Part shown: piece by piece, positions 1 through 64,000 of the stretch
Layout: the number at the start of each line of letters is the position of its first letter
How positions within the stretch are numbered: the first letter of the stretch is position 1
Origin: Gandjariella thermophila
Lineage (GTDB): Bacteria > Actinomycetota > Actinomycetes > Mycobacteriales > Pseudonocardiaceae
Assembly: GCF_005405885.1 (NCBI RefSeq)
Contig: NZ_BJFL01000004.1
Coordinates: forward strand, 1-64,000
Direction: 5' to 3'
DNA length: 64,000 bases
Notes under the pieces: model-generated
The model's input: the letters and a program-made list of their open reading frames with translations, nothing else
Told to the model about the DNA's origin: nothing
Database searches by the model: none
Position numbers and translations under genes: made by a program

Positions 1-408
1 CACAAGATGCACGGGATGAACCTGCAGGTGATCGCCTCGCCGGACGGCACGATCCTGTGGGTGTCCGGTGACCTGCCCGGCAGCACCCACGACACCGCCG
101 CGGCCCGAATCTGGAACATCCTCGCCGCCCTGCACGAGACCGGGCTGATCGCCTTGGGAGACAAGGGCTACCACGGCTACGACCCGACCGGACGCCACCT
201 GATCACGCCCTACAAGGGCCGCAACAAGCCCGAATCGCACAAGGACGCCAACCGCGCCCACGCCCGCCTGCGCGGACCCGGCGAACGCGCCAACGCCCAG
301 CTCAAGACCTGGCACATCCTGCGCAAACTCCGCTGCTGCCCCCGCCGCGCCGGCCGACTGGCCAAAGCCATCCACGTCCTACAGAACTACGAGATCACCG
401 CAGGATGA
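1..408 (+). CDS. IS5-like DDE transposase, C-terminal fragment (runs off left edge)
   Basis: The reading frame is open from the first base, so the start lies to the left of the window; the ATG at 7 is internal. The visible 135 residues look like the C-terminal half of a DDE_Tnp_4/IS5-type transposase: a catalytic-core stretch near 'SGDLPGSTHD', a 'LGDKGYHGY' segment, a conserved 'HARLRGPGERANAQLKTW' region with the likely last acidic residue (E), and a basic tail. It would cut and rejoin transposon ends. The downstream 230 bp is AT-rich, consistent with an insertion-sequence end nearby, but no inverted repeat can be paired because the left end is missing. Whether the element is intact cannot be judged from here. 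Confidence 0.8.
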   Translation, partial: HKMHGMNLQVIASPDGTILWVSGDLPGSTHDTAAARIWNILAALHETGLIALGDKGYHGYDPTGRHLITPYKGRNKPESHKDANRAHARLRGPGERANAQLKTWHILRKLRCCPRRAGRLAKAIHVLQNYEITAG

Positions 409-638
409 AAAAGGCTCAATGTAACCGCGACGAGCGGCCGACAAGCCGCCAAATGCAGCAAATCCATCACAGCTTTCAGACTAATGCAATCCTAGCCGTT
501 ACTGTCAGTTATCAAACGAGAAGGCGGTTTCATCCATTTGGCGAGCACGAACCAATGGTACTTGGCTATAATAAGACAGTACATCGCCTGCCATCAATAG
601 GCGGCAGAATGAAACGATTTTAAGATCCTAGGGAAGAA
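409..638. other. AT-rich intergenic stretch after transposase
   Basis: This stretch has no convincing gene. A 72-codon frame (405-623) exists but has no Shine-Dalgarno sequence and its composition does not look like an actinobacterial protein. The base composition is much more AT-rich than the rest of the window, which suggests acquired DNA around the insertion element. Confidence 0.5.
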
Positions 639-1100
639 ATGGGTTTGTTGCGACATCGACTCGCGCGTTGGGTGACCGTGGCTGTCGCGGTGGCGACGCT
701 CGTTGGTATCAACGTCACCATCAATAAGCACTCTTCGAAAAACGGATATACGGCCTTAGCCGGTCAGACAGCAGTGCGGCTGACAGCCTTCGGCTGGTGC
801 GACGGAATGGACCCGAATCGATTCTCCGATCCGGAAACCATCGATAGCGAACCTTTGCCCGATGGGGCCACCATCCAGCTCCGGTACAGCCGCAGCGCGC
901 AGTGCGCGTGGGGCAAAATTATTAATGGAAGGGCTCCGGACAAGGTCGGCATACACCGCCTTTCAGACGGAAAAGAGCTGTGGGCAAGCACGGGTGCTTA
1001 TCCAACGACGAACTACACCTACGCCCTCGATGACGCTGGCGTTCAATCGAAGGTTATCGGCTGCGATTCCTCAGGATGTACAGCCACACCACCATTCTGA
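639..1100 (+). CDS. DUF2690-like secreted/membrane-anchored small protein
   Basis: A protein of 153 residues with a basic N-terminus and one hydrophobic segment (about residues 11-27, 'VTVAVAVATLVGINVTI'), so it is exported or anchored. The body contains 'CDGMDP' and 'LRYSRSAQCAWGKI', the pattern of DUF2690 proteins, small extracytoplasmic actinobacterial proteins of unknown function. Four later cysteines could form disulphides. GGGAAG lies 2-7 bases before the ATG. The gene is more AT-rich than its neighbours and follows a transposase, so it may have been acquired. It ends just before a strong hairpin. The family call is from motif similarity; no function is known. Confidence 0.65.
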   Translation: MGLLRHRLARWVTVAVAVATLVGINVTINKHSSKNGYTALAGQTAVRLTAFGWCDGMDPNRFSDPETIDSEPLPDGATIQLRYSRSAQCAWGKIINGRAPDKVGIHRLSDGKELWASTGAYPTTNYTYALDDAGVQSKVIGCDSSGCTATPPF

Positions 1101-1127
1101 CGCGTCCCTAGCCCTGTGTTATCCCGT

Positions 1128-1174
1128 GCACTGAGCGCCGCCGCTCGCGCTAGCACCGGTGCGGCGCTCAGTGC
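1128..1174. terminator. Bidirectional hairpin terminator, 14-bp arms
   Basis: GCACTGAGCGCCGC (1128-1141) and its exact reverse complement (1161-1174) flank a 19-base loop. The hairpin lies between the convergent DUF2690-like gene and the Ser/Thr kinase; the right arm covers the last codons of the kinase. It can serve as a terminator in both directions. Confidence 0.8.
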
Positions 1175-2658
1175 GCGTCAGAGTCGATCATCAGCTGACC
1201 GCCCACACGGGTCACTCGCACTTCGCGATGCGTGGTTTGCGACGAACCGGAAGTGGAGATGTAGGTGACGTCCAGCGGCACCTGCAGGGAGCCGTCGGGA
1301 TTAGTCGTCACGCCTTGTGCGTGCTGAGCGTATGTCTGCTTGTACTGGCCCCAGTAAGCCTGGAACTGCTGCTGACTGCCGAATGCCGCCTGCGCATGCG
1401 GGGTCAACATTTGCCACTTGGCCTGGGTGTCCGCACTACTGTAATAGTTGATGACGAAGATACCCGCCGTGGTGTAGTCGATGGGTCCGCCCGGGCTTGG
1501 CGGGGTCAACTCACCCTGGTTCGTAGCAGGCGCGGACGTGGCAGGCGGCTGGGCCGGGGCGCTGGTGTGCTGGCTGGCACTCGGCGAGCCGGGGCCCTTG
1601 TGGCCGTTGCCGTTGATCAGGTTGGCGGCGAGGATGCCGAGGCCGGCCATGACGACGATGGCGACGGCCGCGATGATCGCGCGGCGCGGGCCGCGGCCAT
1701 CGGAGGCGCCGCCGAGCCGCGGCTCCCTGGGCGGCCGCCGCGGGGGCGCCTGCTGGGCGGCGGGGGCGGCCACCAGGGTGCCCGGGCGGTCCTCCACGGG
1801 TTGCGTGTTCAGCCGCGTCGGGTCCGGCCGCCGCTGGGCCGGAGCCGGGACGACCGGGGTACGCGGGGCGCCGGCCGGCGGCGTGCGCATCGGCGGCAGC
1901 GGCGCGCCGGCCGCGATCGCGCGGAGCGCCTCGCTGGCCTCCTTCATGTCCGGGCGCTCTCCCGGCTCCATCCGCATCAGCCGCATGAGCAGGGCGGTCA
2001 TCGGGCCGGCCTGGCGGGGCGGCTCGAACTCGCCGGCGGCGACCCGGTAGAGCAGCGCCAGCGCGTTCTGCGAGTCACCGAACGGCATCCGTCCCTCGAC
2101 CACGTGGTAGAGCGTCGCGCCGAGGGAGAACACGTCCGAGGCGGGCGAGGGGTCCTGGCCGCGAGCGACCTCGGGGGCCAGGTAGGCGGGCGTACCGGCG
2201 AGCATGCCGCTCTTGGTGACCGTGGAGTCGCCGACGGCCCGGGAGATGCCGAAGTCGGTGATCTTGGCGATACCGCTGTCGTTGACCAAGATGTTCGCCG
2301 GTTTGATGTCCCGGTGCACGATTCCGGCGGCGTGCGCGGCGGCCAGCGCGGAGGCCACCTGGCGGCCGATCGCGGCCGCCTCCTGCACGGGCAGCGCGCC
2401 GCGCTCGTGCAGCAGCCTGGACAGGCTGCGGGACTCGAGGTACTCCATCACCAGGCACGGGTCACCGTCGTGCTCGGCGACGTCGAAGACGGCGATCGCG
2501 TTGGGGTGCTGCAGCCGGGCGGCGATGCGGGCCTCGCGCATCGCGCGCCGCCGGGCGTCCTCGGTCTCGTCGGCGCCCAGGCCGGGCTGCAGCAGGAGCT
2601 GCTTGATGGCGACCATGCGTTCGAGGCGTTCGTCCTGCGCCTGCCAGACGACGCCCAT
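1168..2658 (-). CDS. Membrane Ser/Thr protein kinase (PknB type)
   Basis: Hanks-type kinase. From Met-1 at 2658 the catalytic Lys is in 'VAIKQ', the catalytic loop is 'VHRDIKPANILVND', the Mg-binding motif is 'DFGISRA' and the activation segment ends with 'GTPAYLAPEVARG'. A Pro-rich linker, one transmembrane helix ('IIAAVAIVVMAGLGILAANLI') and an extracellular domain of about 140 residues follow; the latter probably senses an external signal. The Gly-rich loop (IGSGSMG) is cut by this Met: the same frame continues upstream to about 2721 and encodes the usual kinase N-terminus ('DKGHVIAGHYRLVERIGSGS') but contains no ATG, GTG or TTG. The true start is probably ATC at 2721, or the former start codon is mutated. 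Divergent from glnX. Confidence 0.9.
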   Translation of the reverse strand: MGVVWQAQDERLERMVAIKQLLLQPGLGADETEDARRRAMREARIAARLQHPNAIAVFDVAEHDGDPCLVMEYLESRSLSRLLHERGALPVQEAAAIGRQVASALAAAHAAGIVHRDIKPANILVNDSGIAKITDFGISRAVGDSTVTKSGMLAGTPAYLAPEVARGQDPSPASDVFSLGATLYHVVEGRMPFGDSQNALALLYRVAAGEFEPPRQAGPMTALLMRLMRMEPGERPDMKEASEALRAIAAGAPLPPMRTPPAGAPRTPVVPAPAQRRPDPTRLNTQPVEDRPGTLVAAPAAQQAPPRRPPREPRLGGASDGRGPRRAIIAAVAIVVMAGLGILAANLINGNGHKGPGSPSASQHTSAPAQPPATSAPATNQGELTPPSPGGPIDYTTAGIFVINYYSSADTQAKWQMLTPHAQAAFGSQQQFQAYWGQYKQTYAQHAQGVTTNPDGSLQVPLDVTYISTSGSSQTTHREVRVTRVGGQLMIDSDAH

Positions 2659-3004
2659 CGACCCGCTGCCGATGCGCTCGACTAACCGGTAGTGCCCGGC
2701 AATGACGTGACCCTTGTCGATGACCGGTCACTCCCTCTACGCACCCGGCTCCGCCACGGAGCCGACCTGACACGAACCCGCGTACAGGCTATCCGGTGCC
2801 GCTGGTCGCGCTGCGCGCACCGCAGGGGTGCGTCCCGGCCGTGCCGCCCTCCTGCGGCGCCACGCAGCGCTGGTACGACGCCGGTGACGCTGTTACGCTC
2901 CCCGCGTCACGCCCGGCCTGGGGGGTGGTGCGTACGACGGTGCCGAGCACACGCGGCACTGGCCCGACCGGCTGGTGCCCGGTTGGTGGACGGATCCGGC
3001 GGCC

Positions 3005-4345
3005 ATGACGATCGCCGCCCCGCGCACCGTACCCACGGTTCCCACCGCTGGGCGGGACCGCTGGCGTGCGCGGGTCGGGCTGCTGCGCAGCACGCCCGGC
3101 CTGCTGGGCCTGGCCGCCGCGGCGCTGGCCGGGTTGATCCTGGCCTTCGGCGTGTCGGCGGCCATGGCGGGACAGGATCAGCGCGCCTCGCTGGACGGGC
3201 TGGCCTCCAGCAGCCAGTCACTCGGCGCGGCCGCCCAGCAGATCTACCGTTCGCTTTCCGACGCCGACGCGGCCGCGGCCAGCGCGTTCCTCGCCGGCGG
3301 TCTGGAGCCCGCCCCGGTGCGCGACCGCTACCGGGCCGACATCGCCGCCGCCGAGGTGGCGCTCGCCACCGCCAACCAGCGGTCGGCCGGCGAGGCGGCG
3401 CTGACCAGCCCGCTGCGCACGCTGTACACCGAACTTCCGGTCTACACCGGGCTGGTGGAGCGGGCCCGCGTGGACAACCGGCAGGGCCTGCCGGTGGGCG
3501 CGGCGTACCTGCGGGAGGCGTCCGGGCTGCTGCGCACCCGGCTGCTGCCGGCCGCCCAGGACGTCTACTCCGCCGAGTCGGCGCGGGTCGCCGTGATGGA
3601 GCGGCGGGCGGCCGCGTTCCCCATGCCGGCCGCGCTGGTCGGCCTGCTGACGCTGGTCGCCCTGGTCGTCGCCCAGGTGTACCTGGCGCGGCGCACCAAC
3701 CGGGTGCTCAGCCTCGGCCTGCTGGCCGCGTCCTGCGCGGTGGTCGCCTCGCTGGCCTGGACGGCGTTCGCCGCGACCACGGTGTCCGGGCACGTGGCGG
3801 CCAGCCGGGGCGGTGGCTCCGCGCTGGTCGACACGCTCGCGCGGGCCAGGATCGCGGCGCTGGAGGCGCGCGGCGACGAGACCCTGGCCCTGGTCGCGCA
3901 CGGCGAGGCGCAGAGCTACGAGCAGCACTTCGCCGGGATCGTCGGCACGCTGGTCGGCGCCGAAGGGGCGGGTGGGGTGCTGGACCAGGTGCGTACCCAG
4001 GTTGACGACCCACGGGTCCGCGCCCCGGCGGGCGAGGCGTTCGGAGACAGCAAGGTGTGGGTGTCCGCGCATGAGCGGGTGCGCGCGCTGTACGCCGCGG
4101 GCCGGTACAACGACGCCGTGCAGGCGGCGATCGGCCCGGACGAGACCAGCAGCGGCACCGCGTTCGGGCGGGTGGACGGCGACCTGGACCGCGCGATCCG
4201 GGCCGCCGCCGCCGGCTTCGACCGGGAGGTGACCACGGCGAAGCGGGTGCTGGACCCGGTGCCGGCCGGGTTGGCGCTGCTCACCGTGCTCGCCGTGGGC
4301 GGAACGGCGTTCGCCGGATGGCAGCGGATGCGGGAGTACTGGTGA
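3005..4345 (+). CDS. glnX: GlnX-like membrane sensor protein of the GlnH/PknG pathway
   Basis: First gene of a three-gene operon. The protein of about 446 residues has an N-terminal transmembrane helix ('GLLGLAAAALAGLILAFGVSAAMAG'), a helical extracellular domain, a central hydrophobic pair ('ALVGLLTLVALVVAQVYLA' and 'SLGLLAASCAVVASLAWTAFA'), a second helical domain and a C-terminal helix near 420-437. This matches mycobacterial GlnX, which links the binding protein GlnH to the cytosolic kinase PknG. An upstream GTG at 2975 is possible; ATG 3005 is chosen because the first residues of the longer form look non-coding. The stop overlaps the GTG of glnH (GTGA). The role is from family knowledge, not shown here. 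Confidence 0.8.
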   Translation: MTIAAPRTVPTVPTAGRDRWRARVGLLRSTPGLLGLAAAALAGLILAFGVSAAMAGQDQRASLDGLASSSQSLGAAAQQIYRSLSDADAAAASAFLAGGLEPAPVRDRYRADIAAAEVALATANQRSAGEAALTSPLRTLYTELPVYTGLVERARVDNRQGLPVGAAYLREASGLLRTRLLPAAQDVYSAESARVAVMERRAAAFPMPAALVGLLTLVALVVAQVYLARRTNRVLSLGLLAASCAVVASLAWTAFAATTVSGHVAASRGGGSALVDTLARARIAALEARGDETLALVAHGEAQSYEQHFAGIVGTLVGAEGAGGVLDQVRTQVDDPRVRAPAGEAFGDSKVWVSAHERVRALYAAGRYNDAVQAAIGPDETSSGTAFGRVDGDLDRAIRAAAAGFDREVTTAKRVLDPVPAGLALLTVLAVGGTAFAGWQRMREYW

Positions 4346-5343
4346 ACCGGCGGGCACGGCTTGCGCTGGCCGCGGCGGCGCTGGCCGCGATGGCGGTGTC
4401 CGGGTGTGCCGGGCAGCCACCGGCGGACGGTGGTGGCGGCGGCGCCGACGTGCCGGTGTCCGCGGCTGAACCGGCGCCGCTGGGCGTGACCACCGTGCCC
4501 GCGGAACCGCCCGAGCCCCCCACCCAGGCGGCGGCCTGCGATCCCACCGCGAGCCTGCGGCCGACCGGTCCACTCCCGCCATCGGGTCAGATGCCGCCCG
4601 GGTCCACCATGGAGCGCATCCTGCAGCGCGGCCGGCTGATCGTCGGGGTGGACCAGAGCAGCTACCTCTTCGGCTTCCGCGACCCCTTCACCGGCGCCAT
4701 CCAGGGCTTCGACATCGACGTGATACGGCAGGTCGCCCAGGCCATCTTCGGGGACCCGAACCGGGTGCAGTACGTGGTGGTCAGCTCCGCCGACCGGGTG
4801 CCGGTGCTGCAACGCGGCGACGTGGACCTGGTGGCCAGCACGTTGACCATCACCTGCGACCGGGCGCGCGCGGTCGACTTCTCCACCGTCTACTACGACG
4901 CCGGCCAGCGGATCCTGGTGCGCCGCGACTCCGGGTTCCGCGGCCTCGACGACCTGCACGGCCGGCCGGTGTGCGCGGCCAAGGGCTCGACGTCGATCCA
5001 CCACGTGGCCCAGGCTGCGTCCCATCCGGTCGTGGTGGGGGTGGACGACTGGGGAGACTGCCTGGTCATGCTCCAGCAGGGCCAGGTGGACGCCATCTCC
5101 ACCGACGACGCCGTGCTGGCCGGCATGGTGGCGCAGGATCCGTATACCGTGGTGGTTGGCCCGCGGTTCACCGACGAGCCGTACGGGGTCGGCGTTCCGA
5201 AGGGCGCCGAAGACATGGTCCGCTTCGTCAACGCCGTGCTGGACCGGATGCGCGCCGACGGCGGGTGGCAGGCCAGTTACCAGCACTGGCTCGGCGCCGC
5301 CCTGGGCCCCGCGCAACCGCCACCGGCGAGGTACCGGGACTAG
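4342..5343 (+). CDS. glnH: GlnH-like glutamate/aspartate-binding lipoprotein
   Basis: Solute-binding protein family 3. The GTG at 4342 overlaps the glnX stop and gives a clean lipoprotein signal: 'RRARLALAAAALAAMAVSGC', with Cys as the lipidated residue. A Pro/Gly-rich linker is followed by the periplasmic-binding fold with 'LIVGVDQSSYLFGFRDP', 'GFDIDVIRQVAQAIFG' and 'STLTITCDRARAVDFSTVYYDAGQRILV'. In mycobacteria GlnH binds Glu/Asp and signals through GlnX to PknG instead of feeding a transporter; no permease or ATPase is present here either. About 333 residues. The stop is two bases before the pknG start. Confidence 0.85.
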   Translation: MNRRARLALAAAALAAMAVSGCAGQPPADGGGGGADVPVSAAEPAPLGVTTVPAEPPEPPTQAAACDPTASLRPTGPLPPSGQMPPGSTMERILQRGRLIVGVDQSSYLFGFRDPFTGAIQGFDIDVIRQVAQAIFGDPNRVQYVVVSSADRVPVLQRGDVDLVASTLTITCDRARAVDFSTVYYDAGQRILVRRDSGFRGLDDLHGRPVCAAKGSTSIHHVAQAASHPVVVGVDDWGDCLVMLQQGQVDAISTDDAVLAGMVAQDPYTVVVGPRFTDEPYGVGVPKGAEDMVRFVNAVLDRMRADGGWQASYQHWLGAALGPAQPPPARYRD

Positions 5344-5345
5344 CC

Positions 5346-7568
5346 GTGAAGTCCCCCAGACGTCCGCCCGCGACGCCGCCGCAGACCCAGGCGGCAGCGG
5401 CCCGCGTGCCCGCCGAGGACACGGCGGCGGCCGAACACACCGCGGCCGCGCCCGAGCCGACCGCCTCGGCCGAGGATTCCTGGCGAGCCGCGCCGCCGGA
5501 TTCCGGCCGGCCGCGTTACTCCTCGGGCCGCACGTCCCGGCGCACCCGGATGGGTGCCGGCCTGGTCGAGGTGCCCCGGGTGCCCTACCGCGACCCGGCC
5601 ACCGCGGTGCTGGCCGATCCGCGGGTGCCGGAATCGAAGCGGGTCTGCGGCCGGTGCCACGAGCCGGTCGGGCGCAGCGCGAGCGGCCGGGAGGGCGAAC
5701 CCGAGGGTGTCTGCCCGCGCTGCGGGTCGGCGTTCTCGTTCCGGCCCCGGCTGGCCCCCGGCGAACTGGTGGCCGGGCAGTACGAGGTGCTGGGCTGCCT
5801 CGCGCACGGCGGCTACGGGTGGATCTACCTGGCCAGGGACCACAACGTCAGCGACCGGTGGGTGGTGCTCAAGGGGTTGCTGGACGCCAACGACCCGGAC
5901 GCGATGACCGCGGCGCTGGCCGAGCGGCGGTTCCTCGCCGAGGTCGAGCACCCGAACATCGTGCGCATCTACAACTTTGTGCAGCACGCCGACCAGGCCA
6001 GCGGCACCACCACCGGCTACATCGTGATGGAGTACGTCGGCGGCGAGTCCATCCGCGACCTGCGCTGCCCGCCCGACGGGCGGGGCGCGCCGCTGCCCCT
6101 GGAACAGGCCATCGCCTACGTGCTGGAGGTGCTGCCCGCCCTGGGCTACCTGCACGACCTGGGCCTGCTGTACTGCGACTTCAAGCCGGACAACGTGATC
6201 CAGACCGACGAGGCGGTGAAGCTGATCGACATGGGCGCGGTGCGGCGGATGGACGACCACCACAGCCCGGTGTACGGCACGATCGGCTACCAGGCGCCCG
6301 AGGTGCCCCGCAAGGGTCCGTCGGTCAGCTCGGACCTCTACACCGTCGGGCGCACCCTCGCCGTGCTGACCTTCGACTTCGACGGCTACACCGGCCGGTT
6401 CGCCGACCGGCTGCCGGCCCGGTCCGACGTGCCGGTGCTCACCCGCTTCGAGTCGTTCGACCGGCTGCTGCGCCGCGCCACGCATGCCGACCCGGCGCGG
6501 CGGTTCCACTCCGCGGAGGAGATGGCCGACCAGCTCACCGGGGTGCTGCGCGAGGTGCTGGCGATCGAGGACGGCCAGCCCCGGCCGGCTCCGTCCACCG
6601 CGTTCAGCCCGGAGCGGCGGGTTTTCGGCGTGGACGCCGAGGCAGCCGCGGACGCCGGTCCCGACCCGGCCGTGGTGGCCGCCGCCCTGCCGGTGCCGCA
6701 GGTCGACCCTGCCGACCCGGCGGCCGGCTGGCTGGCCACCGCGGCCACCGCGGACTCCGCCGAGCTGGTCGAGGCGCTGCGCACCGCTCCCCTGGTCACC
6801 GTCGAGGTGCGGCTGCGCCTGGTGCGGGCGCTGATCGAACGCGGCGAGGCGCCCACGGCGCTGGTCGAACTGGACGACATGGCGGTCACCGAGCCGGCGG
6901 ACTGGCGGCTCGCGTGGTACCGCGGAGTGGCCGAGCTTGCCGCCGGCCGGCCCGCCGCGGCGAGGGACTGCTTCGAGAGGGTGTACGACCTGCGGCCGGG
7001 CGAGCCCGCGGTGAAACTCGCACTTGCCGCCTCCGCCGAGTGCGCGGGTGACAACACCACCGCGTGCACCTACTTCGACCGGGTCTGGCGGACCGACCAC
7101 AACTACGTCAGCGCGGCGTTCGGGCTGGCCAGGTCGCTGCGCCGGGTCGAGGACCGGGCGGGCGCCGTGGAGGTGCTGCGCGGCGTGCCGGACACCTCAC
7201 GGCACCACGTGGCCGCCCAGGTCGCGGCCATCCGGGCGAGGACGGTGGGCCGCGACCCGGCCGAGCTGTCCGCGGACGAACTGGCGGAGACCTGCGGGTG
7301 GCTGCAGCAACTCGACCTCGACCACGGGCAGCAGGCGCGGCTGGCCGTGGAGGTGCTCACCGCGGCGCTGAACTGGGTGCACGCCGGCCGCCCCGGCGAC
7401 GTCGACGGGGAATCCGAAGCGCTGCTCGGCTGCCGGCTCACCGAGCGCGACCTGCGCCTCGGGCTGGAACGCGGCTACCGCGCCCTGGCCCGGCACGCGG
7501 AAACCCCCGAGGAGCGAATCGCCCTGGTCGACCGGGCCAACGCGGTCCGCCCGCGTACCTGGTTCTGA
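5346..7568 (+). CDS. pknG: Ser/Thr protein kinase PknG (rubredoxin-kinase-TPR)
   Basis: The 740-residue protein has the PknG layout. The N-terminal flexible region contains Thr-rich sites. A rubredoxin-like metal site follows ('VCGRCHEP' and 'VCPRCGSAF'; two CxxC pairs). The kinase domain has 'VVLKGLLD' (catalytic Lys), the unusual catalytic loop 'YCDFKPDNVIQ' in place of HRD, 'LIDMGAVRR' in place of DFG, and 'GTIGYQAPE'. A C-terminal TPR-like helical domain completes it. PknG phosphorylates the FHA protein GarA to control 2-oxoglutarate flux. GTG 5346 is used because it lies two bases after the glnH stop; the frame stays open further upstream inside glnH. It has no transmembrane helix, so it is soluble. 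The three genes form one signalling unit. Confidence 0.95.
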   Translation: MKSPRRPPATPPQTQAAAARVPAEDTAAAEHTAAAPEPTASAEDSWRAAPPDSGRPRYSSGRTSRRTRMGAGLVEVPRVPYRDPATAVLADPRVPESKRVCGRCHEPVGRSASGREGEPEGVCPRCGSAFSFRPRLAPGELVAGQYEVLGCLAHGGYGWIYLARDHNVSDRWVVLKGLLDANDPDAMTAALAERRFLAEVEHPNIVRIYNFVQHADQASGTTTGYIVMEYVGGESIRDLRCPPDGRGAPLPLEQAIAYVLEVLPALGYLHDLGLLYCDFKPDNVIQTDEAVKLIDMGAVRRMDDHHSPVYGTIGYQAPEVPRKGPSVSSDLYTVGRTLAVLTFDFDGYTGRFADRLPARSDVPVLTRFESFDRLLRRATHADPARRFHSAEEMADQLTGVLREVLAIEDGQPRPAPSTAFSPERRVFGVDAEAAADAGPDPAVVAAALPVPQVDPADPAAGWLATAATADSAELVEALRTAPLVTVEVRLRLVRALIERGEAPTALVELDDMAVTEPADWRLAWYRGVAELAAGRPAAARDCFERVYDLRPGEPAVKLALAASAECAGDNTTACTYFDRVWRTDHNYVSAAFGLARSLRRVEDRAGAVEVLRGVPDTSRHHVAAQVAAIRARTVGRDPAELSADELAETCGWLQQLDLDHGQQARLAVEVLTAALNWVHAGRPGDVDGESEALLGCRLTERDLRLGLERGYRALARHAETPEERIALVDRANAVRPRTWF

Positions 7569-7823
7569 ACCGCACCGGCCACCGTGTGCCGCCGGGCGGC
7601 AACGCCGCGTCCGGCGGGGGAATCGGGCCGGCTGCTGCCGCGCCGGGCCGAACGGCCCAGCCCGGCGAGGCCGTTCGTCGGCACTCCGTGCATGCCTTCG
7701 GCCCTGAATCGGCCGCTGCGGGCCGAGGTCTCCTACAGGCGCAGGTCTGCTACGTGCACGCGGCGGGGCAGCCCGTGGCTGACTTCACGGCGCGTGGCTG
7801 TCCGCGGGGGGAGGGCGTGGACG

Positions 7824-8198
7824 ATGCCGTTGACAAGTCGGCGAAACGCTCGGCGTATCTGGCCGCGGCTGCTCTGCGCGGCGGGACTGGCCGCGGGCCT
7901 CGCGCTGACGCCCGTGACGGCGTCTCCGGCGGCGACCACCAGCCTGCGGCTGCAGCCGGAGTTCGGGCCGCCGACCACGCAGGTGGATCTCTTCGGCCGT
8001 GGCTTCTGGGCCCACGAGGACATCGAGGTGACCGTCGGCATGTCCATCCGGGCGAGGGCGTGGACCGACGACCGCGGCGAGTTCTTCACCACGCTCAATG
8101 TGCCGGGTGACACCAGCGCCGGCAGGGCCAGGGTCACCGCCACCGGCCAGAGCAGCAGGCTTACCGCCACCGCGACGTTCACCGTCCGAAACCCGTGA
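7824..8198 (+). CDS. Small secreted Ig-like-fold protein, function unknown
   Basis: About 124 residues from ATG 7824, preceded by a purine-rich GGGGGAGGG. A basic N-terminus ('MPLTSRRNARR'), a hydrophobic core ('LLCAAGLAAGLALTP') and an 'ASPAA' cleavage region make a typical signal peptide. The remaining 85 residues alternate beta-like strands ('TTQVDLFGRGFWAHEDIEVTVG', 'GEFFTTLNVPGD', 'RLTATATFTVRNP') and resemble an IPT/TIG or bacterial Ig-like domain. The open frame extends upstream to 7584 but that part reads as non-coding. It stands alone between pknG and a convergent gene. I recognise no specific family. Confidence 0.6.
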   Translation: MPLTSRRNARRIWPRLLCAAGLAAGLALTPVTASPAATTSLRLQPEFGPPTTQVDLFGRGFWAHEDIEVTVGMSIRARAWTDDRGEFFTTLNVPGDTSAGRARVTATGQSSRLTATATFTVRNP

Positions 8199-8225
8199 GG
8201 TCGCCGGGCGGTCCGCGGCGGGCGG

Positions 8226-8663
8226 TCAACCGTCGCCCGGCGCCTGCCTTTGCTGGGCCGCGAGCCAGGCCGCTCGCCGTGCGCGGGAAGCTCGGGAGAG
8301 CCAGGCGTCCTCGATGACTTCAACCAGTTCCTGACAGCTGAGGTCGCCGATCCGGCTGGCCCGCACCAGCACCGAGGGGTGACCGTTGAAGTGCGGGGTG
8401 GTGAAGAACGGCGATTCGGGATCCTGAACCAGTGCCTGTTTGTCCGCTTCGGACGGTACCCAGATCACGATGACGTCCCGGTAGCGCTCCCCCGTCTCGG
8501 GATCGACCGCGTCCGGGCGCGGGTTCCGAAAGAACACGAACGACCTGCCGCCGACCTGGTAGATCGGGTTGCCACCGGTCCCGCGTTCGACCGTGACGTG
8601 GGGCATCCGCAACGCGAGTTCGTGCACGTCCTCGACCCGCGCCCGGCGCGGCGGAGCGGCCAT
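8226..8663 (-). CDS. MmcQ/YjbR family protein
   Basis: A protein of 145 residues fitting the MmcQ/YjbR (CyaY-like fold) family: an N-terminal helix 'VEDVHELALRMPHVTVERG', then 'YQVGGRSFVFF', 'VIVIWVPSEADKQALVQD', 'FFTTPHFNGHPSVLVRASRI' and 'LVEVIEDAWLSRAS'. Members are common, small and cytosolic; proposed DNA binding is not firmly established. It stands alone, convergent with the secreted-protein gene. Confidence 0.85.
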   Translation of the reverse strand: MAAPPRRARVEDVHELALRMPHVTVERGTGGNPIYQVGGRSFVFFRNPRPDAVDPETGERYRDVIVIWVPSEADKQALVQDPESPFFTTPHFNGHPSVLVRASRIGDLSCQELVEVIEDAWLSRASRARRAAWLAAQQRQAPGDG

Positions 8664-8810
8664 GGCCAGGCAGCCTACGTGCCCTGGCCGCCGGCCGGTA
8701 GCGCCCGGCTCAGCCCAGCCGCTCGGTCAGGTGGACGGTGACGCGGTCGCCCGGCTTCTTGCCGATCGCGGCGAGCACGGCCGGAAAGGTTCTCGGGACG
8801 TCCCGCGTCG

Positions 8811-9110
8811 TCACGGTCGGCGACCGGTGACGGTGTGCAGGAAGGCGTGCCAGGACGGGGTGGCGAAGCAAAGGGTGGGGCCGTCCGGGTTCTTGGAGTC
8901 CCGCACCAGCACCCCGGCCGCCGCCGGCGCGACCTCCACGCAGGCGCCGTTGCCGACGCTGTAGCTGCTCGTCCGCCAGCCGACTTCCACGCAGTCGCCG
9001 TTGCCCATGCTGTAGCTGCTCGTGCGCCAGGCAACCTCCACACAGTTGCCGTTGCCGTAGCTGCGGCTGCTCTTGCGCCAGACGATGCGGTCCGGCTCAG
9101 GCATGGCCAT
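8811..9110 (-). CDS. DUF397 protein with three tandem repeats
   Basis: The protein has about 99 residues. The DUF397 signature, W-(K/T)-S-S-x-S-x-G-N-G-x-C-V-E-V, occurs three times in a row ('WRKSSRSYGNGNCVEVAWR', 'WRTSSYSMGNGDCVEVGWR', 'WRTSSYSVGNGACVEVA'), followed by the usual 'VLVRDSKNPDGPTLCF' tail seen once per DUF397 domain. The ATG at 9110 overlaps the end of the upstream XRE regulator by 14 bases, so the two are co-translated; an ATG at 9104 is equally possible. XRE/DUF397 pairs are abundant in actinobacteria, where related pairs (for example BldB/WhiJ-type in Streptomyces) affect development and antibiotic production. The precise role is unknown. Confidence 0.9.
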   Translation of the reverse strand: MAMPEPDRIVWRKSSRSYGNGNCVEVAWRTSSYSMGNGDCVEVGWRTSSYSVGNGACVEVAPAAAGVLVRDSKNPDGPTLCFATPSWHAFLHTVTGRRP

Positions 9111-9972
9111 CGTTGTCCCCTCGATCCGCATAGAGCTCGGTTGCCAGGGTGGCAATCAGCTCCCGCGATTGTTCCGCGTTCAGCGCGGAATCTGCCAGGG
9201 CCGCCAGGATGTTGCGGTAGGCGGCGATCTCCTGCGGCTGCTCCAGGAACAGGCACGACGTCTCGCTCTCCACGTAGACCACCGGCTTGTACTGGGCGAA
9301 CTCCATCAACCGGAAGGCTCCGGTCATGGCAGGGTGCGCGCCGAGCGCCGCGGGCAGCACGCGCAGGGTGAGCGAGGGCCGGACGGACATCCGGAGCAGG
9401 TGGTGCAACTGGTCGGACATCACCGCCGGGCCGCCGACCGGCAGCCGCAGCGCGAACTCGTGCACGAAGAACGCGAACCGTGCTGGCCGCTCCCGGCTGA
9501 ACAGGCTCTGCCGGGCCAGCCGGGCGGCCACCCGGTCCTCGACCTCGTCCGCCGGCACGTTGACGACGCGACTGAGCACCGCGCGGGCGTAGTCGCCGGT
9601 CTGCAGCAGACCGGGTATGCCGGCCAACTCGAAGTCGCTGATCGCGGTGGCCTTGTTCTCGTGGTCGATCAGGGTGCGGAGCTGCTTGGGCAGGCTAGAA
9701 CCGTGCTGTTGCAACCATCCTGGGGTGTTCTGCTCGTGGCAGAGGGCGAGCAGGCGGTCGCGTTCCCGGCCGGTGACGCGGCAGACGGCGAGGAAGGACG
9801 CCGCGTCGACCTCGCTGCCGCCGCGCTTGCCGGATAACAGCCGGGAGACGCGGCTGGTGGACCAGCCGAGCTGCTGGGCGGCCTGGGTACCGTTGAGCCC
9901 GGCCTTCCGCATGGCCCGGCGCAACCCCTCCCCCAGTTCCCGGCTGCGAATCGTCGGTTCGCGGTCGCGCAT
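9097..9972 (-). CDS. XRE-family regulator with DUF5753 domain
   Basis: A helix-turn-helix domain (about residues 12-65, 'LRRAMRKAGLNGTQAAQQLGWSTSRVSRLLSGKRG') is followed by the DUF5753 effector-like domain ('ISDFELAGIPGLLQTGDYARAVL', 'RQSLFSRERPARFAFFVHEFALRLPVGG', 'LTLRVLPAALGAHPAMTGAF'). The start is ATG 9972; the open frame runs much further upstream, but only from here does the sequence look like the family. It belongs to the WhiJ-like group normally paired with a DUF397 partner, which is directly downstream and overlapping. Divergent from the small gene at 10111. Confidence 0.93.
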   Translation of the reverse strand: MRDREPTIRSRELGEGLRRAMRKAGLNGTQAAQQLGWSTSRVSRLLSGKRGGSEVDAASFLAVCRVTGRERDRLLALCHEQNTPGWLQQHGSSLPKQLRTLIDHENKATAISDFELAGIPGLLQTGDYARAVLSRVVNVPADEVEDRVAARLARQSLFSRERPARFAFFVHEFALRLPVGGPAVMSDQLHHLLRMSVRPSLTLRVLPAALGAHPAMTGAFRLMEFAQYKPVVYVESETSCLFLEQPQEIAAYRNILAALADSALNAEQSRELIATLATELYADRGDNDGHA

Positions 9973-10110
9973 GCGGCGCACATTAGGACAATGGCGAGGG
10001 CGTCCACATCGGCTTCGAAGAAGTGTCCCCGAACGGGTGCATTGTCTGTCCCGGGGACAAGCCGATTTCCTCATGCTCGGCCACATCCGGCGAATAGGGA
10101 AAGGACGTCG

Positions 10111-10452
10111 ATGGACAGCATCCCACCGATCACGGAGGACGCGTTCGCCTTGCTGCGCAACGACATCTACGAGCACATCGACGAGGCGGAAGCGCTGTCC
10201 GCCCGCTTCGGGGCGTGGACGAACGAGGACATCAGGACGGCGCGAATCCTCATTCCGGACCTGGTGACCGTGATCCGCGGCCTGCTTGTCGAGCATCCGG
10301 TGCGCGCGTCGGGAAACTGCCCGACGTGCACCGCTCCGTGCCCCTGTCCCGTGGTGGTGAGCATTCACAAACTCGTCAAGGATCCGGAACGGCATTTCGT
10401 CACTCTGGTCGAGAAGGCGCACGACGAGCTGTACCGTCCGGCGGCGCGATGA
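10111..10452 (+). CDS. Conserved hypothetical protein, Cys-rich centre
   Basis: The 113-residue protein starts at ATG 10111 behind GGAAAGGACG. It is acidic and helical at first ('FALLRNDIYEHIDEAEALSARFGAWTNEDIRTARILIPDLVTVIRGLLVEH'), then has a cluster of four Cys ('CPTCTAPCPCPVV') that could bind metal, and ends with another helix. Its divergent position beside an XRE/DUF397 module is common in Pseudonocardiales, so it may belong to that unit. Its last 53 bases overlap the 3' end of the convergent GntR gene. No named family is recognised. Confidence 0.65.
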   Translation: MDSIPPITEDAFALLRNDIYEHIDEAEALSARFGAWTNEDIRTARILIPDLVTVIRGLLVEHPVRASGNCPTCTAPCPCPVVVSIHKLVKDPERHFVTLVEKAHDELYRPAAR

Positions 10453-11098
10453 TCTCCCGCAACGCCGCGACGGCGTGGTCGCGGTGGACGGCGAGCAGGC
10501 GCACCAGGTCGTCGGCGTCGCGGCGGCGCACGGCGGCCAGGATCGCCCGGTGCTCGCGCTCGACGCGGGCGCGGTTGGCCGTCGTGTTGTAGTAGACGGA
10601 CCGGTAGGCGTCGGTGGAGTCCCACAGGTTGCGGATGATGCGCAGCAGCCGGGGCATCCCGCAGCCGCCCAGGATGGCGAAGTGGAACCGCCGGTTCGCC
10701 TCGGTCATGGCGAGCAGGTCGCCACGTGTGGCGGCCTGCTCGACGTCCCGCTGGGCCTCGGCCACGCGTTCCAGGTCGGCGTCGGTGAGCCGGCCGACCG
10801 CCGCCCTGGCGGCCTCGGACTCCAGCAGGTCGCGGATGCGGTAGACCTCGACCAGGTCCTCCAGGGAGAGTTCGGCGACGATGTAGCCGCGGCGGGGCAG
10901 GTACACCACCTGCCCCTCCCCCTCCAGGATCTTCAACGCCTCGCGCAGTGGCACCCGGCTGACGCCGAGTCGCTCGGCGACCGTGTCCTGCCGGATCGGC
11001 GCGCCGGGCGCGAGTTCGCCGGTGGTGATGGCGGCGCGCAGGCTCTCCAGCACGTACTGCTGGACGGTCGGCGGCCGGGCGCTTCGCAAGCCGGTCAT
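10400..11098 (-). CDS. GntR-family regulator, FadR/FCD type
   Basis: The N-terminal winged helix is clear ('QQYVLESLRAAITTGELAPGAPIRQDTVAERLGVSRVPLREALKILEGEGQVVYLPRRGYIV'), followed by an all-helical FCD effector domain with 'RRFHFAILGGCGMPRLLRIIRNLWD' and a late His ('VHRDHAVAAL') typical of metal/carboxylate binding. It is transcribed away from the CoA-transferase/glutaryl-CoA dehydrogenase operon, with one 16-bp palindrome between them. A role as repressor of that operon, released by a small carboxylate or CoA ester, is inferred. Its 3' end overlaps the convergent hypothetical gene by 53 bases. Confidence 0.92.
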   Translation of the reverse strand: MTGLRSARPPTVQQYVLESLRAAITTGELAPGAPIRQDTVAERLGVSRVPLREALKILEGEGQVVYLPRRGYIVAELSLEDLVEVYRIRDLLESEAARAAVGRLTDADLERVAEAQRDVEQAATRGDLLAMTEANRRFHFAILGGCGMPRLLRIIRNLWDSTDAYRSVYYNTTANRARVEREHRAILAAVRRRDADDLVRLLAVHRDHAVAALREIIAPPDGTARRAPSRPE

Positions 11099-11128
11099 GG
11101 CGCGGCCTCTCCACGGTCGGGCATGGTT

Positions 11129-11144
11129 ATATTGGATCCAATAT
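11129..11144. promoter_or_regulatory. Perfect 16-bp palindrome, candidate GntR operator
   Basis: ATATTGGATCCAATAT reads the same on both strands. Its core ATTGGATCCAAT resembles operators of FCD-type GntR regulators such as VanR. It lies 30 bases before the GntR start and 21 bases before the CoA-transferase start, so one site could control both divergent promoters. Confidence 0.75.
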
Positions 11145-11165
11145 TAGCCGCACGGAGGGTGTCCG

Positions 11166-12329
11166 ATGAGTGCCGAGCTGCCGCTGTCCGGGCTGCTGGT
11201 GGCGGACTTCAGCCGGGTGCTGGCCGGGCCGTTCGCCACCATGGCCCTGGCCGACCTCGGCGCCACGGTGGTCAAGGTGGAGCGGCCGGGCACCGGCGAC
11301 GACACCCGCGCCTGGGGTCCGCCGTGGACGCCGCACTCCTCCGCGTACTTCGCCTGCCTCAACCGGGGCAAGCGGAGCGTCGCGCTGGACCTCGCCGACC
11401 CGGGCGACCGGGAGGTGGCCGTGAAGCTGGTGCGGCGTGCCGACGTGCTGGTGGAGAACTTCCGGCCCGGCGCGCTGGCCCGCTACGGCCTGGACTACGC
11501 CACCGCCCGGGAACTGAACCCGCGCCTGGTGTACACGTCGATCTCCGGCTTCGGCAGCGGCACGGGTGCCCACCTCCCCGGGTACGACTTCGTGGTGCAG
11601 GCTGCCGGCGGGCTGATGAGCATCACCGGCAGCCCGGAGGGGGAACCAACCAAGGTCGGCGTGGCCCTGGTGGACGTGCTCACCGGCAAGGACGCGCTGA
11701 CCGGCATCCTCGCCGCGCTGCGCCACCGGGACCGCACCGGGCGGGGCCAGCACGTCGAGGTGAACCTGATGTCCAGCCTGCTCGGCGCGCTGGTCAACCA
11801 GGTGGCCGGCTACCTGGCCACCGGCGAGAGCCCGGCACGCGACGGCAACCGGCACCCGAGCATCGCCCCGTACGAGGCGCTGCGCTGCGCGGACGGCCAC
11901 CTCGTCCTGGCCGTGGGCAACGACCAGCAGTTCCGGGTACTCGCCGCCGCGCTCGGCCGGCCGGAGTGGGCCGACGACCCGCGATTCGCCACCAACCCCG
12001 CCCGGGTGGCGCACCACGACGAGCTGGTCGGGCTGCTCGAACCTGTCCTCGCCGAACGCGGCGCGGCCGACTGGGAGCGCGACCTGCGGGACGCCGGGGT
12101 CGCCTGCGCCCAGGTGAACGACGTCGGCGCCGCCGTGGACTACGCCGCCGCCCTCGGCCTCGACCCGCTGCTTGATCTGGGCGACGGCCACCCGCCGCAG
12201 ATCCGGCTGCCCATCACGTTCTCCGAGTCGGCGGTGGCCACGCCGACACCGCCGCCCGCGCTCGGCCAGCACGACGCCGAGGTGCGCGCCTGGCTGGCGA
12301 CCCCCGCAACGTCCGAGGAGAAGGTATGA
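11166..12329 (+). CDS. CaiB/BaiF family III CoA-transferase (glutarate CoA-transferase-like)
   Basis: A family III CoA-transferase of 387 residues. Typical features are the N-terminal 'LVADFSRVLAGPFATMALADLGATVVKVERPGTGDDTR', 'CLNRGKRSVALDL', 'ADVLVENFRPGALARYGLDY', and 'GYDFVVQAAGGLMSITGSPEGEPTKVGVALVDVLTGKDA', where the catalytic Asp is expected in 'LVDVLTG'. Immediately downstream, overlapping by ATGA, is glutaryl-CoA dehydrogenase. That pairing suggests it moves CoA from succinyl-CoA (or another donor) onto glutarate, as human SUGCT and Pseudomonas GcdG do. The family is firm; the substrate is inferred from its neighbour. Confidence 0.9.
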   Translation: MSAELPLSGLLVADFSRVLAGPFATMALADLGATVVKVERPGTGDDTRAWGPPWTPHSSAYFACLNRGKRSVALDLADPGDREVAVKLVRRADVLVENFRPGALARYGLDYATARELNPRLVYTSISGFGSGTGAHLPGYDFVVQAAGGLMSITGSPEGEPTKVGVALVDVLTGKDALTGILAALRHRDRTGRGQHVEVNLMSSLLGALVNQVAGYLATGESPARDGNRHPSIAPYEALRCADGHLVLAVGNDQQFRVLAAALGRPEWADDPRFATNPARVAHHDELVGLLEPVLAERGAADWERDLRDAGVACAQVNDVGAAVDYAAALGLDPLLDLGDGHPPQIRLPITFSESAVATPTPPPALGQHDAEVRAWLATPATSEEKV

Positions 12330-13504
12330 CCCCGCGCTTCGATCCGCACGACCCGCTCGACCTCGACTCCCAACTGTCGGCGGAGGAGATCGCCATCCGG
12401 GACACGGTGCGCGCGTTCTGCGCCGACCGGATCACCCCGCACATCGGGGAGTGGTTCGAGCGGGGCGAGCTGCCCACCGCCCGGGAACTGGCCAAGGAGA
12501 TGGGCCGGCTCGGGCTGCTCGGCATGCACCTGGAGGGCTACGGCTGCGCCGGGGCCAGCGCGGTGCACTACGGGCTGGCCTGCCTGGAACTGGAGGCCTG
12601 CGACTCCGGCATCCGCTCACTGGTCTCTGTGCAAGGCTCGCTGGCGATGTTCGCGATCTGGCGGTTCGGCTCGGAGGAACAGAAGCGCCGGTGGCTGCCC
12701 GGGATGGCCGCCGGGGACACCATCGGCTGCTTCGGGCTCACCGAGCCGGACCACGGCTCCGATCCCGGCTCGATGCGTACCTCGGCCCGCCGGGACGGCG
12801 ACGACTGGGTGCTCAACGGCCGCAAGATGTGGATCACCAACGGCTCGATCGCGGACGTCGCCGTGGTGTGGGCACGCACCGACGACGGCATCCGCGGGTT
12901 TCTGGTGCCCGCCGGCACCCCTGGCTTCGCGGCGCCGCTGATGCACCGCAAGCTGTCCCTGCGGGCGTCGGTGACCAGCGAGTTGGTGCTCGACGACGTG
13001 CGCCTGCCCGCCGACGCGATGCTGCCCGAGGCGACCGGGCTGGGCGCGCCGCTGCGCTGCCTCAACGAGGCGCGGTACGGCATCGTGTGGGGTTCGGTGG
13101 GCGCCGGCCGGACGGCGCTGGAGACCGCGCTGGAGTACGCCGGGTCGCGCCGGCAGTTCGACCGCCCACTGGCCGCGTTCCAGCTCACCCAGGCCAAGCT
13201 CGCGGACATGACCCTGCGGGTGCACAACGCATCCCTGCTCGCCCTGCACCTCGGGCGGCTCAAGGACGCCGGGCGGCTGCGCCCGGAGCAGGTCAGCTAC
13301 GGCAAGCTGAACAACGTCCGGGAGGCCCTGGACGTGTGTCGCACCGCCCGCACCATCCTCGGCGCCAACGGCATCTCGCTGGAGTACCCGGTTATTCGAC
13401 ACATGACGAACCTTGAGTCGGTACTCACCTACGAGGGCACCGTCGAAATGCACACGCTGGTGCTTGGCCAGGCGCTCACCGGCATACCGGCGTTCCGTGG
13501 CTGA
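12326..13504 (+). CDS. gcdH: Glutaryl-CoA dehydrogenase
   Basis: An acyl-CoA dehydrogenase of 392 residues that follows human GCDH closely: 'LGMHLEGYGCAGASAVHYGLACLELEACDSGIRSLVSVQGSLAM', 'GCFGLTEPDHGSDPGSM', 'WITNGSIADVAVVWAR', 'CLNEARYGIVWGSVGA', 'ILGANGISLEYPVIRHMTNLESVLTYEGTVEMHTLVLGQALTGIPAF'. The Glu in 'YEGT' is the catalytic base. The FAD enzyme oxidises and decarboxylates glutaryl-CoA to crotonyl-CoA and CO2, passing electrons to ETF. It is translationally coupled to the CoA-transferase and is the last gene of the operon. The crotonyl-CoA would go to beta-oxidation. Confidence 0.93.
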   Translation: MTPRFDPHDPLDLDSQLSAEEIAIRDTVRAFCADRITPHIGEWFERGELPTARELAKEMGRLGLLGMHLEGYGCAGASAVHYGLACLELEACDSGIRSLVSVQGSLAMFAIWRFGSEEQKRRWLPGMAAGDTIGCFGLTEPDHGSDPGSMRTSARRDGDDWVLNGRKMWITNGSIADVAVVWARTDDGIRGFLVPAGTPGFAAPLMHRKLSLRASVTSELVLDDVRLPADAMLPEATGLGAPLRCLNEARYGIVWGSVGAGRTALETALEYAGSRRQFDRPLAAFQLTQAKLADMTLRVHNASLLALHLGRLKDAGRLRPEQVSYGKLNNVREALDVCRTARTILGANGISLEYPVIRHMTNLESVLTYEGTVEMHTLVLGQALTGIPAFRG

Positions 13505-13994
13505 TTTCTCCCGCGGCCGGCACGTCCGGGCGGGAGGGGCGAGGAATGCGTTTCGCACGTTTCGCACCTGGCGCCTCGACCAGCAAAAGGCAAAGAGTGC
13601 GTATGCGTGCTTAGCTTACGGCTATAACGCATGATCGTCCACGTCAACCCCCGTCCCACATAGTGAGAGGGCGCGGAATCCGGTCCGGTCCGGCCGCACC
13701 GCGCTGATCAGCGATTTTCCTTGCCACGATGGCATCTTCGGGATGTCCGCCACACCCCGGCCGACACGCGCCACGGCGTGGATCACCGCCTTATCGGCCG
13801 CATTTGATTGTGCTAGGCTGCCCGGCGCGTGACGGACGGAACGGCTGCGTATCACGGAGTCGAAGTCAATACGGACGCCGCCGGTGTCGTAGGTGAGCCG
13901 CCCGGCAGGTCGGCGGACGGGTCGGAGGTCCTCGCGGTGCTATTCGGCGGCCTCGCCGACTCGTGGTGCAGGTTGTGTGATAAGGAGATTTGTC
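13505..13994. other. 490-bp intergenic region, promoter of conservon 1
   Basis: No gene is supported. Short frames here lack ribosome-binding sites. The region around 13540-13640 is somewhat AT-richer, and 'TTGATTGTGCTAGGCT' near 13803-13818 could hold promoter elements for the conservon. A clear Shine-Dalgarno AAGGAG (13982-13987) precedes the kinase start. Confidence 0.4.
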
Positions 13995-15374
13995 GTGGCA
14001 CAGCCACCCTCTTCCAGTTCACGCGCTGCTCGCTCCGCGCCGTACCCGGATGACCGAGGTACCCCGCAGGCGGCCCGGTCACCGCTGGGCGGGCGCGGCG
14101 GCCTGAGCAACGAGTTACTGAACGAGCTGGTCGACCGCGGCTCGCGGCTGGTCTCCGCGCTGCGCCGGGCCTGGCAAGGCGAGTACCCGCCGCCCCGGCG
14201 GCGGCCGGTGCCGACCTCGCTCGCCTACCACCGGCCGCCGTCCCGCGACCTGCTTCCCGACGTGCTGGCCAGCCTCGCGCTGCGCGACCTGACGCTGGTC
14301 GAGTCGCTGCTGAAGCTGATCGAGCAGGCCGAGGCCCGCGAGGAGGACCCGGAGCAACTGTCCTTCCTCTACCAGATCGACCACCTGGCCACCCGCATGC
14401 GCCGGCACAGCGAGAACCTGCTGGTCCTCGCCGGCCACGACAGCAACAGCGCCCAGTTCGAGCCCGTCTCGCTGCTCGACGTGGTCCGCGCGGCGATCTC
14501 CGAGGCCACCGACTACAGCCGGGTGCAGCTCGGCACCATGCCCAACGTGCGGGTGGTCGGGCTGGCCGCCGACGACGTCAGCCACCTGCTCGCCGAACTG
14601 CTGGACAACGCCGCGACCAAGTCGCCCCGGCACGCCCCGATCCAGGTCAGCGGCCACCCCGGGGAGGCGAGCACGGTGCTGGTCGTGGAGGACGGCGGCA
14701 TCGGCGTGGCCGCCGACCGGCTGGCCGACCTGAACGCGCGGCTGGACGGTGCCCCGGTGCTGGACGCCAGCGTCACCCGGCACATGGGCCTGTACGTGGT
14801 CAGCCGGTTGGCGCACCGGCACGGCATCCGAGTGCGCATGGAGGCACGGGCCGGCGGCGGCACGGTGGTCTACGTCACCCTGCCGGACCGGATCATCCAG
14901 GCCAACCCGCCCGCGCCGGCGGCGCGCCCGCCGCAGGCCCCGGCCCGGCCGCGGACCGTGACCATCGCGCAGGACAACACCCTTCCGCCGCTACCGCCGC
15001 GGCAGACGCCGCCGCGGACGTCGACCCCCGACGGCCAGCCGGCCACCACCCCGGGCGGACTTCCCCGGCGGATCCCACGCAGCACCATGCCCTACCGCGG
15101 CGCGGCCGCCGGCACACCGCCGCCCACCTCCGCCCCGGCCGGCACGCCGCTGGAGAGCGGCCGGAGCGCGGCGCCCGAACCGGCCGACGGCAAGCCGGTC
15201 GCGCCCACCGGCAGCGCCGCCCAGCGCATCCACGACGAGTTGGACGCCTTCCAAGCCGGGCAGAGCGCCGCGCTGCGCGACGCCGCCGCCGGCCGGCCCG
15301 ACGACTCCCACGCGCACGCCGCCGAGCAGCGCGGCGCCGGGAGTCGCGACGAGGGGGGCGGCTCAGAACAGTGA
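13995..15374 (+). CDS. cvnA: Conservon CvnA-like ATPase/histidine kinase, soluble form
   Basis: The 459-residue protein starts at GTG 13995, which has AAGGAG upstream. It contains the conserved dimerisation stretch 'LSFLYQIDHLATRMRRHSENLLVLAG' (about 125-150) and an HATPase domain with N-box 'HLLAELLDNAATKSP', G1 'VVEDGGIGVAADRL' and G2 'HMGLYVVSRLAHRHGI'. A long Pro/Ala-rich tail follows (about 300-459). Unlike classical CvnA it has no transmembrane helices and no extracellular sensor. It is the first of five co-directional genes: kinase, Roadblock, DUF742, GTPase and a flavoprotein monooxygenase. In Streptomyces the Cvn proteins form a membrane-associated complex likened to eukaryotic G-protein signalling. 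Confidence 0.88.
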   Translation: MAQPPSSSSRAARSAPYPDDRGTPQAARSPLGGRGGLSNELLNELVDRGSRLVSALRRAWQGEYPPPRRRPVPTSLAYHRPPSRDLLPDVLASLALRDLTLVESLLKLIEQAEAREEDPEQLSFLYQIDHLATRMRRHSENLLVLAGHDSNSAQFEPVSLLDVVRAAISEATDYSRVQLGTMPNVRVVGLAADDVSHLLAELLDNAATKSPRHAPIQVSGHPGEASTVLVVEDGGIGVAADRLADLNARLDGAPVLDASVTRHMGLYVVSRLAHRHGIRVRMEARAGGGTVVYVTLPDRIIQANPPAPAARPPQAPARPRTVTIAQDNTLPPLPPRQTPPRTSTPDGQPATTPGGLPRRIPRSTMPYRGAAAGTPPPTSAPAGTPLESGRSAAPEPADGKPVAPTGSAAQRIHDELDAFQAGQSAALRDAAAGRPDDSHAHAAEQRGAGSRDEGGGSEQ

Positions 15375-15405
15375 TCAGCAGCGGAAGGGAACGGAGCAGG
15401 CAGAC

Positions 15406-15831
15406 GTGAGTCGACCGTTGAGCAACGAAGCACAGACCCTGACGTGGTTGGTGAACAACTTCGTCGCGGAGGTGCCCGGGGTCAACCACGCCGTCGTCGT
15501 CTCCGTCGACGGGCTGCTGCTCACCCGTTCCGACGGTCTGCCGCTGGAGCACGCGGAACAACTCGCCGCGCTGGCCAGCGGCCTGCTGAGCCTGGCGCAG
15601 GGCAGCTCCCGCCTGTTCGGGCAGGGCACCTGCGAGCAGACCATCGTGAAGATGGAGCGCGGCTACCTGTTCCTCGTGTCGATCAGTGACGGCTCCTGCC
15701 TGACCGTGCTCGCTTCCTCCGAGTGCGACATGAAGGTCGTCGCTTACCAGATGACGCTGCTGGTGGAGAACGCGGGCCACGTGCTCACCCCGGAACTTCG
15801 CATGGAGCTCCGCGAAGCGCTTGCCCAATGA
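15406..15831 (+). CDS. cvnB: Roadblock/LC7 protein (CvnB-like)
   Basis: A Roadblock/LC7 domain of 141 residues: 'LTWLVNNFVAEVPGVNHAVVVSVDGLLLTRSDGLPLEHAEQLAALASGLLSLA' then 'VKMERGYLFLVSISDGSCLTVLASSECDMKVVAYQMTLLVENAG'. Such proteins regulate small GTPases of the MglA/CvnD type. It lies 31 bases after the kinase gene and 48 bases before the DUF742 gene, in operon order cvnA-B-C-D. Confidence 0.93.
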   Translation: MSRPLSNEAQTLTWLVNNFVAEVPGVNHAVVVSVDGLLLTRSDGLPLEHAEQLAALASGLLSLAQGSSRLFGQGTCEQTIVKMERGYLFLVSISDGSCLTVLASSECDMKVVAYQMTLLVENAGHVLTPELRMELREALAQ

Positions 15832-15879
15832 CGACGCCGGAGGAGACGGCGGGAGCGCAGCCCACGAAGAGAGACGGCC

Positions 15880-16239
15880 ATGGTGATCCCCAACCAGAGC
15901 AGAAGTGCCCGAGTCCGCCCCTACGCCATCACCGGGGGCCGTACTCGGTCACGCCATCCGCTACTGCTGGAAACATTGATCTCCGTTCCCGACTTCGACC
16001 AGGACGTCCGCGACAAGCTGATCCCCGAGGCGCGGGATATCTACGTCCTGTGCCAGGTGAAACAGTCGATCGCCGAGATCTCGACGCGTTTGGCCATGCC
16101 GCTGGGAGTTGTGCGGGTGCTGGTGAGCGACCTGGCCGACCACGGTCAGGTCCAGGTTCATCCCACCGGCCACGTGGCCGGACAGCCGGATCGTGGATTG
16201 CTGGAGAGGGTGCTTCGTGGACTACAAACCATCTCCTGA
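15880..16239 (+). CDS. cvnC: DUF742 protein (CvnC-like)
   Basis: A DUF742 protein of 119 residues with the signature 'VRPYAITGGRTRSRHPLLLETLISV' and the winged-helix-like 'VKQSIAEISTRLAMPLGVVRVLVSDLADHGQVQVH'. It is the third member of the conservon. The ATG at 15828 that overlaps the Roadblock stop is in another frame, so ATG 15880 is used. The 3' end overlaps the GTPase gene by 23 bases. Confidence 0.92.
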   Translation: MVIPNQSRSARVRPYAITGGRTRSRHPLLLETLISVPDFDQDVRDKLIPEARDIYVLCQVKQSIAEISTRLAMPLGVVRVLVSDLADHGQVQVHPTGHVAGQPDRGLLERVLRGLQTIS

Positions 16240-16798
16240 CGGTTCCGAGCCGCTCACCATCTCGACCAAGATCGTCGTCTCCGGCGGGTTCGGCGTAGGC
16301 AAGACGACGCTGGTCGGGAGCGTGTCGGAGATTCCTCCGCTGACCACCGAGGCGTTGATGACGGAGGCCAGCGAGGCGACGGACGACCTGGCCGCGACAC
16401 CGGAGAAGAGCACCACGACCGTCGCCATGGACTTCGGCAAGCTCACCCTGGACGAGGGCCTGGTCCTGTACGTGTTCGGCACGCCGGGCCAGTCCCGGTT
16501 CTGGTTCATGTGGGACGACCTGGTCCGCGGCGCGCTCGGCGCGGTGATCCTGGTGGACACCCGGCGTATCACTGACTGCTTCCCCGCGGTGAACTACTTC
16601 GAGAACGACACCGATCTGCCGTTCATCGTGGCGGTCAACTGCTTCGACGGCATGTTGACGCACCCCGTGGAGGAGGTCCGGGAGGCGCTCGCGCTCTCCC
16701 CTGACGTGCCCATCGTGCTGTGCGACGCGCGCAAGCCCGAATCCGCCCGGGACGTCCTGAAGGAACTGATCCGTCACGCGCTGACGGTCGTCGCCTAG
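16217..16798 (+). CDS. cvnD: Conservon GTPase (CvnD-like)
   Basis: A small GTPase of 193 residues. The P-loop is 'GGFGVGKTTLVGSVSEI'; then come 'TTTVAMDFGKLTL' (switch I region), 'LYVFGTPGQSRFWFMWDDLVRGALGAVILVDTRR' (G3, with DxxG replaced by FGTPGQ) and 'VAVNCFDG' (NxxD-like G4). GTG 16217 is preferred over 16193 because GGAGAGGG is 6 bases before it. It overlaps cvnC. It is expected to cycle between GTP and GDP under control of the Roadblock protein. Confidence 0.93.
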   Translation: MDYKPSPDGSEPLTISTKIVVSGGFGVGKTTLVGSVSEIPPLTTEALMTEASEATDDLAATPEKSTTTVAMDFGKLTLDEGLVLYVFGTPGQSRFWFMWDDLVRGALGAVILVDTRRITDCFPAVNYFENDTDLPFIVAVNCFDGMLTHPVEEVREALALSPDVPIVLCDARKPESARDVLKELIRHALTVVA

Positions 16799-16873
16799 GA
16801 TCCCGTCGCCAGTGGCCCCGTCGACATGTTCACGCCCCGGTCCGACGCTCCGGGCGGAAGGAAGTAGATACGT

Positions 16874-18118
16874 ATGCGGAAGATCCTCGTCGTCGGTAGC
16901 GGTCAGTCAGGTCTGCAGCTCGCGCTCGGCCTGCAGAGCCACGGGTACGACGTCACCGTCCTGTCGGCGCGCACGCCCGAGGAGGTGTACAGCGGTCGGG
17001 TCATGTCGACCCAGTGCATGTTCGACACGGCGCTGGGGCACGAGCGCGATCTGGGCGTCAACTTCTGGGACAACGACGCGCCGCGCATCGAGGGTCTGAA
17101 CGTCGCGGTCGCCGGCGAGGGAAAGCCGATGATCGAGTGGGTGGGCTGGCTGGACGGTCCCGCGCAGTCGGTGGACCAGCGGGTGAAGATGGCCGGCTGG
17201 ATGGAGGCGTTCGAGAACCGCGGCGGAAACCTGGTCATCCACGGCGTCACGGTGTCCGATTTGGACCGTTTCGTGAACCTGTACGACCTGGTCGTCGTCG
17301 CCGCGGGCCGCGGTGAGCTGGTCGAGCTGTTCGGCCGGGACGCGTCCCGCTCGCCGTACACCGAGCCGCAGCGGTCACTGGCCGTGTCCTACGTGCGGGG
17401 CATGGGACCGCGCCCGGAGCACCTGCGCGCGGACGCGGTGCGGATCACGCTGATCCCCGGCGTGGGTGAGCTGTTCATCATCCCGGCACTGACCACCAGC
17501 GGCCCGTGCGACATCCTCTTCTTCGAGGGCATTCCGGGCGGCCCGCTGGACAGCTTCGCCGACCTGCGGGACCCCGGTGAGCACCTGCACCGCACTCTGG
17601 AACTGATCCGCGAGTTCGTCCCGTGGGAGTACGACCGCTACCGCGACGCCGAACTCACCGACGCGCACGGCACGCTGCAGGGCCGGTTCGCGCCGACGGT
17701 TCGCCACCCGGTCGGCACGCTGCCCTCGGGCGGCACCGTGCTGGGCATGGCGGACGTCGTGGTGGCCAACGACCCGATCGTCGGCCAGGGTTCCAACAAC
17801 GCCAGCAAGTGCGCGTCCATCTACCTGAACCGCATTCTCGAGCACGGCGACCGCCCGTTCGACACCGAGTTCATGCAGCGCACCTTCGACGCGTTCTGGG
17901 AGGACGTGCAGTACTCCACGAACTGGTCGAACGCCATGCTGCAGCCGCCGCCCCCGCACGTGCTGGAGTTGATCGGCGCGGGCATGAAGCACCAGGCGCT
18001 CTGCGACCGGTTCGCCAACGGCTTCAACAACCCCAAGGATCTTTTCGACTGGTTCATGGACCCGGAGAAGGCCAAGGCGTACCTCGCCGAGTTGGAGGCG
18101 AACCCGACTGCGGTCTGA
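16874..18118 (+). CDS. Styrene/indole monooxygenase-family flavoprotein
   Basis: The FAD-dependent oxygenase has 414 residues. An N-terminal Rossmann motif 'ILVVGSGQSGLQLALGLQSHGYDVTVLS' is followed by 'VMSTQCMFDTALGHERDLGVNFWD', 'DLVVVAAGRG' and a late FAD-binding part 'VLGMADVVVANDPIVGQGSNNASKCASIY'. This is the StyA/SMO family, which uses FADH2 delivered by a separate flavin reductase to epoxidise styrene or indole. No reductase gene is present nearby. It is 75 bases downstream of the conservon GTPase on the same strand, with AGGAAG as ribosome-binding site, so it is probably the effector gene of this conservon, in the place often taken by a P450. The substrate is unknown. Confidence 0.88.
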   Translation: MRKILVVGSGQSGLQLALGLQSHGYDVTVLSARTPEEVYSGRVMSTQCMFDTALGHERDLGVNFWDNDAPRIEGLNVAVAGEGKPMIEWVGWLDGPAQSVDQRVKMAGWMEAFENRGGNLVIHGVTVSDLDRFVNLYDLVVVAAGRGELVELFGRDASRSPYTEPQRSLAVSYVRGMGPRPEHLRADAVRITLIPGVGELFIIPALTTSGPCDILFFEGIPGGPLDSFADLRDPGEHLHRTLELIREFVPWEYDRYRDAELTDAHGTLQGRFAPTVRHPVGTLPSGGTVLGMADVVVANDPIVGQGSNNASKCASIYLNRILEHGDRPFDTEFMQRTFDAFWEDVQYSTNWSNAMLQPPPPHVLELIGAGMKHQALCDRFANGFNNPKDLFDWFMDPEKAKAYLAELEANPTAV

Positions 18119-18188
18119 CCGGTCGAGGCTTAGACCGTTCCCGCGCGGGTGACACCAGCGGTCGGCGTGGCGGCGCGGTGCCGTGGCC

Positions 18189-18401
18189 CTAGTGCACCAG
18201 GTTGCTGAACCGCGTCTCCGCGGCCTCGTCGTGGAACTTCTCGATCTCCAGCAGCTTCTCCGCGGCCTGCGCGGGAGCCTTGCTGCCCGACCGGTTCCGC
18301 AGTTTCGCCTCGACCGTGCTGGAGAGCGTCATGGCGGCGGTGCCGATCAGACCGGCCAGCACGCCCGTGCCGATGCCGCGTGCCAGCCGCGCCAGCAGCA
18401 T
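18189..18401 (-). CDS. Short membrane-segment protein, apparently truncated
   Basis: A 70-residue frame with a good ribosome-binding site (GGGAGGTGGGAG). The N-terminus has a Gly-rich hydrophobic helix ('IGTGVLAGLIGTAAMTLSS') followed by 'TVEAKLRNRSGSKAPAQAAEKLLEI'. The frame stops with TAG after 'RFSNLVH', and the next codons read G-H-G-T-A. From memory, related actinobacterial membrane proteins continue with H-W-G-Y-G-T at this point and are about twice as long. A Trp codon (TGG) changed to TAG is therefore a simple explanation, and the sequence beyond also diverges. It may be a decaying gene. Confidence 0.55.
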   Translation of the reverse strand: MLLARLARGIGTGVLAGLIGTAAMTLSSTVEAKLRNRSGSKAPAQAAEKLLEIEKFHDEAAETRFSNLVH

Positions 18402-18634
18402 CGCTCCCACCTCCCGACGTGGATGGCATCCAACGAGTCCACGGTATGCGGCGCGGTGGGCGCTCGCCCGTTCGCCGCGCCCGGCTACCCGGGCACTCGG
18501 CGCGAACTCGGAGCCGTGCTGCCCTGAGCGTGGCGGGTATGGCCACCGTCTTCGCTGGGTAGGGTGCTTGCCGAGGGGCGTGCGCGGGGCGCACGCGGCG
18601 GGATGTCCAGGCGACGGCGAGGCGACGAGTACCG

Positions 18635-21600
18635 GTGTTGGCGCTGCACGGGTTGGCCACGGCCGACGGTGGCCTGGCGCTGTGGGCGGAGGACTCCCGG
18701 CTGCCGCAGCGCGGGACCGGCCGCCGGCCGCGCGAGTCGACGCCGCCGGGCCGGGAGCCCGCGGCGCGGCGGGGGCCAGACGGGCACCCGTTCGCCGCGC
18801 CCGCCGAGGCGCTGCTCGACCTGCTGCCGGTGGACCGGGGCACGGCGCAGCCGGACGGGCTGCCCGTGCTGCTCCCCTCCCGCGGCGCCACCCCCATCGC
18901 GTCGCCGGAACTGGTCCGCGACCCGCTCGCCGCCGGCCCACCGCCCCGGGGCAGGCCGCGGCTGCGGCCGTGGCTGGTGCCGGTGGTACGGCTCGCTCCG
19001 GCCACGGCGCTGGCCGTACTGGCCGACGGACTCACCGGTGCCGAGGACTGCCGCGCCGGCGCGTCCGTGCGCTACCTGGCCCGGGTGGCCGCGCTGGCCC
19101 GGGAGCTGGTGGCCGCCGGGAAGGTGCTGCCCGACGTGGTGGCCGGGCCAGCCGCCCGCTGGCGGGCCGCCCTGTACGGGCCGGACGCGGGCCGGTTCGC
19201 CGCGCTGCGCGACGCGATGCCGCCCGCCTGCCGCGCCGAGCGGGTCGAGCCCGGCTCGCTGGACGGGCGGGGGCCGGAGGACGTGCTGCGCACCGCGCTG
19301 GACGCGCTGGTCGACGCGGACGTGCGGGCACGGCTGGCGGAGCGGCGGGTGCGGCTGGCCCCGTCCCGCCGCGGCCGGGCCACCGCGGCGGACGCCACCG
19401 TGACGGCCTGGCTGGCCGCGCTGGTCGGCGAACCCCGTTTCGCGGGGAATCCGGAACAGGTCCGGCGGCTGGCCGAACGGCTCGCCGACTGGCGGGCCAG
19501 CGGGGTGCGGGAGGCCCCGGTGCGCACCTGCTTCCGGCTGGAGACCCCGGAGCAGGTGGACGCCGAGGACGGCGGCTGGCGGCTGCGGTTCCTGCTGCAG
19601 GCGGTGGACGAGCCGAGCGTGCTGGTGCCGGCCGCGCAGGTGTGGCGGGAAACCGACGGCGTGCTCTACCGGTGGGTCGGCGACCCGCAGGAGCTGCTGC
19701 TCGCCGACCTGGGCCGGGCCAGCCGGCTGTTTCCCGATCTGGACGCCGCGCTGCGCGAGCGGCACCCGGTGGAACTGGCCCTGGACACCGAGGGCGCGTA
19801 CCGGTTCCTCACCCACGCCGCCGCGTTGGACCAGGCCGGCTTCGGCGTGCTGCTGCCCTCCGGCTGGCGGCCGTCCGCCGACCTGGGCCTGCGGCTCACC
19901 ACCAGCACCCGGGGCGCGGCCGGCGTGGTGAGCCGCGCCGACGGCGCCGGTCTTTCCGCGGTGGTGGACTACCGGTGGGACCTCGCGGTCGGCGACGAGC
20001 CGCTGACCGAGGCGGAACTCGCCGAACTCGCCGCGGCCAAGGTGCCGCTGGTGCGGCTGCGCGGCCGGTGGGTGCAGGTCGACCAGCGGCGGCTGGCCGC
20101 GGGCCTGGCGTTCCTGAAACGCGCCCGGTCCGGGCAGATGACCGCCGGCGATGTGCTGCTGCGCGCGGTCCACCCGGACGGTGACGACCTGCCCATGCCG
20201 GTCACCGAGGTCGCCGGCGACGGCTGGCTGGGTGACCTGCTGTCCGGCCGGGTGGATCGCCACCTGGAGCCGGTGGAGCCGCCCGCCACGTTCGCCGCGC
20301 AGTTGCGCCCGTACCAGCGCCGCGGCCTGGCCTGGCTGGCCTTCCTGGACGGCCTCGGCCTGGGCGCCTGCCTGGCCGACGACATGGGCCTGGGCAAGAC
20401 CGTGCAACTGCTCGCGCTGGAGGCGCTGGCCCGCTCCGACGGCAGGCGCCCGCCCACGCTGCTGGTCTGCCCGATGTCGGTGGTGGGCAACTGGCAGCGG
20501 GAGGCGGAACGGTTCACGCCGACCCTGTCCGTGCACGTGCACCACGGCAGCGACCGGCTCACCGGCGAGGAACTGGCCGCCACCGCCGGGCGGCACGACC
20601 TGGTGATCACCACGTACGCCCTGGCCGCGCGGGACGCCGCCGCGCTCGCCGCGGTGCACTGGGACCGGGTGGTGCTGGACGAGGCGCAGAACATCAAGAA
20701 CGCGGCGGCCAAGCAGTCGCAGGTGGTGCGCCGGTTGACCGCGCGGCACCGGGTGGCGCTGACCGGGACGCCGGTGGAGAACCGGCTCGCCGAGCTGTGG
20801 TCCATTATGGACTTCGTCAACCCCGGGATGCTGGGCTCGGTGAGCACCTTCCGCGCCCGCTACGCCGTCCCGGTGGAGCGCTACGGCGACGAGGACGCCG
20901 CCGCCCGGCTCCGCCGGGTGACCGGCCCGTTCGTGCTGCGCCGGCTGAAGACCGACCCGGCCATCATCGACGATCTGCCCGACAAGATCGAGATGAAGCA
21001 GTTGTGCAACCTCACCGCCGAGCAGGCGTCGCTGTACCGGGCGGTGGTGGACGACATGCTGGCCCGGATCGAACGCAGCGAGGGCATCGAGCGCCGCGGC
21101 CTGGTGCTGGCCACCATGTCCAAGCTCAAGCAGGTGTGCAACCACCCGGCGCAGTTCCTCGGCGACGGCTCCCGGGTCGCCGGCCGGTCCGGCAAGCTGG
21201 CCCGGCTGGAGGAGATCGTCGAGGAGGCGCTCGCCGACGGCGACAAGGTGCTGTGCTTCAGCCAGTTCGCCGAGTTCGCCGGCATGCTCGTGCCGCACCT
21301 GTCCGCCCGGTTCGACACCGAGGTGTTGTTCCTGCACGGCGGCACGCCGAAGAAGGCGCGGGACGAGGCGGTGCGCCGGTTCCAGTCCGCCGAGGGCCCG
21401 TCGATCTTCCTGCTGTCGCTGAAGGCCGGCGGCACCGGCCTCACCCTCACCGCCGCCAACCAGGTGGTGCACCTGGACCGGTGGTGGAACCCGGCGGTCG
21501 AGGACCAGGCCACCGACCGGGCGTTCCGCATCGGCCAGCGGCGCGACGTGCAGGTGCGCAAGTTCCTCTGCATCGGCACGCTGGAGGAGAAGATCGACCG

Positions 21601-21727
21601 GATGATCGAGGAGAAGAAGGCGCTGGCCCAGATGGTCGTCGGCGCCGGAGAGTCGTGGCTGACCGAACTGTCCACCCGGGAGCTGCGTGACCTGGTCATG
21701 CTGTCGGAGGAGGCGGTTGGTGAATAG
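18635..21727 (+). CDS. SNF2-family helicase/ATPase
   Basis: The protein has 1030 residues. The N-terminal half (about 1-520) is a specificity domain of unknown function. The helicase core starts at 'AAQLRPYQRRGLAWLAFLDGLGLGACLADDMGLGKTVQLL' (Walker A about 590), then 'LDEAQNIKN' (DEAQ box), 'ALTGTPVENRLAELWSIMDFV', 'VLCFSQFAEFAGMLVPHL' and 'LKAGGTGLTLTAANQVVHLDRWWNPAVEDQATDRAFRIGQRR' (motifs V-VI). It uses ATP to move along DNA and remodel bound proteins. The GTG start has no strong alternative. Its end overlaps the SWIM-protein gene by 8 bases, so the two probably work together. Confidence 0.93.
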   Translation: MLALHGLATADGGLALWAEDSRLPQRGTGRRPRESTPPGREPAARRGPDGHPFAAPAEALLDLLPVDRGTAQPDGLPVLLPSRGATPIASPELVRDPLAAGPPPRGRPRLRPWLVPVVRLAPATALAVLADGLTGAEDCRAGASVRYLARVAALARELVAAGKVLPDVVAGPAARWRAALYGPDAGRFAALRDAMPPACRAERVEPGSLDGRGPEDVLRTALDALVDADVRARLAERRVRLAPSRRGRATAADATVTAWLAALVGEPRFAGNPEQVRRLAERLADWRASGVREAPVRTCFRLETPEQVDAEDGGWRLRFLLQAVDEPSVLVPAAQVWRETDGVLYRWVGDPQELLLADLGRASRLFPDLDAALRERHPVELALDTEGAYRFLTHAAALDQAGFGVLLPSGWRPSADLGLRLTTSTRGAAGVVSRADGAGLSAVVDYRWDLAVGDEPLTEAELAELAAAKVPLVRLRGRWVQVDQRRLAAGLAFLKRARSGQMTAGDVLLRAVHPDGDDLPMPVTEVAGDGWLGDLLSGRVDRHLEPVEPPATFAAQLRPYQRRGLAWLAFLDGLGLGACLADDMGLGKTVQLLALEALARSDGRRPPTLLVCPMSVVGNWQREAERFTPTLSVHVHHGSDRLTGEELAATAGRHDLVITTYALAARDAAALAAVHWDRVVLDEAQNIKNAAAKQSQVVRRLTARHRVALTGTPVENRLAELWSIMDFVNPGMLGSVSTFRARYAVPVERYGDEDAAARLRRVTGPFVLRRLKTDPAIIDDLPDKIEMKQLCNLTAEQASLYRAVVDDMLARIERSEGIERRGLVLATMSKLKQVCNHPAQFLGDGSRVAGRSGKLARLEEIVEEALADGDKVLCFSQFAEFAGMLVPHLSARFDTEVLFLHGGTPKKARDEAVRRFQSAEGPSIFLLSLKAGGTGLTLTAANQVVHLDRWWNPAVEDQATDRAFRIGQRRDVQVRKFLCIGTLEEKIDRMIEEKKALAQMVVGAGESWLTELSTRELRDLVMLSEEAVGE

Positions 21728-22580
21728 GCCGTGGTGGTACGAGGATCCGCCGGGCCCGCCACGCAAAGTGGCCGGCGGGATCCGGGCGCGCAGCCGCCGC
21801 GGCGAGATCGCCCAGACCTGGTGGTCGCGGCGGTTCATCGAGGTGCTGGAGTCGTTCGGCATGGGCGGCCGGTTGGCCCGCGGCCGCCGGTACGCCCGCG
21901 CCGGCCAGGTACTCGGCATGACGCTGTCCACCAGCGTGGTGGTCGCCCGGGTGCAGGGTTCCCGGCCGGAGCCCTACCAGGTGCGGATCGCGGTGCGGGC
22001 GTTCCGCGAGGCGGAGTGGCGGCGCGTCGAGGACGCGCTGGCCGGCCAGGCCTGGTACGCGGCCAAGCTGCTGGCCGGCCAGATGCCGCAGGACATCGAG
22101 GACGTCTTCGACCGGCTGGGCCTGAAACTGTTCCCGGACAGCCAGCGCGAGCTGTCCATGGACTGCTCCTGCCCGGACTGGGAGGTGCCGTGCAAGCACC
22201 TCGCCGCCACCTGCTACCTGCTAGCCGAGTCGTTCGACTCCGACCCGTTCCAGATCCTCGCCTGGCGCGGCCGCACCCGCACCGAACTACTGGACCACCT
22301 GCGCGAACTGCGCGGCCGGGGCGGCGGCGAAACGGCCGCCGGGGAAGCCGGCGAGGCCCCCGCGCTCGCCGACTGCCTGGACACCTTCTGGACCGCGCCG
22401 CATCCGCCGCCCTCCCCCGCGCCCGGCGCGGTCGCCGCGCCCGGCGCGCTGCTGGACCAACTCGACCCGTTGCCGCTGACCGTGCGCGGCCGCCCGGTGG
22501 TGGACCTGCTGCGGCCCGGCTACGCCGCGCTGGCCGGCACCGACTCCGACGCGGCGGGCACCGACCGTGCGGACCGGTAG
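21720..22580 (+). CDS. SWIM zinc-finger protein
   Basis: The 286-residue protein starts at GTG 21720 inside the end of the SNF2 gene. The SWIM motif is 'CSCPDWEVPCKHLAATCYLL' (C-x-C ... C-x-H, about 145-165), a zinc-binding fold predicted to contact DNA or protein. Near the N-terminus is 'RRGEIAQTWWSRRFIEVLESFGMGGRLARGRRYARAGQV', conserved in this actinobacterial group. In some genomes SWIM and SNF2 domains are fused; here they are split but translationally coupled. The likely role is as partner of the helicase in DNA repair or chromatin-like remodelling; this is inferred. Confidence 0.9.
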   Translation: MNRPWWYEDPPGPPRKVAGGIRARSRRGEIAQTWWSRRFIEVLESFGMGGRLARGRRYARAGQVLGMTLSTSVVVARVQGSRPEPYQVRIAVRAFREAEWRRVEDALAGQAWYAAKLLAGQMPQDIEDVFDRLGLKLFPDSQRELSMDCSCPDWEVPCKHLAATCYLLAESFDSDPFQILAWRGRTRTELLDHLRELRGRGGGETAAGEAGEAPALADCLDTFWTAPHPPPSPAPGAVAAPGALLDQLDPLPLTVRGRPVVDLLRPGYAALAGTDSDAAGTDRADR

Positions 22581-22672
22581 TCCGGCGCCCCACCGCGAGG
22601 ACCGCGGCCAGCATGCCGGCGAATCGGACCGGTACGCGACATCCGCCGTTCACCCACGTCCGTTGTGGACGG

Positions 22673-23524
22673 TCAGGACGCGGCGGCCGCCGTGGCCTCC
22701 TCTTCCTCGATCCGGCGGTTCCACTCGGCCTTGCCGGACTGCCAGCCGTCCTCGTCGGTGCCCAGCCGCCAGTACCCGGAGATGGACAGCCACTCGCGCG
22801 GCAGCCCGCGCTCGATTCGTAGGAACCGCCGCAGGTCCCTGACGAAGTTGGCCTCGCCGTGCACGAACGCGTGCCCCTGGCCGGCCGGGAATGCCAGCCC
22901 GCGCAGCGCCTCCACCAGTAGCTTGCCCACCGGCGCGGCACCGCGGTGCAGCCAGACGATCTCCGCGTCGCCGGGGGTGGCCAGCGGCTGCTCCTCCTCC
23001 GGGCCGGCGACCTCGACGAACGCCCGGGTCGGCGCGCCGGCCGGGACGCGTTCCAGCGAGGCGGCGATCGCCGGCAGCGCGCTCTCGTCACCGGCCAGCA
23101 GGTGCCAGTCGGCGTCACCGCTCGGCGCGTAGCCGCCGCCGGGGCCGAAGAAGAGCAGTTCGTCACCGGGCCGGGCGGCCGCCGCCCACGGTCCGGCCAC
23201 GCCCCGGTCACCGTGGTAGACGAAGTCGATCGTCAGCTCGCCCGCCTCGCGATCCCAGGCGCGCACGGTGTAGGTGCGGCTGTACGGCCACTGCTCGCGG
23301 GGCAGGTCGCGGCGAGCCGCCTCCGGGTCGAACGGCTCCGGGTAGTCCACGCCCGGCCGCGGGAACTGCAGCTTCACGTAGTGGTCGGTGAACTGCCCCG
23401 CGGTGAACTCGGCCAGGCCGTCGCCGCCGAGCACCACCCGGATCATGTGCGGAGTGATCCGTTCGGTGCGGCGCACCCGCGCACGGTGGAGCTTTCGCCG
23501 CTTCCGCTCCGGACGCTCGGCCAT
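22673..23524 (-). CDS. Siderophore-interacting protein (ferric-siderophore reductase)
   Basis: A SIP-family flavoprotein of 283 residues: an N-terminal FAD-binding domain ('RTYTVRAWDREAGELTIDFVYHGDRGVAGPWAAAARPGDELLFFGPGG', with the R-x-Y-T motif for FAD) and a C-terminal NAD(P)H-binding domain ('WHLLAGDESALPAIAASLERVPAGA', 'AFVHGEANFVRDLRRFL'). It reduces ferric siderophores in the cytosol to release iron. An iron-box palindrome lies 39 bases upstream, so iron repression by a DtxR/IdeR regulator is likely. No siderophore synthesis genes are adjacent. Confidence 0.93.
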   Translation of the reverse strand: MAERPERKRRKLHRARVRRTERITPHMIRVVLGGDGLAEFTAGQFTDHYVKLQFPRPGVDYPEPFDPEAARRDLPREQWPYSRTYTVRAWDREAGELTIDFVYHGDRGVAGPWAAAARPGDELLFFGPGGGYAPSGDADWHLLAGDESALPAIAASLERVPAGAPTRAFVEVAGPEEEQPLATPGDAEIVWLHRGAAPVGKLLVEALRGLAFPAGQGHAFVHGEANFVRDLRRFLRIERGLPREWLSISGYWRLGTDEDGWQSGKAEWNRRIEEEEATAAAAS

Positions 23525-23562
23525 CGGCTGTCTCCCTGCTCTCGACCCGCTGTCGACACGAC

Positions 23563-23576
23563 TTAGGCGAGCCTAA
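23563..23576. promoter_or_regulatory. Iron box (DtxR/IdeR-type operator)
   Basis: TTAGGC-GA-GCCTAA: perfect 6-bp arms around two bases, close to the TTAGG...CCTAA half-sites of actinobacterial DtxR/IdeR operators. It sits 39 bases before the siderophore-interacting-protein start. It would repress that gene when iron is plentiful. Confidence 0.75.
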
Positions 23577-23756
23577 CCCGCGGCGCCGCGGCGCCGCCGG
23601 GGGTGGGGCGACCGGAGCGCACCGCGCGCGGGCGGCCAGGACGGCGCATGTGACAACGCGCGTGACGACCGTCAAAGAATCTCGCGGACATGCCGTGACT
23701 CGTCGGGTGCGCGACTGATAGGAACATGCATATCGGCTGATCGGACGCGAGTCGCG

Positions 23757-23850
23757 TCGTGAGCGGGCGGAGGAACCTCGATGACCGCGTTGAGCCGCGG
23801 CACCCGGAACGACCACGGCGCGCGCCCGCGCGAATCCGCGGAGCCCTAAG
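23757..23850 (+). promoter_or_regulatory. Leader of the MetE-like gene, possible S-box-like element
   Basis: The 333-bp gap between the siderophore-interacting protein and the methyltransferase has no gene. Its last 100 bases contain 'GAGCGGGCGGAGGAACC' and, 15 bases on, 'TTGAGCCGCGGCACCC', which recall the SAM-I riboswitch core (AGAG..GGCGGAGGGA ... TGAAGCCGCGGCAACC) but with an odd spacing and missing bases. An in-frame GTG at 23759 overlaps it. This is a weak visual match only. Confidence 0.2.
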
Positions 23851-23857
23851 GAGGATC

Positions 23858-24976
23858 ATGCCGGACCGAACAGTGCCCCCCTTCCGCGCCGATCACGTGG
23901 GCAGCCTGCTGCGGCCGCCGCAGGTGATGGAGGCCCGCGACAAGTTCGCGGCGGGCAGCATCACCGCCGAGCAGCTGCGCGAGATCGAGGACGAGGCCAT
24001 TCGCGACGTGGTGGGTATGCAGGAGGAGGTCGGCCTGCGGTCGGCGACAGACGGCGAGTTCCGCCGGGCCTCCTGGCACATGGATTTCATCTACCAGTTG
24101 GGCGGCATCGGCAAGGCGCCGGGGAACATCACCGTCGAGTTCCGCAACGCGGACGGCACCATCGAGTTCACCCCGGCGGCGTTGCACGTGGACGCCAGAG
24201 TGCACCTCGACCACACCATCTTCGCCGACGACTTCCGCTTCCTGTCGCAGGTCACCACCAGCGCCGTGCCGAAGCTGACCATCCCGTCACCGAGCATGGT
24301 CCACTACCGCGGCGGCAGCGCGCTGATCGACCCGCGGGTCTACCCGGACCCGGAGGAGTTCTGGGCGGACCTGGTCGCCGCCTACGGCGCCGAGGTGCGG
24401 GCGCTGGGCGAGTTGGGCTGCCGGTACCTGCAGTTCGACGACACCAGCCTGGCCTACCTCAACGACCCCAGGCAGCGGGAGTGGATCGCCACGCAGGGCG
24501 GGGACGCCGAGCACCAGCACGAGATCTACATCCGCCACCTCAACGAGGTGCTGGCGAACAAGCCCGAGGGCATGGCGGTGACCACGCACATGTGCCGGGG
24601 CAACTTCCGGTCCTCGTGGGCGGCCGAGGGCGGCTACGACTTCGTGGCGGAGGCGCTGTTCAACGGGCTGAACGTGGACGGGTTCTTCCTGGAGTACGAC
24701 GACGAACGGTCCGGCGGCTTCGAGCCGCTGCGCTTCGTACCCAGGGGCAAGATGGTGGTTCTCGGACTGGTCACCACCAAGCGCGGCGAGTTGGAGGACA
24801 GGGACACGCTCAAGCGCCGTATCGAGGAGGCCAGCCGGTACGTGCCGATCGACCAGATCTGCCTGTCCCCGCAGTGCGGTTTCTCGTCCACCGTGGAGGG
24901 CAACCGGCTCACCATGGAGCAGCAGGTCGCCAAGCTGCGATTGATCGTGGAGACCGCGCAGGAGATCTGGGGCTGA
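23858..24976 (+). CDS. MetE-like cobalamin-independent methyltransferase (catalytic domain)
   Basis: The 372-residue protein starts at ATG 23858 behind AAGGAGGATC. It corresponds to the C-terminal catalytic barrel of methionine synthase MetE: 'RADHVGSLLRPPQVMEARDKF', 'LGCRYLQFDDTSLAYL', 'VTTHMCRGNFRSSW' (zinc His and Cys), 'FFLEYDDERSGGFEPL' (acidic ligand) and 'LSPQCGFSSTVEGN' (zinc Cys). Members transfer a methyl group to homocysteine or another thiol; lacking the N-terminal MetE half, this group may use a donor other than methyl-tetrahydrofolate polyglutamate. A hairpin terminator follows. Confidence 0.88.
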   Translation: MPDRTVPPFRADHVGSLLRPPQVMEARDKFAAGSITAEQLREIEDEAIRDVVGMQEEVGLRSATDGEFRRASWHMDFIYQLGGIGKAPGNITVEFRNADGTIEFTPAALHVDARVHLDHTIFADDFRFLSQVTTSAVPKLTIPSPSMVHYRGGSALIDPRVYPDPEEFWADLVAAYGAEVRALGELGCRYLQFDDTSLAYLNDPRQREWIATQGGDAEHQHEIYIRHLNEVLANKPEGMAVTTHMCRGNFRSSWAAEGGYDFVAEALFNGLNVDGFFLEYDDERSGGFEPLRFVPRGKMVVLGLVTTKRGELEDRDTLKRRIEEASRYVPIDQICLSPQCGFSSTVEGNRLTMEQQVAKLRLIVETAQEIWG

Positions 24977-24991
24977 CCGAACCGACCCGCG

Positions 24992-25020
24992 CCGGGGCCC
25001 GACCATCCGCCGGGCCCCGG
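24992..25020 (+). terminator. Hairpin terminator after MetE-like gene
   Basis: CCGGGGCCCG (24992-25001) and CGGGCCCCGG (25011-25020) form a perfect 10-bp stem with a 9-base loop, starting 16 bases after the stop codon. There is no T-run, as is usual in actinobacteria. Confidence 0.7.
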
Positions 25021-25171
25021 CCTCGGCATGTCCGCGTCCGGCGTGCGCGGTCACACGCGGGAAGACGGAAGATGCTGACCCGACACTTTTGCTATATTTG
25101 TCGCTCGGACACACCGCGAGAAAGCAACAATTCAATGTCGGTATGAGTAGATTAGCAAGAGGCAGGGGACG

Positions 25172-27499
25172 TTGTCAAATACTGCCCGAACGAATGAACG
25201 CGGACCGGACGGCGGCGCCCAGGTCGACGAGCTGAGCCGGGAGCAGGAGTACGTGTCCGCCCTGTACGCCAAGGTGGACCGGATCCGCAAGGAAACCTCG
25301 GCGCGGCTGGCTGAGGTGCTGCGTAACGGCGGAGGCACCCATCAGGCCCGGGTGGAACGCGACGTGGCCACCGCCATGCACACCGAGCAACTCGCCCAAC
25401 TCTCCGCCGCGGAAAGCGGGCTGTGCTTCGGCCGGCTGGACTTCGACAACGGGGAGCGCACCTACATCGGCCGCATCGGGCTGTTCGACGAGGACAACGA
25501 CTATGAACCGCTGCTGATGGACTGGCGGGCACCCGCCGCCCGCCCGTTCTACCTGGCCACCGCCGCCTCCCCGGACGGCGTGCACCGGCGCCGGCACATC
25601 CGCACCAGGCTGCGCCGGGTGGTCGGGGTGGACGACGAGGTTCTCGACCTGACCGCGGCCGAGCGCTCCGGCCGGCACGCCGACCTCACCGGCGAGGCCA
25701 CCCTGCTCGCGGCGCTGAACGCCAGCCGCACCGGCCAGATGAGCGACATCGTGGCCACCATCCAGGCCGAGCAGGACCACGTGATCCGCGACGGCCTGAA
25801 CGGCGTGCTGGTGGTGCAGGGCGGGCCGGGTACTGGTAAGACGGCCGTGGCGCTGCACCGGGCCGCGTACCTCCTCTACACGCACCGGCGGCGGCTGTCC
25901 ACCAGCGGCGTGCTGGTGGTCGGCCCGAACGCCACCTTCCTCCGCTACATCAGCCAGGTGCTGCCCTCGCTGGGCGAGACCAGCGTGGTGCTGTCCACCG
26001 TCGGCGACCTCTACCCCGGGCTGTCCGCCACCGGGCGGGAACCGGTGGAGACCGCCGAACTCAAGGGCCGGCTGGTGATGGCCGACGTGGTCGCCGCGGC
26101 GGTGCGGGACCGGCAGCGGGTGCCGAACGCGAAGCACCCCATGGAGATCCCGTTCGAGCGGGAGACGCTGTTCCTGGACCGGAAGATCGCCACGCAGGCA
26201 CGGACCCGGGCCCGCCGCTCCCGCCAGCCGCACAACCTGGCCCGGCGGGTGTTCGCGCGCGAGGTGATCGGCGCGCTGGCCGAGCAGTTCGCCGACCGGC
26301 TCGGCCGCAGCCTGCTCTCCGGCGCCGACCTGGACGACATCCGTGCCGAGCTACGCGCCGACGACGGCGTGCGGGCCGCGCTGGACGAGCTGTGGCCGGT
26401 GCTCACCCCGCGGCAACTGCTCGCCGACCTGTACGCGGACGAGCGGCGGCTCGCCGTGGCCGCCAAGGCGCTGACCCCCGAGGAGCGTGCGCTGCTGCGG
26501 CGCGAGCCGGGTGCGCCGTGGACCCCGGCCGACGTGCCGCTGCTGGACGAGGCCGCGGAACTGCTCGGCGAGGACGACACCGAGGAGCGGGCCCGCGCCG
26601 AGCGGCAGCGCCGGCAGGCGCTCGACTACGCCCAGGGCGTCCTGGACATCCTCGAGGTGGACGACAACACCGACCCGGACGTGCTGCTGGCCACCGACGT
26701 GGTGGCCGCCCACCAACTCGCCGAACGGCACTCCGAGCGCGGCTACGAGACCGCGGCCGAGCGGGCGGCGGCCGATCGCACCTGGACGTTCGGCCACGTC
26801 ATCGTGGACGAGGCGCAGGAACTGTCGGCGATGGCGTGGCGGGCGCTGATGCGCCGCTGCCCCAGCCGCTCGATGACCGTGGTCGGCGACATCGCGCAGA
26901 CCGGCGACCGCGCCGGCGCGTCGTCCTGGGCCGAGGTGCTCGAGCCGTACGTCGGCGACCGCTGGCGGCTGGCCCAGCTCACCGTGAACTACCGGACCCC
27001 GGCGGAGATCGCGGGCGTCGCCGCCGACGTGCTGGACGCCATCGACCCGGACCTGGAGCCGCCGCGGGCGGTGCGGGAAACCGGCGTGCCGCCGTGGGTG
27101 ACCGGCCTGCCGGCGTCCGAACTGGTCGGCGGCCTGGCCGACCTGGTGGCCAGGGAGGTCGCCGAGATCGGGGACGGCCGGCTGGCGGTACTCGCCCCGC
27201 CCGCCCTGGTGGACGACCTCGCCGGGGTGGTGGCGCCGGCCGCGCCAGGCGAGGGCGAGCCGGTGGACCTGGTGGAGGCGCAGGTGGTGCTGCTCACCGT
27301 GGCCCAGGCCAAGGGCCTGGAGTTCGACTCGGTGATCGTGGTCGACCCGCAGGGCATCCTGGACGCCTCACCGCGCGGCGCGAACGACCTGTACGTCGCC
27401 CTCACCCGCGCCACCCAGCGGCTCGGCGTGGTGCACACCGGCCGGCTGCCCGCCGTGCTCGGCCGGCTGGCGGAGCCGGCCGACGTGGCGGCCAGCTAA
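25172..27499 (+). CDS. helR: HelD/HelR-type RNA polymerase recycling ATPase
   Basis: A UvrD/Rep-like protein of 775 residues. The N-terminal coiled-coil arm ('LSREQEYVSALYAKVDRIRKETSARLAEVL') can enter the RNA polymerase secondary channel; then 'YEPLLMDWRAPAARPFYLATA', Walker A 'VVQGGPGTGKTAVALHRAAYLLYTHRRRL', Walker B 'VIVDEAQELSAMAWRALMRRCP', 'VVGDIAQTGDR' and C-terminal 'QAKGLEFDSVIVVDPQGIL' and 'LYVALTRATQRLGVVH'. HelD/HelR frees stalled RNA polymerase from DNA; Streptomyces HelR also protects it from rifamycins. The start is TTG 25172 after CAGGGGACG. I see no rifamycin-associated element upstream. Assignment to HelR over other HelD classes is from overall layout. Confidence 0.87.
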   Translation: MSNTARTNERGPDGGAQVDELSREQEYVSALYAKVDRIRKETSARLAEVLRNGGGTHQARVERDVATAMHTEQLAQLSAAESGLCFGRLDFDNGERTYIGRIGLFDEDNDYEPLLMDWRAPAARPFYLATAASPDGVHRRRHIRTRLRRVVGVDDEVLDLTAAERSGRHADLTGEATLLAALNASRTGQMSDIVATIQAEQDHVIRDGLNGVLVVQGGPGTGKTAVALHRAAYLLYTHRRRLSTSGVLVVGPNATFLRYISQVLPSLGETSVVLSTVGDLYPGLSATGREPVETAELKGRLVMADVVAAAVRDRQRVPNAKHPMEIPFERETLFLDRKIATQARTRARRSRQPHNLARRVFAREVIGALAEQFADRLGRSLLSGADLDDIRAELRADDGVRAALDELWPVLTPRQLLADLYADERRLAVAAKALTPEERALLRREPGAPWTPADVPLLDEAAELLGEDDTEERARAERQRRQALDYAQGVLDILEVDDNTDPDVLLATDVVAAHQLAERHSERGYETAAERAAADRTWTFGHVIVDEAQELSAMAWRALMRRCPSRSMTVVGDIAQTGDRAGASSWAEVLEPYVGDRWRLAQLTVNYRTPAEIAGVAADVLDAIDPDLEPPRAVRETGVPPWVTGLPASELVGGLADLVAREVAEIGDGRLAVLAPPALVDDLAGVVAPAAPGEGEPVDLVEAQVVLLTVAQAKGLEFDSVIVVDPQGILDASPRGANDLYVALTRATQRLGVVHTGRLPAVLGRLAEPADVAAS

Positions 27500-28377
27500 C
27501 CCGTCGCGTCGATATGCTCCGCGGCCAGCCGGGCGACCAGTTCGGGTTGGCTGCGCGGCAGCCAGTGTCCACCCCGGACGGTGCGCACCGTCAGGTTCGA
27601 CGCCCACCGGCGGATGTCGGTCTGCATCGGCACCGAGACGAAGAGGTCGTTGGTGGGCGCGATCACCTGCACCGGCAGGTCGACGCCGCGCTGCTGCGGG
27701 CCGGACAGCCGCCGCGGAATGTTCGCCCGGTACAGCTGCAGGCCGTTGAGGTAGTCGGCCGGCGACCGCTGGCCCGGCGGCGTGGCACTGCCGTCCCCGC
27801 TCCGCTCCAGTGCGGCGAGCAGGGCCGTGCCGGCGCCGCTGCGCCAGAACAGCTCCGGCAGCAGCGGTAACTGGAAGAAGAACACGTACCAGGACTTGCC
27901 CAGTTGCCGGCCCAGTTCGGCGAGCGCCGCGGCGTCCGGGCGCAGCCGGGACCGGACGAAGTACCCGACGTGGTCGAGGCACGGGCCGGAGATCGAACTG
28001 AAGGTGGCGATCCGGTCGCGCAGCCGCTGGCCGGTGACGAAGTGCCAGCCCTGCACCGAGCCCCAGTCGTGCGCGAGCAGGTGCACGGGCTCGGTCGGAC
28101 TGACCGCGTCCAGCACCGCGGCGAAGTCCCGCTCCAGCCGGTCGAGCCGGTAGGCGGCGCGGCCGCGCGGCTTGTCCGAGCCGCCGGTGCCGCGGACGTC
28201 GTAGGTCACCACGTGGAAGCGGTCGGCCAGCGCGGCCACCACACCGTCCCAGAGGCTGCTGTGGTCGGGATAGCCGTGCAGGCACACCACCGTCGGGTGG
28301 GCGCGGTCGCCGTGCTCGCGCACCAGCAACCGCACCCCGTCACCGGTCACCAGGCGCCCGCGGGTCTCGGTGTTCAT
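27496..28377 (-). CDS. Alpha/beta hydrolase (epoxide-hydrolase-like)
   Basis: The 293-residue hydrolase has the oxyanion motif 'HGYPDHSSLWDGV', 'YDVRGTGGSDKP', the nucleophile elbow 'LLAHDWGSVQGW' with Asp as nucleophile (as in epoxide hydrolases and haloalkane dehalogenases), and a C-terminal 'VRGGHWLPRSQPELV' with the catalytic His. A lid domain lies between. It has no signal peptide, so it is cytosolic. In some actinobacteria this domain is fused to a short-chain dehydrogenase; here it stands alone. The 3' end overlaps helR by 4 bases, tail to tail. The substrate is unknown. Confidence 0.88.
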   Translation of the reverse strand: MNTETRGRLVTGDGVRLLVREHGDRAHPTVVCLHGYPDHSSLWDGVVAALADRFHVVTYDVRGTGGSDKPRGRAAYRLDRLERDFAAVLDAVSPTEPVHLLAHDWGSVQGWHFVTGQRLRDRIATFSSISGPCLDHVGYFVRSRLRPDAAALAELGRQLGKSWYVFFFQLPLLPELFWRSGAGTALLAALERSGDGSATPPGQRSPADYLNGLQLYRANIPRRLSGPQQRGVDLPVQVIAPTNDLFVSVPMQTDIRRWASNLTVRTVRGGHWLPRSQPELVARLAAEHIDATG

Positions 28378-28460
28378 CGGCCACAGTCATACCGCATCGA
28401 GCGGGCCACCATGCCGGACGTTGCGCAACCGATGCCGACGCTGCCCGCTTCGGTTGTCCG

Positions 28461-28997
28461 TCAGCCGCCCCGCCGCCGCCCGCCGGCGTCGATCCGTGCG
28501 GCGGCCCATTCGGCCCATTCGCGGTGCATCGCGGTGGCTCGCAGCCCCCACTCCAGGGTCAGCCGCCCGTACCGGGACAGCGGGCTGTCGTCCCACTCGA
28601 TCGACTCGTCCAGCTTGCGCAGCGACTCGTGCCGCTCGGCGGCGAGCGCCGCCTCCCGGTCCAGGAACGCCCGGGCCTGCGCGGGCTCAACCAGGTCCAG
28701 CAGGAAGACCCGGAGCAGCATGTCGTTGCGGCGGTTGCGCTCCGGCTCCTCCTCGGTCAGCCAGCGCTGTAGCTCGGCGCGCCCGGTGTCGGTGATGGCG
28801 TATTCCTTGCGCCCCCGCGGCCCCTCGGCGACGACGCTGATCAACCCCGCGTCGGCGAGCCGGTTCAGCTCCCCGTAGAGCTGGCTCTGGGTCGCCGGCC
28901 ACACGTTGGCCAGCGAGCCCTGAAACGTGCCGAGCAGGTCGTAGCCGCTGGCCGAGCCGTGCGCCAGCAGGCCGAGCAGGGCATGCCGAAGACTCAT
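28461..28997 (-). CDS. PadR-family transcriptional regulator
   Basis: The 178-residue regulator has the N-terminal PadR winged helix 'MSLRHALLGLLAHGSASGYDLLGTFQGSLANVWPATQSQLYGELNRLADAGLISVVAEGPRGRKEYAITDTGRAELQRWL' and a C-terminal helical dimerisation domain ('MLLRVFLLDLVEPAQARAFLDREAALAAERHESL'). ATG 28997 has AGGA 7 bases before it; the GTG at 29003 has poor spacing. It is divergent from the carotenoid-oxygenase operon, with PadR-type palindromes between, so it is likely the repressor of both. Confidence 0.92.
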   Translation of the reverse strand: MSLRHALLGLLAHGSASGYDLLGTFQGSLANVWPATQSQLYGELNRLADAGLISVVAEGPRGRKEYAITDTGRAELQRWLTEEEPERNRRNDMLLRVFLLDLVEPAQARAFLDREAALAAERHESLRKLDESIEWDDSPLSRYGRLTLEWGLRATAMHREWAEWAAARIDAGGRRRGG

Positions 28998-29020
28998 GGC
29001 CACATCCTACATTCCGGTAT

Positions 29021-29069
29021 TGACATGTCATCTTAGTACCTTCTAGCTTTGATATGTCAGTAGTGACAT
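29021..29069. promoter_or_regulatory. PadR-type operators between divergent genes
   Basis: Two related sites are visible: TGACATGTCA (29021-29030, perfect 10-bp palindrome) and ATGTCA-GTAG-TGACAT (29054-29069). The second fits the ATGT-N8-ACAT pattern reported for PadR regulators and covers the start codon of the small membrane-protein gene. Together they offer two binding sites about 36 bases apart, one for each divergent promoter. Confidence 0.7.
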
Positions 29070-29302
29070 GTGCGCGCGAGGTGTGGTCCAGCCCGATCTT
29101 CCTGCGGATCAACGTGGTGATCACCGCCGTGTGGGCGGCCAGCTTCACCGTCACCGCCGCCGCGCTGGCCGTCGCCGGCACCCTCGCGCCGCACGCGACG
29201 GTGCCGGCCGTCGCGCTCAACGTCGCCGGCATCGCGCTGCCCGCGGTGTTCACCGCCCGCTACCCGGGGATCGTCGCGGCCCGCCACGGCGTGGCCGCCT
29301 GA
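29054..29302 (+). CDS. Small two-helix membrane protein
   Basis: An 82-residue protein dominated by two hydrophobic segments ('FLRINVVITAVWAASFTVTAAALAVAG' and 'ATVPAVALNVAGIALPAVFTARY'). No family is recognised, but the length and helices resemble small actinobacterial integral membrane proteins. No Shine-Dalgarno precedes the ATG, which lies inside a PadR-type palindrome, so the mRNA may be leaderless; a GTG at 29063 is an alternative. It is 15 bases upstream of the carotenoid oxygenase and probably co-transcribed. Confidence 0.65.
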   Translation: MSVVTCAREVWSSPIFLRINVVITAVWAASFTVTAAALAVAGTLAPHATVPAVALNVAGIALPAVFTARYPGIVAARHGVAA

Positions 29303-29317
29303 GTCGAGGGAGTCCCG

Positions 29318-30652
29318 ATGTCCGAACGCACGATGTACCTGGCCGGCCACCTGGCGCCGGTGCCCGACGAGATCGACGCCACCGACCTGGAGGTCACCGG
29401 CACCCTGCCGGGCGAGCTGACCGGGCGCTACTTCCGCAACGGCCCCAACCCGTTGCCCGGCGAGGACGGCGGGCACTGGTTCGTCGGGCACGGCATGATC
29501 CACGGGGTGCGGCTGGTCGACGGCCACGCGGAGTGGTACCGCAACCGCTGGGTGCGCACCCGCGAACTGGACGGTGCGCCCGCCGTCCGCGCCGACGGCA
29601 CCCGCGACCTGACCGCGAACCCGGCCAACACCCACGTCGTCCAGCACGGCGAGCGGATCCTCGCGCTGTGCGAGGCCGGCCTGCCCTACGTGCTGACCCC
29701 CGAACTGGACACGGTCGGCCCGTGCGACTTCGGCGGCCGGCTCACCACCGCGATGACCGCGCACCCCAAGGAGGACCCGGACACCGGGGAGTTGCACTTC
29801 TTCGGCTACGGCGTCACGCCGCCGTTTCTCACCTACCACCGGCTGTCCGCGTCCGGCGACCTGGTGGAGAGCCGGGAGATCACGGTGCCCGGGCCGACCA
29901 TGATGCACGACTTCGCGATCACCGAGCGGCACGTGGTCTGGCTGGACCTGCCGGTGGTGTTCGACGTCGCGCTGCTCGGCCGCGGCATGCCGTTCCGCTG
30001 GGACGACGGGTACGGCGCCCGGCTCGGCGTGATGCGCCGGGACGGCCGCGCCGAGGTCACCTGGTTCGACGTCGAGCCGTGCTACGTGTTCCACGTCGGC
30101 AACGCGCACGAGGACGCGGGTGGCCGGATCATGCTGGACGCGGTCCGCTACGGCGCCGCGGACTTCGCCGGCCTGTGGGGCCGGATCGGCGGGTCGCGCA
30201 ACCCGGCGGCGGCCGCGGCGGACTCCGCCGGCGGCCGGCTGCACCGCTGGACCCTGGAGCCGGCCACCGGGACGCGCCGGGAGGAGCCGCTGGACGACCG
30301 GGCGGTGGAGTTCCCCACGCTCAACGACGCGCGCACCGGTCGGGCCAACCGCTACCTGTACACCGTCACCGAGGGCGGGATCGTCAAGTACGACAGGCAC
30401 ACCGGCGAGGTGCGCACGCACCGTCTCAGCGAGGGCGCCGCCGCGGGCGAGGCGGTGTTCGTGCCGGCCGAGGGCGCCCGCGCGGAGGACGACGGCTGGC
30501 TGCTGTCCGTGGTAAGCGACCCCGCCGGCACCGGCTCCGAACTGCTCGTGCTGGACGCCGCGGAACTGACCGGGCAGGCCGCGGTCCGGCTGCCCCGCCG
30601 GGTGCCGGCCGGGTTCCACGGCAGCTGGATTCCGGATCCCGAGCGCGGCTGA
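29318..30652 (+). CDS. Carotenoid oxygenase family protein
   Basis: A protein of 444 residues of the RPE65/CCD family, a seven-bladed propeller with a non-haem Fe(II) held by four His. Supporting stretches are 'GRYFRNGPNPLPGEDGGHWFVGHGMIHGVRL', 'TAHPKEDPDTGELHFFGYG', 'TMMHDFAITERHVVWLDLPV', 'YVFHVGNAHED' and, at the C-terminus, 'VPAGFHGSWIP' with the last His. The enzyme cleaves carotenoids, stilbenes or related C=C bonds with O2. It is downstream of the small membrane protein and under likely PadR control. No carotenoid synthesis genes are adjacent; since PadR proteins often sense phenolics, a phenylpropanoid-like substrate is conceivable but only inferred. Confidence 0.9.
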   Translation: MSERTMYLAGHLAPVPDEIDATDLEVTGTLPGELTGRYFRNGPNPLPGEDGGHWFVGHGMIHGVRLVDGHAEWYRNRWVRTRELDGAPAVRADGTRDLTANPANTHVVQHGERILALCEAGLPYVLTPELDTVGPCDFGGRLTTAMTAHPKEDPDTGELHFFGYGVTPPFLTYHRLSASGDLVESREITVPGPTMMHDFAITERHVVWLDLPVVFDVALLGRGMPFRWDDGYGARLGVMRRDGRAEVTWFDVEPCYVFHVGNAHEDAGGRIMLDAVRYGAADFAGLWGRIGGSRNPAAAAADSAGGRLHRWTLEPATGTRREEPLDDRAVEFPTLNDARTGRANRYLYTVTEGGIVKYDRHTGEVRTHRLSEGAAAGEAVFVPAEGARAEDDGWLLSVVSDPAGTGSELLVLDAAELTGQAAVRLPRRVPAGFHGSWIPDPERG

Positions 30653-30690
30653 CCCGTCGCGGCGGCGTGGGCGGCGAGACATGTACCGGC

Positions 30691-30704
30691 TAGAACGTGT
30701 TACA
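30691..30704. promoter_or_regulatory. KstR-like operator
   Basis: TAGAACGTGTTACA fits the KstR consensus TNNAACNNGTTNNA at every fixed position. It is 132 bases upstream of the SDR start. KstR represses cholesterol/steroid catabolism genes in mycobacteria and rhodococci. A 14-bp consensus with 8 fixed bases can occur by chance, so this is suggestive only. Confidence 0.5.
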
Positions 30705-30835
30705 GTTTCGCTCCCGCGTCACCGGAGGAGCACCGTTGGAGAGCCGATGATGTCGTCAGCTCGCGGCACCCGCAGCCATCACCCCCGCGCGCCCCGGCTG
30801 ACGGTCGCGCGCACCCTCGCGGAAGGGAACGCGCC

Positions 30836-31624
30836 GTGATCCTCGACCGGTTCCGCGTCACGGACCGGGTCGCCGTCGTCACCGGGGCCGGGCGGGGCAT
30901 CGGCGCTGCCACCGCCGTGGCGCTGGCCGAGGCGGGCGCGGACGTGGTGCTGTCGGCGCGCACCGAGACGCAGCTACACGAGGTCGCCGCCCGGGTGGCC
31001 GCGGCGGGACGCAAGGCGCGAATCGTCGCGGCCGACCTCAGCGACCTGGACGCGGCCGCCTCCCTCGCCGAGGCGGCCCGGGAGGCGTTCGGCCGGCTGG
31101 ACATCGTGGTCAACAACGTCGGCGGCACCATGCCGCGCGCGTTCCTGGACACCTCGACCCGCCACCTCGAGGACGCGTTCCACTTCAACGTGGCGACCGG
31201 GCACGCACTCACCCGCGCCGCGGCGCCGATCATGCTGGAGGGCCGTGGCGGGTCGGTGGTCAACATCTCCTCGACCATGGGCCGGCTCGCCGGCCGCGGG
31301 TTCGTCGCCTACGGCACGGCGAAGGCGGCGCTCGCCCACTACACCCGGCTCGCCGCCGCTGATCTCGCGCCGAAGGTGCGGGTCAACGCGATCTCGGTGG
31401 GCTCGGTGGCCACCTCGGCGCTAGAGATCGTCACCGGCGACGACGAGTTGCGCGGCCGGATGGAGCGGGCCACCCCGCTGCGCCGGATCGGCGACCCCGA
31501 GGACATCGCCGCCGCCGTGCTCTACCTGGCCTCGCCGGCCGGCGGCTACGTCACCGGCAAGCTGCTGGAGGTCGACGGCGGGCTGCAGGCGCCCAACCTC
31601 GACCTCGGCCTGCCGGACCTGTGA
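30836..31624 (+). CDS. Short-chain dehydrogenase/reductase
   Basis: A classical SDR of 262 residues: cofactor motif '[30 protein letters not shown]' (TGxxxGxG), 'NNVGG' (NNAG variant), catalytic Ser in '[15 protein letters not shown]', Tyr and Lys in '[16 protein letters not shown]', and a C-terminal '[27 protein letters not shown]'. The GTG start follows GGAAGGGAACGCGCC. It is probably a 3-hydroxyacyl or hydroxysteroid dehydrogenase; the KstR-like site upstream and the partner downstream support a role in steroid or fatty-acid breakdown, which is inferred. It is 10 bases upstream of the next gene. Confidence 0.9.
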
Positions 31625-31634
31625 GGTGGTCGGG

Positions 31635-32708
31635 ATGACCTACCGCGTGGTGCAGTGGAGCACCGGGCACGTGGGCAGGCACGCGATCGCCGGCATCGAC
31701 GCGCGGCCCGACCTGGAACTGGCCGGGGTGTGGGTGTCCGACCCCGCCAAGGTGGGCCGGGACGCCGGCCGGCTCGCCGGTCTGGACCGGGACCTCGGCG
31801 TGGCCGCCGCCTCCGACGCGGACGCGCTGCTGGCCGCCGACCCGGACTGCGTGGTCTACACCGCGATGGCCGACAACCGGCTCACCGAGGCCCTGGACGA
31901 CCTGTGCCGCATCCTCCGCCGGGGGATCAACGTGGTCGCCAGCGGGCCGGTGTTCCTGCAGTTCCCGGACGGGGTGGCGCCGCCGGAACTGGTGGACCCG
32001 GTGCGCCGGGCCGCGGTCGAGGGCGGGGCGTCGCTGTGGGTCAACGGCGTCGACCCCGGCTTCGCCAACGACGCGCTTCCGCTGCTGCTCAGCGGCGTGT
32101 GCGAGCGGATCGACCAGGTGCGCTGCGCGGAGATCCTGGACTACAGCAGCTATGACAACCCGACGGTGCTGTTCGACATCATGGGCTTCGGCAAGCCGCT
32201 GGACGACATCCCGATGCTGCTGCAGCCCGGGGTGCTGTCCCTGGCATGGGGCAGCGTGGTGCGCCAACTGGCCGCGGGGCTGGACGTCGAGTTGGACGGC
32301 GTCGAGGAGCACTACGAGCGGCTGCCCGCGCCCGAGGAGCTGCGGCTGTCCTGCGGCACGGTAGGCAGCGGCACCGCGGCGGGCCTGCGCTTCGAGGTGC
32401 GCGGTATGCGCGCCGGCCGGGCGGTGTGCGTGCTGGAGCACGTCACCCGCCTGCACCCGGACATCGGCCCGGACTGGCCGCAGCCCGCCGGGCAGGGCTG
32501 CTACCGGGTGGAGATCTCCGGCGAACCGAACTACACGCTGGACCTGCGACTGCTCGGCACCGACGGCGACCACAACACCGCCGGGCTGAAGGCCACCGCG
32601 ATGCGGCTGGTCAACGCGGTCCCCACGGTGGTCGAGGCGCCCAGCGGCCTGCTCACCGCGCTGGACCTGCCGCTGGTCACCGGCCGCGGCCTGGTCCGGT
32701 GCACCTGA
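31635..32708 (+). CDS. DapB-like NAD(P)-dependent oxidoreductase
   Basis: The 357-residue protein has an N-terminal Rossmann fold 'YRVVQWSTGHVGRHAIAGIDARPDLELAGVWV' (GxGxxG variant) and a C-terminal domain like that of 2,4-diaminopentanoate dehydrogenase/dihydrodipicolinate-reductase-related proteins ('GVDPGFANDALPLLLSGVCERIDQVRCAEILDYSSYDNPTVLFDIMGFG'). Actinobacterial members are numerous and often sit among lipid- and steroid-degradation genes; their substrates are mostly unknown. ATG 31635 is chosen over GTG 31626 because of the GAGGTGG located 5-11 bases ahead. It forms an operon with the SDR. Confidence 0.85.
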   Translation: MTYRVVQWSTGHVGRHAIAGIDARPDLELAGVWVSDPAKVGRDAGRLAGLDRDLGVAAASDADALLAADPDCVVYTAMADNRLTEALDDLCRILRRGINVVASGPVFLQFPDGVAPPELVDPVRRAAVEGGASLWVNGVDPGFANDALPLLLSGVCERIDQVRCAEILDYSSYDNPTVLFDIMGFGKPLDDIPMLLQPGVLSLAWGSVVRQLAAGLDVELDGVEEHYERLPAPEELRLSCGTVGSGTAAGLRFEVRGMRAGRAVCVLEHVTRLHPDIGPDWPQPAGQGCYRVEISGEPNYTLDLRLLGTDGDHNTAGLKATAMRLVNAVPTVVEAPSGLLTALDLPLVTGRGLVRCT

Positions 32709-32762
32709 TCGGCGCGCGCCTCCCGGGCGAGACCCGGCACGCCACGGCACGGTCCAACCCCG

Positions 32763-33959
32763 CTAGCCTCCGGCGGCCAGCCGGCGCTCCACCAGGTCGA
32801 GGAAGTCGTCCACGTCGTCCATGCGGTACCCGCGCGCGCCCGGCGGGGCGTCACCGAACCGCACGCCGGCCACCTCCTCGGCGGTCAGCGTGTCCTCGCC
32901 GCGCAGCGTGGCCTCCACGCGGTCCAGCAGGGCGTCCACCTCCACCTCGTCGTAGCCGCGCTCGCCCGGTTCGGGCGGCCGGAACGCGACCAGTCGGACG
33001 TCCTCGGCGGTCAGCCCGGGGTGGGCCGCCGTGGCCGCCCGGCCAACCGGTCGCGCCATCGGTTGCGCAGCGGGTTGGCCGGCGGGCTGTGCTGCCGGTG
33101 ACGCGGCCGGCTGGTCGGCCTGCGGTCGGACCGCCGGTGGTGGCGGTGCCTCCGGCGGCGCCGGCGGCGGGGTGGTCGGTGGCGGGCACGGCGTCGCGAT
33201 CGGCTGCGGCCCGGTGGGCGACTTCCGCGCCGACCGGCGCAGGGTGACCGCGATGAGGGATAGGAAGGCGTCCACGCCGCCGCGGTCGTAGCCGCGCTCG
33301 CCGACCGGGGCCGGGCGGAACCTCACCTCGTAGACCTCGCGCGCGGTCAGCGGGTTCTCGCCGCGCAGCGCGTCGTGCACCCGGTCGATGAATGCGTCGA
33401 CCTCCGCCTTGTCGTAGCCGAGTTCGCCGTTGGCGGAGTCGTCGAACGACACGTCGGCCAGCGACGCCGGCGGGCCGGCAGCGGGCGGCCCCGGTTCGGC
33501 CTCCGGCACCGGTCGTGGGCCGGTGTCCCGGCCGAGGCCACCCGCCGGCGGGTAACCCTCCCTGGGCGGGTAACCCTCCCCTGCCCCCGGCACGAAGTCC
33601 TGGCCCGGTGCGTAGCCCTCGCCCGGTGGGAAGTCCGGCACCGATCCCAGGTTGGGCACGGACGCCAGGCCGGGATCGACCGGCTCCAGCGCGTCCACGC
33701 CCGACTCGAGCGCCTCCAGCGTCTCCACGATGCGGTCGACGAACTCGTCCACCTCGGGCTTGTAGTAACCGCCCTGCGGCACCGGCGACTCACGGAAGTC
33801 GGCCTGCCGCGCCTCCCGGGCGGTGAGCACGTCGCGGCCGCGCAGCGCGGCCTCCGCCCGGCCGAGGAACAGGTCCACGTCGGGTTCGTAGTACCCGCGC
33901 TGGTTCCTCGGCGGTCGGTGGAATCCGACGTCCCGCACTTCCTCGGGGGTAAGCCCCAC
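32763..33959 (-). CDS. DivIVA-motif repeat protein (six repeats)
   Basis: From GTG 33959 (GGGAGA 4-9 bases upstream) the protein has 398 residues. The DivIVA N-terminal motif, LTxxxV-x-xxF-x-xP-xx-RGYxxxxVDxFLxxxxxxL, occurs six times in three pairs at about residues 3-39, 45-81, 166-198, 204-240, 316-352 and 358-394. Linkers are Pro/Gly-rich: one has 'GEGYPPREGYPP', another is almost pure Pro/Ala/Gln. DivIVA/Wag31 N-termini bind curved membrane at cell poles; the long coiled coil of true DivIVA is missing here. It is divergent from a YtrA-type regulator. The open frame runs further upstream, but family members start with the LTPE motif. Confidence 0.82.
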   Translation of the reverse strand: MGLTPEEVRDVGFHRPPRNQRGYYEPDVDLFLGRAEAALRGRDVLTAREARQADFRESPVPQGGYYKPEVDEFVDRIVETLEALESGVDALEPVDPGLASVPNLGSVPDFPPGEGYAPGQDFVPGAGEGYPPREGYPPAGGLGRDTGPRPVPEAEPGPPAAGPPASLADVSFDDSANGELGYDKAEVDAFIDRVHDALRGENPLTAREVYEVRFRPAPVGERGYDRGGVDAFLSLIAVTLRRSARKSPTGPQPIATPCPPPTTPPPAPPEAPPPPAVRPQADQPAASPAAQPAGQPAAQPMARPVGRAATAAHPGLTAEDVRLVAFRPPEPGERGYDEVEVDALLDRVEATLRGEDTLTAEEVAGVRFGDAPPGARGYRMDDVDDFLDLVERRLAAGG

Positions 33960-34121
33960 GCTGTCTCCCGGAACCCGCTGCCGTGACGGACTGATCGCGG
34001 GGGCGCCCGCCCTCGCCCCCGACAAGGGGCTCACCGCCGGACATCGCTGGCCCGCCAGGTCCGCCGGCTGCCCACCGCACATGGTAGAGACCCCGAACCG
34101 CAATCCACTTGTCATGTTGTT

Positions 34122-34144
34122 CTGTTCTATACATACTAGAACAG
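34122..34144. promoter_or_regulatory. Inverted repeat, candidate YtrA/GntR operator
   Basis: CTGTTCTA (34122-34129) and TAGAACAG (34137-34144) are perfect 8-bp arms around a 7-base AT-rich spacer. The centre is 31 bases before the GntR start codon, where the promoter should be. Autoregulation of the GntR gene is the likely use; the site also lies upstream of the divergent DivIVA-repeat gene. Confidence 0.72.
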
Positions 34145-34163
34145 TGCGGCATGGGAGTGGATC

Positions 34164-34565
34164 GTGATCCTCAGCGTGGACCTGACCAGTGATGTCCCGA
34201 TCTACCAGCAGATTCGGGACCGGGTGGTGGAGGCGATCGCCGAGGGCCGGCTCGCCGAGGGCAGCCCGCTGCCGTCCACCCGGCAGCTTGCGGTCGACCT
34301 GGGCATCAACTTCCACACCGTGAACAAGGCGTACGACCTGCTTCGGCGGCAGGGGCTGCTCCGGCTGAACCGGAAGAGCGGCGCGGTGGTGCGCCGCGAC
34401 GCCGGTTCCGGGCCGCCCGAGGCGGACTTCACCGGCGACTGGCAGGCGCGGCTGCGCACGCTGCTCGCCGAGGCGGTCGCGCACGGCGTCGACGGGGACA
34501 CCGTCGTGGCGGCATGCCGCGAGGTGCTGGCGTCGTTCGCCACGCCCCAGGAACAGCGTCCCTGA
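34164..34565 (+). CDS. GntR-family regulator, YtrA subfamily
   Basis: The 133-residue regulator has 'ILSVDLTSDVPIYQQIRDRVVEAIAEGRLAEGSPLPSTRQLAVDLGINFHTVNKAYDLLRRQGLLRLNRKSGAVV' as winged helix and only a short helical tail, as in YtrA-type GntR proteins. These normally control a neighbouring ABC transporter or membrane protein. The GTG start follows GGGAGTGGATC. The gene directly downstream is a truncated membrane protein. Confidence 0.92.
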   Translation: MILSVDLTSDVPIYQQIRDRVVEAIAEGRLAEGSPLPSTRQLAVDLGINFHTVNKAYDLLRRQGLLRLNRKSGAVVRRDAGSGPPEADFTGDWQARLRTLLAEAVAHGVDGDTVVAACREVLASFATPQEQRP

Positions 34566-34595
34566 CTTCGTTGGAGCGGAGAGCATGACCGCGCA

Positions 34596-34949
34596 GTGGG
34601 TGGTTCTCAACGGCAGACCTGGCAGGCCAGCGCGCACGTTTCGCTGCTTCCGGTGCTGCTTCCGGTGCTGGTCGGCGTGGTGGTCGTCCTGGCGGTGGGG
34701 TTGCGCACCGGCCAGCTCGGCAGCCGGCTGCCCGCCGGCGACGCCGACGAGGACACCGGCGTGGTGCAGCGGGACGACGACCGGTACTGGCGCGGCGGCA
34801 TGGTGTACGTCAACCGGGAGGACCCGGCGGTGCTGGTGCCCAAGCGGTTCGGCTACGGCTGGACGGTGAACTTCGGCAACCCGCGCGCCCGGTGGCTGCT
34901 GCTGCCGATCGTCGCGCTGGCGGTGGTGGTGCGGGTGCTGGCGCACTGA
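34596..34949 (+). CDS. DUF5808-type membrane protein, N-terminal part missing
   Basis: A frame of 117 residues with two hydrophobic helices ('SLLPVLLPVLVGVVVVLAVGL' and 'ARWLLLPIVALAVVVRVLAH') and between them the DUF5808 signature 'DDDRYWRGGMVYVNREDPAVLVPKRFGYGWTVNFGNP'. Full-length relatives next to YtrA-type GntR genes are usually two to three times longer, with several helices before this point. The only good ribosome-binding site (GGAGCGGAGAGC) serves ATG 34585, which is in a different frame. An internal deletion that joined the original start region to the C-terminal part out of frame would explain both facts. It may be a pseudogene. Confidence 0.7.
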   Translation: MGGSQRQTWQASAHVSLLPVLLPVLVGVVVVLAVGLRTGQLGSRLPAGDADEDTGVVQRDDDRYWRGGMVYVNREDPAVLVPKRFGYGWTVNFGNPRARWLLLPIVALAVVVRVLAH

Positions 34950-34977
34950 GCCTCGCCACCGGGTTCGCCGCGCCCGG

Positions 34978-35397
34978 TCAGTCGTGCCGGTGCCGGTACT
35001 CCACCCGCCAGACGAACTTCAGACCCGACCAGTCTTCGCCGAGGGCGGCGACCTTCACGTCCACCAGTCCGGCGGGCAGCAGCAGTTCCCGCACCCCGTT
35101 CTCGGTGACGTCGCTGGTGTGCCCGGCCGCGCGGCGCGGCCAGGCAATCCACAGCGCGCCGTCGTGCGGTAGCTCGTGCACGAAGCTCGGCGTGTCCCGG
35201 GCCAGCGCGTCCACCGAGCGGTAGAAGGCGACCACGATGTTCGCCCGGCGCAGGTCGCCCGCGCCGACCTCCACCCCCTCCGGTAGGTCGGGAATCTCCC
35301 ACCCCGGCGGGGAATGCAGCAGGATCAGGCGGTGATACGCCCGCACGCCCAGCTTCCTGGCCAGCGGCGTACCCGAATACCCTTGGTCCGCGATCAT
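34978..35397 (-). CDS. DUF3052 family protein
   Basis: The 139-residue protein has the family start 'GYSGTPLARKLGVRAYHRLILLHSPPGWEI' and the later 'ANIVVAFYRSVDALARDTPSFVHELPHDGALWIAWPRRAAGHTSDVTENGVRELLLPAGLVDVKVAALGEDWSGLKFVWR'. DUF3052 proteins are small and cytosolic with no proven function. It stands alone, convergent with the truncated membrane-protein gene. Confidence 0.92.
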   Translation of the reverse strand: MIADQGYSGTPLARKLGVRAYHRLILLHSPPGWEIPDLPEGVEVGAGDLRRANIVVAFYRSVDALARDTPSFVHELPHDGALWIAWPRRAAGHTSDVTENGVRELLLPAGLVDVKVAALGEDWSGLKFVWRVEYRHRHD

Positions 35398-35611
35398 GGC
35401 CTCCGTTCCCGGGTGCGGCGCCGCCTCCTCCCGCCGGCCGCCCCGCCCTCATCGCCCGGCGATGTGGCCGTCACAGCACCGGAAACCACCCTACGACGCT
35501 GTCGATCGCGTGGCGCGCCACCAATGGTGACGCAGGGAGGCAGGGTCGGCCGTCTGGCACAATCGGCATCGCCGCCTTCCGCCTCCGCCCGGCAGACCCC
35601 ACGGGAGTTTC

Positions 35612-36301
35612 GTGATCCGTCCACGCTCGCTGCTGGCCGTGGGCCTGCTGGCCGCGCTCATCCTGGTCGCCGTGCTGCTGCCGGTGCCCGATCCGGCCCA
35701 GTTGCGGGCCTGGGCGCTCGCCGCCGGGCCGGCCGCCCCGGCGCTGCTGTTCGCCGCCTACGCGGTGGCCACCGTCGCTCCGCTGCCGCGCACGGTGTTC
35801 ACCCTGGCCGCCGGCCTGCTGCTGGGCACGGTGGCCGGCGTCACGGTGGCCGTCGGGGCCACCGCGGTGAGCGCCGCGCTCGGTTTCGGGCTGGCCCGCG
35901 CGGTCGGCCGCGACCTGGTCGCGCGGCGGCTGGACCACCGCGCGGTGCGCACCGTGGACACGCAACTGGCGGAGGGCAACTGGTTGACCGTGGCGTCGCT
36001 GCGGCTGATCCCGGTGGTGCCGTTCGCGCCGCTGAACTACTGCTGCGGCGTCTCATCGGTGCGGTTCCTGCCCTACCTGGCCGGCACCGTGGCCGGCAGC
36101 CTGCCCGGCACCACCGCCGTGGTGGTGTTCGGCGACTCGCTGACCGGCAGCACCTCCCCCGCCCTGCTGGCCGTGTCGGCGTGCTGCGCCGCCGTCGGCG
36201 CGACCGGGCTGTACCTGGCGATCCGCCGCCGGTCCCGCACCGGCGACCGGCCCGATCCCGCCGCCGCGCCGCCGGAGCCGGAGGCGCTGACCCGGCCCTG
36301 A
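35612..36301 (+). CDS. TVP38/TMEM64 (DedA-like) membrane protein
   Basis: The 229-residue protein has five or six hydrophobic helices and the SNARE-associated/DedA region 'AYAVATVAPLPRTVFTLAAGLLLGTVAGVTVAVGATAVSAALGFGLARAVGRDLVARRL' followed by 'LRLIPVVPFAPLNYCCGVSSVRFLPYLAGTVAGSLPGTTAVVVFGDSL' (the conserved R-x-x-P-x-x-P-x-x-x-x-N pattern). The family is linked to phospholipid scrambling and membrane homeostasis. The GTG start has GGGAG 4 bases upstream. It stands alone. Confidence 0.9.
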   Translation: MIRPRSLLAVGLLAALILVAVLLPVPDPAQLRAWALAAGPAAPALLFAAYAVATVAPLPRTVFTLAAGLLLGTVAGVTVAVGATAVSAALGFGLARAVGRDLVARRLDHRAVRTVDTQLAEGNWLTVASLRLIPVVPFAPLNYCCGVSSVRFLPYLAGTVAGSLPGTTAVVVFGDSLTGSTSPALLAVSACCAAVGATGLYLAIRRRSRTGDRPDPAAAPPEPEALTRP

Positions 36302-36558
36302 ACCGGGAACCGGACGCGTTGGTTTCGCCGGGCTGCTCGCGGGGCGGATGCTGCAGGCATCGGCCTGGGCCGGCGCCGCTGGCGATCGCCACGGCCAGGG
36401 ACGCGCTGCCGGCGGAGCGCGCCGGCCGGGCCGCCGCCGGGCGTCCAAGGAGACCGCGACCAGATCGGTGCCGCGCCTCGTTGTGCGTCAGTCCAACGAG
36501 CCCGCGCCCAGCTCCCGGGCGGCGAGGGCCCATCTGACCTCCATCAGGGTGTCCACCG

Positions 36559-37935
36559 CTACGCGGGCAGCAGCCGCGTGATCACCTGGGAGAGCTGCCG
36601 GATGTTGCGGCATTCGTACATGGTCACCACCTCGGCGTAAGCGCGGGCCGCGGAGTCGCCGGTGTGCCACAGCGGCTCCGCCTCCGGGTTGAGCCAGTAG
36701 ACGTGCCGCGCCCGGTCGGCGATGCGGCGCAGCGCGCGCAGGTTGGGGTCGCCGCCGTTGGTGCGGCCGTCGCCGAGGATGAGCACCGAGGTGCGCGGGC
36801 CCACCGCGTCCAACCACCGCTCCGCGAAGGTGGCCAGCGCGTTGCCGTAGTCGCTGTTGGTGCCCCACCAAGTGAGCGTGGCCTCCCGGAAGATTCGGCT
36901 GGCCAGGCCCTCTGGATCGTCCTCGCCGGCCTCGACGAGGTGGGTGATCTCGTCGGTGACGCCGACGAAGGCGAACACGCGTACGCGGCTGAACTGGTCC
37001 CGCAGCGCCTGCACCAGCAGCAGGGTGAACTGCGCGAACCCGGCCACCGACCCGGACATGTCGCACAGCAGCACCAGGTCTGGCCGGCCCTGCCGGCGGC
37101 GGCGGAACGCCGGGCGCACCGGCACGCCCGAGGTGGCCAGCGAGCGGCGCATGGTGCGGCGCAGGTCGATCTGGCCGCGGCGGGCCCGGCGCCGCCGCGC
37201 GGCCAGCCGGGTGGCGAGCTTGCGCGCCAGCGGCTGGATGGTGCGCCGCATCTCGGCGAGCTGTGCCCGCCCGGCGGTGGTGAAGCCGACCAGGTCGGTG
37301 GACGGTGCCACGCCGTAGCGGGACACCCGCTCCCGGCCGCGCAGCTCCGCGGTGCGCCGGCGGGCCTCCTGCTGCACCAGGTCACGGAACCGCGCGACGC
37401 GGCGGGCGGCCTCGCCGCGGTCCACTTCCTCGGCCAGCGGATCCTCCGTGCCGGCCCGGTCGCGCATCGCCGCCAGCACCCGGGCCAGCAGCGACTCCGG
37501 TCGCAACCGGTCCAGCGTCTGGTAGGCCGACCAGCCCGCCATGGGTCCGCCACCGGCGCCCGAACCGAACCGGCCGAGCATGTCCACCCCGGACGCGGCG
37601 AGCGCGCGCAACCGCTCGTCCCGACCCTCGGCGAGGGCTGCCACCAGCAGGTCCCGCCAGGCGTCCAGGTCGTCCCCGGGCGGCGGGTCGAGCGCTGTCT
37701 GCCTCACCCCGACGGCGGCGGGAAAGTACAGCTCGAACACACCGTCGAAGACGGCTCGCTCGCCGGAGCGGCGCAGCAGGGTGGCGGCGAGGGACTCGCG
37801 GAGCTGGTCGCGGTCGGCGAGCCCGACCACCCGCAGCGCCGCGGCGGCGTCCACCGTCTCGCTCGGACCGACCGGGACACCGTGCTCCCGCAGCGCGGTG
37901 ACGAACTCCACCAGCCGGTCCGGCAGCCCCGTCAT
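36559..37935 (-). CDS. VWA-domain CoxE-like protein
   Basis: The protein has 458 residues. The N-terminal helical region 'LVEFVTALREHGVPVGPSETVDAAAALRVVGL' is typical of CoxE-like proteins; the C-terminal von Willebrand A domain contains 'DLVLLCDMSGSVAGFAQFTLLLVQAL' (MIDAS, D-x-S-x-S) and 'TWWGTNSDYGNALATF' (MIDAS Thr region). It is 22 bases downstream of the MoxR-type AAA+ gene, a standard pair that acts as a chaperone for metal-enzyme maturation or complex assembly. The client is not evident; the molybdenum hydroxylase at 49434 is 11 kb away. Confidence 0.92.
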   Translation of the reverse strand: MTGLPDRLVEFVTALREHGVPVGPSETVDAAAALRVVGLADRDQLRESLAATLLRRSGERAVFDGVFELYFPAAVGVRQTALDPPPGDDLDAWRDLLVAALAEGRDERLRALAASGVDMLGRFGSGAGGGPMAGWSAYQTLDRLRPESLLARVLAAMRDRAGTEDPLAEEVDRGEAARRVARFRDLVQQEARRRTAELRGRERVSRYGVAPSTDLVGFTTAGRAQLAEMRRTIQPLARKLATRLAARRRRARRGQIDLRRTMRRSLATSGVPVRPAFRRRRQGRPDLVLLCDMSGSVAGFAQFTLLLVQALRDQFSRVRVFAFVGVTDEITHLVEAGEDDPEGLASRIFREATLTWWGTNSDYGNALATFAERWLDAVGPRTSVLILGDGRTNGGDPNLRALRRIADRARHVYWLNPEAEPLWHTGDSAARAYAEVVTMYECRNIRQLSQVITRLLPA

Positions 37936-37957
37936 GCCGTCGCCTCGGTGCGGCCGG

Positions 37958-38845
37958 TCATCCCGGTGTCCGGTCCAGGACGGTGGCCAGCTTCAGCTCG
38001 GCGGTCGCCTTGCGGTGGTCCGCCTGGTACTTGAGCACCACGCCGAGGGTGGCCTCGACCACCGACTCGTCCAGCGTGTCCGCGCCGAGCGCGAGCAGCG
38101 TGCGGGCCCAGTCGACGGTCTCCGCGATCGACGGCGCCTTGCGCAGTTCCATGCCGCGCAGCGCGCCGACCAGCCGGACCACCGACTCGGCGAGCGTGTC
38201 GTCCAGGCCCGGCACGTGCAGCCGGACGATCTCGCGCTCCAGCTCGGCGGGTGGGAAGTCGAGGTGCAGGAACAGGCAGCGCCGCTTGAGCGCCTCGGAT
38301 AGCTCCCGGGTGGCGTTCGAGGTGAGCAGCACGAACGGCCGCCGCGCGGCGGTGATGGTGCCCAGCTCCGGCACGGTCACCTGGAAGTCGCCGAGCACCT
38401 CCAGCAGCAGGCCCTCCATCTCCACGTCCGCCTTGTCGGTCTCGTCGACCAGCAGCACGGTGGGCTCGGTGTTGCGGATCGCGGTGAGCAGCGGCCGGGC
38501 GAGCAGGAACTCCTCGCTGAACACGTGCGCGCGGGCCTGCTCCCAGCCCTCGTCGCGGCCGGCGGTGATGCGCAGCAGTTGTTTGGCGTGGTTCCACTCG
38601 TACAGCGCGCGGGACTCGTCGATGCCCTCGTAGCACTGCAGCCGGATCAGCTCCGCCCCGGTGGCCCGGGCGAGCGCCCTGGCCAGCTCCGTCTTGCCGA
38701 CCCCGGCCGGTCCCTCGACGAGCAGCGGCTTGCCGAGCTGGTCGGCCAGGAACACCGTGGTGGCCACGGCGGTGGAGGCCAGGTAGCCGGCCGTGGCGAG
38801 CCGGTCGCCCACCTCCTCGACCGAGGCGAACAGCGGAGTCTGCAT
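37958..38845 (-). CDS. moxR: MoxR-type AAA+ ATPase
   Basis: The 295-residue ATPase has Walker A 'LLVEGPAGVGKTELARALARATGAELIRLQCYEGID', Walker B 'TVLLVDETDKADVEMEGLLLEVLGDF', sensor 1 'FVLLTSNATRELSEALKRRCLFLHLDFP' and arginine fingers in 'LKRRC'. MoxR proteins use ATP hydrolysis with a VWA partner, here the next gene, to mature enzyme complexes. The two form a two-gene operon. Confidence 0.93.
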   Translation of the reverse strand: MQTPLFASVEEVGDRLATAGYLASTAVATTVFLADQLGKPLLVEGPAGVGKTELARALARATGAELIRLQCYEGIDESRALYEWNHAKQLLRITAGRDEGWEQARAHVFSEEFLLARPLLTAIRNTEPTVLLVDETDKADVEMEGLLLEVLGDFQVTVPELGTITAARRPFVLLTSNATRELSEALKRRCLFLHLDFPPAELEREIVRLHVPGLDDTLAESVVRLVGALRGMELRKAPSIAETVDWARTLLALGADTLDESVVEATLGVVLKYQADHRKATAELKLATVLDRTPG

Positions 38846-39027
38846 CCGGTTATTGTGCGTGCCGAACGCCCGCGATCGGTTGTGTGCCCGATCACGCGCC
38901 GCTCACAGGCAATTCCCAGCGGGCCCCCAGCGCCGCCGCACGTGGCCTGCCGAGGATGGGCGCCATGGCAGCACCGAGCGCCCGGCCTCGCAACGACTCC
39001 CCCGGCCGAGGCCGAACGCGCCGGCCG

Positions 39028-39096
39028 GAGGTGGGGCGGGAGCCGATGATCCACACGATGCGGGGCGCCGGGTATGTGCTCAAGCCGGCTGGCTAG
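39028..39096 (+). pseudogene. Remnant of an OmpR-type response regulator (C-terminal tail)
   Basis: The frame ending at 39096 reads 'RRPEVGREPMIHTMRGAGYVLKPAG' and stop, which is the end of an OmpR/PhoB winged-helix output domain (the typical ending is '...REPMIHTVRGVGYVLKPA'). The receiver domain and most of the DNA-binding domain are absent upstream (38846-39027), where no frame encodes them. The tail overlaps the histidine kinase start exactly as in intact regulator-kinase operons. A deletion removed most of the regulator. Confidence 0.75.
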
Positions 39097-40546
39097 GCGG
39101 CTCTTCCGGCGGTGGTCGCTGCGTGCCAGGCTGCTCGGCGAGCAGACCGCGCTGCTCGCCGTGGTGTGCCTGATCATCGTCGTGGTCACCGAGTTCGCCC
39201 TGCACGCCTTCCTGGTCGGCCAGCTCGACCGGCAGTTGCACGACGCGAGCCAGCGCGCGCAGCTCTTCGCCGGCGGCCCGCAGCAGCCAGGTGGCGGTGG
39301 TCCGGCGCAGCGCCGGCCGCCGATCGGGGCGCCCGGCCAGGGCGCGGGCACGGTGAACGCGCGCATCGTGGACGGCGAGGTGGTGGACGCCCAGCGGCTG
39401 ACCGCCCGGGGCGGCGTGGTGCCGCTGGCCGCCGACCAGGCCACCGTGCTGGCGCGACTTCCGGTGGACGGCCGGCCCTACACCCGGACGCTGCCGGACC
39501 TCGGCGACTTCCGAGCGATGGCGGTGACCGTGCCGGACGGCGACGTGGTGGTCACCGGGCTGCCGCTGGCCGACGTGGACGCGACCATGGCCGGCCTCGG
39601 CCGGGTGCTCGCCGCCGTGGCGCTCGCCGGGCTGGCGGCCACCGCCGGTGCCGGCGCGCTGATCATGCGGCACACGCTGCGGCCGCTGCGGCGGCTCGCG
39701 CGCACCGCGAGCCGGGTGGTCGAGCTGCCGCTGGACCGCGGCGAGGTGGCGCTGTCGGTGCGGGTGTCGGAGCGGGACACCGATCCGCGCACCGAGGTCG
39801 GCCAGGTGGGTGCGGCGTTGAACCGGATGCTCGGCCACGTCGGCGCCGCGCTGGCCGCCCGGCACGCCAGCGAGATGCGGGTGCGCCAGTTCGTCGCGGA
39901 CGCCAGCCACGAGCTGCGCACCCCGCTGGCGGCCATCCGCGGCTACGCGGAGTTGACCCGGCGCGGCCGGCAGGTGGTGCCGCCGGACGTGGCGCACGCG
40001 ATCGGGCGCATCGAGTCCGAGTCGGCGCGGATGAGCACGCTGGTGGACGACCTGTTGCTGCTGGCCCGGCTGGACGCCGGCCGCCCGCTCGCCGCCGAAC
40101 CGGTCGACCTGTCCCGGCTGGTGCTGGACGCGGTCAGCGACGCGCACGCCGCCGGGCGCGACCACCACTGGCGGCTGGACGTGCCCGAGGACCCGGTCAC
40201 CGTGGTCGGCGACGAGGCGCGGCTGCACCAGGTGCTGGCCAACCTGCTCGGCAACGCCCGCTTGCACACCCCGCCGGGCACCACGGTCACCACCGGGCTG
40301 ACCACAGTGGACGGTCACGTCCGGCTCACCGTCGCCGACGACGGCCCGGGCATGCCACCCGAGCTGCTGCCGGAGGTGTTCGAGCGGTTCGCCAGGGGCG
40401 ACAACTCCCGCTCGCATGCCGCGGGCAGCACCGGGCTCGGCCTGGCCATCGTGGCCGCGGTGGTCGGCGCGCACCACGGCCGGGTGGGCGTCACCAGCGA
40501 ACCGGGCCGCACCGTGTTCACCGTCGAGTTGCCGGTCGCCCGCTGA
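39074..40546 (+). CDS. Sensor histidine kinase, OmpR-partner type
   Basis: The protein has 490 residues: TM1 'LLAVVCLIIVVVTEFALHAFLV', an extracellular loop of about 120 residues, TM2 'VLAAVALAGLAATAGAGALIM', HAMP linker, HisKA 'MRVRQFVADASHELRTPLAAIRGYAEL' with the phospho-His, and HATPase with N-box 'LHQVLANLLGNARLHTP', G1 'VADDGPGMPPELL', F-box 'VFERFARGDNSRSHAAGSTGLGLAIVAAVV'. All catalytic motifs are present. The response regulator that should precede it survives only as a tail, so this kinase is orphaned unless it signals to a distant partner. Confidence 0.9.
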   Translation: MCSSRLARRLFRRWSLRARLLGEQTALLAVVCLIIVVVTEFALHAFLVGQLDRQLHDASQRAQLFAGGPQQPGGGGPAQRRPPIGAPGQGAGTVNARIVDGEVVDAQRLTARGGVVPLAADQATVLARLPVDGRPYTRTLPDLGDFRAMAVTVPDGDVVVTGLPLADVDATMAGLGRVLAAVALAGLAATAGAGALIMRHTLRPLRRLARTASRVVELPLDRGEVALSVRVSERDTDPRTEVGQVGAALNRMLGHVGAALAARHASEMRVRQFVADASHELRTPLAAIRGYAELTRRGRQVVPPDVAHAIGRIESESARMSTLVDDLLLLARLDAGRPLAAEPVDLSRLVLDAVSDAHAAGRDHHWRLDVPEDPVTVVGDEARLHQVLANLLGNARLHTPPGTTVTTGLTTVDGHVRLTVADDGPGMPPELLPEVFERFARGDNSRSHAAGSTGLGLAIVAAVVGAHHGRVGVTSEPGRTVFTVELPVAR

Positions 40547-40630
40547 ATCCCGCGGCCTGCTCGGCGCCATGATCGCGGTGACCGCGCGGTGCGTGGGTGG
40601 GCGGGTGCTCCGCCCACCCACCGCGCGGGT

Positions 40631-41866
40631 TCACACCGAGACCGTCAGCGTCTCCGGGCCGCGCAGGTTGATCCGGCCGTTCCAGCGCACCCCGTGCAGC
40701 CCCAGGTCGGGGAACCGCCGCACCAGCCGGGAGATCGCGATGCGCGCCTCCATCCTGGCCAGTGCCGCACCCAGGCAGTGGTGCACGCCGGCGCCGAAGG
40801 ACACGTGCTGCCGGGCGTTGTCCCGGTCCAGCCGCAGCTCGGCGGCGTCCGCGCCCCAGAACTTCGGGTCCCGGTTGGCCGACGCGAGGCAGGCGATCAC
40901 GAACGAGCCGGCCGGGATCTCCCGGTCGCGCACCCGGTACGGCTCCAACGTGATCCGCCGGCTCATCTGCACCGGGCTGTCGTAGCGCAGCAGTTCCTCC
41001 ACCGCGTTGCCGGCCAGGTCCGGCCGCTCGCGCAGCAGCGCCAGCGCGTCCGGGTTGCGCAGCAGCGCCAGCACGCCGCCGCCGATCAGGTTGACGGTGG
41101 TCTCGTGCCCGGCGATGTAGAGCAGCAGCACCTGGGCCACCAGCTCGTCGTCGCTGAGCACGTCGCCGCCCTCCTCGGCCGCGATCAGCGCGCTGAGCAG
41201 GTCGTCCGCCGGGTGGCCGCGCTTCCAGGTGATCATGTCCTGGGCGATCGCGCCGAGTTCGTTGTCCGCGTCGACGATCCGGTTCAGCGTCTCCGGGTCG
41301 ACCACCGGCTCCAGGGAGCGCACCAGGGTGCCGGACAGCTCGCGCAGCCGCAGGTGGTCCACCTCCGGGGTGCCGAGCATCTCGGAGATGACCGCGAACG
41401 GCAGCGGGAAGGCCAGCTCGGCGACCAGGTCCACCTGCCCGGCCTCGGCGATCCGGTCCAGCACCTCGTCGACCAGCGCGGTGACCCTGGGCTCCAGCCG
41501 GTTGACGGCGCGCGGGGTGAACGCCTTGGAGACCAGCCGGCGCAGCCGGGTGTGGTCCGGCGGGTCCTTGTCCAGCATGGACAGGCCGTCCATCCGGCGT
41601 GGCCGGTCGCCGTAGGCCTCCTGGTTGATCGCGCGGAGCGGGCTGCCGGGCGCGATGTGGCGCTCCTCCACCGAGTGCCCGGACCGCAACAGCGCGGACA
41701 CGTCCTCGTAGTCGGCGAGGATCCAGAAGCCCAGCGGGCTTTCGTGCACCGGGTCGGCCGCGCGAAGGTGTTCGTAGTGCGGGTAGGGGTCGTCGGTGAA
41801 TCCGTCGGCGAAGGGGTCGAACACGAAGTCGGCGGCGACGTCGGAGGTCAGCGCGCTGTCAGTCAT
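40631..41866 (-). CDS. Cytochrome P450
   Basis: The 411-residue bacterial P450 has I-helix 'LLLYIAGHETTVNLIGGG', E-x-x-R 'VEELLRYDSPVQMSRR' and the haem-binding loop 'VSFGAGVHHCLGAALARMEARIAI' with the axial Cys. It has no membrane anchor, so it is a soluble class I enzyme needing ferredoxin and reductase, neither of which is adjacent. ATG 41866 is selected because GGTGAG lies 5 bases ahead. It is divergent from a TetR regulator with a 17-bp palindrome between them, so it is probably repressed by that regulator. The substrate is unknown. Confidence 0.94.
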   Translation of the reverse strand: MTDSALTSDVAADFVFDPFADGFTDDPYPHYEHLRAADPVHESPLGFWILADYEDVSALLRSGHSVEERHIAPGSPLRAINQEAYGDRPRRMDGLSMLDKDPPDHTRLRRLVSKAFTPRAVNRLEPRVTALVDEVLDRIAEAGQVDLVAELAFPLPFAVISEMLGTPEVDHLRLRELSGTLVRSLEPVVDPETLNRIVDADNELGAIAQDMITWKRGHPADDLLSALIAAEEGGDVLSDDELVAQVLLLYIAGHETTVNLIGGGVLALLRNPDALALLRERPDLAGNAVEELLRYDSPVQMSRRITLEPYRVRDREIPAGSFVIACLASANRDPKFWGADAAELRLDRDNARQHVSFGAGVHHCLGAALARMEARIAISRLVRRFPDLGLHGVRWNGRINLRGPETLTVSV

Positions 41867-41891
41867 CCATCTCACCTACTCCGCGATGGAA

Positions 41892-41908
41892 ACATACACA
41901 GTGTATGT
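41892..41908. promoter_or_regulatory. 17-bp palindrome, candidate TetR operator
   Basis: ACATACAC-A-GTGTATGT: perfect 8-bp arms around one central base. It lies 25 bases before the P450 start and 15 bases before the TetR start, a position for control of both genes by the TetR protein. Confidence 0.82.
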
Positions 41909-41923
41909 CGGTAGGCTCAGCGT

Positions 41924-42535
41924 ATGCCAGGCGTCAAGAGCCGACGCGAGCAGTACTCCGAGGCGACCCGGGCCGCGCTGCTGGAGACCGCGACCACGCT
42001 GTTCGCCGAGCGCGGCTTCGCCCGCACCGCGCTGGAGGACGTCGCCTCCGCCACCCAGGTCACCCGCGGCGCCGTCTACCACCACTTCGCCAGCAAGCGG
42101 GAACTGTTCGAGGCGGTGCTGGAGAGCCTGGAAACCGAGGCCACCCGGCGCATCGCCGAGGCGGCCGCGGGCACGGACGACGCCTGGGACGCCGCGATGA
42201 TCGGCCTGGACGCCTTCCTCGACCAGTGCTGCGACCCGGTGTACGGCCGGCTGTGCTGGCAGGAGGGGCCGGTGGCGCTGGGCTGGGACCGCTGGAAGGA
42301 GTGCGAGGAGAAGTACGCGTACGGACTGACATCGCAGTTCGTCACGTCGCTGATGGACGCCGGATACATCGAGCAGGCGTCGCCGGAGATCACCACCCGG
42401 TTCGTGTTCGCGCTGCTCGGCGCGATCGGCAGCATGCTCGCCGACGCGGCCGAGGCGGACAAGCCACGGGTCCGCGAGGAGTGCGCCACCCTGGCCCGCC
42501 GCCTGCTGACCGGGCTTCGCCCGCGCCCCGCCTGA
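41924..42535 (+). CDS. TetR-family regulator
   Basis: The 203-residue repressor has the DNA-binding N-terminus 'RAALLETATTLFAERGFARTALEDVASATQVTRGAVYHHFASKRELFEAVL' and a ligand-binding domain starting at about 60, with conserved aromatic residues ('CWQEGPVALGWDRWKECEEKYAYGL'). It lies next to its probable operator and divergent from the P450. The stop overlaps the ATG of mug (TGATG), so the two are translationally coupled even though their functions seem unrelated. Confidence 0.93.
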   Translation: MPGVKSRREQYSEATRAALLETATTLFAERGFARTALEDVASATQVTRGAVYHHFASKRELFEAVLESLETEATRRIAEAAAGTDDAWDAAMIGLDAFLDQCCDPVYGRLCWQEGPVALGWDRWKECEEKYAYGLTSQFVTSLMDAGYIEQASPEITTRFVFALLGAIGSMLADAAEADKPRVREECATLARRLLTGLRPRPA

Positions 42536-43101
42536 TGGCCTCCCGGGTGACCCGCCCCACCCGCGCCGACCTGGCGGCGGCGCGCGGCCGGTCCATCGAC
42601 GACGTCCTCGCCCCCGACCTGGACGTGCTGTTCTGCGGCATCAACCCGAGCCTGTGGTCGGGCGCCACCGGGCACCACTTCGCGCGCCCCGGCAACCGGT
42701 TCTGGGCGGCACTACACCGCGCCGGTTTCACGCCACGGCTGCTCCGCCCGGACGAACAGGCCGAACTGCTCGACCACCGGCTCGGCGTGACCAACCTGGT
42801 CCGCAAGGCCACCGCCCGGGCCGACGAGCTGTCCGAGGAGGAACTGCGCGCCGGCGCCCGGCGGCTGACGGACCTCGTCGGGCGGTTCCGGCCCCGGCTG
42901 GTCGCCGTGGTCGGGGTGAGCGCCTACCGGGTCGCGTTCGGCCGGCCGCGCGCCGCGGTCGGCCCGCAGGACGAGCGGATCGCCGGCCGGCCGGTGTGGG
43001 TGCTGCCCAACCCGAGCGGGCTGAACGCGCAGTGGCAGCTGCCCGCGCTGGCGGAGGAGTTCCGCCGGATGCGGGAACACGTCCCCGAGCAGTACCGCTA
43101 G
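42535..43101 (+). CDS. mug: G/U mismatch-specific DNA glycosylase Mug
   Basis: The 188-residue uracil-DNA-glycosylase superfamily enzyme has the catalytic motif 'VLFCGINPSLWSGATGHHFARPGNRFWAALHRAGF' (G-I-N-P-S), 'LGVTNLVRKATARADELS', and the C-terminal intercalation motif 'VWVLPNPSGLNAQWQL' (N-P-S-G-L-N). It removes uracil or ethenocytosine opposite G, starting base-excision repair. The ATG overlaps the TetR stop. The 3' end overlaps the convergent enoyl-CoA hydratase by 4 bases. Confidence 0.92.
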   Translation: MASRVTRPTRADLAAARGRSIDDVLAPDLDVLFCGINPSLWSGATGHHFARPGNRFWAALHRAGFTPRLLRPDEQAELLDHRLGVTNLVRKATARADELSEEELRAGARRLTDLVGRFRPRLVAVVGVSAYRVAFGRPRAAVGPQDERIAGRPVWVLPNPSGLNAQWQLPALAEEFRRMREHVPEQYR

Positions 43102-43865
43102 AACCGGGGCGCGCGCTTCTCCAGGAAGGCGGCCACGCCCTCGGCGTACTCCGCGCTGTGCACCGCCTCGTCGTACAGCGCGCGCACCGCGTCGTCCTCC
43201 TCCTGGTGGCCGGCGGTGATCCGGTTGACGATGGTCTTCGCGCCGCGCACGCTCACCGGCGCCCGGGACGCGATCAGCTCGGCCAGTTCCTTGACCCGGG
43301 ACGGCAGTTCCTCGGCCGGGTGCACCTCGTTGACCAGGCCGATGCGCTGGGCGGTGGCGGCGTCCAGTACCTCGCCGGTGTAGAGGATCTGCTTGGCCCA
43401 GGCCGGACCGACCGCGTCGACGAGTTGCTTGGTCGAGGTGAAGCTGTAGACGATGCCGAGCTTGGCGGGGGTGATGCCGAACCGCGCGCCGTCCTCGGCG
43501 ATGCGCAGGTCGCAGGCCAGCGCCAGCTCGCAGCCGCCGCCGATGCAGAAGCCGGTGATCGCGGCGATGGTGGGCTTGCCCAGGGTGGCGATCGCGCGCT
43601 CCGCCCGGTGCACGGTCTCGCCGTAGCGGGCCGCGCCCTCCGCACCGCGGCGCAACGTGGCGAACTCGCCGATGTCGGCGCCCGCGGAGAAGTGCTCACC
43701 GCCGCGCAGCACCAGCACCCGGACCGCGTCGTCCTCGGCCACGCGGGCGAGCAGACCGGGCAGCGCCGACCACATCTCGAAGCTCATCGCGTTGCGCTTG
43801 GCGGGGCGGTCGATGGTCAGCGTGGCCACCGCGCCACCGGTCTCCAGCCTCAGGTACTCGCTCAC
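43098..43865 (-). CDS. Enoyl-CoA hydratase/isomerase family protein
   Basis: A crotonase-fold protein of 255 residues from GTG 43865: 'VATLTIDRPAKRNAMSFEMWSALPGLL', the oxyanion segments 'VLRGGEHFSAGADIGEF' and 'TIAAITGFCIGGGCELALACDLRIAEDGARFG', then 'IVYSFTSTKQLVDAVGPAWAKQILYTGEVLDAATAQRIGLVNEV'. The usual hydratase Glu pair is only partly evident, so hydration of enoyl-CoA or another crotonase reaction is possible. The open frame reaches further upstream, but the family begins at V-S-E-Y-L. It stands alone. Confidence 0.9.
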   Translation of the reverse strand: MSEYLRLETGGAVATLTIDRPAKRNAMSFEMWSALPGLLARVAEDDAVRVLVLRGGEHFSAGADIGEFATLRRGAEGAARYGETVHRAERAIATLGKPTIAAITGFCIGGGCELALACDLRIAEDGARFGITPAKLGIVYSFTSTKQLVDAVGPAWAKQILYTGEVLDAATAQRIGLVNEVHPAEELPSRVKELAELIASRAPVSVRGAKTIVNRITAGHQEEDDAVRALYDEAVHSAEYAEGVAAFLEKRAPRF

Positions 43866-43966
43866 CCGGCCACGGTAACCAGTCCGCAAGAACCCTCGAA
43901 CGCCGCAGTGCTTCCCGCGAACCGCGGAACTCACGGTCCGGCAACGCACTGTGCCAGTCGGACGTT

Positions 43967-44109
43967 CGGGTTATCCGGCGGCCACTGCCCGATCCGCTAT
44001 GCCCGTCACCACACCGGCCGCTCGCACGGGCCTGGCGCCCCGTGGTCGCTGGGCCGGTCCCGGATAACCCGCACAGGCGGTGGCGGCCGGCCCCGGTCCG
44101 GCCGCCACC
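43967..44109. repeat. Inverted repeat pair plus adjacent 12-bp hairpin in a gene-free gap
   Basis: The gap 43866-44322 holds no gene. CGGGTTATCCGG (43967-43978) pairs exactly with CCGGATAACCCG (44060-44071), enclosing 81 bases. Seven bases on, GGTGGCGGCCGG (44079-44090) pairs exactly with CCGGCCGCCACC (44098-44109) around a 7-base loop. The first could bound a small mobile or structured element; the second looks like a terminator although no gene ends just before it on either strand. Confidence 0.55.
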
Positions 44110-44322
44110 CCATCGTGTGATTGCGATGTCCATCACATCGACTGGTGATCACTCACCGTCGCATATCCGGCCGCCGACTCCCGTGTTAGCGTCCGTGCAC
44201 AAGCAAATCTTGATGCGGATGCATCCCCAGCGTGTTGTCGGGGAAAGTGGGGATCATGGCGAACGAGATCGGGACGCGGTCGGCCGCCCGGTGGCGGACC
44301 GGCGCGAGGGGCGGCGAGATCG

Positions 44323-44703
44323 ATGGCGCCCGCGGCTGAACACGGCGCTGTCGAGGACCGGCTGCGGGACCTGATCGCCCGCGGCTTCCAGTTCCTCCAC
44401 CCGCGCGACGCCGAGGGCGAGTTGGTGGCGGTGGTCGGGGTGCGCGCCCACCACAACGTGGTGGACGTGCTGCAACTGCACGCCGAGGACGACGCCACGG
44501 CGTTCCGCATTCCCGGCGACGAGCGGGACATCATGGCACCGAGCACGACCCTGTGGCGGTGCTCGGGGGCCGCGATCGAGGTGCTGAACGCCCTGCTGGC
44601 CCTCGCCGATCCGGCGCCGGCGGCGCAGACCGGGGACGCGGCGAAGGGCTGCTGGGTGCCGGTCCGGCCCGGCCGGGCGCGCTGGGTGAGGGCGACGGCC
44701 TGA
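44323..44703 (+). CDS. Conserved hypothetical protein
   Basis: The 126-residue soluble protein runs 'VEDRLRDLIARGFQFLHPRDAEGELVAVVGVRAHHNVVDVLQLHAEDDATAFRIPGDERDIMAPSTTLWRCSGAAIEVLNALLALAD'. Its codon use is typical of the window and it is coded on the plus strand just upstream of (convergent with) conservon 2. No family is recognised; the pattern recalls small actinobacterial proteins of unknown function that interact with regulatory GTPases, but nothing here shows that. Confidence 0.6.
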   Translation: MAPAAEHGAVEDRLRDLIARGFQFLHPRDAEGELVAVVGVRAHHNVVDVLQLHAEDDATAFRIPGDERDIMAPSTTLWRCSGAAIEVLNALLALADPAPAAQTGDAAKGCWVPVRPGRARWVRATA

Positions 44704-44903
44704 CACCGGGCCCATTTCCGCGCCGGCCGCGGCCGGCGCCCGGCGGCGACGGCGCGCGACCGCACGCTACTCGGACGACTGCCCACACCCGGACACTGCG
44801 ACAAACCGGGGGGCCCGGATCCGCAAGCCCCACGTCACCGGGCGGATCTTCGTCTCCGGGCAGATGAAGTTCAGCGGCTACACGCGGGGCGAGACCCGCA
44901 TGG

Positions 44904-45620
44904 TCAACCTCCGCTAGGCCGGAGCCCGGTGGCCGCGGCGTCGGCGCGCCGGACGGTCGCCATGACGTGCTCGACGAGAGTGATCAGCAGCCGCTTGTTG
45001 GACTCGCGGTAGCGCGCGTCGCACATCGACAGCGGGACGTCGCCGTCCAGGCTGAGTGCCTGCCGCACCTCCTGCGGCGAGTAGGGCTGCTCGCCGTCGA
45101 AGCAGTTGACACCGACCACGAACGGGATCCGGCGGCGTTCGAAGAAGTCCACCGCGGGAAAGCACGCGGACAGCCGCCGGGTGTCCGCCAGCACGATCGC
45201 GCCCAGCGCGCCGCGGGCAAGTTCGTCCCACATGAACCAGAAGCGGTCCTGCCCTGGCGTGCCGAACATGTACAGGATGAGCCGAGGGTTGATGGTGATC
45301 CGGCCGAAGTCCATGGCCACCGTGGTGGTCGTCTTGCCGTCGACGCCCGTCACGTCGTCCACGCCGGCGCCGAGTTCGGTGAGCAGTTCCTCGGTGCGCA
45401 GCGGAACGATCTCGCTGACCGAGCCGACCAGGGTCGTCTTGCCGACCCCAAACCCGCCCGCGACGAGCACCTTGATCGCGACCGCGTCCAGCGCCAGCCC
45501 CGCGCCATCGGTGTCCGTTCCGGAACGCGCGCCGCGACCGCGTCGCCGGGGAGCGGGGGTGGCCTGGCCCGCCCCGGTTCGGCCGGTCGGGTCGAGGTCG
45601 TCAGAGCTTCCGTATCCCAT
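44904..45620 (-). CDS. cvnD: Conservon GTPase (CvnD-like)
   Basis: The 238-residue GTPase has a Gly/Arg-rich N-terminal extension of about 45 residues, then P-loop 'VLVAGGFGVGKTTLVGSVSEI', 'TTTTVAMDFGRITI', G3 'LYMFGTPGQDRFWFMWDELARGALGAIVLADTRR' and 'VVGVNCFDGEQPYS'. It is the last gene of conservon 2 (kinase, Roadblock, DUF742, GTPase) and overlaps the DUF742 gene by 20 bases. Its core closely resembles the GTPase of conservon 1; the N-terminal extension is the main difference. Confidence 0.93.
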   Translation of the reverse strand: MGYGSSDDLDPTGRTGAGQATPAPRRRGRGARSGTDTDGAGLALDAVAIKVLVAGGFGVGKTTLVGSVSEIVPLRTEELLTELGAGVDDVTGVDGKTTTTVAMDFGRITINPRLILYMFGTPGQDRFWFMWDELARGALGAIVLADTRRLSACFPAVDFFERRRIPFVVGVNCFDGEQPYSPQEVRQALSLDGDVPLSMCDARYRESNKRLLITLVEHVMATVRRADAAATGLRPSGG

Positions 45621-45972
45621 CGAGCACCTTCTGCATCGTGACGAGGTCCGGCCTGGCGGCCGGCGAGGGGCTGGCCCGGAAGATCAGGTAGCGGCGCTCG
45701 ATCAGGTCGCTGATCAGCACCTTCACCACACCCAGCGGCAGGTCCACCCGGGCCGCCACCTCGGCGACCGACTGCGGGAACGCGCATGCCCGCAGGATCC
45801 GGGCGTACTCCTGCTCCACCACGGCGGCGTGCACCTCGGGATGGACGGCCACCACAAGGGTGATCAGGTCGAGTGGGTAGCGGTTGGCCCGGGTGCGGCC
45901 ACGGGTGACGGCGTACGGCCGCACCAGGGGCCCGGCCGCCTCGTCGAACCACGCCTCACCCCGGCTAATCAT
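45601..45972 (-). CDS. cvnC: DUF742 protein (CvnC-like)
   Basis: The 123-residue protein has 'GPLVRPYAVTRGRTRANRYPLDLITLVVAV' and 'CAFPQSVAEVAARVDLPLGVVKVLISDLIERRYLIF'. It is the third component of conservon 2. The gene is 4 bases after the Roadblock gene and overlaps the GTPase gene. Confidence 0.93.
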   Translation of the reverse strand: MISRGEAWFDEAAGPLVRPYAVTRGRTRANRYPLDLITLVVAVHPEVHAAVVEQEYARILRACAFPQSVAEVAARVDLPLGVVKVLISDLIERRYLIFRASPSPAARPDLVTMQKVLDGIRKL

Positions 45973-45976
45973 GGGC

Positions 45977-46399
45977 TCATCCGGACGCCGCGGGCGCGGC
46001 GCCGGCCTCCCGGGGCGCCGTGGACAGGTACCGGCCGACCCTTGTCACCATCAGGTTCATCTGGTAAGCGATCATGCCGAGGTCGGCGTCCGCGGCGGCC
46101 AGCAGCGCCAGGCAGGCACCCTGGCCAGCGGTGGTCACCATGAGGAACGCGCGCTCCATCTCCACCACGGTCTGGTGCACCTCGCCACCGCCGAAGTGCC
46201 GCCCGGTGCCCCTGGCCAGGCTCTGGAACGCGGACGCCACCGCGGAGAGGTGCTCCGCGTCCGCTTTGGACAGGTTGGCGGATCTGCCCATGAGCAGGCC
46301 GTCCGCGGAGAGCACCACCGCGCGTTCCGCGCCGACCACCCGCTGGACCAGATCGTCCAGCAGCCAGTCCAGCTCGCTGACGCCGGACTTGACGGTCAT
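45977..46399 (-). CDS. cvnB: Roadblock/LC7 protein (CvnB-like)
   Basis: The 140-residue protein from ATG 46399 reads 'SELDWLLDDLVQRVVGAERAVVLSADGLLMGRSANLSKADAEHLSAVASAFQSLARG' then 'VVEMERAFLMVTTAGQGACLALLAAADADLGMIAYQMNLMVTRVG'. It is the Roadblock/LC7 partner of the GTPase in conservon 2. The frame is open far upstream but only from here matches the family. It starts 5 bases after the kinase stop. Confidence 0.93.
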   Translation of the reverse strand: MTVKSGVSELDWLLDDLVQRVVGAERAVVLSADGLLMGRSANLSKADAEHLSAVASAFQSLARGTGRHFGGGEVHQTVVEMERAFLMVTTAGQGACLALLAAADADLGMIAYQMNLMVTRVGRYLSTAPREAGAAPAASG

Positions 46400-46404
46400 G
46401 TTCC

Positions 46405-48819
46405 TCACCCACCTTCGCCTGGTCGCGGGTTGCCGGGCGCCGGTTCGGACTCGTCGCCCGCCCTGGCCCGGCGGGTGCCGTGCTGGAAGGCCGTCATCGT
46501 GTTGCGGGAACGCTCCGGCGTGCGCCGGGGCGCGCCGTCCGCCGGCTGCTCCGCCGGCCCGCCGGGTTCGTCGGCCAGCAGCTGCGGGGCCAGGCTGGCC
46601 TGCCGCTCCCGGCGGGGCAGCGGCGCCCGCCCGGTGCCGCCGGAGTCGTTGCCGGGGCCACCACCGGGGTCGCCGCCGGAGCCGTTGAGCGAACCGTTGC
46701 CCGAGCCGTTGCCCGAGCCGATGCCGGCACCGGTGATCGCGACGTGGCCGGCGCCGTTGCCGGACCCGACCGGCCGGGGCGGGCTCGGCGTCCGGGTCGG
46801 CAGCGCGGTCGGACCGTCGCCGGGCGGCATCGCCGGGCCGCGCCCGTGAGTCGGGGGCTCCGGCTCGGCCGGGGTGGCCCTGTCCGGCTCCGGTTCGGCA
46901 ATCAGTGCCGAGGGCAGCAGCACGGTCGCGCGGACGCCGTCGTACACGGACTCGCGCAGGCTGACCTTGATGCCGTGCCGGGCGGCGAGCCGGGCCACCA
47001 CGAACAGGCCGATCCGGGACTCCGCGGACAGCGCCATCACGTCGAAGTCCGGCGGGTCGCGCAGCATCGCGTTGAACGCCTCGAGTTCCTCCGGTTCGAT
47101 GCCCAGGCCCTGGTCCTCGATCTCCACCACCACGCCGCGGCCCACGACGTTGCCCCGCACCTCCACCTGCGCCTGCGGCGGCGAGAACGATGTGGCGTTG
47201 TCGACCAGCTCGGCGAGCAGGTGGATCAGGTCGGCCACCACGGCGCCGACCATCGGAACGTCGGGCAGCCGTACGGTGGTGACCCGGGTGTAGTCCTCGG
47301 TCTCGGCGATCGCACTGCGCACCACCTCGCGCAGCGGCACCGGGTTGCGCCACTGGCGGCCGGCGTGCTCACCGCCGAGGATGATCAGGTTTTCCGCGTT
47401 CCGCCGGCCGCGGGTGGCCAGGTGGTCGAGCTGGAACAGCAGCTGGAGCTGGTCCGGGTCGTCCAGCGACCGCTCGGCCTCGTCGAGCACCTTGAGCTGG
47501 CGGTGCACGATCACCTGGCTGCGGTGTGCGATGTTGAGGAACACCGCCCGCACGCCCTGCCGGGTCTCCGCCTCCCGCACGGTCGCCGCGATCGCGGTGC
47601 GCTGCGCCTCGTTGAACGCGTCCGCCACCTGGCCGATCTCGTCGTCGCCGTGGTCCAGCCAGGGCACTTCGGCGGCCACGTCGACCACCGCGCCGGCGCG
47701 CAGCCGGGACAGCAGCGCGGGCAGCCGCTCGTCGGCCAGTTCCAGGGTCTCCTCGCGCAGCCGGGAGAGCCGCCTGATCAACCGGCCGGACATCCGCAGC
47801 GCGACCGCCAGCACCGCGAAAACCAGCAGCAGGATCGCCACGCCGGCGACCCACGAGGTGAGCAGGGTCCGCTGCGCGCTTGCCGCGCCGAGGTCCGCCG
47901 CGTAGCCGGAGTGGCTGAGGTACAGGCCCATCAGTGCCTGGGACACCTGCTGCGCGGCGCTCTCCCAGTCCGGGACGGCGAAGGGCACGGCGGCCGGTCC
48001 GGTGCCCGTGGTCGTCGGGCCGTGATACATCAGGTAGTTGTCGTCCGCCACCAGCGTCTTCCACGCGGTGGTGGTCTGCAGCGCGGCGTAGGTGTCCCGC
48101 TCCTGCCGGGTCATCCGGGGCGCCAGCGTCTGCACCTGCTCGTGGTACATGCCGAGTTGGTGGGCGAGTTCGTGGAACTGCTCGGGGGACAGCCCGCTCT
48201 GCACCGCGCGCTCGGCCATCGCGTGCGCCCGGGACATCGCCTCGGCCGACTTGAACAGGTCGTAGGCGATCATCTGCTCGAAGCCGACCGTGGCGTCCGT
48301 GGCGGACCGGGCGATGCCCTGGATGTTGGCGCCGCACAGGGCGAGCAGGTCGTCGAAGAAGGCGTAGGTGTCCTGCGCGGTGGCCAGCCCGCCGTCCACC
48401 CGCTGCCGCATTTCCGGCACCTGCGCGGCGGCCTGACCGAACGCGGTCAGCGAGGCTCGCAGGTCGGGCGGGGCGTCCTGGGCCAGCCTGCCGTCCGTGG
48501 CGGTCATCTCGGCCAACGCCGCGTCCACCTGCTGCCGCTGGTCGTCCAGCGCGGACCGGCTCTGCCCGGGCTGGCTGAGCCGGCGGATGGTCAGCCGGCG
48601 TTCCTCCTGCGCGGCGGCGACGAAACGCGCGGTGGGACCGAGCGCGGCGCGCACGTTGTCGGCGAAGGTGCGGGCCCGCAGCCCCTGGTCCACCAGGTAG
48701 CCGGACAGGCAGGCGCCGACCACGAGCATCGCCACACTGGGAATCGCCACGATCGCCAGCACGCGGGCCCGGATCGTCCCGCCCCGTCTCCGCTGTCTCC
48801 GCTGCGATATGCGCCTCAC
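46405..48819 (-). CDS. cvnA: Conservon CvnA-like membrane sensor kinase
   Basis: The protein has 804 residues: TM1 'VLAIVAIPSVAMLVVGACLSGYLV', an extracellular nitrate/nitrite-sensor-like helical domain (about 50-315), TM2 'LLTSWVAGVAILLLVFAVLAVAL', a HAMP linker, the dimerisation stretch 'LDEAERSLDDPDQLQLLFQLDHLATRGRRNAENLIILGG', and HATPase with 'LIHLLAELVDNATSFSPP', 'VEIEDQGLGIEPEEL' and 'IGLFVVARLAARHGI'. The last 160 residues are Pro/Gly/Asn-rich. This is the full-length form of CvnA, in contrast to the soluble one at 13995. It is the first gene of conservon 2. Confidence 0.93.
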   Translation of the reverse strand: MRRISQRRQRRRGGTIRARVLAIVAIPSVAMLVVGACLSGYLVDQGLRARTFADNVRAALGPTARFVAAAQEERRLTIRRLSQPGQSRSALDDQRQQVDAALAEMTATDGRLAQDAPPDLRASLTAFGQAAAQVPEMRQRVDGGLATAQDTYAFFDDLLALCGANIQGIARSATDATVGFEQMIAYDLFKSAEAMSRAHAMAERAVQSGLSPEQFHELAHQLGMYHEQVQTLAPRMTRQERDTYAALQTTTAWKTLVADDNYLMYHGPTTTGTGPAAVPFAVPDWESAAQQVSQALMGLYLSHSGYAADLGAASAQRTLLTSWVAGVAILLLVFAVLAVALRMSGRLIRRLSRLREETLELADERLPALLSRLRAGAVVDVAAEVPWLDHGDDEIGQVADAFNEAQRTAIAATVREAETRQGVRAVFLNIAHRSQVIVHRQLKVLDEAERSLDDPDQLQLLFQLDHLATRGRRNAENLIILGGEHAGRQWRNPVPLREVVRSAIAETEDYTRVTTVRLPDVPMVGAVVADLIHLLAELVDNATSFSPPQAQVEVRGNVVGRGVVVEIEDQGLGIEPEELEAFNAMLRDPPDFDVMALSAESRIGLFVVARLAARHGIKVSLRESVYDGVRATVLLPSALIAEPEPDRATPAEPEPPTHGRGPAMPPGDGPTALPTRTPSPPRPVGSGNGAGHVAITGAGIGSGNGSGNGSLNGSGGDPGGGPGNDSGGTGRAPLPRRERQASLAPQLLADEPGGPAEQPADGAPRRTPERSRNTMTAFQHGTRRARAGDESEPAPGNPRPGEGG

Positions 48820-49433
48820 GCGTTCAGGCCCTTCCGTTCTCCGACCACACGAGCCCGGAAGCTCGGGGATGCGCTGGTCTCCGGCCGTCCCCCTCGCCCG
48901 AGTGGAAGGCGGATCGGATCGAGCCGAAAGGGCCGTACCGCTGGCCGCTCACACCGTGCGTGCGACCAGACGGTATGTGTGCGAATTGCGGCCGTCAACC
49001 GATCCGGAGAAATTCTTCCGGCGGGCGGCGGTGAACCGAGCGCCGGCGGGCGAGTCCACCCACGGCTTGCCACATACTGGTAAGTCACCGGCGTGTCACC
49101 AGGGGTTACTGCTCCGTTCGGAGTAATTATGAATACTCCATATGACGCCTGGACCGCAGCCGTCAGCCGTCCTTAACGTGGCGCCGACAACAGCGAACGG
49201 CGACCGGGAGAACCAATCCCGCGCGGGCCACCCCGACCATCTCCTACCCGGCGGCTGCGGATCACCCGGTCCCGAAAAAATCCCCGAACAACGCCGAGGG
49301 AAACGTATTCACCAGGCCGGTGAATCGATCAGCGTTGCGCGTACTTCCGCGGATCTTGCTTCCAGCGATACGCGGTTACCTTCGCCATGCCCGGGCACGA
49401 AATGTCGGGACTGGGCGCGCGAGAGGAGTCCCT
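48820..49433. other. Divergent promoter region between conservon 2 and molybdenum hydroxylase
   Basis: No gene is supported in these 614 bases. The part from about 49080 to 49145 is AT-rich and contains two GTCACC direct repeats (49084-49089, 49095-49100) and an inverted repeat GGAGTA-N8-TACTCC (49120-49139), which may be an operator or promoter element for the plus-strand hydroxylase operon. GAGAGGAG just before 49434 is the ribosome-binding site. Confidence 0.4.
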
Positions 49434-51602
49434 ATGGGTCATTTCGACCGGGCGCTCGGCCGGCGGCGCTTTCTCACCGCGCTGGTCGCCGCGCCGACCC
49501 TGACCGTGGCCGCGCGGCTGGGCGCGGACGCGCTCGCGCCGGCCGCGGCGGGCGCCGTGGTGCCGAGCCCGGCGCAGCCCGCCGACCTCACCGACTTCGG
49601 CGACCTCATGGCGGCGGCCACCGCCGCCGAGACCAGCCTGCTGGTCCTGCAGGTCACCACGGACAACCGCGTGGTGTTCCAGTTGCCGCGCGCCGAGGTC
49701 GGCCAGGGCGTGACCACGGCGCTGGCGATGATCGTCGCCGAGGAACTGGACGCCCGGCTGTCCGACGTGGACACACCGCTGTCGGACGCCCGGTCGGACA
49801 TGGGGCTGGCGCAGAGCACCGGCGGGTCGACGTCCGTGCGCTCGCTGTGGGACCCGGTGCGGCAGGTCGCGGCCGCGGCGCGGGCCCGGCTGGTCACCGC
49901 GGCCGCGCAGCAGTGGAACGTCGACGCGAACACGCTCACCACGCACGACACCGCGGTGTGGTCGCCGGACGGCCGGTCCGCCTCCTACGGCTCGCTGTCC
50001 GCGGCCGCCGCCAAGGTGCTCGTCCCCGCGGTGTCCACCGCGCCGAAGTCGACGTCGGCGTACACCGTGGTCGGCCAGCCCACCACCCGGGTGGACGCGC
50101 GGGACATCGTCACCGGGAAGGCCAGGTACGCGCTCGACCAGCCGGTCGCCGGCGCGCTGCCCACCGTGGTGGCCCGGCCGCCGACCATCAACGGCACGGT
50201 GGTCTCCTACGACGCGTCCACCGCGAAGACCATGCCCGGGGTCGTGGCCGTCACCCAGATCCCGACCGGTATCGCGGTCACCGCGCAGACCTTCGGCCAG
50301 GCGATGGACGCCAAGGCCGCGCTGAACATCACCTGGGGCGCGGGCACCATCGACTCAGTGTCCGATTCGGACATCCAGGGCAACCTGGCCGCGGCGACCC
50401 CGCCGCTGGCCCCGGTGCTCACCCCGTACGTGGAGGGCACCTTCAACTTCGCCTTCGTCAGCCACGCCGCCATGGAGGTGCTCACCGCGGTGGCCGACGT
50501 GCGGTCCGGCTCCGCCGAGGTGTGGACCGCCACCAAGTCACCGACCGGCGCCCAGTCCGCGGTGGCCAGCGCGGTCGGGCTGAGTACGAACCAGGTCACC
50601 CTGCACGTGGTCCGCGGTGGAGGGTCATTCGGCCGCCGGCTGTTCTACGAACCCGCCGTGGAGGCCGCCCAGGTGTCGAAGGCGATCGGCAGGCCGGTCC
50701 GGCTGATGTGGACCCGCAACGACGACATGCGCCACGGCCGGCTGCGACCGCGTAGCTACCACCGCGTCCGCGCCGGCTACGCGCTCGGCAACGTCACCAC
50801 CTACCAGCACCAGATGGCCAGCGTGACGGTGGACTTCAGCGGCAGCGACACCGGCACGCTGCTCGCCAACGACGGCTACGCCAGCCCCACCATCGGCACC
50901 GCCTTCTTCGGTATCAGCGAGGCCTGCCCGTACAACTTCGGGGTGGTCACCGAGGCGCTCACCGAGGTGACCTACAAGATGCACACCGGAAGCTGGCGCT
51001 CGGTGTACTCGGCGCTGGCCCGCACCGCCGAGGAGATCATCGTCGACGAGTTGGCCAGGGCGATGGGCCAGGACCCGGTGGCGTTCCGGTTGCAGTTCCT
51101 CAAGACCGACGCGGAGCGTGCGGTGGTCAGCAAGGTCGCCTCGGCAGGGAACTGGGGCCAGGCCATGGCCGCGGGCACCGCCCAGGGCGTCGGTTTCCAC
51201 CAGGAGTACCGGTCCCGGGCCGCCTGCCTGGTCAACATCGACTGCACCACGTCCACGCCCCGGGTGACCCGGGCGGTGCTGGCGGTGGACGTCGGCCGGC
51301 CGGTGAACCCCAAGGGGCTGCAGGCGCAGGCGATGAGCGGGCTGATGGACGGCATCGCCACCGTGCTCTACGCCGGCAACCACCTGAAGAACGGCGCCGT
51401 CGTGGAGGGCAGCTACGCCGACTTCCACTACCCCCGGCAGGCCACCGCGCCGAGGCAGGTGGACGTGTACGTGCTGCCGGCCACGGGCAGCACGCCGGGC
51501 GGTGCCGGCGAGCTGTGCGTGCCGGCCGCGGCCGCCGCGGTGGCCAACGCCTACGCCCGGGCCACCGGCACCAAGCCGCGCAACTTCCCGATCAACTTCT
51601 GA
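49434..51602 (+). CDS. Molybdopterin-binding subunit of a xanthine-dehydrogenase-family oxidoreductase (IorB-like)
   Basis: The 722-residue protein begins with a Tat signal: 'RRRFLTALVAAPTLTVAARLG'. The rest matches the large molybdenum subunit of isoquinoline 1-oxidoreductase type enzymes: 'QLPRAEVGQGVTTALAMIVAEELDARLSDVDTPLSDAR', 'VVGQPTTRVDARDIVTGKARYALD', 'FVSHAAMEVLTAVADV', 'VRGGGSFGRRLFYEPAVEAAQVSKAIGRPVRLMWTRNDDMRHGRLRP' and C-terminal 'GSTPGGAGELCVPAAAAAVANAYARATG' with the catalytic Glu in 'GAGE'. It hydroxylates an aldehyde or N-heterocycle using water. The partner iron-sulphur subunit is 18 bases downstream; there is no FAD subunit. Confidence 0.92.
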   Translation: MGHFDRALGRRRFLTALVAAPTLTVAARLGADALAPAAAGAVVPSPAQPADLTDFGDLMAAATAAETSLLVLQVTTDNRVVFQLPRAEVGQGVTTALAMIVAEELDARLSDVDTPLSDARSDMGLAQSTGGSTSVRSLWDPVRQVAAAARARLVTAAAQQWNVDANTLTTHDTAVWSPDGRSASYGSLSAAAAKVLVPAVSTAPKSTSAYTVVGQPTTRVDARDIVTGKARYALDQPVAGALPTVVARPPTINGTVVSYDASTAKTMPGVVAVTQIPTGIAVTAQTFGQAMDAKAALNITWGAGTIDSVSDSDIQGNLAAATPPLAPVLTPYVEGTFNFAFVSHAAMEVLTAVADVRSGSAEVWTATKSPTGAQSAVASAVGLSTNQVTLHVVRGGGSFGRRLFYEPAVEAAQVSKAIGRPVRLMWTRNDDMRHGRLRPRSYHRVRAGYALGNVTTYQHQMASVTVDFSGSDTGTLLANDGYASPTIGTAFFGISEACPYNFGVVTEALTEVTYKMHTGSWRSVYSALARTAEEIIVDELARAMGQDPVAFRLQFLKTDAERAVVSKVASAGNWGQAMAAGTAQGVGFHQEYRSRAACLVNIDCTTSTPRVTRAVLAVDVGRPVNPKGLQAQAMSGLMDGIATVLYAGNHLKNGAVVEGSYADFHYPRQATAPRQVDVYVLPATGSTPGGAGELCVPAAAAAVANAYARATGTKPRNFPINF

Positions 51603-51620
51603 AGCCTGGCAAGGAGACTC

Positions 51621-52073
51621 GTGCCCACCTACACGTTCACCCTCAACGGCAGGTCCGTCAGCGTGGACGCGCCGTCCACCATGCCGATGCTGTGGGTGCT
51701 CCGCGACCTGCTCGGCGTCACCGGACCCAAGTACGGCTGCGGCGTCGGCGTCTGCCGGGCCTGCACCAGCCACCTCAACGGGGCGGCGTTCACCCCGTGC
51801 ACCACCGCGGTCTCCGACTGCGCCGGCAAGAAGGTCACCACCATCGAGGGACTGGCCAACGGATCCACCCTGCATCCGGTGCAGCAGGCCTGGCTGGACG
51901 AGGACGTCGCGCAGTGCGGTTACTGCCAGCCCGGCCAGATCATGGCCGCCGCCGCACTGCTGAAGAGCAACAAGAAACCCACGGACGCGGACATCGACGC
52001 CATCCAGAACGTATGCCGGTGCGGCACCTACGCGCGGATCCGCGCGGCCATCAAGCGCGCCGCCGGCGAGTGA
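51621..52073 (+). CDS. [2Fe-2S] subunit of the molybdenum hydroxylase (IorA-like)
   Basis: The 150-residue protein has a plant-ferredoxin-type cluster 'CGVGVCRACTSHLNGAAFTPC' and a second cluster 'CGYCQPGQIMAAAALL...CRCGTYARIRAAIKRAA', the standard pair for this family. It passes electrons from the molybdenum centre of the upstream subunit to an outside acceptor. It has no signal peptide and is presumably carried through the Tat system by the large subunit. A hairpin terminator follows 33 bases after the stop. Confidence 0.94.
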   Translation: MPTYTFTLNGRSVSVDAPSTMPMLWVLRDLLGVTGPKYGCGVGVCRACTSHLNGAAFTPCTTAVSDCAGKKVTTIEGLANGSTLHPVQQAWLDEDVAQCGYCQPGQIMAAAALLKSNKKPTDADIDAIQNVCRCGTYARIRAAIKRAAGE

Positions 52074-52105
52074 CCACGCAGGGGCAAGGCCCCTCTCCAT
52101 GTCGG

Positions 52106-52135
52106 CCCCGGGAAGTCCCCCGACACTTCCCGGGG
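52106..52135 (+). terminator. Hairpin terminator after molybdenum hydroxylase operon
   Basis: CCCCGGGAAG (52106-52115) and CTTCCCGGGG (52126-52135) form a perfect 10-bp stem with a 10-base loop, 33 bases after the iron-sulphur subunit. Confidence 0.75.
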
Positions 52136-52164
52136 TCGGCGCCCGCTCGGGGCGCGGTTCGGCG

Positions 52165-52244
52165 CTCAGTGCCTGTTCTGCGAAAGCCCTGGCGCGTTCC
52201 CATGCTCGTCATCGCGGGCCAGCCCGTTCCGGAACAGGCTGTCA
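52165..52244. repeat. Dispersed intergenic element, copy A
   Basis: It starts with CTCAGTGCCTGTTC, contains GGCGCGTTCCCAT (52191-52203) and CGTCATCGC, and ends with GAACAGGCTGTCAG, which is the reverse complement of the start at 11 of 14 positions. A related copy with the same start and core is at 60512-60686. It lies at the 3' end of the DprE2-like gene, covering its stop codon. Confidence 0.6.
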
Positions 52245-52985
52245 GCGGGGCATGCGGCGCCACACCGACCGCGGCAGCAGCCGCGTCACGGCGAACACCC
52301 AGCGCAGCACCGGCGGCACCCACACCACCTCGCGGCGCCGCAGCAGCGCGCCCACCGTCGCGTCGGCGACCTGCGCCGGCGTGCTGGAGAACGGCGCGGG
52401 GGCCATCCCCTCGGTCATTCGGCCGATCACGAAGCCGGGCCGGACGATCAGCAGGTGCACGCCGCTGCCGGCCAGCGCGTCGGCCAGCCCGCTGGCGAAC
52501 CCGTCCAGGCCGGCCTTGGCCGAGCCGTACACGTAGTTCGCCCGGCGCACCCGCACCCCGGCCACCGAGGAGAACACCACGAGCTGGCCGTGCCCCTGCT
52601 CGCGCAGCAGGTTCGCCAGGTGGGTGAGCACGGCGACGTGCGCGACGTAGTCGGTGTGCACGACCTCGAGCGCGTGGTCGGCGTCCCGCTCGGCGCGCCG
52701 CTGGTCGCCGAGCACGCCGAAGGCGACGACCACCACGTCCAGCGGGCCGTGCTGCTGGGCGATGCCGTCCAGCACGGCGCGGTGCGCGGCCACGTCGTCG
52801 GCGTCGAACTCGACCCGGGCCACCGTGCCCGCGCCCGCCTGCCGCAGCGTGTTCTCCTCCGCGTCCAGGTCGGCGCTGCGCCGCGCGGCCAGCACGAACC
52901 TGTCGTAGCTGCGCCGGGCCAGGCGTTCCGCCACGGCCATCCCGATCTCGCTGCGCCCACCGAGTACCAGCACCGTTCCGCTCAC
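52242..52985 (-). CDS. SDR, DprE2-like
   Basis: The 247-residue SDR has 'VLVLGGRSEIGMAVAERLARRSYDRFVLAARR' as its cofactor motif (GGxSxIG), 'VVVVAFGVLGDQ', catalytic Ser and Tyr-x-x-x-Lys in 'VVFSSVAGVRVRRANYVYGSAKAGLDGFASGL', and the C-terminal 'LLIVRPGFVIGRMTEGM'. This is the pattern of DprE2, which reduces the keto sugar in decaprenyl-phospho-arabinose synthesis. The DprE1 oxidase partner is not adjacent, so this may be a paralogue with another role. It has a repeat element at the 3' end. Confidence 0.85.
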   Translation of the reverse strand: MSGTVLVLGGRSEIGMAVAERLARRSYDRFVLAARRSADLDAEENTLRQAGAGTVARVEFDADDVAAHRAVLDGIAQQHGPLDVVVVAFGVLGDQRRAERDADHALEVVHTDYVAHVAVLTHLANLLREQGHGQLVVFSSVAGVRVRRANYVYGSAKAGLDGFASGLADALAGSGVHLLIVRPGFVIGRMTEGMAPAPFSSTPAQVADATVGALLRRREVVWVPPVLRWVFAVTRLLPRSVWRRMPR

Positions 52986-53015
52986 CCCGCCGAGTGTGCC
53001 GGACGGCTGGAATGC

Positions 53016-53984
53016 CTAGCCGTCCAGCCCCCAGCCGTGGCCGAGATACCAGGCGGCGCAGATGTTCACGTCCAGGATGTACGGCGCCGGGCTGCCGCAC
53101 TGCCGCGGCCCGGTGCCGGGGTCGATCGGCTGGCCGTGCCCCATCCCGGTGATGGTGTAGGTCTCCACCACGGGTTGGCCCGCACCGTCCCGGTACACCG
53201 CGTGCGGGTAGCCGGCCGCGGTGTCGGTGGTGTCCGCGGTGGCGTCGGTGCCGTGCACGTTGGTCCACTGCTTGACCAGCTCGCCCTCGTTGGCCGGGGC
53301 GACGGTGTAGTCGGCGGTGCCCTGCCAGATGCTCACCGTCGGCCACGGCCCGGTGTAGCTGCCGCTCGCCGCGCGCACCTTGTCGCCCCACTGCTGCGCG
53401 GTCATCGTCCTACCCGGGTACATGCAGGAGTAGGCCTCCAGCATGGACGCGGCGCAGCCGTAGGGGATGCCGGCCACGATGCCGCCGCCGTGAAAGACGT
53501 CCGGGTAGGTCGCCAGCATCACCGCGGTCATCGCGCCGCCCGCGGACAGCCCGGTCACGTACACCCGTTGCGGGTCGGCGCCGGCGTCGGCGACCGCCCG
53601 CTGGGCCATCTGCGCGATGGACGCGGCCTCGCCCTGGCCCCGGGTGATGTCGCCGCTCTGGAACCAGTTGAAGCACCTGGACGCGTTGTTCGCGGTGTCC
53701 TGCTGGGCCAGCACCAGGGTGAACCGCCACTGCTGGGCCAGCTGCACCCAGCCGGCGTTCGTGCCGTAGCCGGCGGCGTCCTGGGTGCAGCCGTGCAGGG
53801 CCACCACCACGGGGCGGCCGGTCGGCAGGTTGTCCGGGGTGTACCGGAACATCCGCAGGTTCCCCGGGTTCGAGCCGAAGCCGGTCACCTCCTGGATGCT
53901 CGCCGCGCCGGCAGCGGGCGTTGCCAGGACCGAAACGCCGGCGACCAGCGCCAGCAGCGCCAGCGCCCACCGTAACCGCATCAT
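53016..53984 (-). CDS. Secreted PHB-depolymerase-type esterase
   Basis: The 322-residue protein has a signal peptide ('MMRLRWALALLALVAGVSVLATPAAGA') and an esterase PHB fold: 'VVALHGCTQDAAGYGTNAGWVQLAQQWRFTLVLAQQ' (oxyanion), 'DPQRVYVTGLSAGGAMTAVMLATYPDVFHGGGIVAGIPYGCA' (G-x-S-A-G nucleophile), 'VSIWQGTADYTV' (Asp) and 'ITGMGHGQPI' (His). Family members cleave short-chain polyhydroxyalkanoates, feruloyl or acetyl esters outside the cell. A strong AAGGAGGT ribosome-binding site precedes the ATG pair. It is not obviously part of an operon. Confidence 0.9.
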   Translation of the reverse strand: MMRLRWALALLALVAGVSVLATPAAGAASIQEVTGFGSNPGNLRMFRYTPDNLPTGRPVVVALHGCTQDAAGYGTNAGWVQLAQQWRFTLVLAQQDTANNASRCFNWFQSGDITRGQGEAASIAQMAQRAVADAGADPQRVYVTGLSAGGAMTAVMLATYPDVFHGGGIVAGIPYGCAASMLEAYSCMYPGRTMTAQQWGDKVRAASGSYTGPWPTVSIWQGTADYTVAPANEGELVKQWTNVHGTDATADTTDTAAGYPHAVYRDGAGQPVVETYTITGMGHGQPIDPGTGPRQCGSPAPYILDVNICAAWYLGHGWGLDG

Positions 53985-54021
53985 TCCTTGGACCTCCTTG
54001 TCCGTGCGAGACGGGTCGTCC

Positions 54022-54065
54022 CCCGGGACGGCGCCGTCCCGGGAAGGCGGTTGCCGGCCGGCAAC
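54022..54065 (-). terminator. Two consecutive palindromes, probable terminator of the sugar operon
   Basis: CCCGGGACGGCGCCGTCCCGGG (54022-54043) is a perfect 22-bp palindrome; GTTGCCGGCCGGCAAC (54050-54065) is a perfect 16-bp palindrome six bases on. They lie in the minus-strand direction after the glycosidase gene and before the esterase gene, where a terminator is expected. Confidence 0.65.
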
Positions 54066-54175
54066 GGTAGGGACGCGCCGGCGCGCCGACCATGGTCGGG
54101 AATGCCACAGCCGGCGCCCAGGGCATGTGTGCTCGGCCCATTACCCGGTTGCCGGATCGGGCCGCACGTCGCGGG

Positions 54176-56119
54176 TCACCGGCACCGTCGTCCCGTGGCG
54201 AGCCACAGCACCCGCACCCCGTACGGAGGAAGGTCCACGGTGGACAGCTCCGCGCCGCCGTCGAGATCCACCAGGCGACCGCCGGTGACCACCGGCCTGA
54301 CGGTCACCGGCTGGTCGCTCTGGCTGGTGAGGAAGGCGAACCGGCGGCTGTCGGCGTGGTCCAGCACGTCCGCGGCCACGTGCGGTTCGTCCACCACCAC
54401 CGGCCGGTCCACCCCGGCCCACTCGGCCAGCGCCGCGTACAACACCCGGGTGTCCTCCGGGTTGACCGCCGGGGTGAGCGCGGCCATGTGTTCCACCGGG
54501 TAGGTGCACAGCACCGTCCACCCGCGACCGGCGCGGCGGCGCAGCAGCGCGGGCCGGCCTTCCCCGTCGACCGCGATCACCTCCGACTCGGTGGGCCGCA
54601 CCGGCAGGTAGGCGCGGCTGTTCGCGTTGCCCGCCACCGGGAACGACAGCCGGCGCCCGGCGGGCAGCCCGCCCAGCTCGGTGGTGAGGGTGAACTCCAC
54701 GGTGTCCGCGACGATCGGGTCGACCAGGCCGTAGCGGAGCTGGTGCTCGACGCCGAACATCCGGTTGAGGTGTGCGTACCACGGCCCGCGCTGGAAGCCG
54801 CCGGTGCCGTGGCAGTACGACACGTACACCACCGCGCCGCCCCCGGCGAGCCGTTCCAGCCGGTACCAGGTGGGCGCGGCGAGCTGCTTGGTGGACGGCA
54901 CCAGGTAGAGCCGGCAGTCCTCGGCGATGCCGTCCCGCTCCCGGGTCAGCCCCACCGGCAGGTCGGCCAGCTTGGCGCTGACGTACGCCTGGCGCAGCAC
55001 GGTGAACGGGAACCGGTTGTCCTCGCCGTCGGTGCCGGGCAGCCCGCCCTCCAGGTGCTCGGGAACCACCAGCGCGGCCTGCGCCGGCGGCCGGCGGCAG
55101 CGGGCCACGTCGATGTCGGCGAGGGTGCGCGCGAACGACCGCATCTCGGCGAGCTGGGGTTTCGGTGCACCGTCCACGGTGGTCAGTCCGAAGTGGAGTT
55201 CGAACGCGCGGTGCCGGTACGGGTCCTGCCCGCGCAGGTTGTCGAAGTCGGTGTTGTTCCAGGCGATCCAGCCGGTGGCGCCGGCGAGCAGGCTGTGGTG
55301 CAGCACCTGCCGGTAGTAGTGCGCGGCGTTGGTGTCCGAGGCGAAGTCGGAGGACAGCCCGAACTCCTCCAGCACCACGGGACGGCGCAGGGTGCCGGTC
55401 AGCTCGCACAGGAACGCGGCGGTGTAGTGCTGGCGGACGACGTCGTCCTCCATCCGGTACACGTGCGGGCCGAGGAAGTCGACCAGTTCGGCCATGTCCC
55501 GCACGGAGAAGCCGTTGTCCACCCCGGTGACCTCGGCGCCCCAGGCGCCGTCGCCGATGGACACCGGCTGGTGGCCGCCGCCGGCGCGCACCGCCTGCAC
55601 CATCAGCGACGCCCAGGCGGTCACCGCCTCCCGGCTGGCGGTGCCGCCGTAGATGGGCATCTCGTTGCTGATCAGCCAGCCGGCCACGGCCGGGTGGGCG
55701 GCGTAGCGGCGAGTCATCTCCCGGACGAACCACGCCTGCCTGGCCACCAGCCACACGTCGGTGTAGAGGTCACGGCCGCCGCGCCAGGCCGGGTCCCAGT
55801 TACCACCGGACATGTGACCGACGAGGAACGTGGGCACGGTGCGCATGCCGAGTTCGGCGTGCGCGTCGAGGAAGTCGGCGTACCGGGCGGCGCAGCCGTC
55901 GTCGACACGGTCCGGCGCGGGCATGAAGTCCGGCCAGTAGAAGAACGACCGGGTCATGGTGAGCCCGTGCGCGCGGAGCACCCGCAACTCGTCGCGGATC
56001 AGCCGCGGGTCATAGTGCTCCCGCCACATCAGCGGACCGCCGTTTCGGGACCAGAAGTTGGCGCCGAGCCAGTTCACCGCCGTGCCGTCCACCTCGACCA
56101 TGCCGAAGTCGCGCCGCAT
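54176..56119 (-). CDS. GH5-like intracellular glycoside hydrolase
   Basis: The 647-residue protein has an N-terminal (beta/alpha)8 barrel of clan GH-A: 'VNWLGANFWSRNGGPLMW', 'HGLTMTRSFFYWPDF', the acid/base Glu in 'AGWLISNEMPIYGG' (about E153) and the nucleophile in 'RRPVVLEEFGLSSDF' (about E252), as in mannanase-type GH5 enzymes. The second half is a beta-galactosidase-like trimerisation/glutamine-amidotransferase-like region plus a beta domain. It has no signal peptide, so it acts on imported oligosaccharides. It is the last gene of a minus-strand operon after binding protein and two permeases, start ATG 56119 with GGAGAGG upstream. Linkage specificity is unknown. Confidence 0.82.
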   Translation of the reverse strand: MRRDFGMVEVDGTAVNWLGANFWSRNGGPLMWREHYDPRLIRDELRVLRAHGLTMTRSFFYWPDFMPAPDRVDDGCAARYADFLDAHAELGMRTVPTFLVGHMSGGNWDPAWRGGRDLYTDVWLVARQAWFVREMTRRYAAHPAVAGWLISNEMPIYGGTASREAVTAWASLMVQAVRAGGGHQPVSIGDGAWGAEVTGVDNGFSVRDMAELVDFLGPHVYRMEDDVVRQHYTAAFLCELTGTLRRPVVLEEFGLSSDFASDTNAAHYYRQVLHHSLLAGATGWIAWNNTDFDNLRGQDPYRHRAFELHFGLTTVDGAPKPQLAEMRSFARTLADIDVARCRRPPAQAALVVPEHLEGGLPGTDGEDNRFPFTVLRQAYVSAKLADLPVGLTRERDGIAEDCRLYLVPSTKQLAAPTWYRLERLAGGGAVVYVSYCHGTGGFQRGPWYAHLNRMFGVEHQLRYGLVDPIVADTVEFTLTTELGGLPAGRRLSFPVAGNANSRAYLPVRPTESEVIAVDGEGRPALLRRRAGRGWTVLCTYPVEHMAALTPAVNPEDTRVLYAALAEWAGVDRPVVVDEPHVAADVLDHADSRRFAFLTSQSDQPVTVRPVVTGGRLVDLDGGAELSTVDLPPYGVRVLWLATGRRCR

Positions 56120-56142
56120 CGTCTCCGTCCCTCTCCGCCGGG

Positions 56143-56985
56143 TCAGGACTTCACCGCGCCGGCCGTCAGGCCCTGCACGAGCGCCTTCTGCAGCAGCAGG
56201 AAGCCGAGCACCACCGGCACGCTGACCACCAGCGACGCGGCCATCACCTGGTTCCAGTAGACGTTGGCCTGGGTCGCGTAGGCGCGCAGCCCGATCGCCA
56301 GGGTGCGGGTCTGCGGGCTGGTCAGCACCGACGCGAACAGCACCTCGCCCCAGGCGGTGATGAACGCGTACACCGCCACCGCGACCACGCCGGGCAGCGC
56401 GGCCGGCAGCACCACCCGGAACAGCGCGCCCAGCGGGCCGGTGCCGTCCACCATCGCCGCCTCGTCCAGGTCGCGCGGGATCGAGTCGAAGTAGCCGACC
56501 AGCAGCCAGATGGAGAACGGCAGCGCGAAGGTGAGGTAGGTGAGGACCAGCGCGGTGCGGCTGCCGAGCAGGGCCAGCCCGGTGGCCCGGTCCACATTGA
56601 CGAAGATGAGGAACAGCGGCAGCAGGAACAGGATGCCCGGGAACATCTGGGTGGACAGCACCATCGTGAGGAAGCCGCCGCGGCCGCGGAACCGGTACCG
56701 GCTGAGCACGTATCCGGCGAGCACCGCGATCGCGATCGCGCACGCCGTCGCGCCGGACGCGACGATCGCACTGTTGACGAAGTAGCTGGCCAGCGGAACG
56801 GTCCGCCACATGTCCACGAACGGTGCGAAGGTGATCGTGGACGGGATCCAGGTGAACGGGCCCTGCATGTCGCGCAGCGGCTTCACCGAGGACGCCAGCA
56901 TCACGTAGAGCGGCACGGCGGTGAACACGGTGAGCGCGACCAGCACCAGGCGGCGCAGCCACCGCACCCAGAGCGCATCAGACAT
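56143..56985 (-). CDS. Carbohydrate ABC transporter permease (MalG type)
   Basis: The 280-residue protein has six transmembrane helices and the EAA loop 'DLDEAAMVDGTGPLGALFRVVLPAALPG' that contacts the ATPase. The N-terminal helix ('LVLVALTVFTAVPLYVMLASSVKP') and the 'FTWIPSTITF' segment are typical of MalG/LacG permeases. It overlaps the MalF-type permease gene by 8 bases. No ATPase gene is in this operon; a shared MsiK-type ATPase is expected elsewhere. Confidence 0.93.
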   Translation of the reverse strand: MSDALWVRWLRRLVLVALTVFTAVPLYVMLASSVKPLRDMQGPFTWIPSTITFAPFVDMWRTVPLASYFVNSAIVASGATACAIAIAVLAGYVLSRYRFRGRGGFLTMVLSTQMFPGILFLLPLFLIFVNVDRATGLALLGSRTALVLTYLTFALPFSIWLLVGYFDSIPRDLDEAAMVDGTGPLGALFRVVLPAALPGVVAVAVYAFITAWGEVLFASVLTSPQTRTLAIGLRAYATQANVYWNQVMAASLVVSVPVVLGFLLLQKALVQGLTAGAVKS

Positions 56986-57961
56986 CGCGGCGCCTCCGGT
57001 TGGTCAGCCACAGGTAGATCGCCGTCAGCCCGAGCAGGAACAGCAGCATCAGCACGGACATCGCCGAGCCGAGGCCGAAGTTCCAGGTGACGAAGGACGA
57101 CTGGTAGATGTGCAGGGACAGCACGTCCGCCTCGGCCGGCGCGGACTGTCCGAACAGGATGTACGGTACGTTGAAGTCGTTGAACGTCCACAGGAACAGC
57201 ACCAGCAGCAGCACCGCGTTCACCGGGCGCAGCATGGGCAGGGTGATGTCGCGCAGCCGACGGGACGGCCCGGCACCGTCCACCGCCGCCGCCTCGTACA
57301 ACTCACCGGGGATGCTCTGCAGCCCGGCGGTGAGGGTGAGGAAGGCGAACGGCCACATCCGCCAGACCGACACCACCACCATGCTGGCGAAGCTGTTCGT
57401 GCCGACCAGCCAGAACGGCCGGGAGTGCACCAGCCCGAGGCCGGTGAGCACCGCGTTCACCAGGCCGGTGTCGCGTTGCAGCATGAAGCTCCAGGTGATC
57501 ACGGAGGTGAACACCGGCAGCGCGAACGGCACCAGGAACAGGGTGCGCAGCACGCCGCGGCCGCGGAAGCGGTGCTGCAGCGCCACCGCGGCGGACAGGC
57601 CGAGCACCCAGGAACAGGCCACCACCAGCACGCTGAACGCCACGGTGATGCCCAGCGAGCGGAGCAGACCGGCCCCGACCGGCGAGTACGGGTCCGCGGC
57701 CACGGCGAAGTTGTCCAGCCCGACGAACGGCGCCCGGGTCCAGTTGCGCAGGGTGAACTGGTTGAGCCGGAGCAGGCTCATCCCGACGCCGACCGCCATC
57801 GGCACGATGTGGATGGCCAGTTCGGCGAGCAGCGCGGGCAGCAGGATGAGGTAGGGCAGCGCCTTCCGCGTGGGGCGGGGCAGGCCGGGGCCCGCCCGGC
57901 CGGTCCCCGGGCGGGCCGGCCCGGCGTCGCCGGCCCGTTCCGGGACGGTGAGGGTGCTCAT
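56978..57961 (-). CDS. Sugar ABC transporter permease (MalF type)
   Basis: The 327-residue protein has a Pro/Gly-rich N-terminus, about six transmembrane helices and the EAA loop 'ELYEAAAVDGAGPSRRLRDITLPMLRPV'. It pairs with the MalG-type permease. The ATG overlaps the binding-protein stop (ATGA), so the operon is tightly coupled. Confidence 0.93.
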   Translation of the reverse strand: MSTLTVPERAGDAGPARPGTGRAGPGLPRPTRKALPYLILLPALLAELAIHIVPMAVGVGMSLLRLNQFTLRNWTRAPFVGLDNFAVAADPYSPVGAGLLRSLGITVAFSVLVVACSWVLGLSAAVALQHRFRGRGVLRTLFLVPFALPVFTSVITWSFMLQRDTGLVNAVLTGLGLVHSRPFWLVGTNSFASMVVVSVWRMWPFAFLTLTAGLQSIPGELYEAAAVDGAGPSRRLRDITLPMLRPVNAVLLLVLFLWTFNDFNVPYILFGQSAPAEADVLSLHIYQSSFVTWNFGLGSAMSVLMLLFLLGLTAIYLWLTNRRRRDV

Positions 57962-59274
57962 CCGGAACTCTTCATCTGCTGGTTGGCCGCGGCCAGCTTG
58001 GCCTGGATCGCGGCGTCGTCCACCGGCTTGCCGCTGGCCGCGTCGGCGAGCAGGTCCTTCACCGCGGTGCCGACGAGGGTTTCGAACTGCGCCTCCTGCG
58101 GGATCATCGGCAGCGACTCGGAGGTGTTCGCCAGCACCGAGCGGAACGTCTGGATGTTCCGCGTGTGGAACCGCTGGTCGTCGTATGCCTGCGGGGTCAC
58201 CGGCAGCGACCCGAACGCGGCGTTGAGGATCTTCTGCTCGTCCGGGCTGGTGAGGAACTCGACCAGGCGGAGCGCCCCGTCATGGTTTTTGGTGTTCGCG
58301 AAGACACCGAGGTTGATCCCGGCCACGTGGCTGTTCACCGGCTTGCCACCGGCCGGAAGCGGGTCGGGCAGCGGGATCGGCGCGATACCGTAGTCCTGTT
58401 CGGACATTCCATCGCTCTTCAGCCCGGCGGCCGCGTTGCTCTGAATCATCAGCATGGCCGCCCTGCCGGCGGCGAAGTCGCCGTAGAGCTGGGTGTCGTG
58501 CGCGTACTCGGCGTTGCCCGGGTTGACCACCTTCTGCTGGGACACCAGGTCCACGTACTGGCGGACGGCCGCGACCATCTGCGGCGAGTCGAACCGCGGG
58601 TCGCCGCCGTCGAACAGCGCGGCGCCGTGCTGCCGGCCGAAGACGAAGGCGAAGTGCGCGTTCTCGGTGTACTGGGCGCCCTCGATGGCCAACCCCCACT
58701 GCCCCCTGGCCGGGTCGGTCAGCTTCCTGGCGTCGTCCAGCAGTTCGGCCCAGGTGCGCGGCGGCGAGCCGATGCCGGCCTCGGCGAACCGCTTCTTGTT
58801 GTAGAACAGCCCGTACGCCAGCCCGTACAGCGGCACCGCGGCGGGCGGCTGCCCCGGCGCCCCGGTCGCCGTCATGCTGCTGGCCAGGAACCGGTCCCGG
58901 CCGCCCACCGCCTGCAGGGCCCTGTCGTCGAAGGGCAGAAAGGCGCCGGTGGCCTGCAGCGAGGCGGACCAGGTGTTGCCGATGTTGACCACGTCCGGCC
59001 CCTGACCGCTGGAGGTGGCCGCCAGGATGCGGTTCTGCAGGTCACTCCACGGGATCACTTCGAAGTTGACCTTGATGCCGGTGCGGTCGGAGAACTTCTG
59101 CAGCTCCGGGAGCAGCACAGACCGGTCGGCGTCCAGCGTGGGTCCCTGATTGCTGGCCCAGTAGGTGAGCGTGTTCGGCTGCGAGTTGTCCGCCCGCCCC
59201 GAGCCGCCGCAGCCGGTGACGCCCACGGCGATCAGCGTGCCGGCCAGCAGTGCGGTGATCCTTCGTGACCTCAC
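57958..59274 (-). CDS. Extracellular sugar-binding lipoprotein
   Basis: The 438-residue solute-binding protein family 1 member has lipobox 'ITALLAGTLIAVGVTGC', so it is anchored by a lipid outside the membrane. Features: 'LTYWASNQGPTLDADRSVLLPELQKFSDRTGIKVNFEVIPWSDLQNRILAATSSGQGPDVVNIGNTW' and 'GLFYNKKRFAEAGIGSPPRTWAELLDDARKL'. It binds an oligosaccharide and delivers it to the two permeases. GTG 59274 follows GAGGAG. LacI-type operators lie 85-140 bases upstream. Confidence 0.93.
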   Translation of the reverse strand: MRSRRITALLAGTLIAVGVTGCGGSGRADNSQPNTLTYWASNQGPTLDADRSVLLPELQKFSDRTGIKVNFEVIPWSDLQNRILAATSSGQGPDVVNIGNTWSASLQATGAFLPFDDRALQAVGGRDRFLASSMTATGAPGQPPAAVPLYGLAYGLFYNKKRFAEAGIGSPPRTWAELLDDARKLTDPARGQWGLAIEGAQYTENAHFAFVFGRQHGAALFDGGDPRFDSPQMVAAVRQYVDLVSQQKVVNPGNAEYAHDTQLYGDFAAGRAAMLMIQSNAAAGLKSDGMSEQDYGIAPIPLPDPLPAGGKPVNSHVAGINLGVFANTKNHDGALRLVEFLTSPDEQKILNAAFGSLPVTPQAYDDQRFHTRNIQTFRSVLANTSESLPMIPQEAQFETLVGTAVKDLLADAASGKPVDDAAIQAKLAAANQQMKSSG

Positions 59275-59358
59275 GTTCGCTCCTCACGTCCGCGTGCCCG
59301 GCCTCCGCGTTGAGGCGCCGCCGGAGCCTGAGATGCGGGTCACATCGCATCCGATCAG

Positions 59359-59412
59359 TTAACCGGTTAAGTCGTCAAGAGTCAGCCGTTAACGGTTTGG
59401 TGAACCGGTTCA
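59359..59412. promoter_or_regulatory. Pair of LacI-type operators before the sugar operon
   Basis: TTAACCGGTTAA (59359-59370) and TGAACCGGTTCA (59401-59412) are perfect 12-bp palindromes with the central CG typical of LacI-family operators. Their centres are 42 bases apart, four helical turns. A degenerate half-copy (TTAACGGTTT) lies between. The second covers the stop codon of the lacI-type gene. Confidence 0.85.
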
Positions 59413-60441
59413 GCCCACGGCGCCGCACCGGCCGGTGGTGCCGCGGGGCACCAGGATCGGCGCGGCCGTCTCGACGTCCCGCGGCTCGCCGCCGGCCAGC
59501 AGGTCGAGCAGCAGCCGGACTGCCGCCGCGCCGTGCTCGGCGATGGGGCGGCGCACCGCGGTCAGCGGCGGGCGGACCAGCCGGCACAGCGCCGAGTCGT
59601 CCCAGGCCACCAGGGACACCTGGGCCGGAACCGCACGGCCCAGTTCCGCCGCGACGCCCAGCGCGGCGGCCGCCATCAGGTCGTTGTCGAAGACCAGCGC
59701 GGTCGGCGGCGCGCCGGACGCGAGCAGCCGGCGGGCCGCGCGGGCGCCGGCCTCGTCGGAGTAGTCGGTGTGCACGGTCCGGGTGTCCCGCAGGCCGAGC
59801 CGCCGCGCGGTGCGCTCGAAGGCCGCCGTGCGCGTGCCGGTGTGCACGAACTCCTCGGGGCCGGCGACCCGGGCGATCCGCCGGTGCCCCAGCGAGAACA
59901 GGTACTCCACGACCTCCTCGATCGCGGCTCCGTCGTCGCTCCACACGCACGGCAGCCCGCCGGTCCGCTCCGGCCCGCCGAGCAGCACCGCGGGCAGGCC
60001 CAGCTCGCCGACCAGGTCGATGCGCGGGTCGTCCATCCGGAGGTTCATCAGGATCACGCCATCCACCCGGCGCTCCGCCCACCAGCGGCGGTAGCAGGCC
60101 AGTTCGGCCTCCACCCCGTCCACCACCTTGAGCAGCAGCGCTCCGGACTCGCTGCCCTCGGTGGCCAGCACGCTCTCGATACCGGCGATCAGCTGCATGA
60201 AGTAGGGCTCGACGCCGAGCACCCGGGGCGGCCGGTTCAGCACCAGGCCGAGCGCGCCGGCGCGGCCGTCGGAGAGGGCGCGCGCCGCGCTGCTCGGCGC
60301 CCAGCCGAGCCGCTCGGCGATCTCCAGGATGCGCCGGCGCGTGGGTTCGGACACGCCAGGCCGGCCGTTGAGGGCGTAGGAGACGGCGCCCTTGGAGACA
60401 CCGGCGGCCTGGGCGATGTCGTCGATGGTCACGCGCTTCAC
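59410..60441 (-). CDS. LacI-family repressor of the sugar operon
   Basis: The 343-residue repressor has the HTH 'VTIDDIAQAAGVSKGAVSYALNGRPGVSEPTRRRILEIAERLGWAPSSAARALSDGRAG' with the minor-groove hinge helix, then a sugar-binding core ('ALGLVLNRPPRVLGVEPYFMQLIAGIE', 'RVDGVILMNLRMDDPRI', 'LVAWDDSALCRLVRPPLTAV'). It lies upstream of and in the same direction as the binding-protein/permease/glycosidase operon, which it most likely represses until the sugar is present. A related site before its own start indicates autoregulation. Confidence 0.94.
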   Translation of the reverse strand: MKRVTIDDIAQAAGVSKGAVSYALNGRPGVSEPTRRRILEIAERLGWAPSSAARALSDGRAGALGLVLNRPPRVLGVEPYFMQLIAGIESVLATEGSESGALLLKVVDGVEAELACYRRWWAERRVDGVILMNLRMDDPRIDLVGELGLPAVLLGGPERTGGLPCVWSDDGAAIEEVVEYLFSLGHRRIARVAGPEEFVHTGTRTAAFERTARRLGLRDTRTVHTDYSDEAGARAARRLLASGAPPTALVFDNDLMAAAALGVAAELGRAVPAQVSLVAWDDSALCRLVRPPLTAVRRPIAEHGAAAVRLLLDLLAGGEPRDVETAAPILVPRGTTGRCGAVG

Positions 60442-60459
60442 GGTGCTCCCCGGAGCTGC

Positions 60460-60471
60460 TGAACCGGTTTT
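60460..60471. promoter_or_regulatory. LacI-type operator before the repressor gene
   Basis: TGAACCGGTTTT matches the two operators at 59359 and 59401 in the core GAACCGGTT and lies 18 bases before the repressor start, so the gene is probably autoregulated. Confidence 0.75.
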
Positions 60472-60511
60472 GCCCTCGAACCTACCTCGTCACGATAGGC
60501 GGCGCGGCGCC

Positions 60512-60686
60512 CTCAGTGCTTGTTCCTGAACGCGCGCCGCGATCGCGTCGCCGGGGGTGCGATCGGGACCCGGCACTCCGGTCGCGCCTGACCAGGCGCT
60601 CCGCCCCCGCGATCGCGGAGCTTCGCCCCGGCGCGTTCCCATCCGCGTCATCGCAGGGTCGGTCCGGTCCCGGTACAGACTGCCAG
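60512..60686. repeat. Dispersed intergenic element, copy B
   Basis: It starts with CTCAGTGCTTGTTC and carries GGCGCGTTCCCAT (60630-60642) and CGTCATCGC, as in copy A at 52165-52244, but has 92 extra GC-rich bases between start and core. The right end (GTACAGACTGCCAG) is a weaker match. It fills most of the 316-bp gap between the LacI gene and the DUF2237 gene; nothing else is seen there. Confidence 0.55.
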
Positions 60687-60757
60687 GGGATCAGCGGCCG
60701 GCGGCGGGCACCCGAGGAGCCCGAGTCGGCGGTGCCGCTCGGGGAGCCGAGGGGCGT

Positions 60758-61150
60758 TCAGCCGAGCGCGCTCGGGTCGGCGGGCACGTCCACCGAGTGC
60801 TCCCGCAGCATCTCCAGCGGGATCACCTCCAGGGCCCGCTCGTGGGTCGCGGCGAGCACCACCGGCGCCGCCACGCCGGCCTCGTAGGACTCCCGCCACC
60901 GGGAGGCACACACGCACCACCGGTCACCCGGGCGCAGGCCCGCGAAGCCGAGTTCCGGCCGCGGGGTGGACAGGTCGTTGCCGATCTTCCGCTGATGCTC
61001 GAGGAACTCGGCGGTGACCACCGCGCACACGGTGTGGCTGCCGAGATCCTCGTCGCCGGTGTTGCAGCATCCGTCGCGGTAGAACCCGGTCAGCGGCTCG
61101 GTGCCACAGACCTCCAGCTCTCCGCCGAGCACGTTGCGTGGGTTCGTCAT
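60758..61150 (-). CDS. DUF2237 family protein
   Basis: The 130-residue protein begins 'RNVLGGELEVCGTEPLTGFYRDGCCNTGDEDLGSHTVCAVVTAEFLEHQRKIGNDLSTPRPELGFAGLRPGDRWCVCASRWRESYEAGVAAPVVLAATHERALEVIPLEMLREHSVD'. This is the DUF2237 pattern with conserved Cys ('CCNTG', 'WCVC') that may bind metal. It is cytosolic with unknown function. It stands alone. Confidence 0.93.
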   Translation of the reverse strand: MTNPRNVLGGELEVCGTEPLTGFYRDGCCNTGDEDLGSHTVCAVVTAEFLEHQRKIGNDLSTPRPELGFAGLRPGDRWCVCASRWRESYEAGVAAPVVLAATHERALEVIPLEMLREHSVDVPADPSALG

Positions 61151-61277
61151 GCCCCCAGCGTGCCACCTTCCCCAGCGCCCGTACCCGACGAATCACGCCG
61201 GATCGCCAGGGTGTCGCGCGGTGCACGCCGGCGCCGTTGGTTAGCATCGCGCGCCGTCGTCGGCCCGGGAGGCAGGT

Positions 61278-61868
61278 GTGCACGTGACGGAACGAGCGAA
61301 CCCACGCCGCAGGGACGCCGCGGCCACCCGGGAGGCGCTGCTGACCGCCGCGCGGGAGTTGTTCGCCACCCGGGGGTTCGACCGGACGACCGTGCGCGAC
61401 ATCGCCGCGGCGGCCGGGGTCAACCAGGCCCTGCTGTTCCGGTACTTCGGCTCCAAGGAGGAGTTGCTCGGCGCCGCGCTGGCCGGGCGGGGGCGGGCGC
61501 TGCTCGAGGAGTCGTCCGCCGAGCGGTTGCTGGCCGACCTGCTGCGGCAGATGTTCGCCGAGGAACCCCGGGCGGCGGGCGGCAGCCTGCTGATGCTCGC
61601 GCTCAGCGGTCCGCAGCCGGGCGCGGCGGCGGAGATCCTCAGCCGTGAGGTGTCCGATCCGTACGCGCGGGCGTTGGCCTCGCTCACCGACGCCGAGGAC
61701 GCGGAACTGCGCGCGGAACTGGTGCTGGCCTGGGTGCTCGGTCTGGCGCTGAGCCGGGTGGTCCGCCCGGAAGGGCCGCTGGTGCGCGCCGAGCCGGGCG
61801 AGGCCATCCGGCTGGTGCTGGGCGCGGTGTCCACCCTGCTGGAGCGCACCGAGGTCCCGGAAGCCTGA
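61278..61868 (+). CDS. TetR-family regulator
   Basis: The 196-residue protein has N-terminal HTH 'TREALLTAARELFATRGFDRTTVRDIAAAAGVNQALLFRYFGSKEELLGAAL' and a short effector domain. 'NQALLFRYFGSKEEL' is typical of actinobacterial TetR proteins with a C-terminal domain of the TetR_C_17-like group. An alternative GTG is at 61284. It stands between a minus-strand DUF2237 gene and the minus-strand thioesterase; its target is unclear. Confidence 0.92.
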   Translation: MHVTERANPRRRDAAATREALLTAARELFATRGFDRTTVRDIAAAAGVNQALLFRYFGSKEELLGAALAGRGRALLEESSAERLLADLLRQMFAEEPRAAGGSLLMLALSGPQPGAAAEILSREVSDPYARALASLTDAEDAELRAELVLAWVLGLALSRVVRPEGPLVRAEPGEAIRLVLGAVSTLLERTEVPEA

Positions 61869-61925
61869 CCCCGACGCCGGAGTGCCGCCCGGGGAAGCGG
61901 CACTCCGGCGTACACCGCGGCGCCG

Positions 61926-62645
61926 TCACGCCGGCGCCGCATCGCGCCGCCGTTCCACCGCCATGCGCAACATGTCGAGGACGAAGGCGGCGTGATCCCA
62001 GAGAAACCAGTGACCACCGGCGCACAGGTGCAGCCAGCTGTCCGGGGAACCGTGGTCGAGCCAGCCGGCGAGTTCCTGCGGCGCGGCAAGAGGGTCGGAC
62101 GCGCCGCCGAACGCCACGACCGGATAGCTCATCGGCGGGCGCGGCACGTATCGGTGGCCGGTGCCGAGGCCGATGTCGTGCCGGAGCCGTTCGCAGACGA
62201 TGTCGACGAATTCCGGGTCGTCCGCGGCCTGCGCGAGTTCGCCGCCGCATGACCGGAGGTAGCGGGCCACGCTGTCCGGCTGGTCGGGATCGGCGGCGGG
62301 CCGGGCGCCGCACTGGGGCGGCACCCGGCCGGACACGCCGAGCGCGGACGGCTGGCGGACGCGCCGTTCGCGGAGTGCCCCGGCCACTTCGAACGCGACG
62401 AGGGCTCCCATGCTGTGCCCGAACAGCCCGTAGCGGTCGACCGGGCGCTCGGCGAGGTCGGCGGCGATCTCGTCGCCCAGATCCCGCGCAAGCCGCTCGA
62501 GCCCACCGTCGGCGGCGTAGCGGGCCGGATCCCAGCCGAGAACCGTCGCGTCGAGTTCGCCGTCGGCGCCCCGGGTGAGCCGTTCGTAGCACCGCGGGCC
62601 GCCGCCGGCGTACGGCATCAGATACCACCGCGTTCCCGCCGTCAC
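61926..62645 (-). CDS. Type II thioesterase
   Basis: The 239-residue alpha/beta hydrolase has 'WYLMPYAGGGPRCYERL' (oxyanion region), 'RYGLFGHSMGALVAFEVAGALRER' (G-H-S-M-G nucleophile), 'VVAFGGASDPLAAPQELAGW' (Asp) and 'LHLCAGGHWFLWDHAAFVLDML' (catalytic His). Type II thioesterases remove wrong acyl groups from NRPS/PKS carrier proteins. The GTG at 62645 overlaps the exporter stop (GTGA), so it is in one operon with the exporter and the oxygenase. Confidence 0.9.
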   Translation of the reverse strand: MTAGTRWYLMPYAGGGPRCYERLTRGADGELDATVLGWDPARYAADGGLERLARDLGDEIAADLAERPVDRYGLFGHSMGALVAFEVAGALRERRVRQPSALGVSGRVPPQCGARPAADPDQPDSVARYLRSCGGELAQAADDPEFVDIVCERLRHDIGLGTGHRYVPRPPMSYPVVAFGGASDPLAAPQELAGWLDHGSPDSWLHLCAGGHWFLWDHAAFVLDMLRMAVERRRDAAPA

Positions 62646-63571
62646 GCCAGCTCTTCCTGGTTGACGGCGGTGCCGGCGGGCCGGCGGCGCAGTGCCCTGC
62701 GGAGGTGCTTTCCGCCCAGGACGAACGCGTTCGCCGCGAGGACGAGAAGCACGCCCAGCACCGCCAGCGGCGACCAGGTGTAGTGCTCGAAGATGGTGGA
62801 GAGGGTCAGCGAGACCAGCGGGAACGCCACGGTGGCATAGGCGGCGCGGTCCGGGCCGATGCGGCCGAGCAGGGTCAGGTAGGCGACGAACGCGATGGCG
62901 GAGCCGAAGACGGCCAGGTAGAACAGGCCGGCCAGGTACCGGGGCGACCACTCGACGCTGAAGTTCGCACCGATGGCCAGGCAGCCCAGCGTGGTGAACA
63001 GCGCCCCGTAACCCATGCTCCACGCGGTGCCCTGCACCACGGGCAGGCCGACGGCCTGGTTCTTCGAGGACATGATGTTGCCGAAGGAGAACAGGAGTGT
63101 CGCGCCGAGGCCGAGGAGTACACCGAGGACGACGTCCCGCGCGTGGCTGGTGCTCATCACCTCTCGGCCGAAGATCATGGACAGGCCGACGACGCCGGCG
63201 AGCGCCGCCAGGATCACCTCGACGGACACCGGTCTTTTCAGGAAGATTCGCCCGTTGACGATGTTGAAGGCGACCGAAAGGCAGAAAATGATCGAAACGA
63301 GCCCGGAAACCAGGTACTTGGAGCAGTAGTAGAAAAGGACGTAGTTCGTGGAGTACATGAGCAGGCCCACGGCGGCGAACCGCAGGTGTTCCGAGGGTCT
63401 GAACCGCATGGGAAGGCGCCGCGCCCGGACCCAGATGAACAGGCACAGCGCGGCGAGAATGTAACGATAGGCGACCGATACCGCCGGGTCGACGCTACCC
63501 AACTGGAGCTTGATACCGATCCAGGTGGTCCCCCAGAGCAGAACCACCAATCCGTACAGCAACAGGTTCAC
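62642..63571 (-). CDS. EamA/DMT-family exporter
   Basis: The 309-residue protein has ten hydrophobic helices in two EamA repeats, starting 'MNLLLYGLVVLLWGTTWIGIKLQLGSVDPAVSVAYRYILAALCLFIWV'. DMT transporters export amino acids or metabolites. Sandwiched between the TauD-like oxygenase and the type II thioesterase, it probably exports the product of this metabolite cluster. Confidence 0.92.
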   Translation of the reverse strand: MNLLLYGLVVLLWGTTWIGIKLQLGSVDPAVSVAYRYILAALCLFIWVRARRLPMRFRPSEHLRFAAVGLLMYSTNYVLFYYCSKYLVSGLVSIIFCLSVAFNIVNGRIFLKRPVSVEVILAALAGVVGLSMIFGREVMSTSHARDVVLGVLLGLGATLLFSFGNIMSSKNQAVGLPVVQGTAWSMGYGALFTTLGCLAIGANFSVEWSPRYLAGLFYLAVFGSAIAFVAYLTLLGRIGPDRAAYATVAFPLVSLTLSTIFEHYTWSPLAVLGVLLVLAANAFVLGGKHLRRALRRRPAGTAVNQEELA

Positions 63572-63592
63572 GTGTCAACCTATCTTTCGTTT

Positions 63593-64000
63593 CTATCGGA
63601 GCGGCGCCGGTTCGGGGGTTTCGACCAGGCGAGCGTCGCTGAGCGCTCGTCCGTCGGCGGTATCGGTCATCGTCACCAGGATCCTGCGGTCGCCGCGGTA
63701 GGGCCGGCGGCCATGGGCCGCGGCCACGTTGTCCACCACCAACACGTCGCCGTGGCGATAGGGCTCGGCCACGGTGGCCGCATCGTACACCCTCCGTATC
63801 TCCTCGATCACATCACGTGGCACCTCCTCTCCGTTGCCGTGGAAGGTGTGGTACGGCAGGCTGTCCTCGCCGAGTTCCTCCGCGAACTCCTGGAGCTCAG
63901 GCTCGAGATTCCACCGGTTGAAGAACACGCCGTGGTTGAACCAGCTCGGCACGCCGGTGTCCGGATGCCGCATCGTGGCCCACCGCCGGTAGCGCACCGT
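63593..64000 (-). CDS. TauD/TfdA-family (SyrP-like) oxygenase, C-terminal part (runs off right edge)
   Basis: The visible 135 or so residues are the end of an Fe(II)/2-oxoglutarate dioxygenase: 'PSWFNHGVFFNRWNLEPELQEFAEELGEDSLPYHTFHGNGEEVPRDVIEEIRRVYDAATVAEPYRHGDVLVVDNVAAAHGRRPYRGDRRILVTMTD', with the distal His ligand in 'AAHGRRPY' and the 2-oxoglutarate Arg shortly after. It resembles SyrP-like hydroxylases that act on carrier-protein-bound amino acids. The start lies beyond position 64000. It is 21 bases upstream of the exporter gene. Confidence 0.88.
   Translation of the reverse strand, partial: TVRYRRWATMRHPDTGVPSWFNHGVFFNRWNLEPELQEFAEELGEDSLPYHTFHGNGEEVPRDVIEEIRRVYDAATVAEPYRHGDVLVVDNVAAAHGRRPYRGDRRILVTMTDTADGRALSDARLVETPEPAPLR

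Follow-up and report, generated by a model that had tools for sequence, protein, structure and literature searches.

A six-domain protein of very probable PolyDIV identity, with DivIVA-like domains in three pairs, from Gandjariella thermophila

The window analyzed here, a stretch of 64 kb (64,000 nucleotides) from Gandjariella thermophila, holds a minus-strand gene for a protein with six DivIVA-like domains, and a regulator gene on the opposite strand. Features are listed by window position:

32763..33959, minus strand: PolyDIV gene, 398 aa, GTG start (ORF call, domain models and codon composition)
33843..33953, minus strand: DivIVA domain 1, first half of pair 1
33717..33827, minus strand: DivIVA domain 2, second half of pair 1
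33465..33716, minus strand: linker 1, 84 aa, Pro+Gly 43%, predicted disordered
33366..33470, minus strand: DivIVA domain 3, first half of pair 2; lowest score, without the LTA start
33240..33350, minus strand: DivIVA domain 4, second half of pair 2
33015..33239, minus strand: linker 2, 75 aa, Pro/Ala/Gln-rich, Pro+Gly 37%, predicted disordered
32904..33014, minus strand: DivIVA domain 5, first half of pair 3; top score
32778..32888, minus strand: DivIVA domain 6, second half of pair 3
34123..34143, no strand: perfect palindrome TGTTCTA-N7-TAGAACA (7-base arms, 7-base spacer), between the GntR and PolyDIV genes
34164..34565, plus strand: GntR-family regulator gene, 133 aa, divergent from the PolyDIV gene

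The GTG start lies at 33959 and the stop codon ends at 32763, in agreement with the coordinates and minus strand of the original prediction. The sequence GGGAG, 5 bases 5' of the GTG, reads as ribosome-binding-like. Third-position GC was 0.90 in the ORF vs. 0.76 in its in-frame 5' extension, and reached 0.92-0.95 across the three folded pairs, with the frame unbroken for 398 codons. A longer gene (ORF up to 34946) was discarded on codon composition and on the GGGAG at the 33959 start. The wrong strand or frame was also discarded, as plus-strand frame 1 of 32763-33959 holds two stops. In a six-frame scan of the 64-kb window, DivIVA domains were found only in the 398-aa minus-strand frame.

The protein was scored by TIGR03544 (NCBIfam) in six stretches (172.5 bits, E = 8.7e-52, cut-off 22) and by Pfam DivIVA PF05103 in five stretches (62.2 bits, cut-off 28). 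A profile built exclusively from 56 domains of other loci detected all six, with 47.2, 34.9, 29.8, 49.0, 57.4 and 53.5 bits for domains 1-6. A chance or composition artefact was discarded: the top score over 2000 shuffles of the protein was 10.6 bits, against 29.8-57.4 for the real domains. Six motifs in three pairs had been read from the sequence by the original prediction, and the HMM scan that it proposed as a check thus found DivIVA similarity with both the TIGR03544 and PF05103 models. The profile limits (residues 3-39, 45-81, 164 or 166 to 198, 204-240, 316-352 and 358-394) agree with the predicted boundaries. Connectors were 5, 5 and 5 residues within pairs, and 84 and 75 residues between pairs; composition (43% and 37% Pro+Gly) and AlphaFold disorder bear out the description of the latter as Pro/Gly-rich linkers. 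The strict and extended PolyDIV pattern, GY[DN]xx[QE]V[DN], was matched at residues 181 and 335, i.e., in 2 of the 6 copies, and the remaining four deviate at one or two pattern positions and keep GY, V and D.

Proteins with several DivIVA copies are already described in the literature as a family. PolyDIV was named in 2023 by Martinez-Goikoetxea and Lupas for actinobacterial proteins with 2-8 paired DivIVA-like domains, the majority of sequences having four, with pairs that are predicted to assemble inside one chain (PMC9858780). A UMP kinase gene lies close to most of the PolyDIV clusters described, and the available parts of the paper propose a role in division and as hubs and report no functional experiment (PMC9858780). 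Further work on PolyDIV was not found among the openly licensed papers listed; PMC11571769, in its available parts, cites PMC9858780 without using the name. The window protein is very probably a PolyDIV protein of six domains, with the pairs as heads on linkers. It falls inside the 2-8 range, has an even domain number, and shows short turns within pairs and long linkers between them. It differs in having six domains where the majority have four, in carrying the strict pattern in only two of its copies (the motif itself being present in the protein), and in lacking a UMP kinase among ten of the twelve neighbor ORFs between 26045 and 37935, a trait that is common in the family and not defining. 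The six-domain DivIVA-repeat architecture is therefore already known in kind from the published PolyDIV family, and the repeated motif can no longer be seen as an odd exception to DivIVA, as it had been; an NCBIfam repeat model (TIGR03543, DivIVA domain repeat protein) also exists. TIGR03543 gave a partial match of 98.5 bits, below its cut-off of 154.2, so that this model would not name the window protein, and TIGR03544 (DivI1A domain) is far above cut-off in its six stretches.

Comparisons were also made with the single-head relatives. Wag31/DivIVA of actinobacteria shares a homologous head domain, but carries a single head together with a coiled-coil part, whereas the window protein has six heads and no helix longer than 20 residues, and most of the lipid-loop residues are gone from its domains. 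The Wag31/DivIVA model NF050102 scored 128.7 bits against a cut-off of 260, so the six-headed protein does not class as an orthologue. GpsB of Firmicutes shares the head fold and the pocket residues Y23, D29 and mostly D33, but its chains are short, carry a single head each, and form dimers and hexamers (PMC6335420); its model NF010725 likewise scored below cut-off (62.1 vs. 91 bits) and does not class the protein as an orthologue.

For structure prediction, AlphaFold models of the whole protein, run with two relatives, gave three confident units joined by disordered linkers. Over blocks of ten residues of the whole protein, pLDDT was 67-94 in the units, with 58 at the 311-320 edge, and fell below 50 at residues 88-168 and most of 246-314. 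Mean pLDDT of the five whole-protein models was 56.7-65.4 and pTM 0.29, a low value of the kind expected from loose beads. Pair 3, run by itself with 30 other pairs, was predicted with pLDDT 91.4 and pTM 0.80. The three units and the pair 3 model fit the single-chain pair folding described for PolyDIV; the two halves of a pair would then close on each other within one chain, each half resembling one chain of the DivIVA/GpsB head dimer. An absence of a coiled coil had been predicted. This holds for a long coiled coil, the longest predicted helix being 20 residues (226-245); each motif is followed in the model by a helix of its own of 15-20 residues, about two heptads.

The best solved match by sequence search was Wag31 (6lfa, E 3.9e-6). 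In Foldseek the Wag31 head (6lfa) ranked first, followed by GpsB heads (E 0.06-1.4 for these top rows), and unrelated folds began at E 3.6 (5.4 in another Foldseek search). The maximum Z in VIA-align was 3.8, for 6gqn_A (rmsd 1.9, 42 aligned) and 6lfa_B (rmsd 5.8, 45 aligned), for GpsB and Wag31. The unrelated rice PLA2 scored close to these, at Z 3.1 (rmsd 3.3, 64 aligned) and 3.0, and HIV reverse transcriptase reached Z 2.3 and 2.0. The fold-search results fit a DivIVA/GpsB-head fold but do not prove it.

Residues of the lipid-facing loop and of the docking pocket were then counted. DivIVA and Wag31 heads bind lipid via a loop, which in Wag31 is P16-P17-I18 with K15, K20 and R21 (PMC7340271), and it had been proposed that the six copies bind several membrane sites or crowd at the cell pole. 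Loops inserting into curved membrane, with six weak sites adding up to polar or septal crowding, would be favored by this lipid binding of the heads, by R21, which is kept in 4 of the 6 domains, and by Val at position 18 in two loops. Those two are, however, the only hydrophobic residues at position 18, position 15 is basic in one domain, and position 20 is basic in none and acidic in three. Hydrophobic-18, basic-20 and basic-21 occur together in 0/6 window domains vs. 21/56 at other loci, yet the lipid-loop set is kept in the Wag31 of this same genome. The K20A mutant of Wag31 still localises to the poles and is only slightly dimmer at septa (PMC9878328), and because of this membrane contact may occur despite the missing basic residue at position 20. 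The membrane-binding reading is thereby weakened, with contact still conceivable, and as an account of the protein we consider it very unlikely.

In GpsB, Y23, D29 and D33 grip the arginine finger of a partner (S. pneumoniae numbering; PMC6335420). All six window domains have Y23, V28 and D29, and four have D33; at the other loci Y23 was counted in 54, D29 in 47 and an acidic residue at 33 in 36 of 56 domains. The full set of Y23, D29 and acidic-33 is present in 4/6 window domains and 30/56 elsewhere. The dimer fold, too, is held together by Y23 and D29 (PMC9858780), and because both have this fold role their conservation need not mean docking. The kept pocket residues are no more than suggestive of docking.

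A survey of repeat number in relatives, which the original prediction had called for, was made across 26 genomes with domain matches to the family model at E <= 1e-4. This genome had the most matches (19, vs. 2-12 in each of the other 25). The best hit of each genome was set aside (26 of 123 rows), and the 97 rows left formed 57 clusters, 38 single-domain and 19 multi-domain. At this threshold 18 of the 19 multi-domain clusters were even-numbered, and the odd one, with three, has a fourth match at E about 10; cluster counts vary with threshold, the copy on contig C17 of this genome having two domains at E <= 1e-4 and six in a looser scan. Start-to-start spacings were 117-138 bases in 30 of 40 cases and exactly 126 in 17; among those 30, one is a between-pair junction (C5 of this genome).

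Halves of pairs were compared over 31 pairs, whose rows are related and hence not independent. Mean identity was 40.9% within the same halves vs. 38.7% across halves, a difference reached by 0/2000 random swaps, and also by 0/2000 for the 26 pairs without near-duplicates, so first and second halves are distinguishable. Leave-one-locus-out assignment of halves was right for 25/31, with window pair 3 assigned wrongly. For the window alone, whose three pairs are too few to be informative, 2 of 8 odd/even arrangements reached the observed value. A tree of pairs, built to date the internal duplications, was weakly supported (17/28 inner branches < 80), and the window pairs fell in no starred set.

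PolyDIV domains were surrounded by rplY, pth and an acyl-CoA-ligase gene in 9 of the 23 sources searched. The same locus has glmU and prs in 8/9, an ABC-F gene in 8/9 and ispE in 7/9, counts that depend on stretches differing in reach. The gap holding the PolyDIV genes is mostly between pth and the ligase gene; in G006, and partly in this genome, it is between rplY and pth, and in G007 between the ABC-F and ligase genes. Around this locus the domains come as two-domain genes that stand apart and in different frames, with two such genes in G009, G022, G023 and Amycolatopsis suaedae (2+2) and three in an Amycolatopsis MAG (2+2+2), as one pair (G008), or as longer chains, with four domains in one frame in G006 (two weak) and eight in G007 (the last weak). 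This genome has a four-domain chain plus a separate two-domain gene there. By protein match and shared locus, the nearest named loci are those of Amycolatopsis. Split genes and joined chains around one locus are added evidence, from gene arrangement, that the pair may be the unit, and this evidence goes beyond the available parts of PMC9858780. The pair-per-gene arrangement, next to longer chains, offers a simple unit for study of about 115 aa.

The window gene itself is off this locus, with none of the seven locus marker genes within the 64-kb window; the six-domain C17 copy and the two-domain C52 copy are also off the rplY-pth-ligase locus. A lineage-specific duplicate, drifting and of little function, dispersed from the conserved locus, would have such a position away from the site used by nine sources, in the genome with the highest number of domain matches of the 26, and could include a copy as weak as domain 3. 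Against drift stand the intact frame of 398 codons, the strong codon bias in the folded pairs, and the invariance of Y23, V28 and D29 over all six copies, and we regard this explanation as quite unlikely.

With a PolyDIV family that is published and a function that is merely proposed, the following mode of action is put forward. A pair of DivIVA-like domains would fold back in one chain to form a pseudo-dimer, mimicking the head that DivIVA, Wag31 or GpsB build from two chains, and three such heads would hang on disordered linkers. The heads would serve, in a GpsB-like manner, as docking sites for short tails with arginine on cell-envelope or division proteins, so that one chain could offer up to six non-identical pockets and gather partners, and targeting to membrane or pole would be mainly via partners, e.g., Wag31, rather than by the protein's own loops. 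We give about even chances to such a multivalent, mainly cytosolic docking string or adaptor, judged from the residues and domain layout. The lost lipid loop and kept pocket residues make a clear prediction, docking and not membrane sensing; if true, actinobacteria have made the DivIVA head into a modular bead for docking peptides. Instead of closing on themselves, the pairs could interlock by domain swapping with Wag31 or other PolyDIV chains and so cross-link the polar DivIVA network. Two of nine predicted PolyDIV homodimers were mixed intra- and inter-chain assemblies (PMC9858780), and this genome has Wag31 and three other multi-domain loci as possible partners; the high-confidence single-chain model of a pair and the constant 5-residue turns favor closed pairs, and the swapped scaffold is held to be unlikely.

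For the genomic context, the scan covered 10 of the 12 ORFs in the interval 26045-37935. They are a piece of a UvrD-like helicase, a regulator of the PadR family, an enzyme resembling carotenoid oxygenases, a short-chain dehydrogenase, a diaminopentanoate-dehydrogenase-like protein, the divergent GntR gene together with a small protein of the DUF5808 type, one scoring slightly below the DUF3052 cut-off, a membrane protein of the VTT type and a VWA protein similar to CoxE. No penicillin-binding, division, peptidoglycan-synthesis or UMP-kinase gene was recognised among them. The divergent regulator that had been noted is the GntR-family gene at 34164..34565, and 'YtrA-type' was the original prediction's own label for it. 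Matches to it at E <= 1e-15 were absent from 20 relatives, which leaves a functional link without comparative support. No second match to the palindrome occurs in the window at <= 2 mismatches, and 100 shuffles gave 0, with a pattern written after seeing it. The palindrome overlaps the single sigma-70-like promoter match, directed at the GntR gene, and as a putative operator may be autoregulatory.

Including the window gene, this genome has four multi-domain loci, two of which (C17 and C52) adjoin penicillin-binding-protein genes. At C17, the six-domain copy and an ORF carrying a class A penicillin-binding protein are divergently oriented. At C52, a stand-alone two-domain PolyDIV gene (L068:2735-3079, plus strand) is convergent with L068:3806-5461 (minus strand), whose product has MecA_N and transpeptidase domains. 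Among the matches listed, a transpeptidase was within 5 kb of at least 2 of 19 loci, both in this genome, vs. 0.25 expected (Poisson 0.027), and of at least 2 of 4 loci in this genome alone (Poisson 0.003), counted by eye over 11 of this genome's 14 matches, with the enrichment spotted post hoc. None was seen by eye among the matches listed for the 15 multi-domain loci of other genomes. The proximity of PolyDIV and transpeptidase genes is suggestive only. A broader reading is offered tentatively, as a possibility that we rather doubt: PolyDIV would be the actinobacterial answer to GpsB, with membrane-independent strings of closed heads that collect envelope enzymes in six or more non-identical pockets, the family having expanded in this lineage to four multi-domain loci, two beside PBP genes, of which one is an unusual MurT-class A PBP fusion.

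The fusion, beside the six-domain PolyDIV paralogue, is one frame of 1144 codons (L066:1483-4917, minus strand, C17) with a MurT-type subunit and a class A PBP. Its MurT-type lipid II isoglutaminyl synthase subunit is at about 16-414, the transglycosylase at 535-702 and the transpeptidase at 794-1049, and an arginine-rich stretch precedes what reads as a membrane helix. A match spanning the fusion junction (query residues 300-620) was found in this genome only, of 26.

Other DivIVA-type sequences were recorded alongside. A further DivIVA-motif match lies in another frame at L066:5626-5697 (plus strand), just upstream of the six-domain C17 gene, and because of this out-of-frame match the 5' end of that gene may be broken or mis-started. 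The Wag31-like single-head protein of this genome is at C29. At L076:3753-5492 (minus strand, C1) is a 579-aa DivIVA-domain protein, above cut-off for PF05103 and with partial matches to the Scy and Wag31 models below their cut-offs. In G007, a second gene, weakly matching and with degenerate DivIVA domains numbering three or four, is present at L071:9968-10447 (minus strand), near the eight-domain gene of the same locus.
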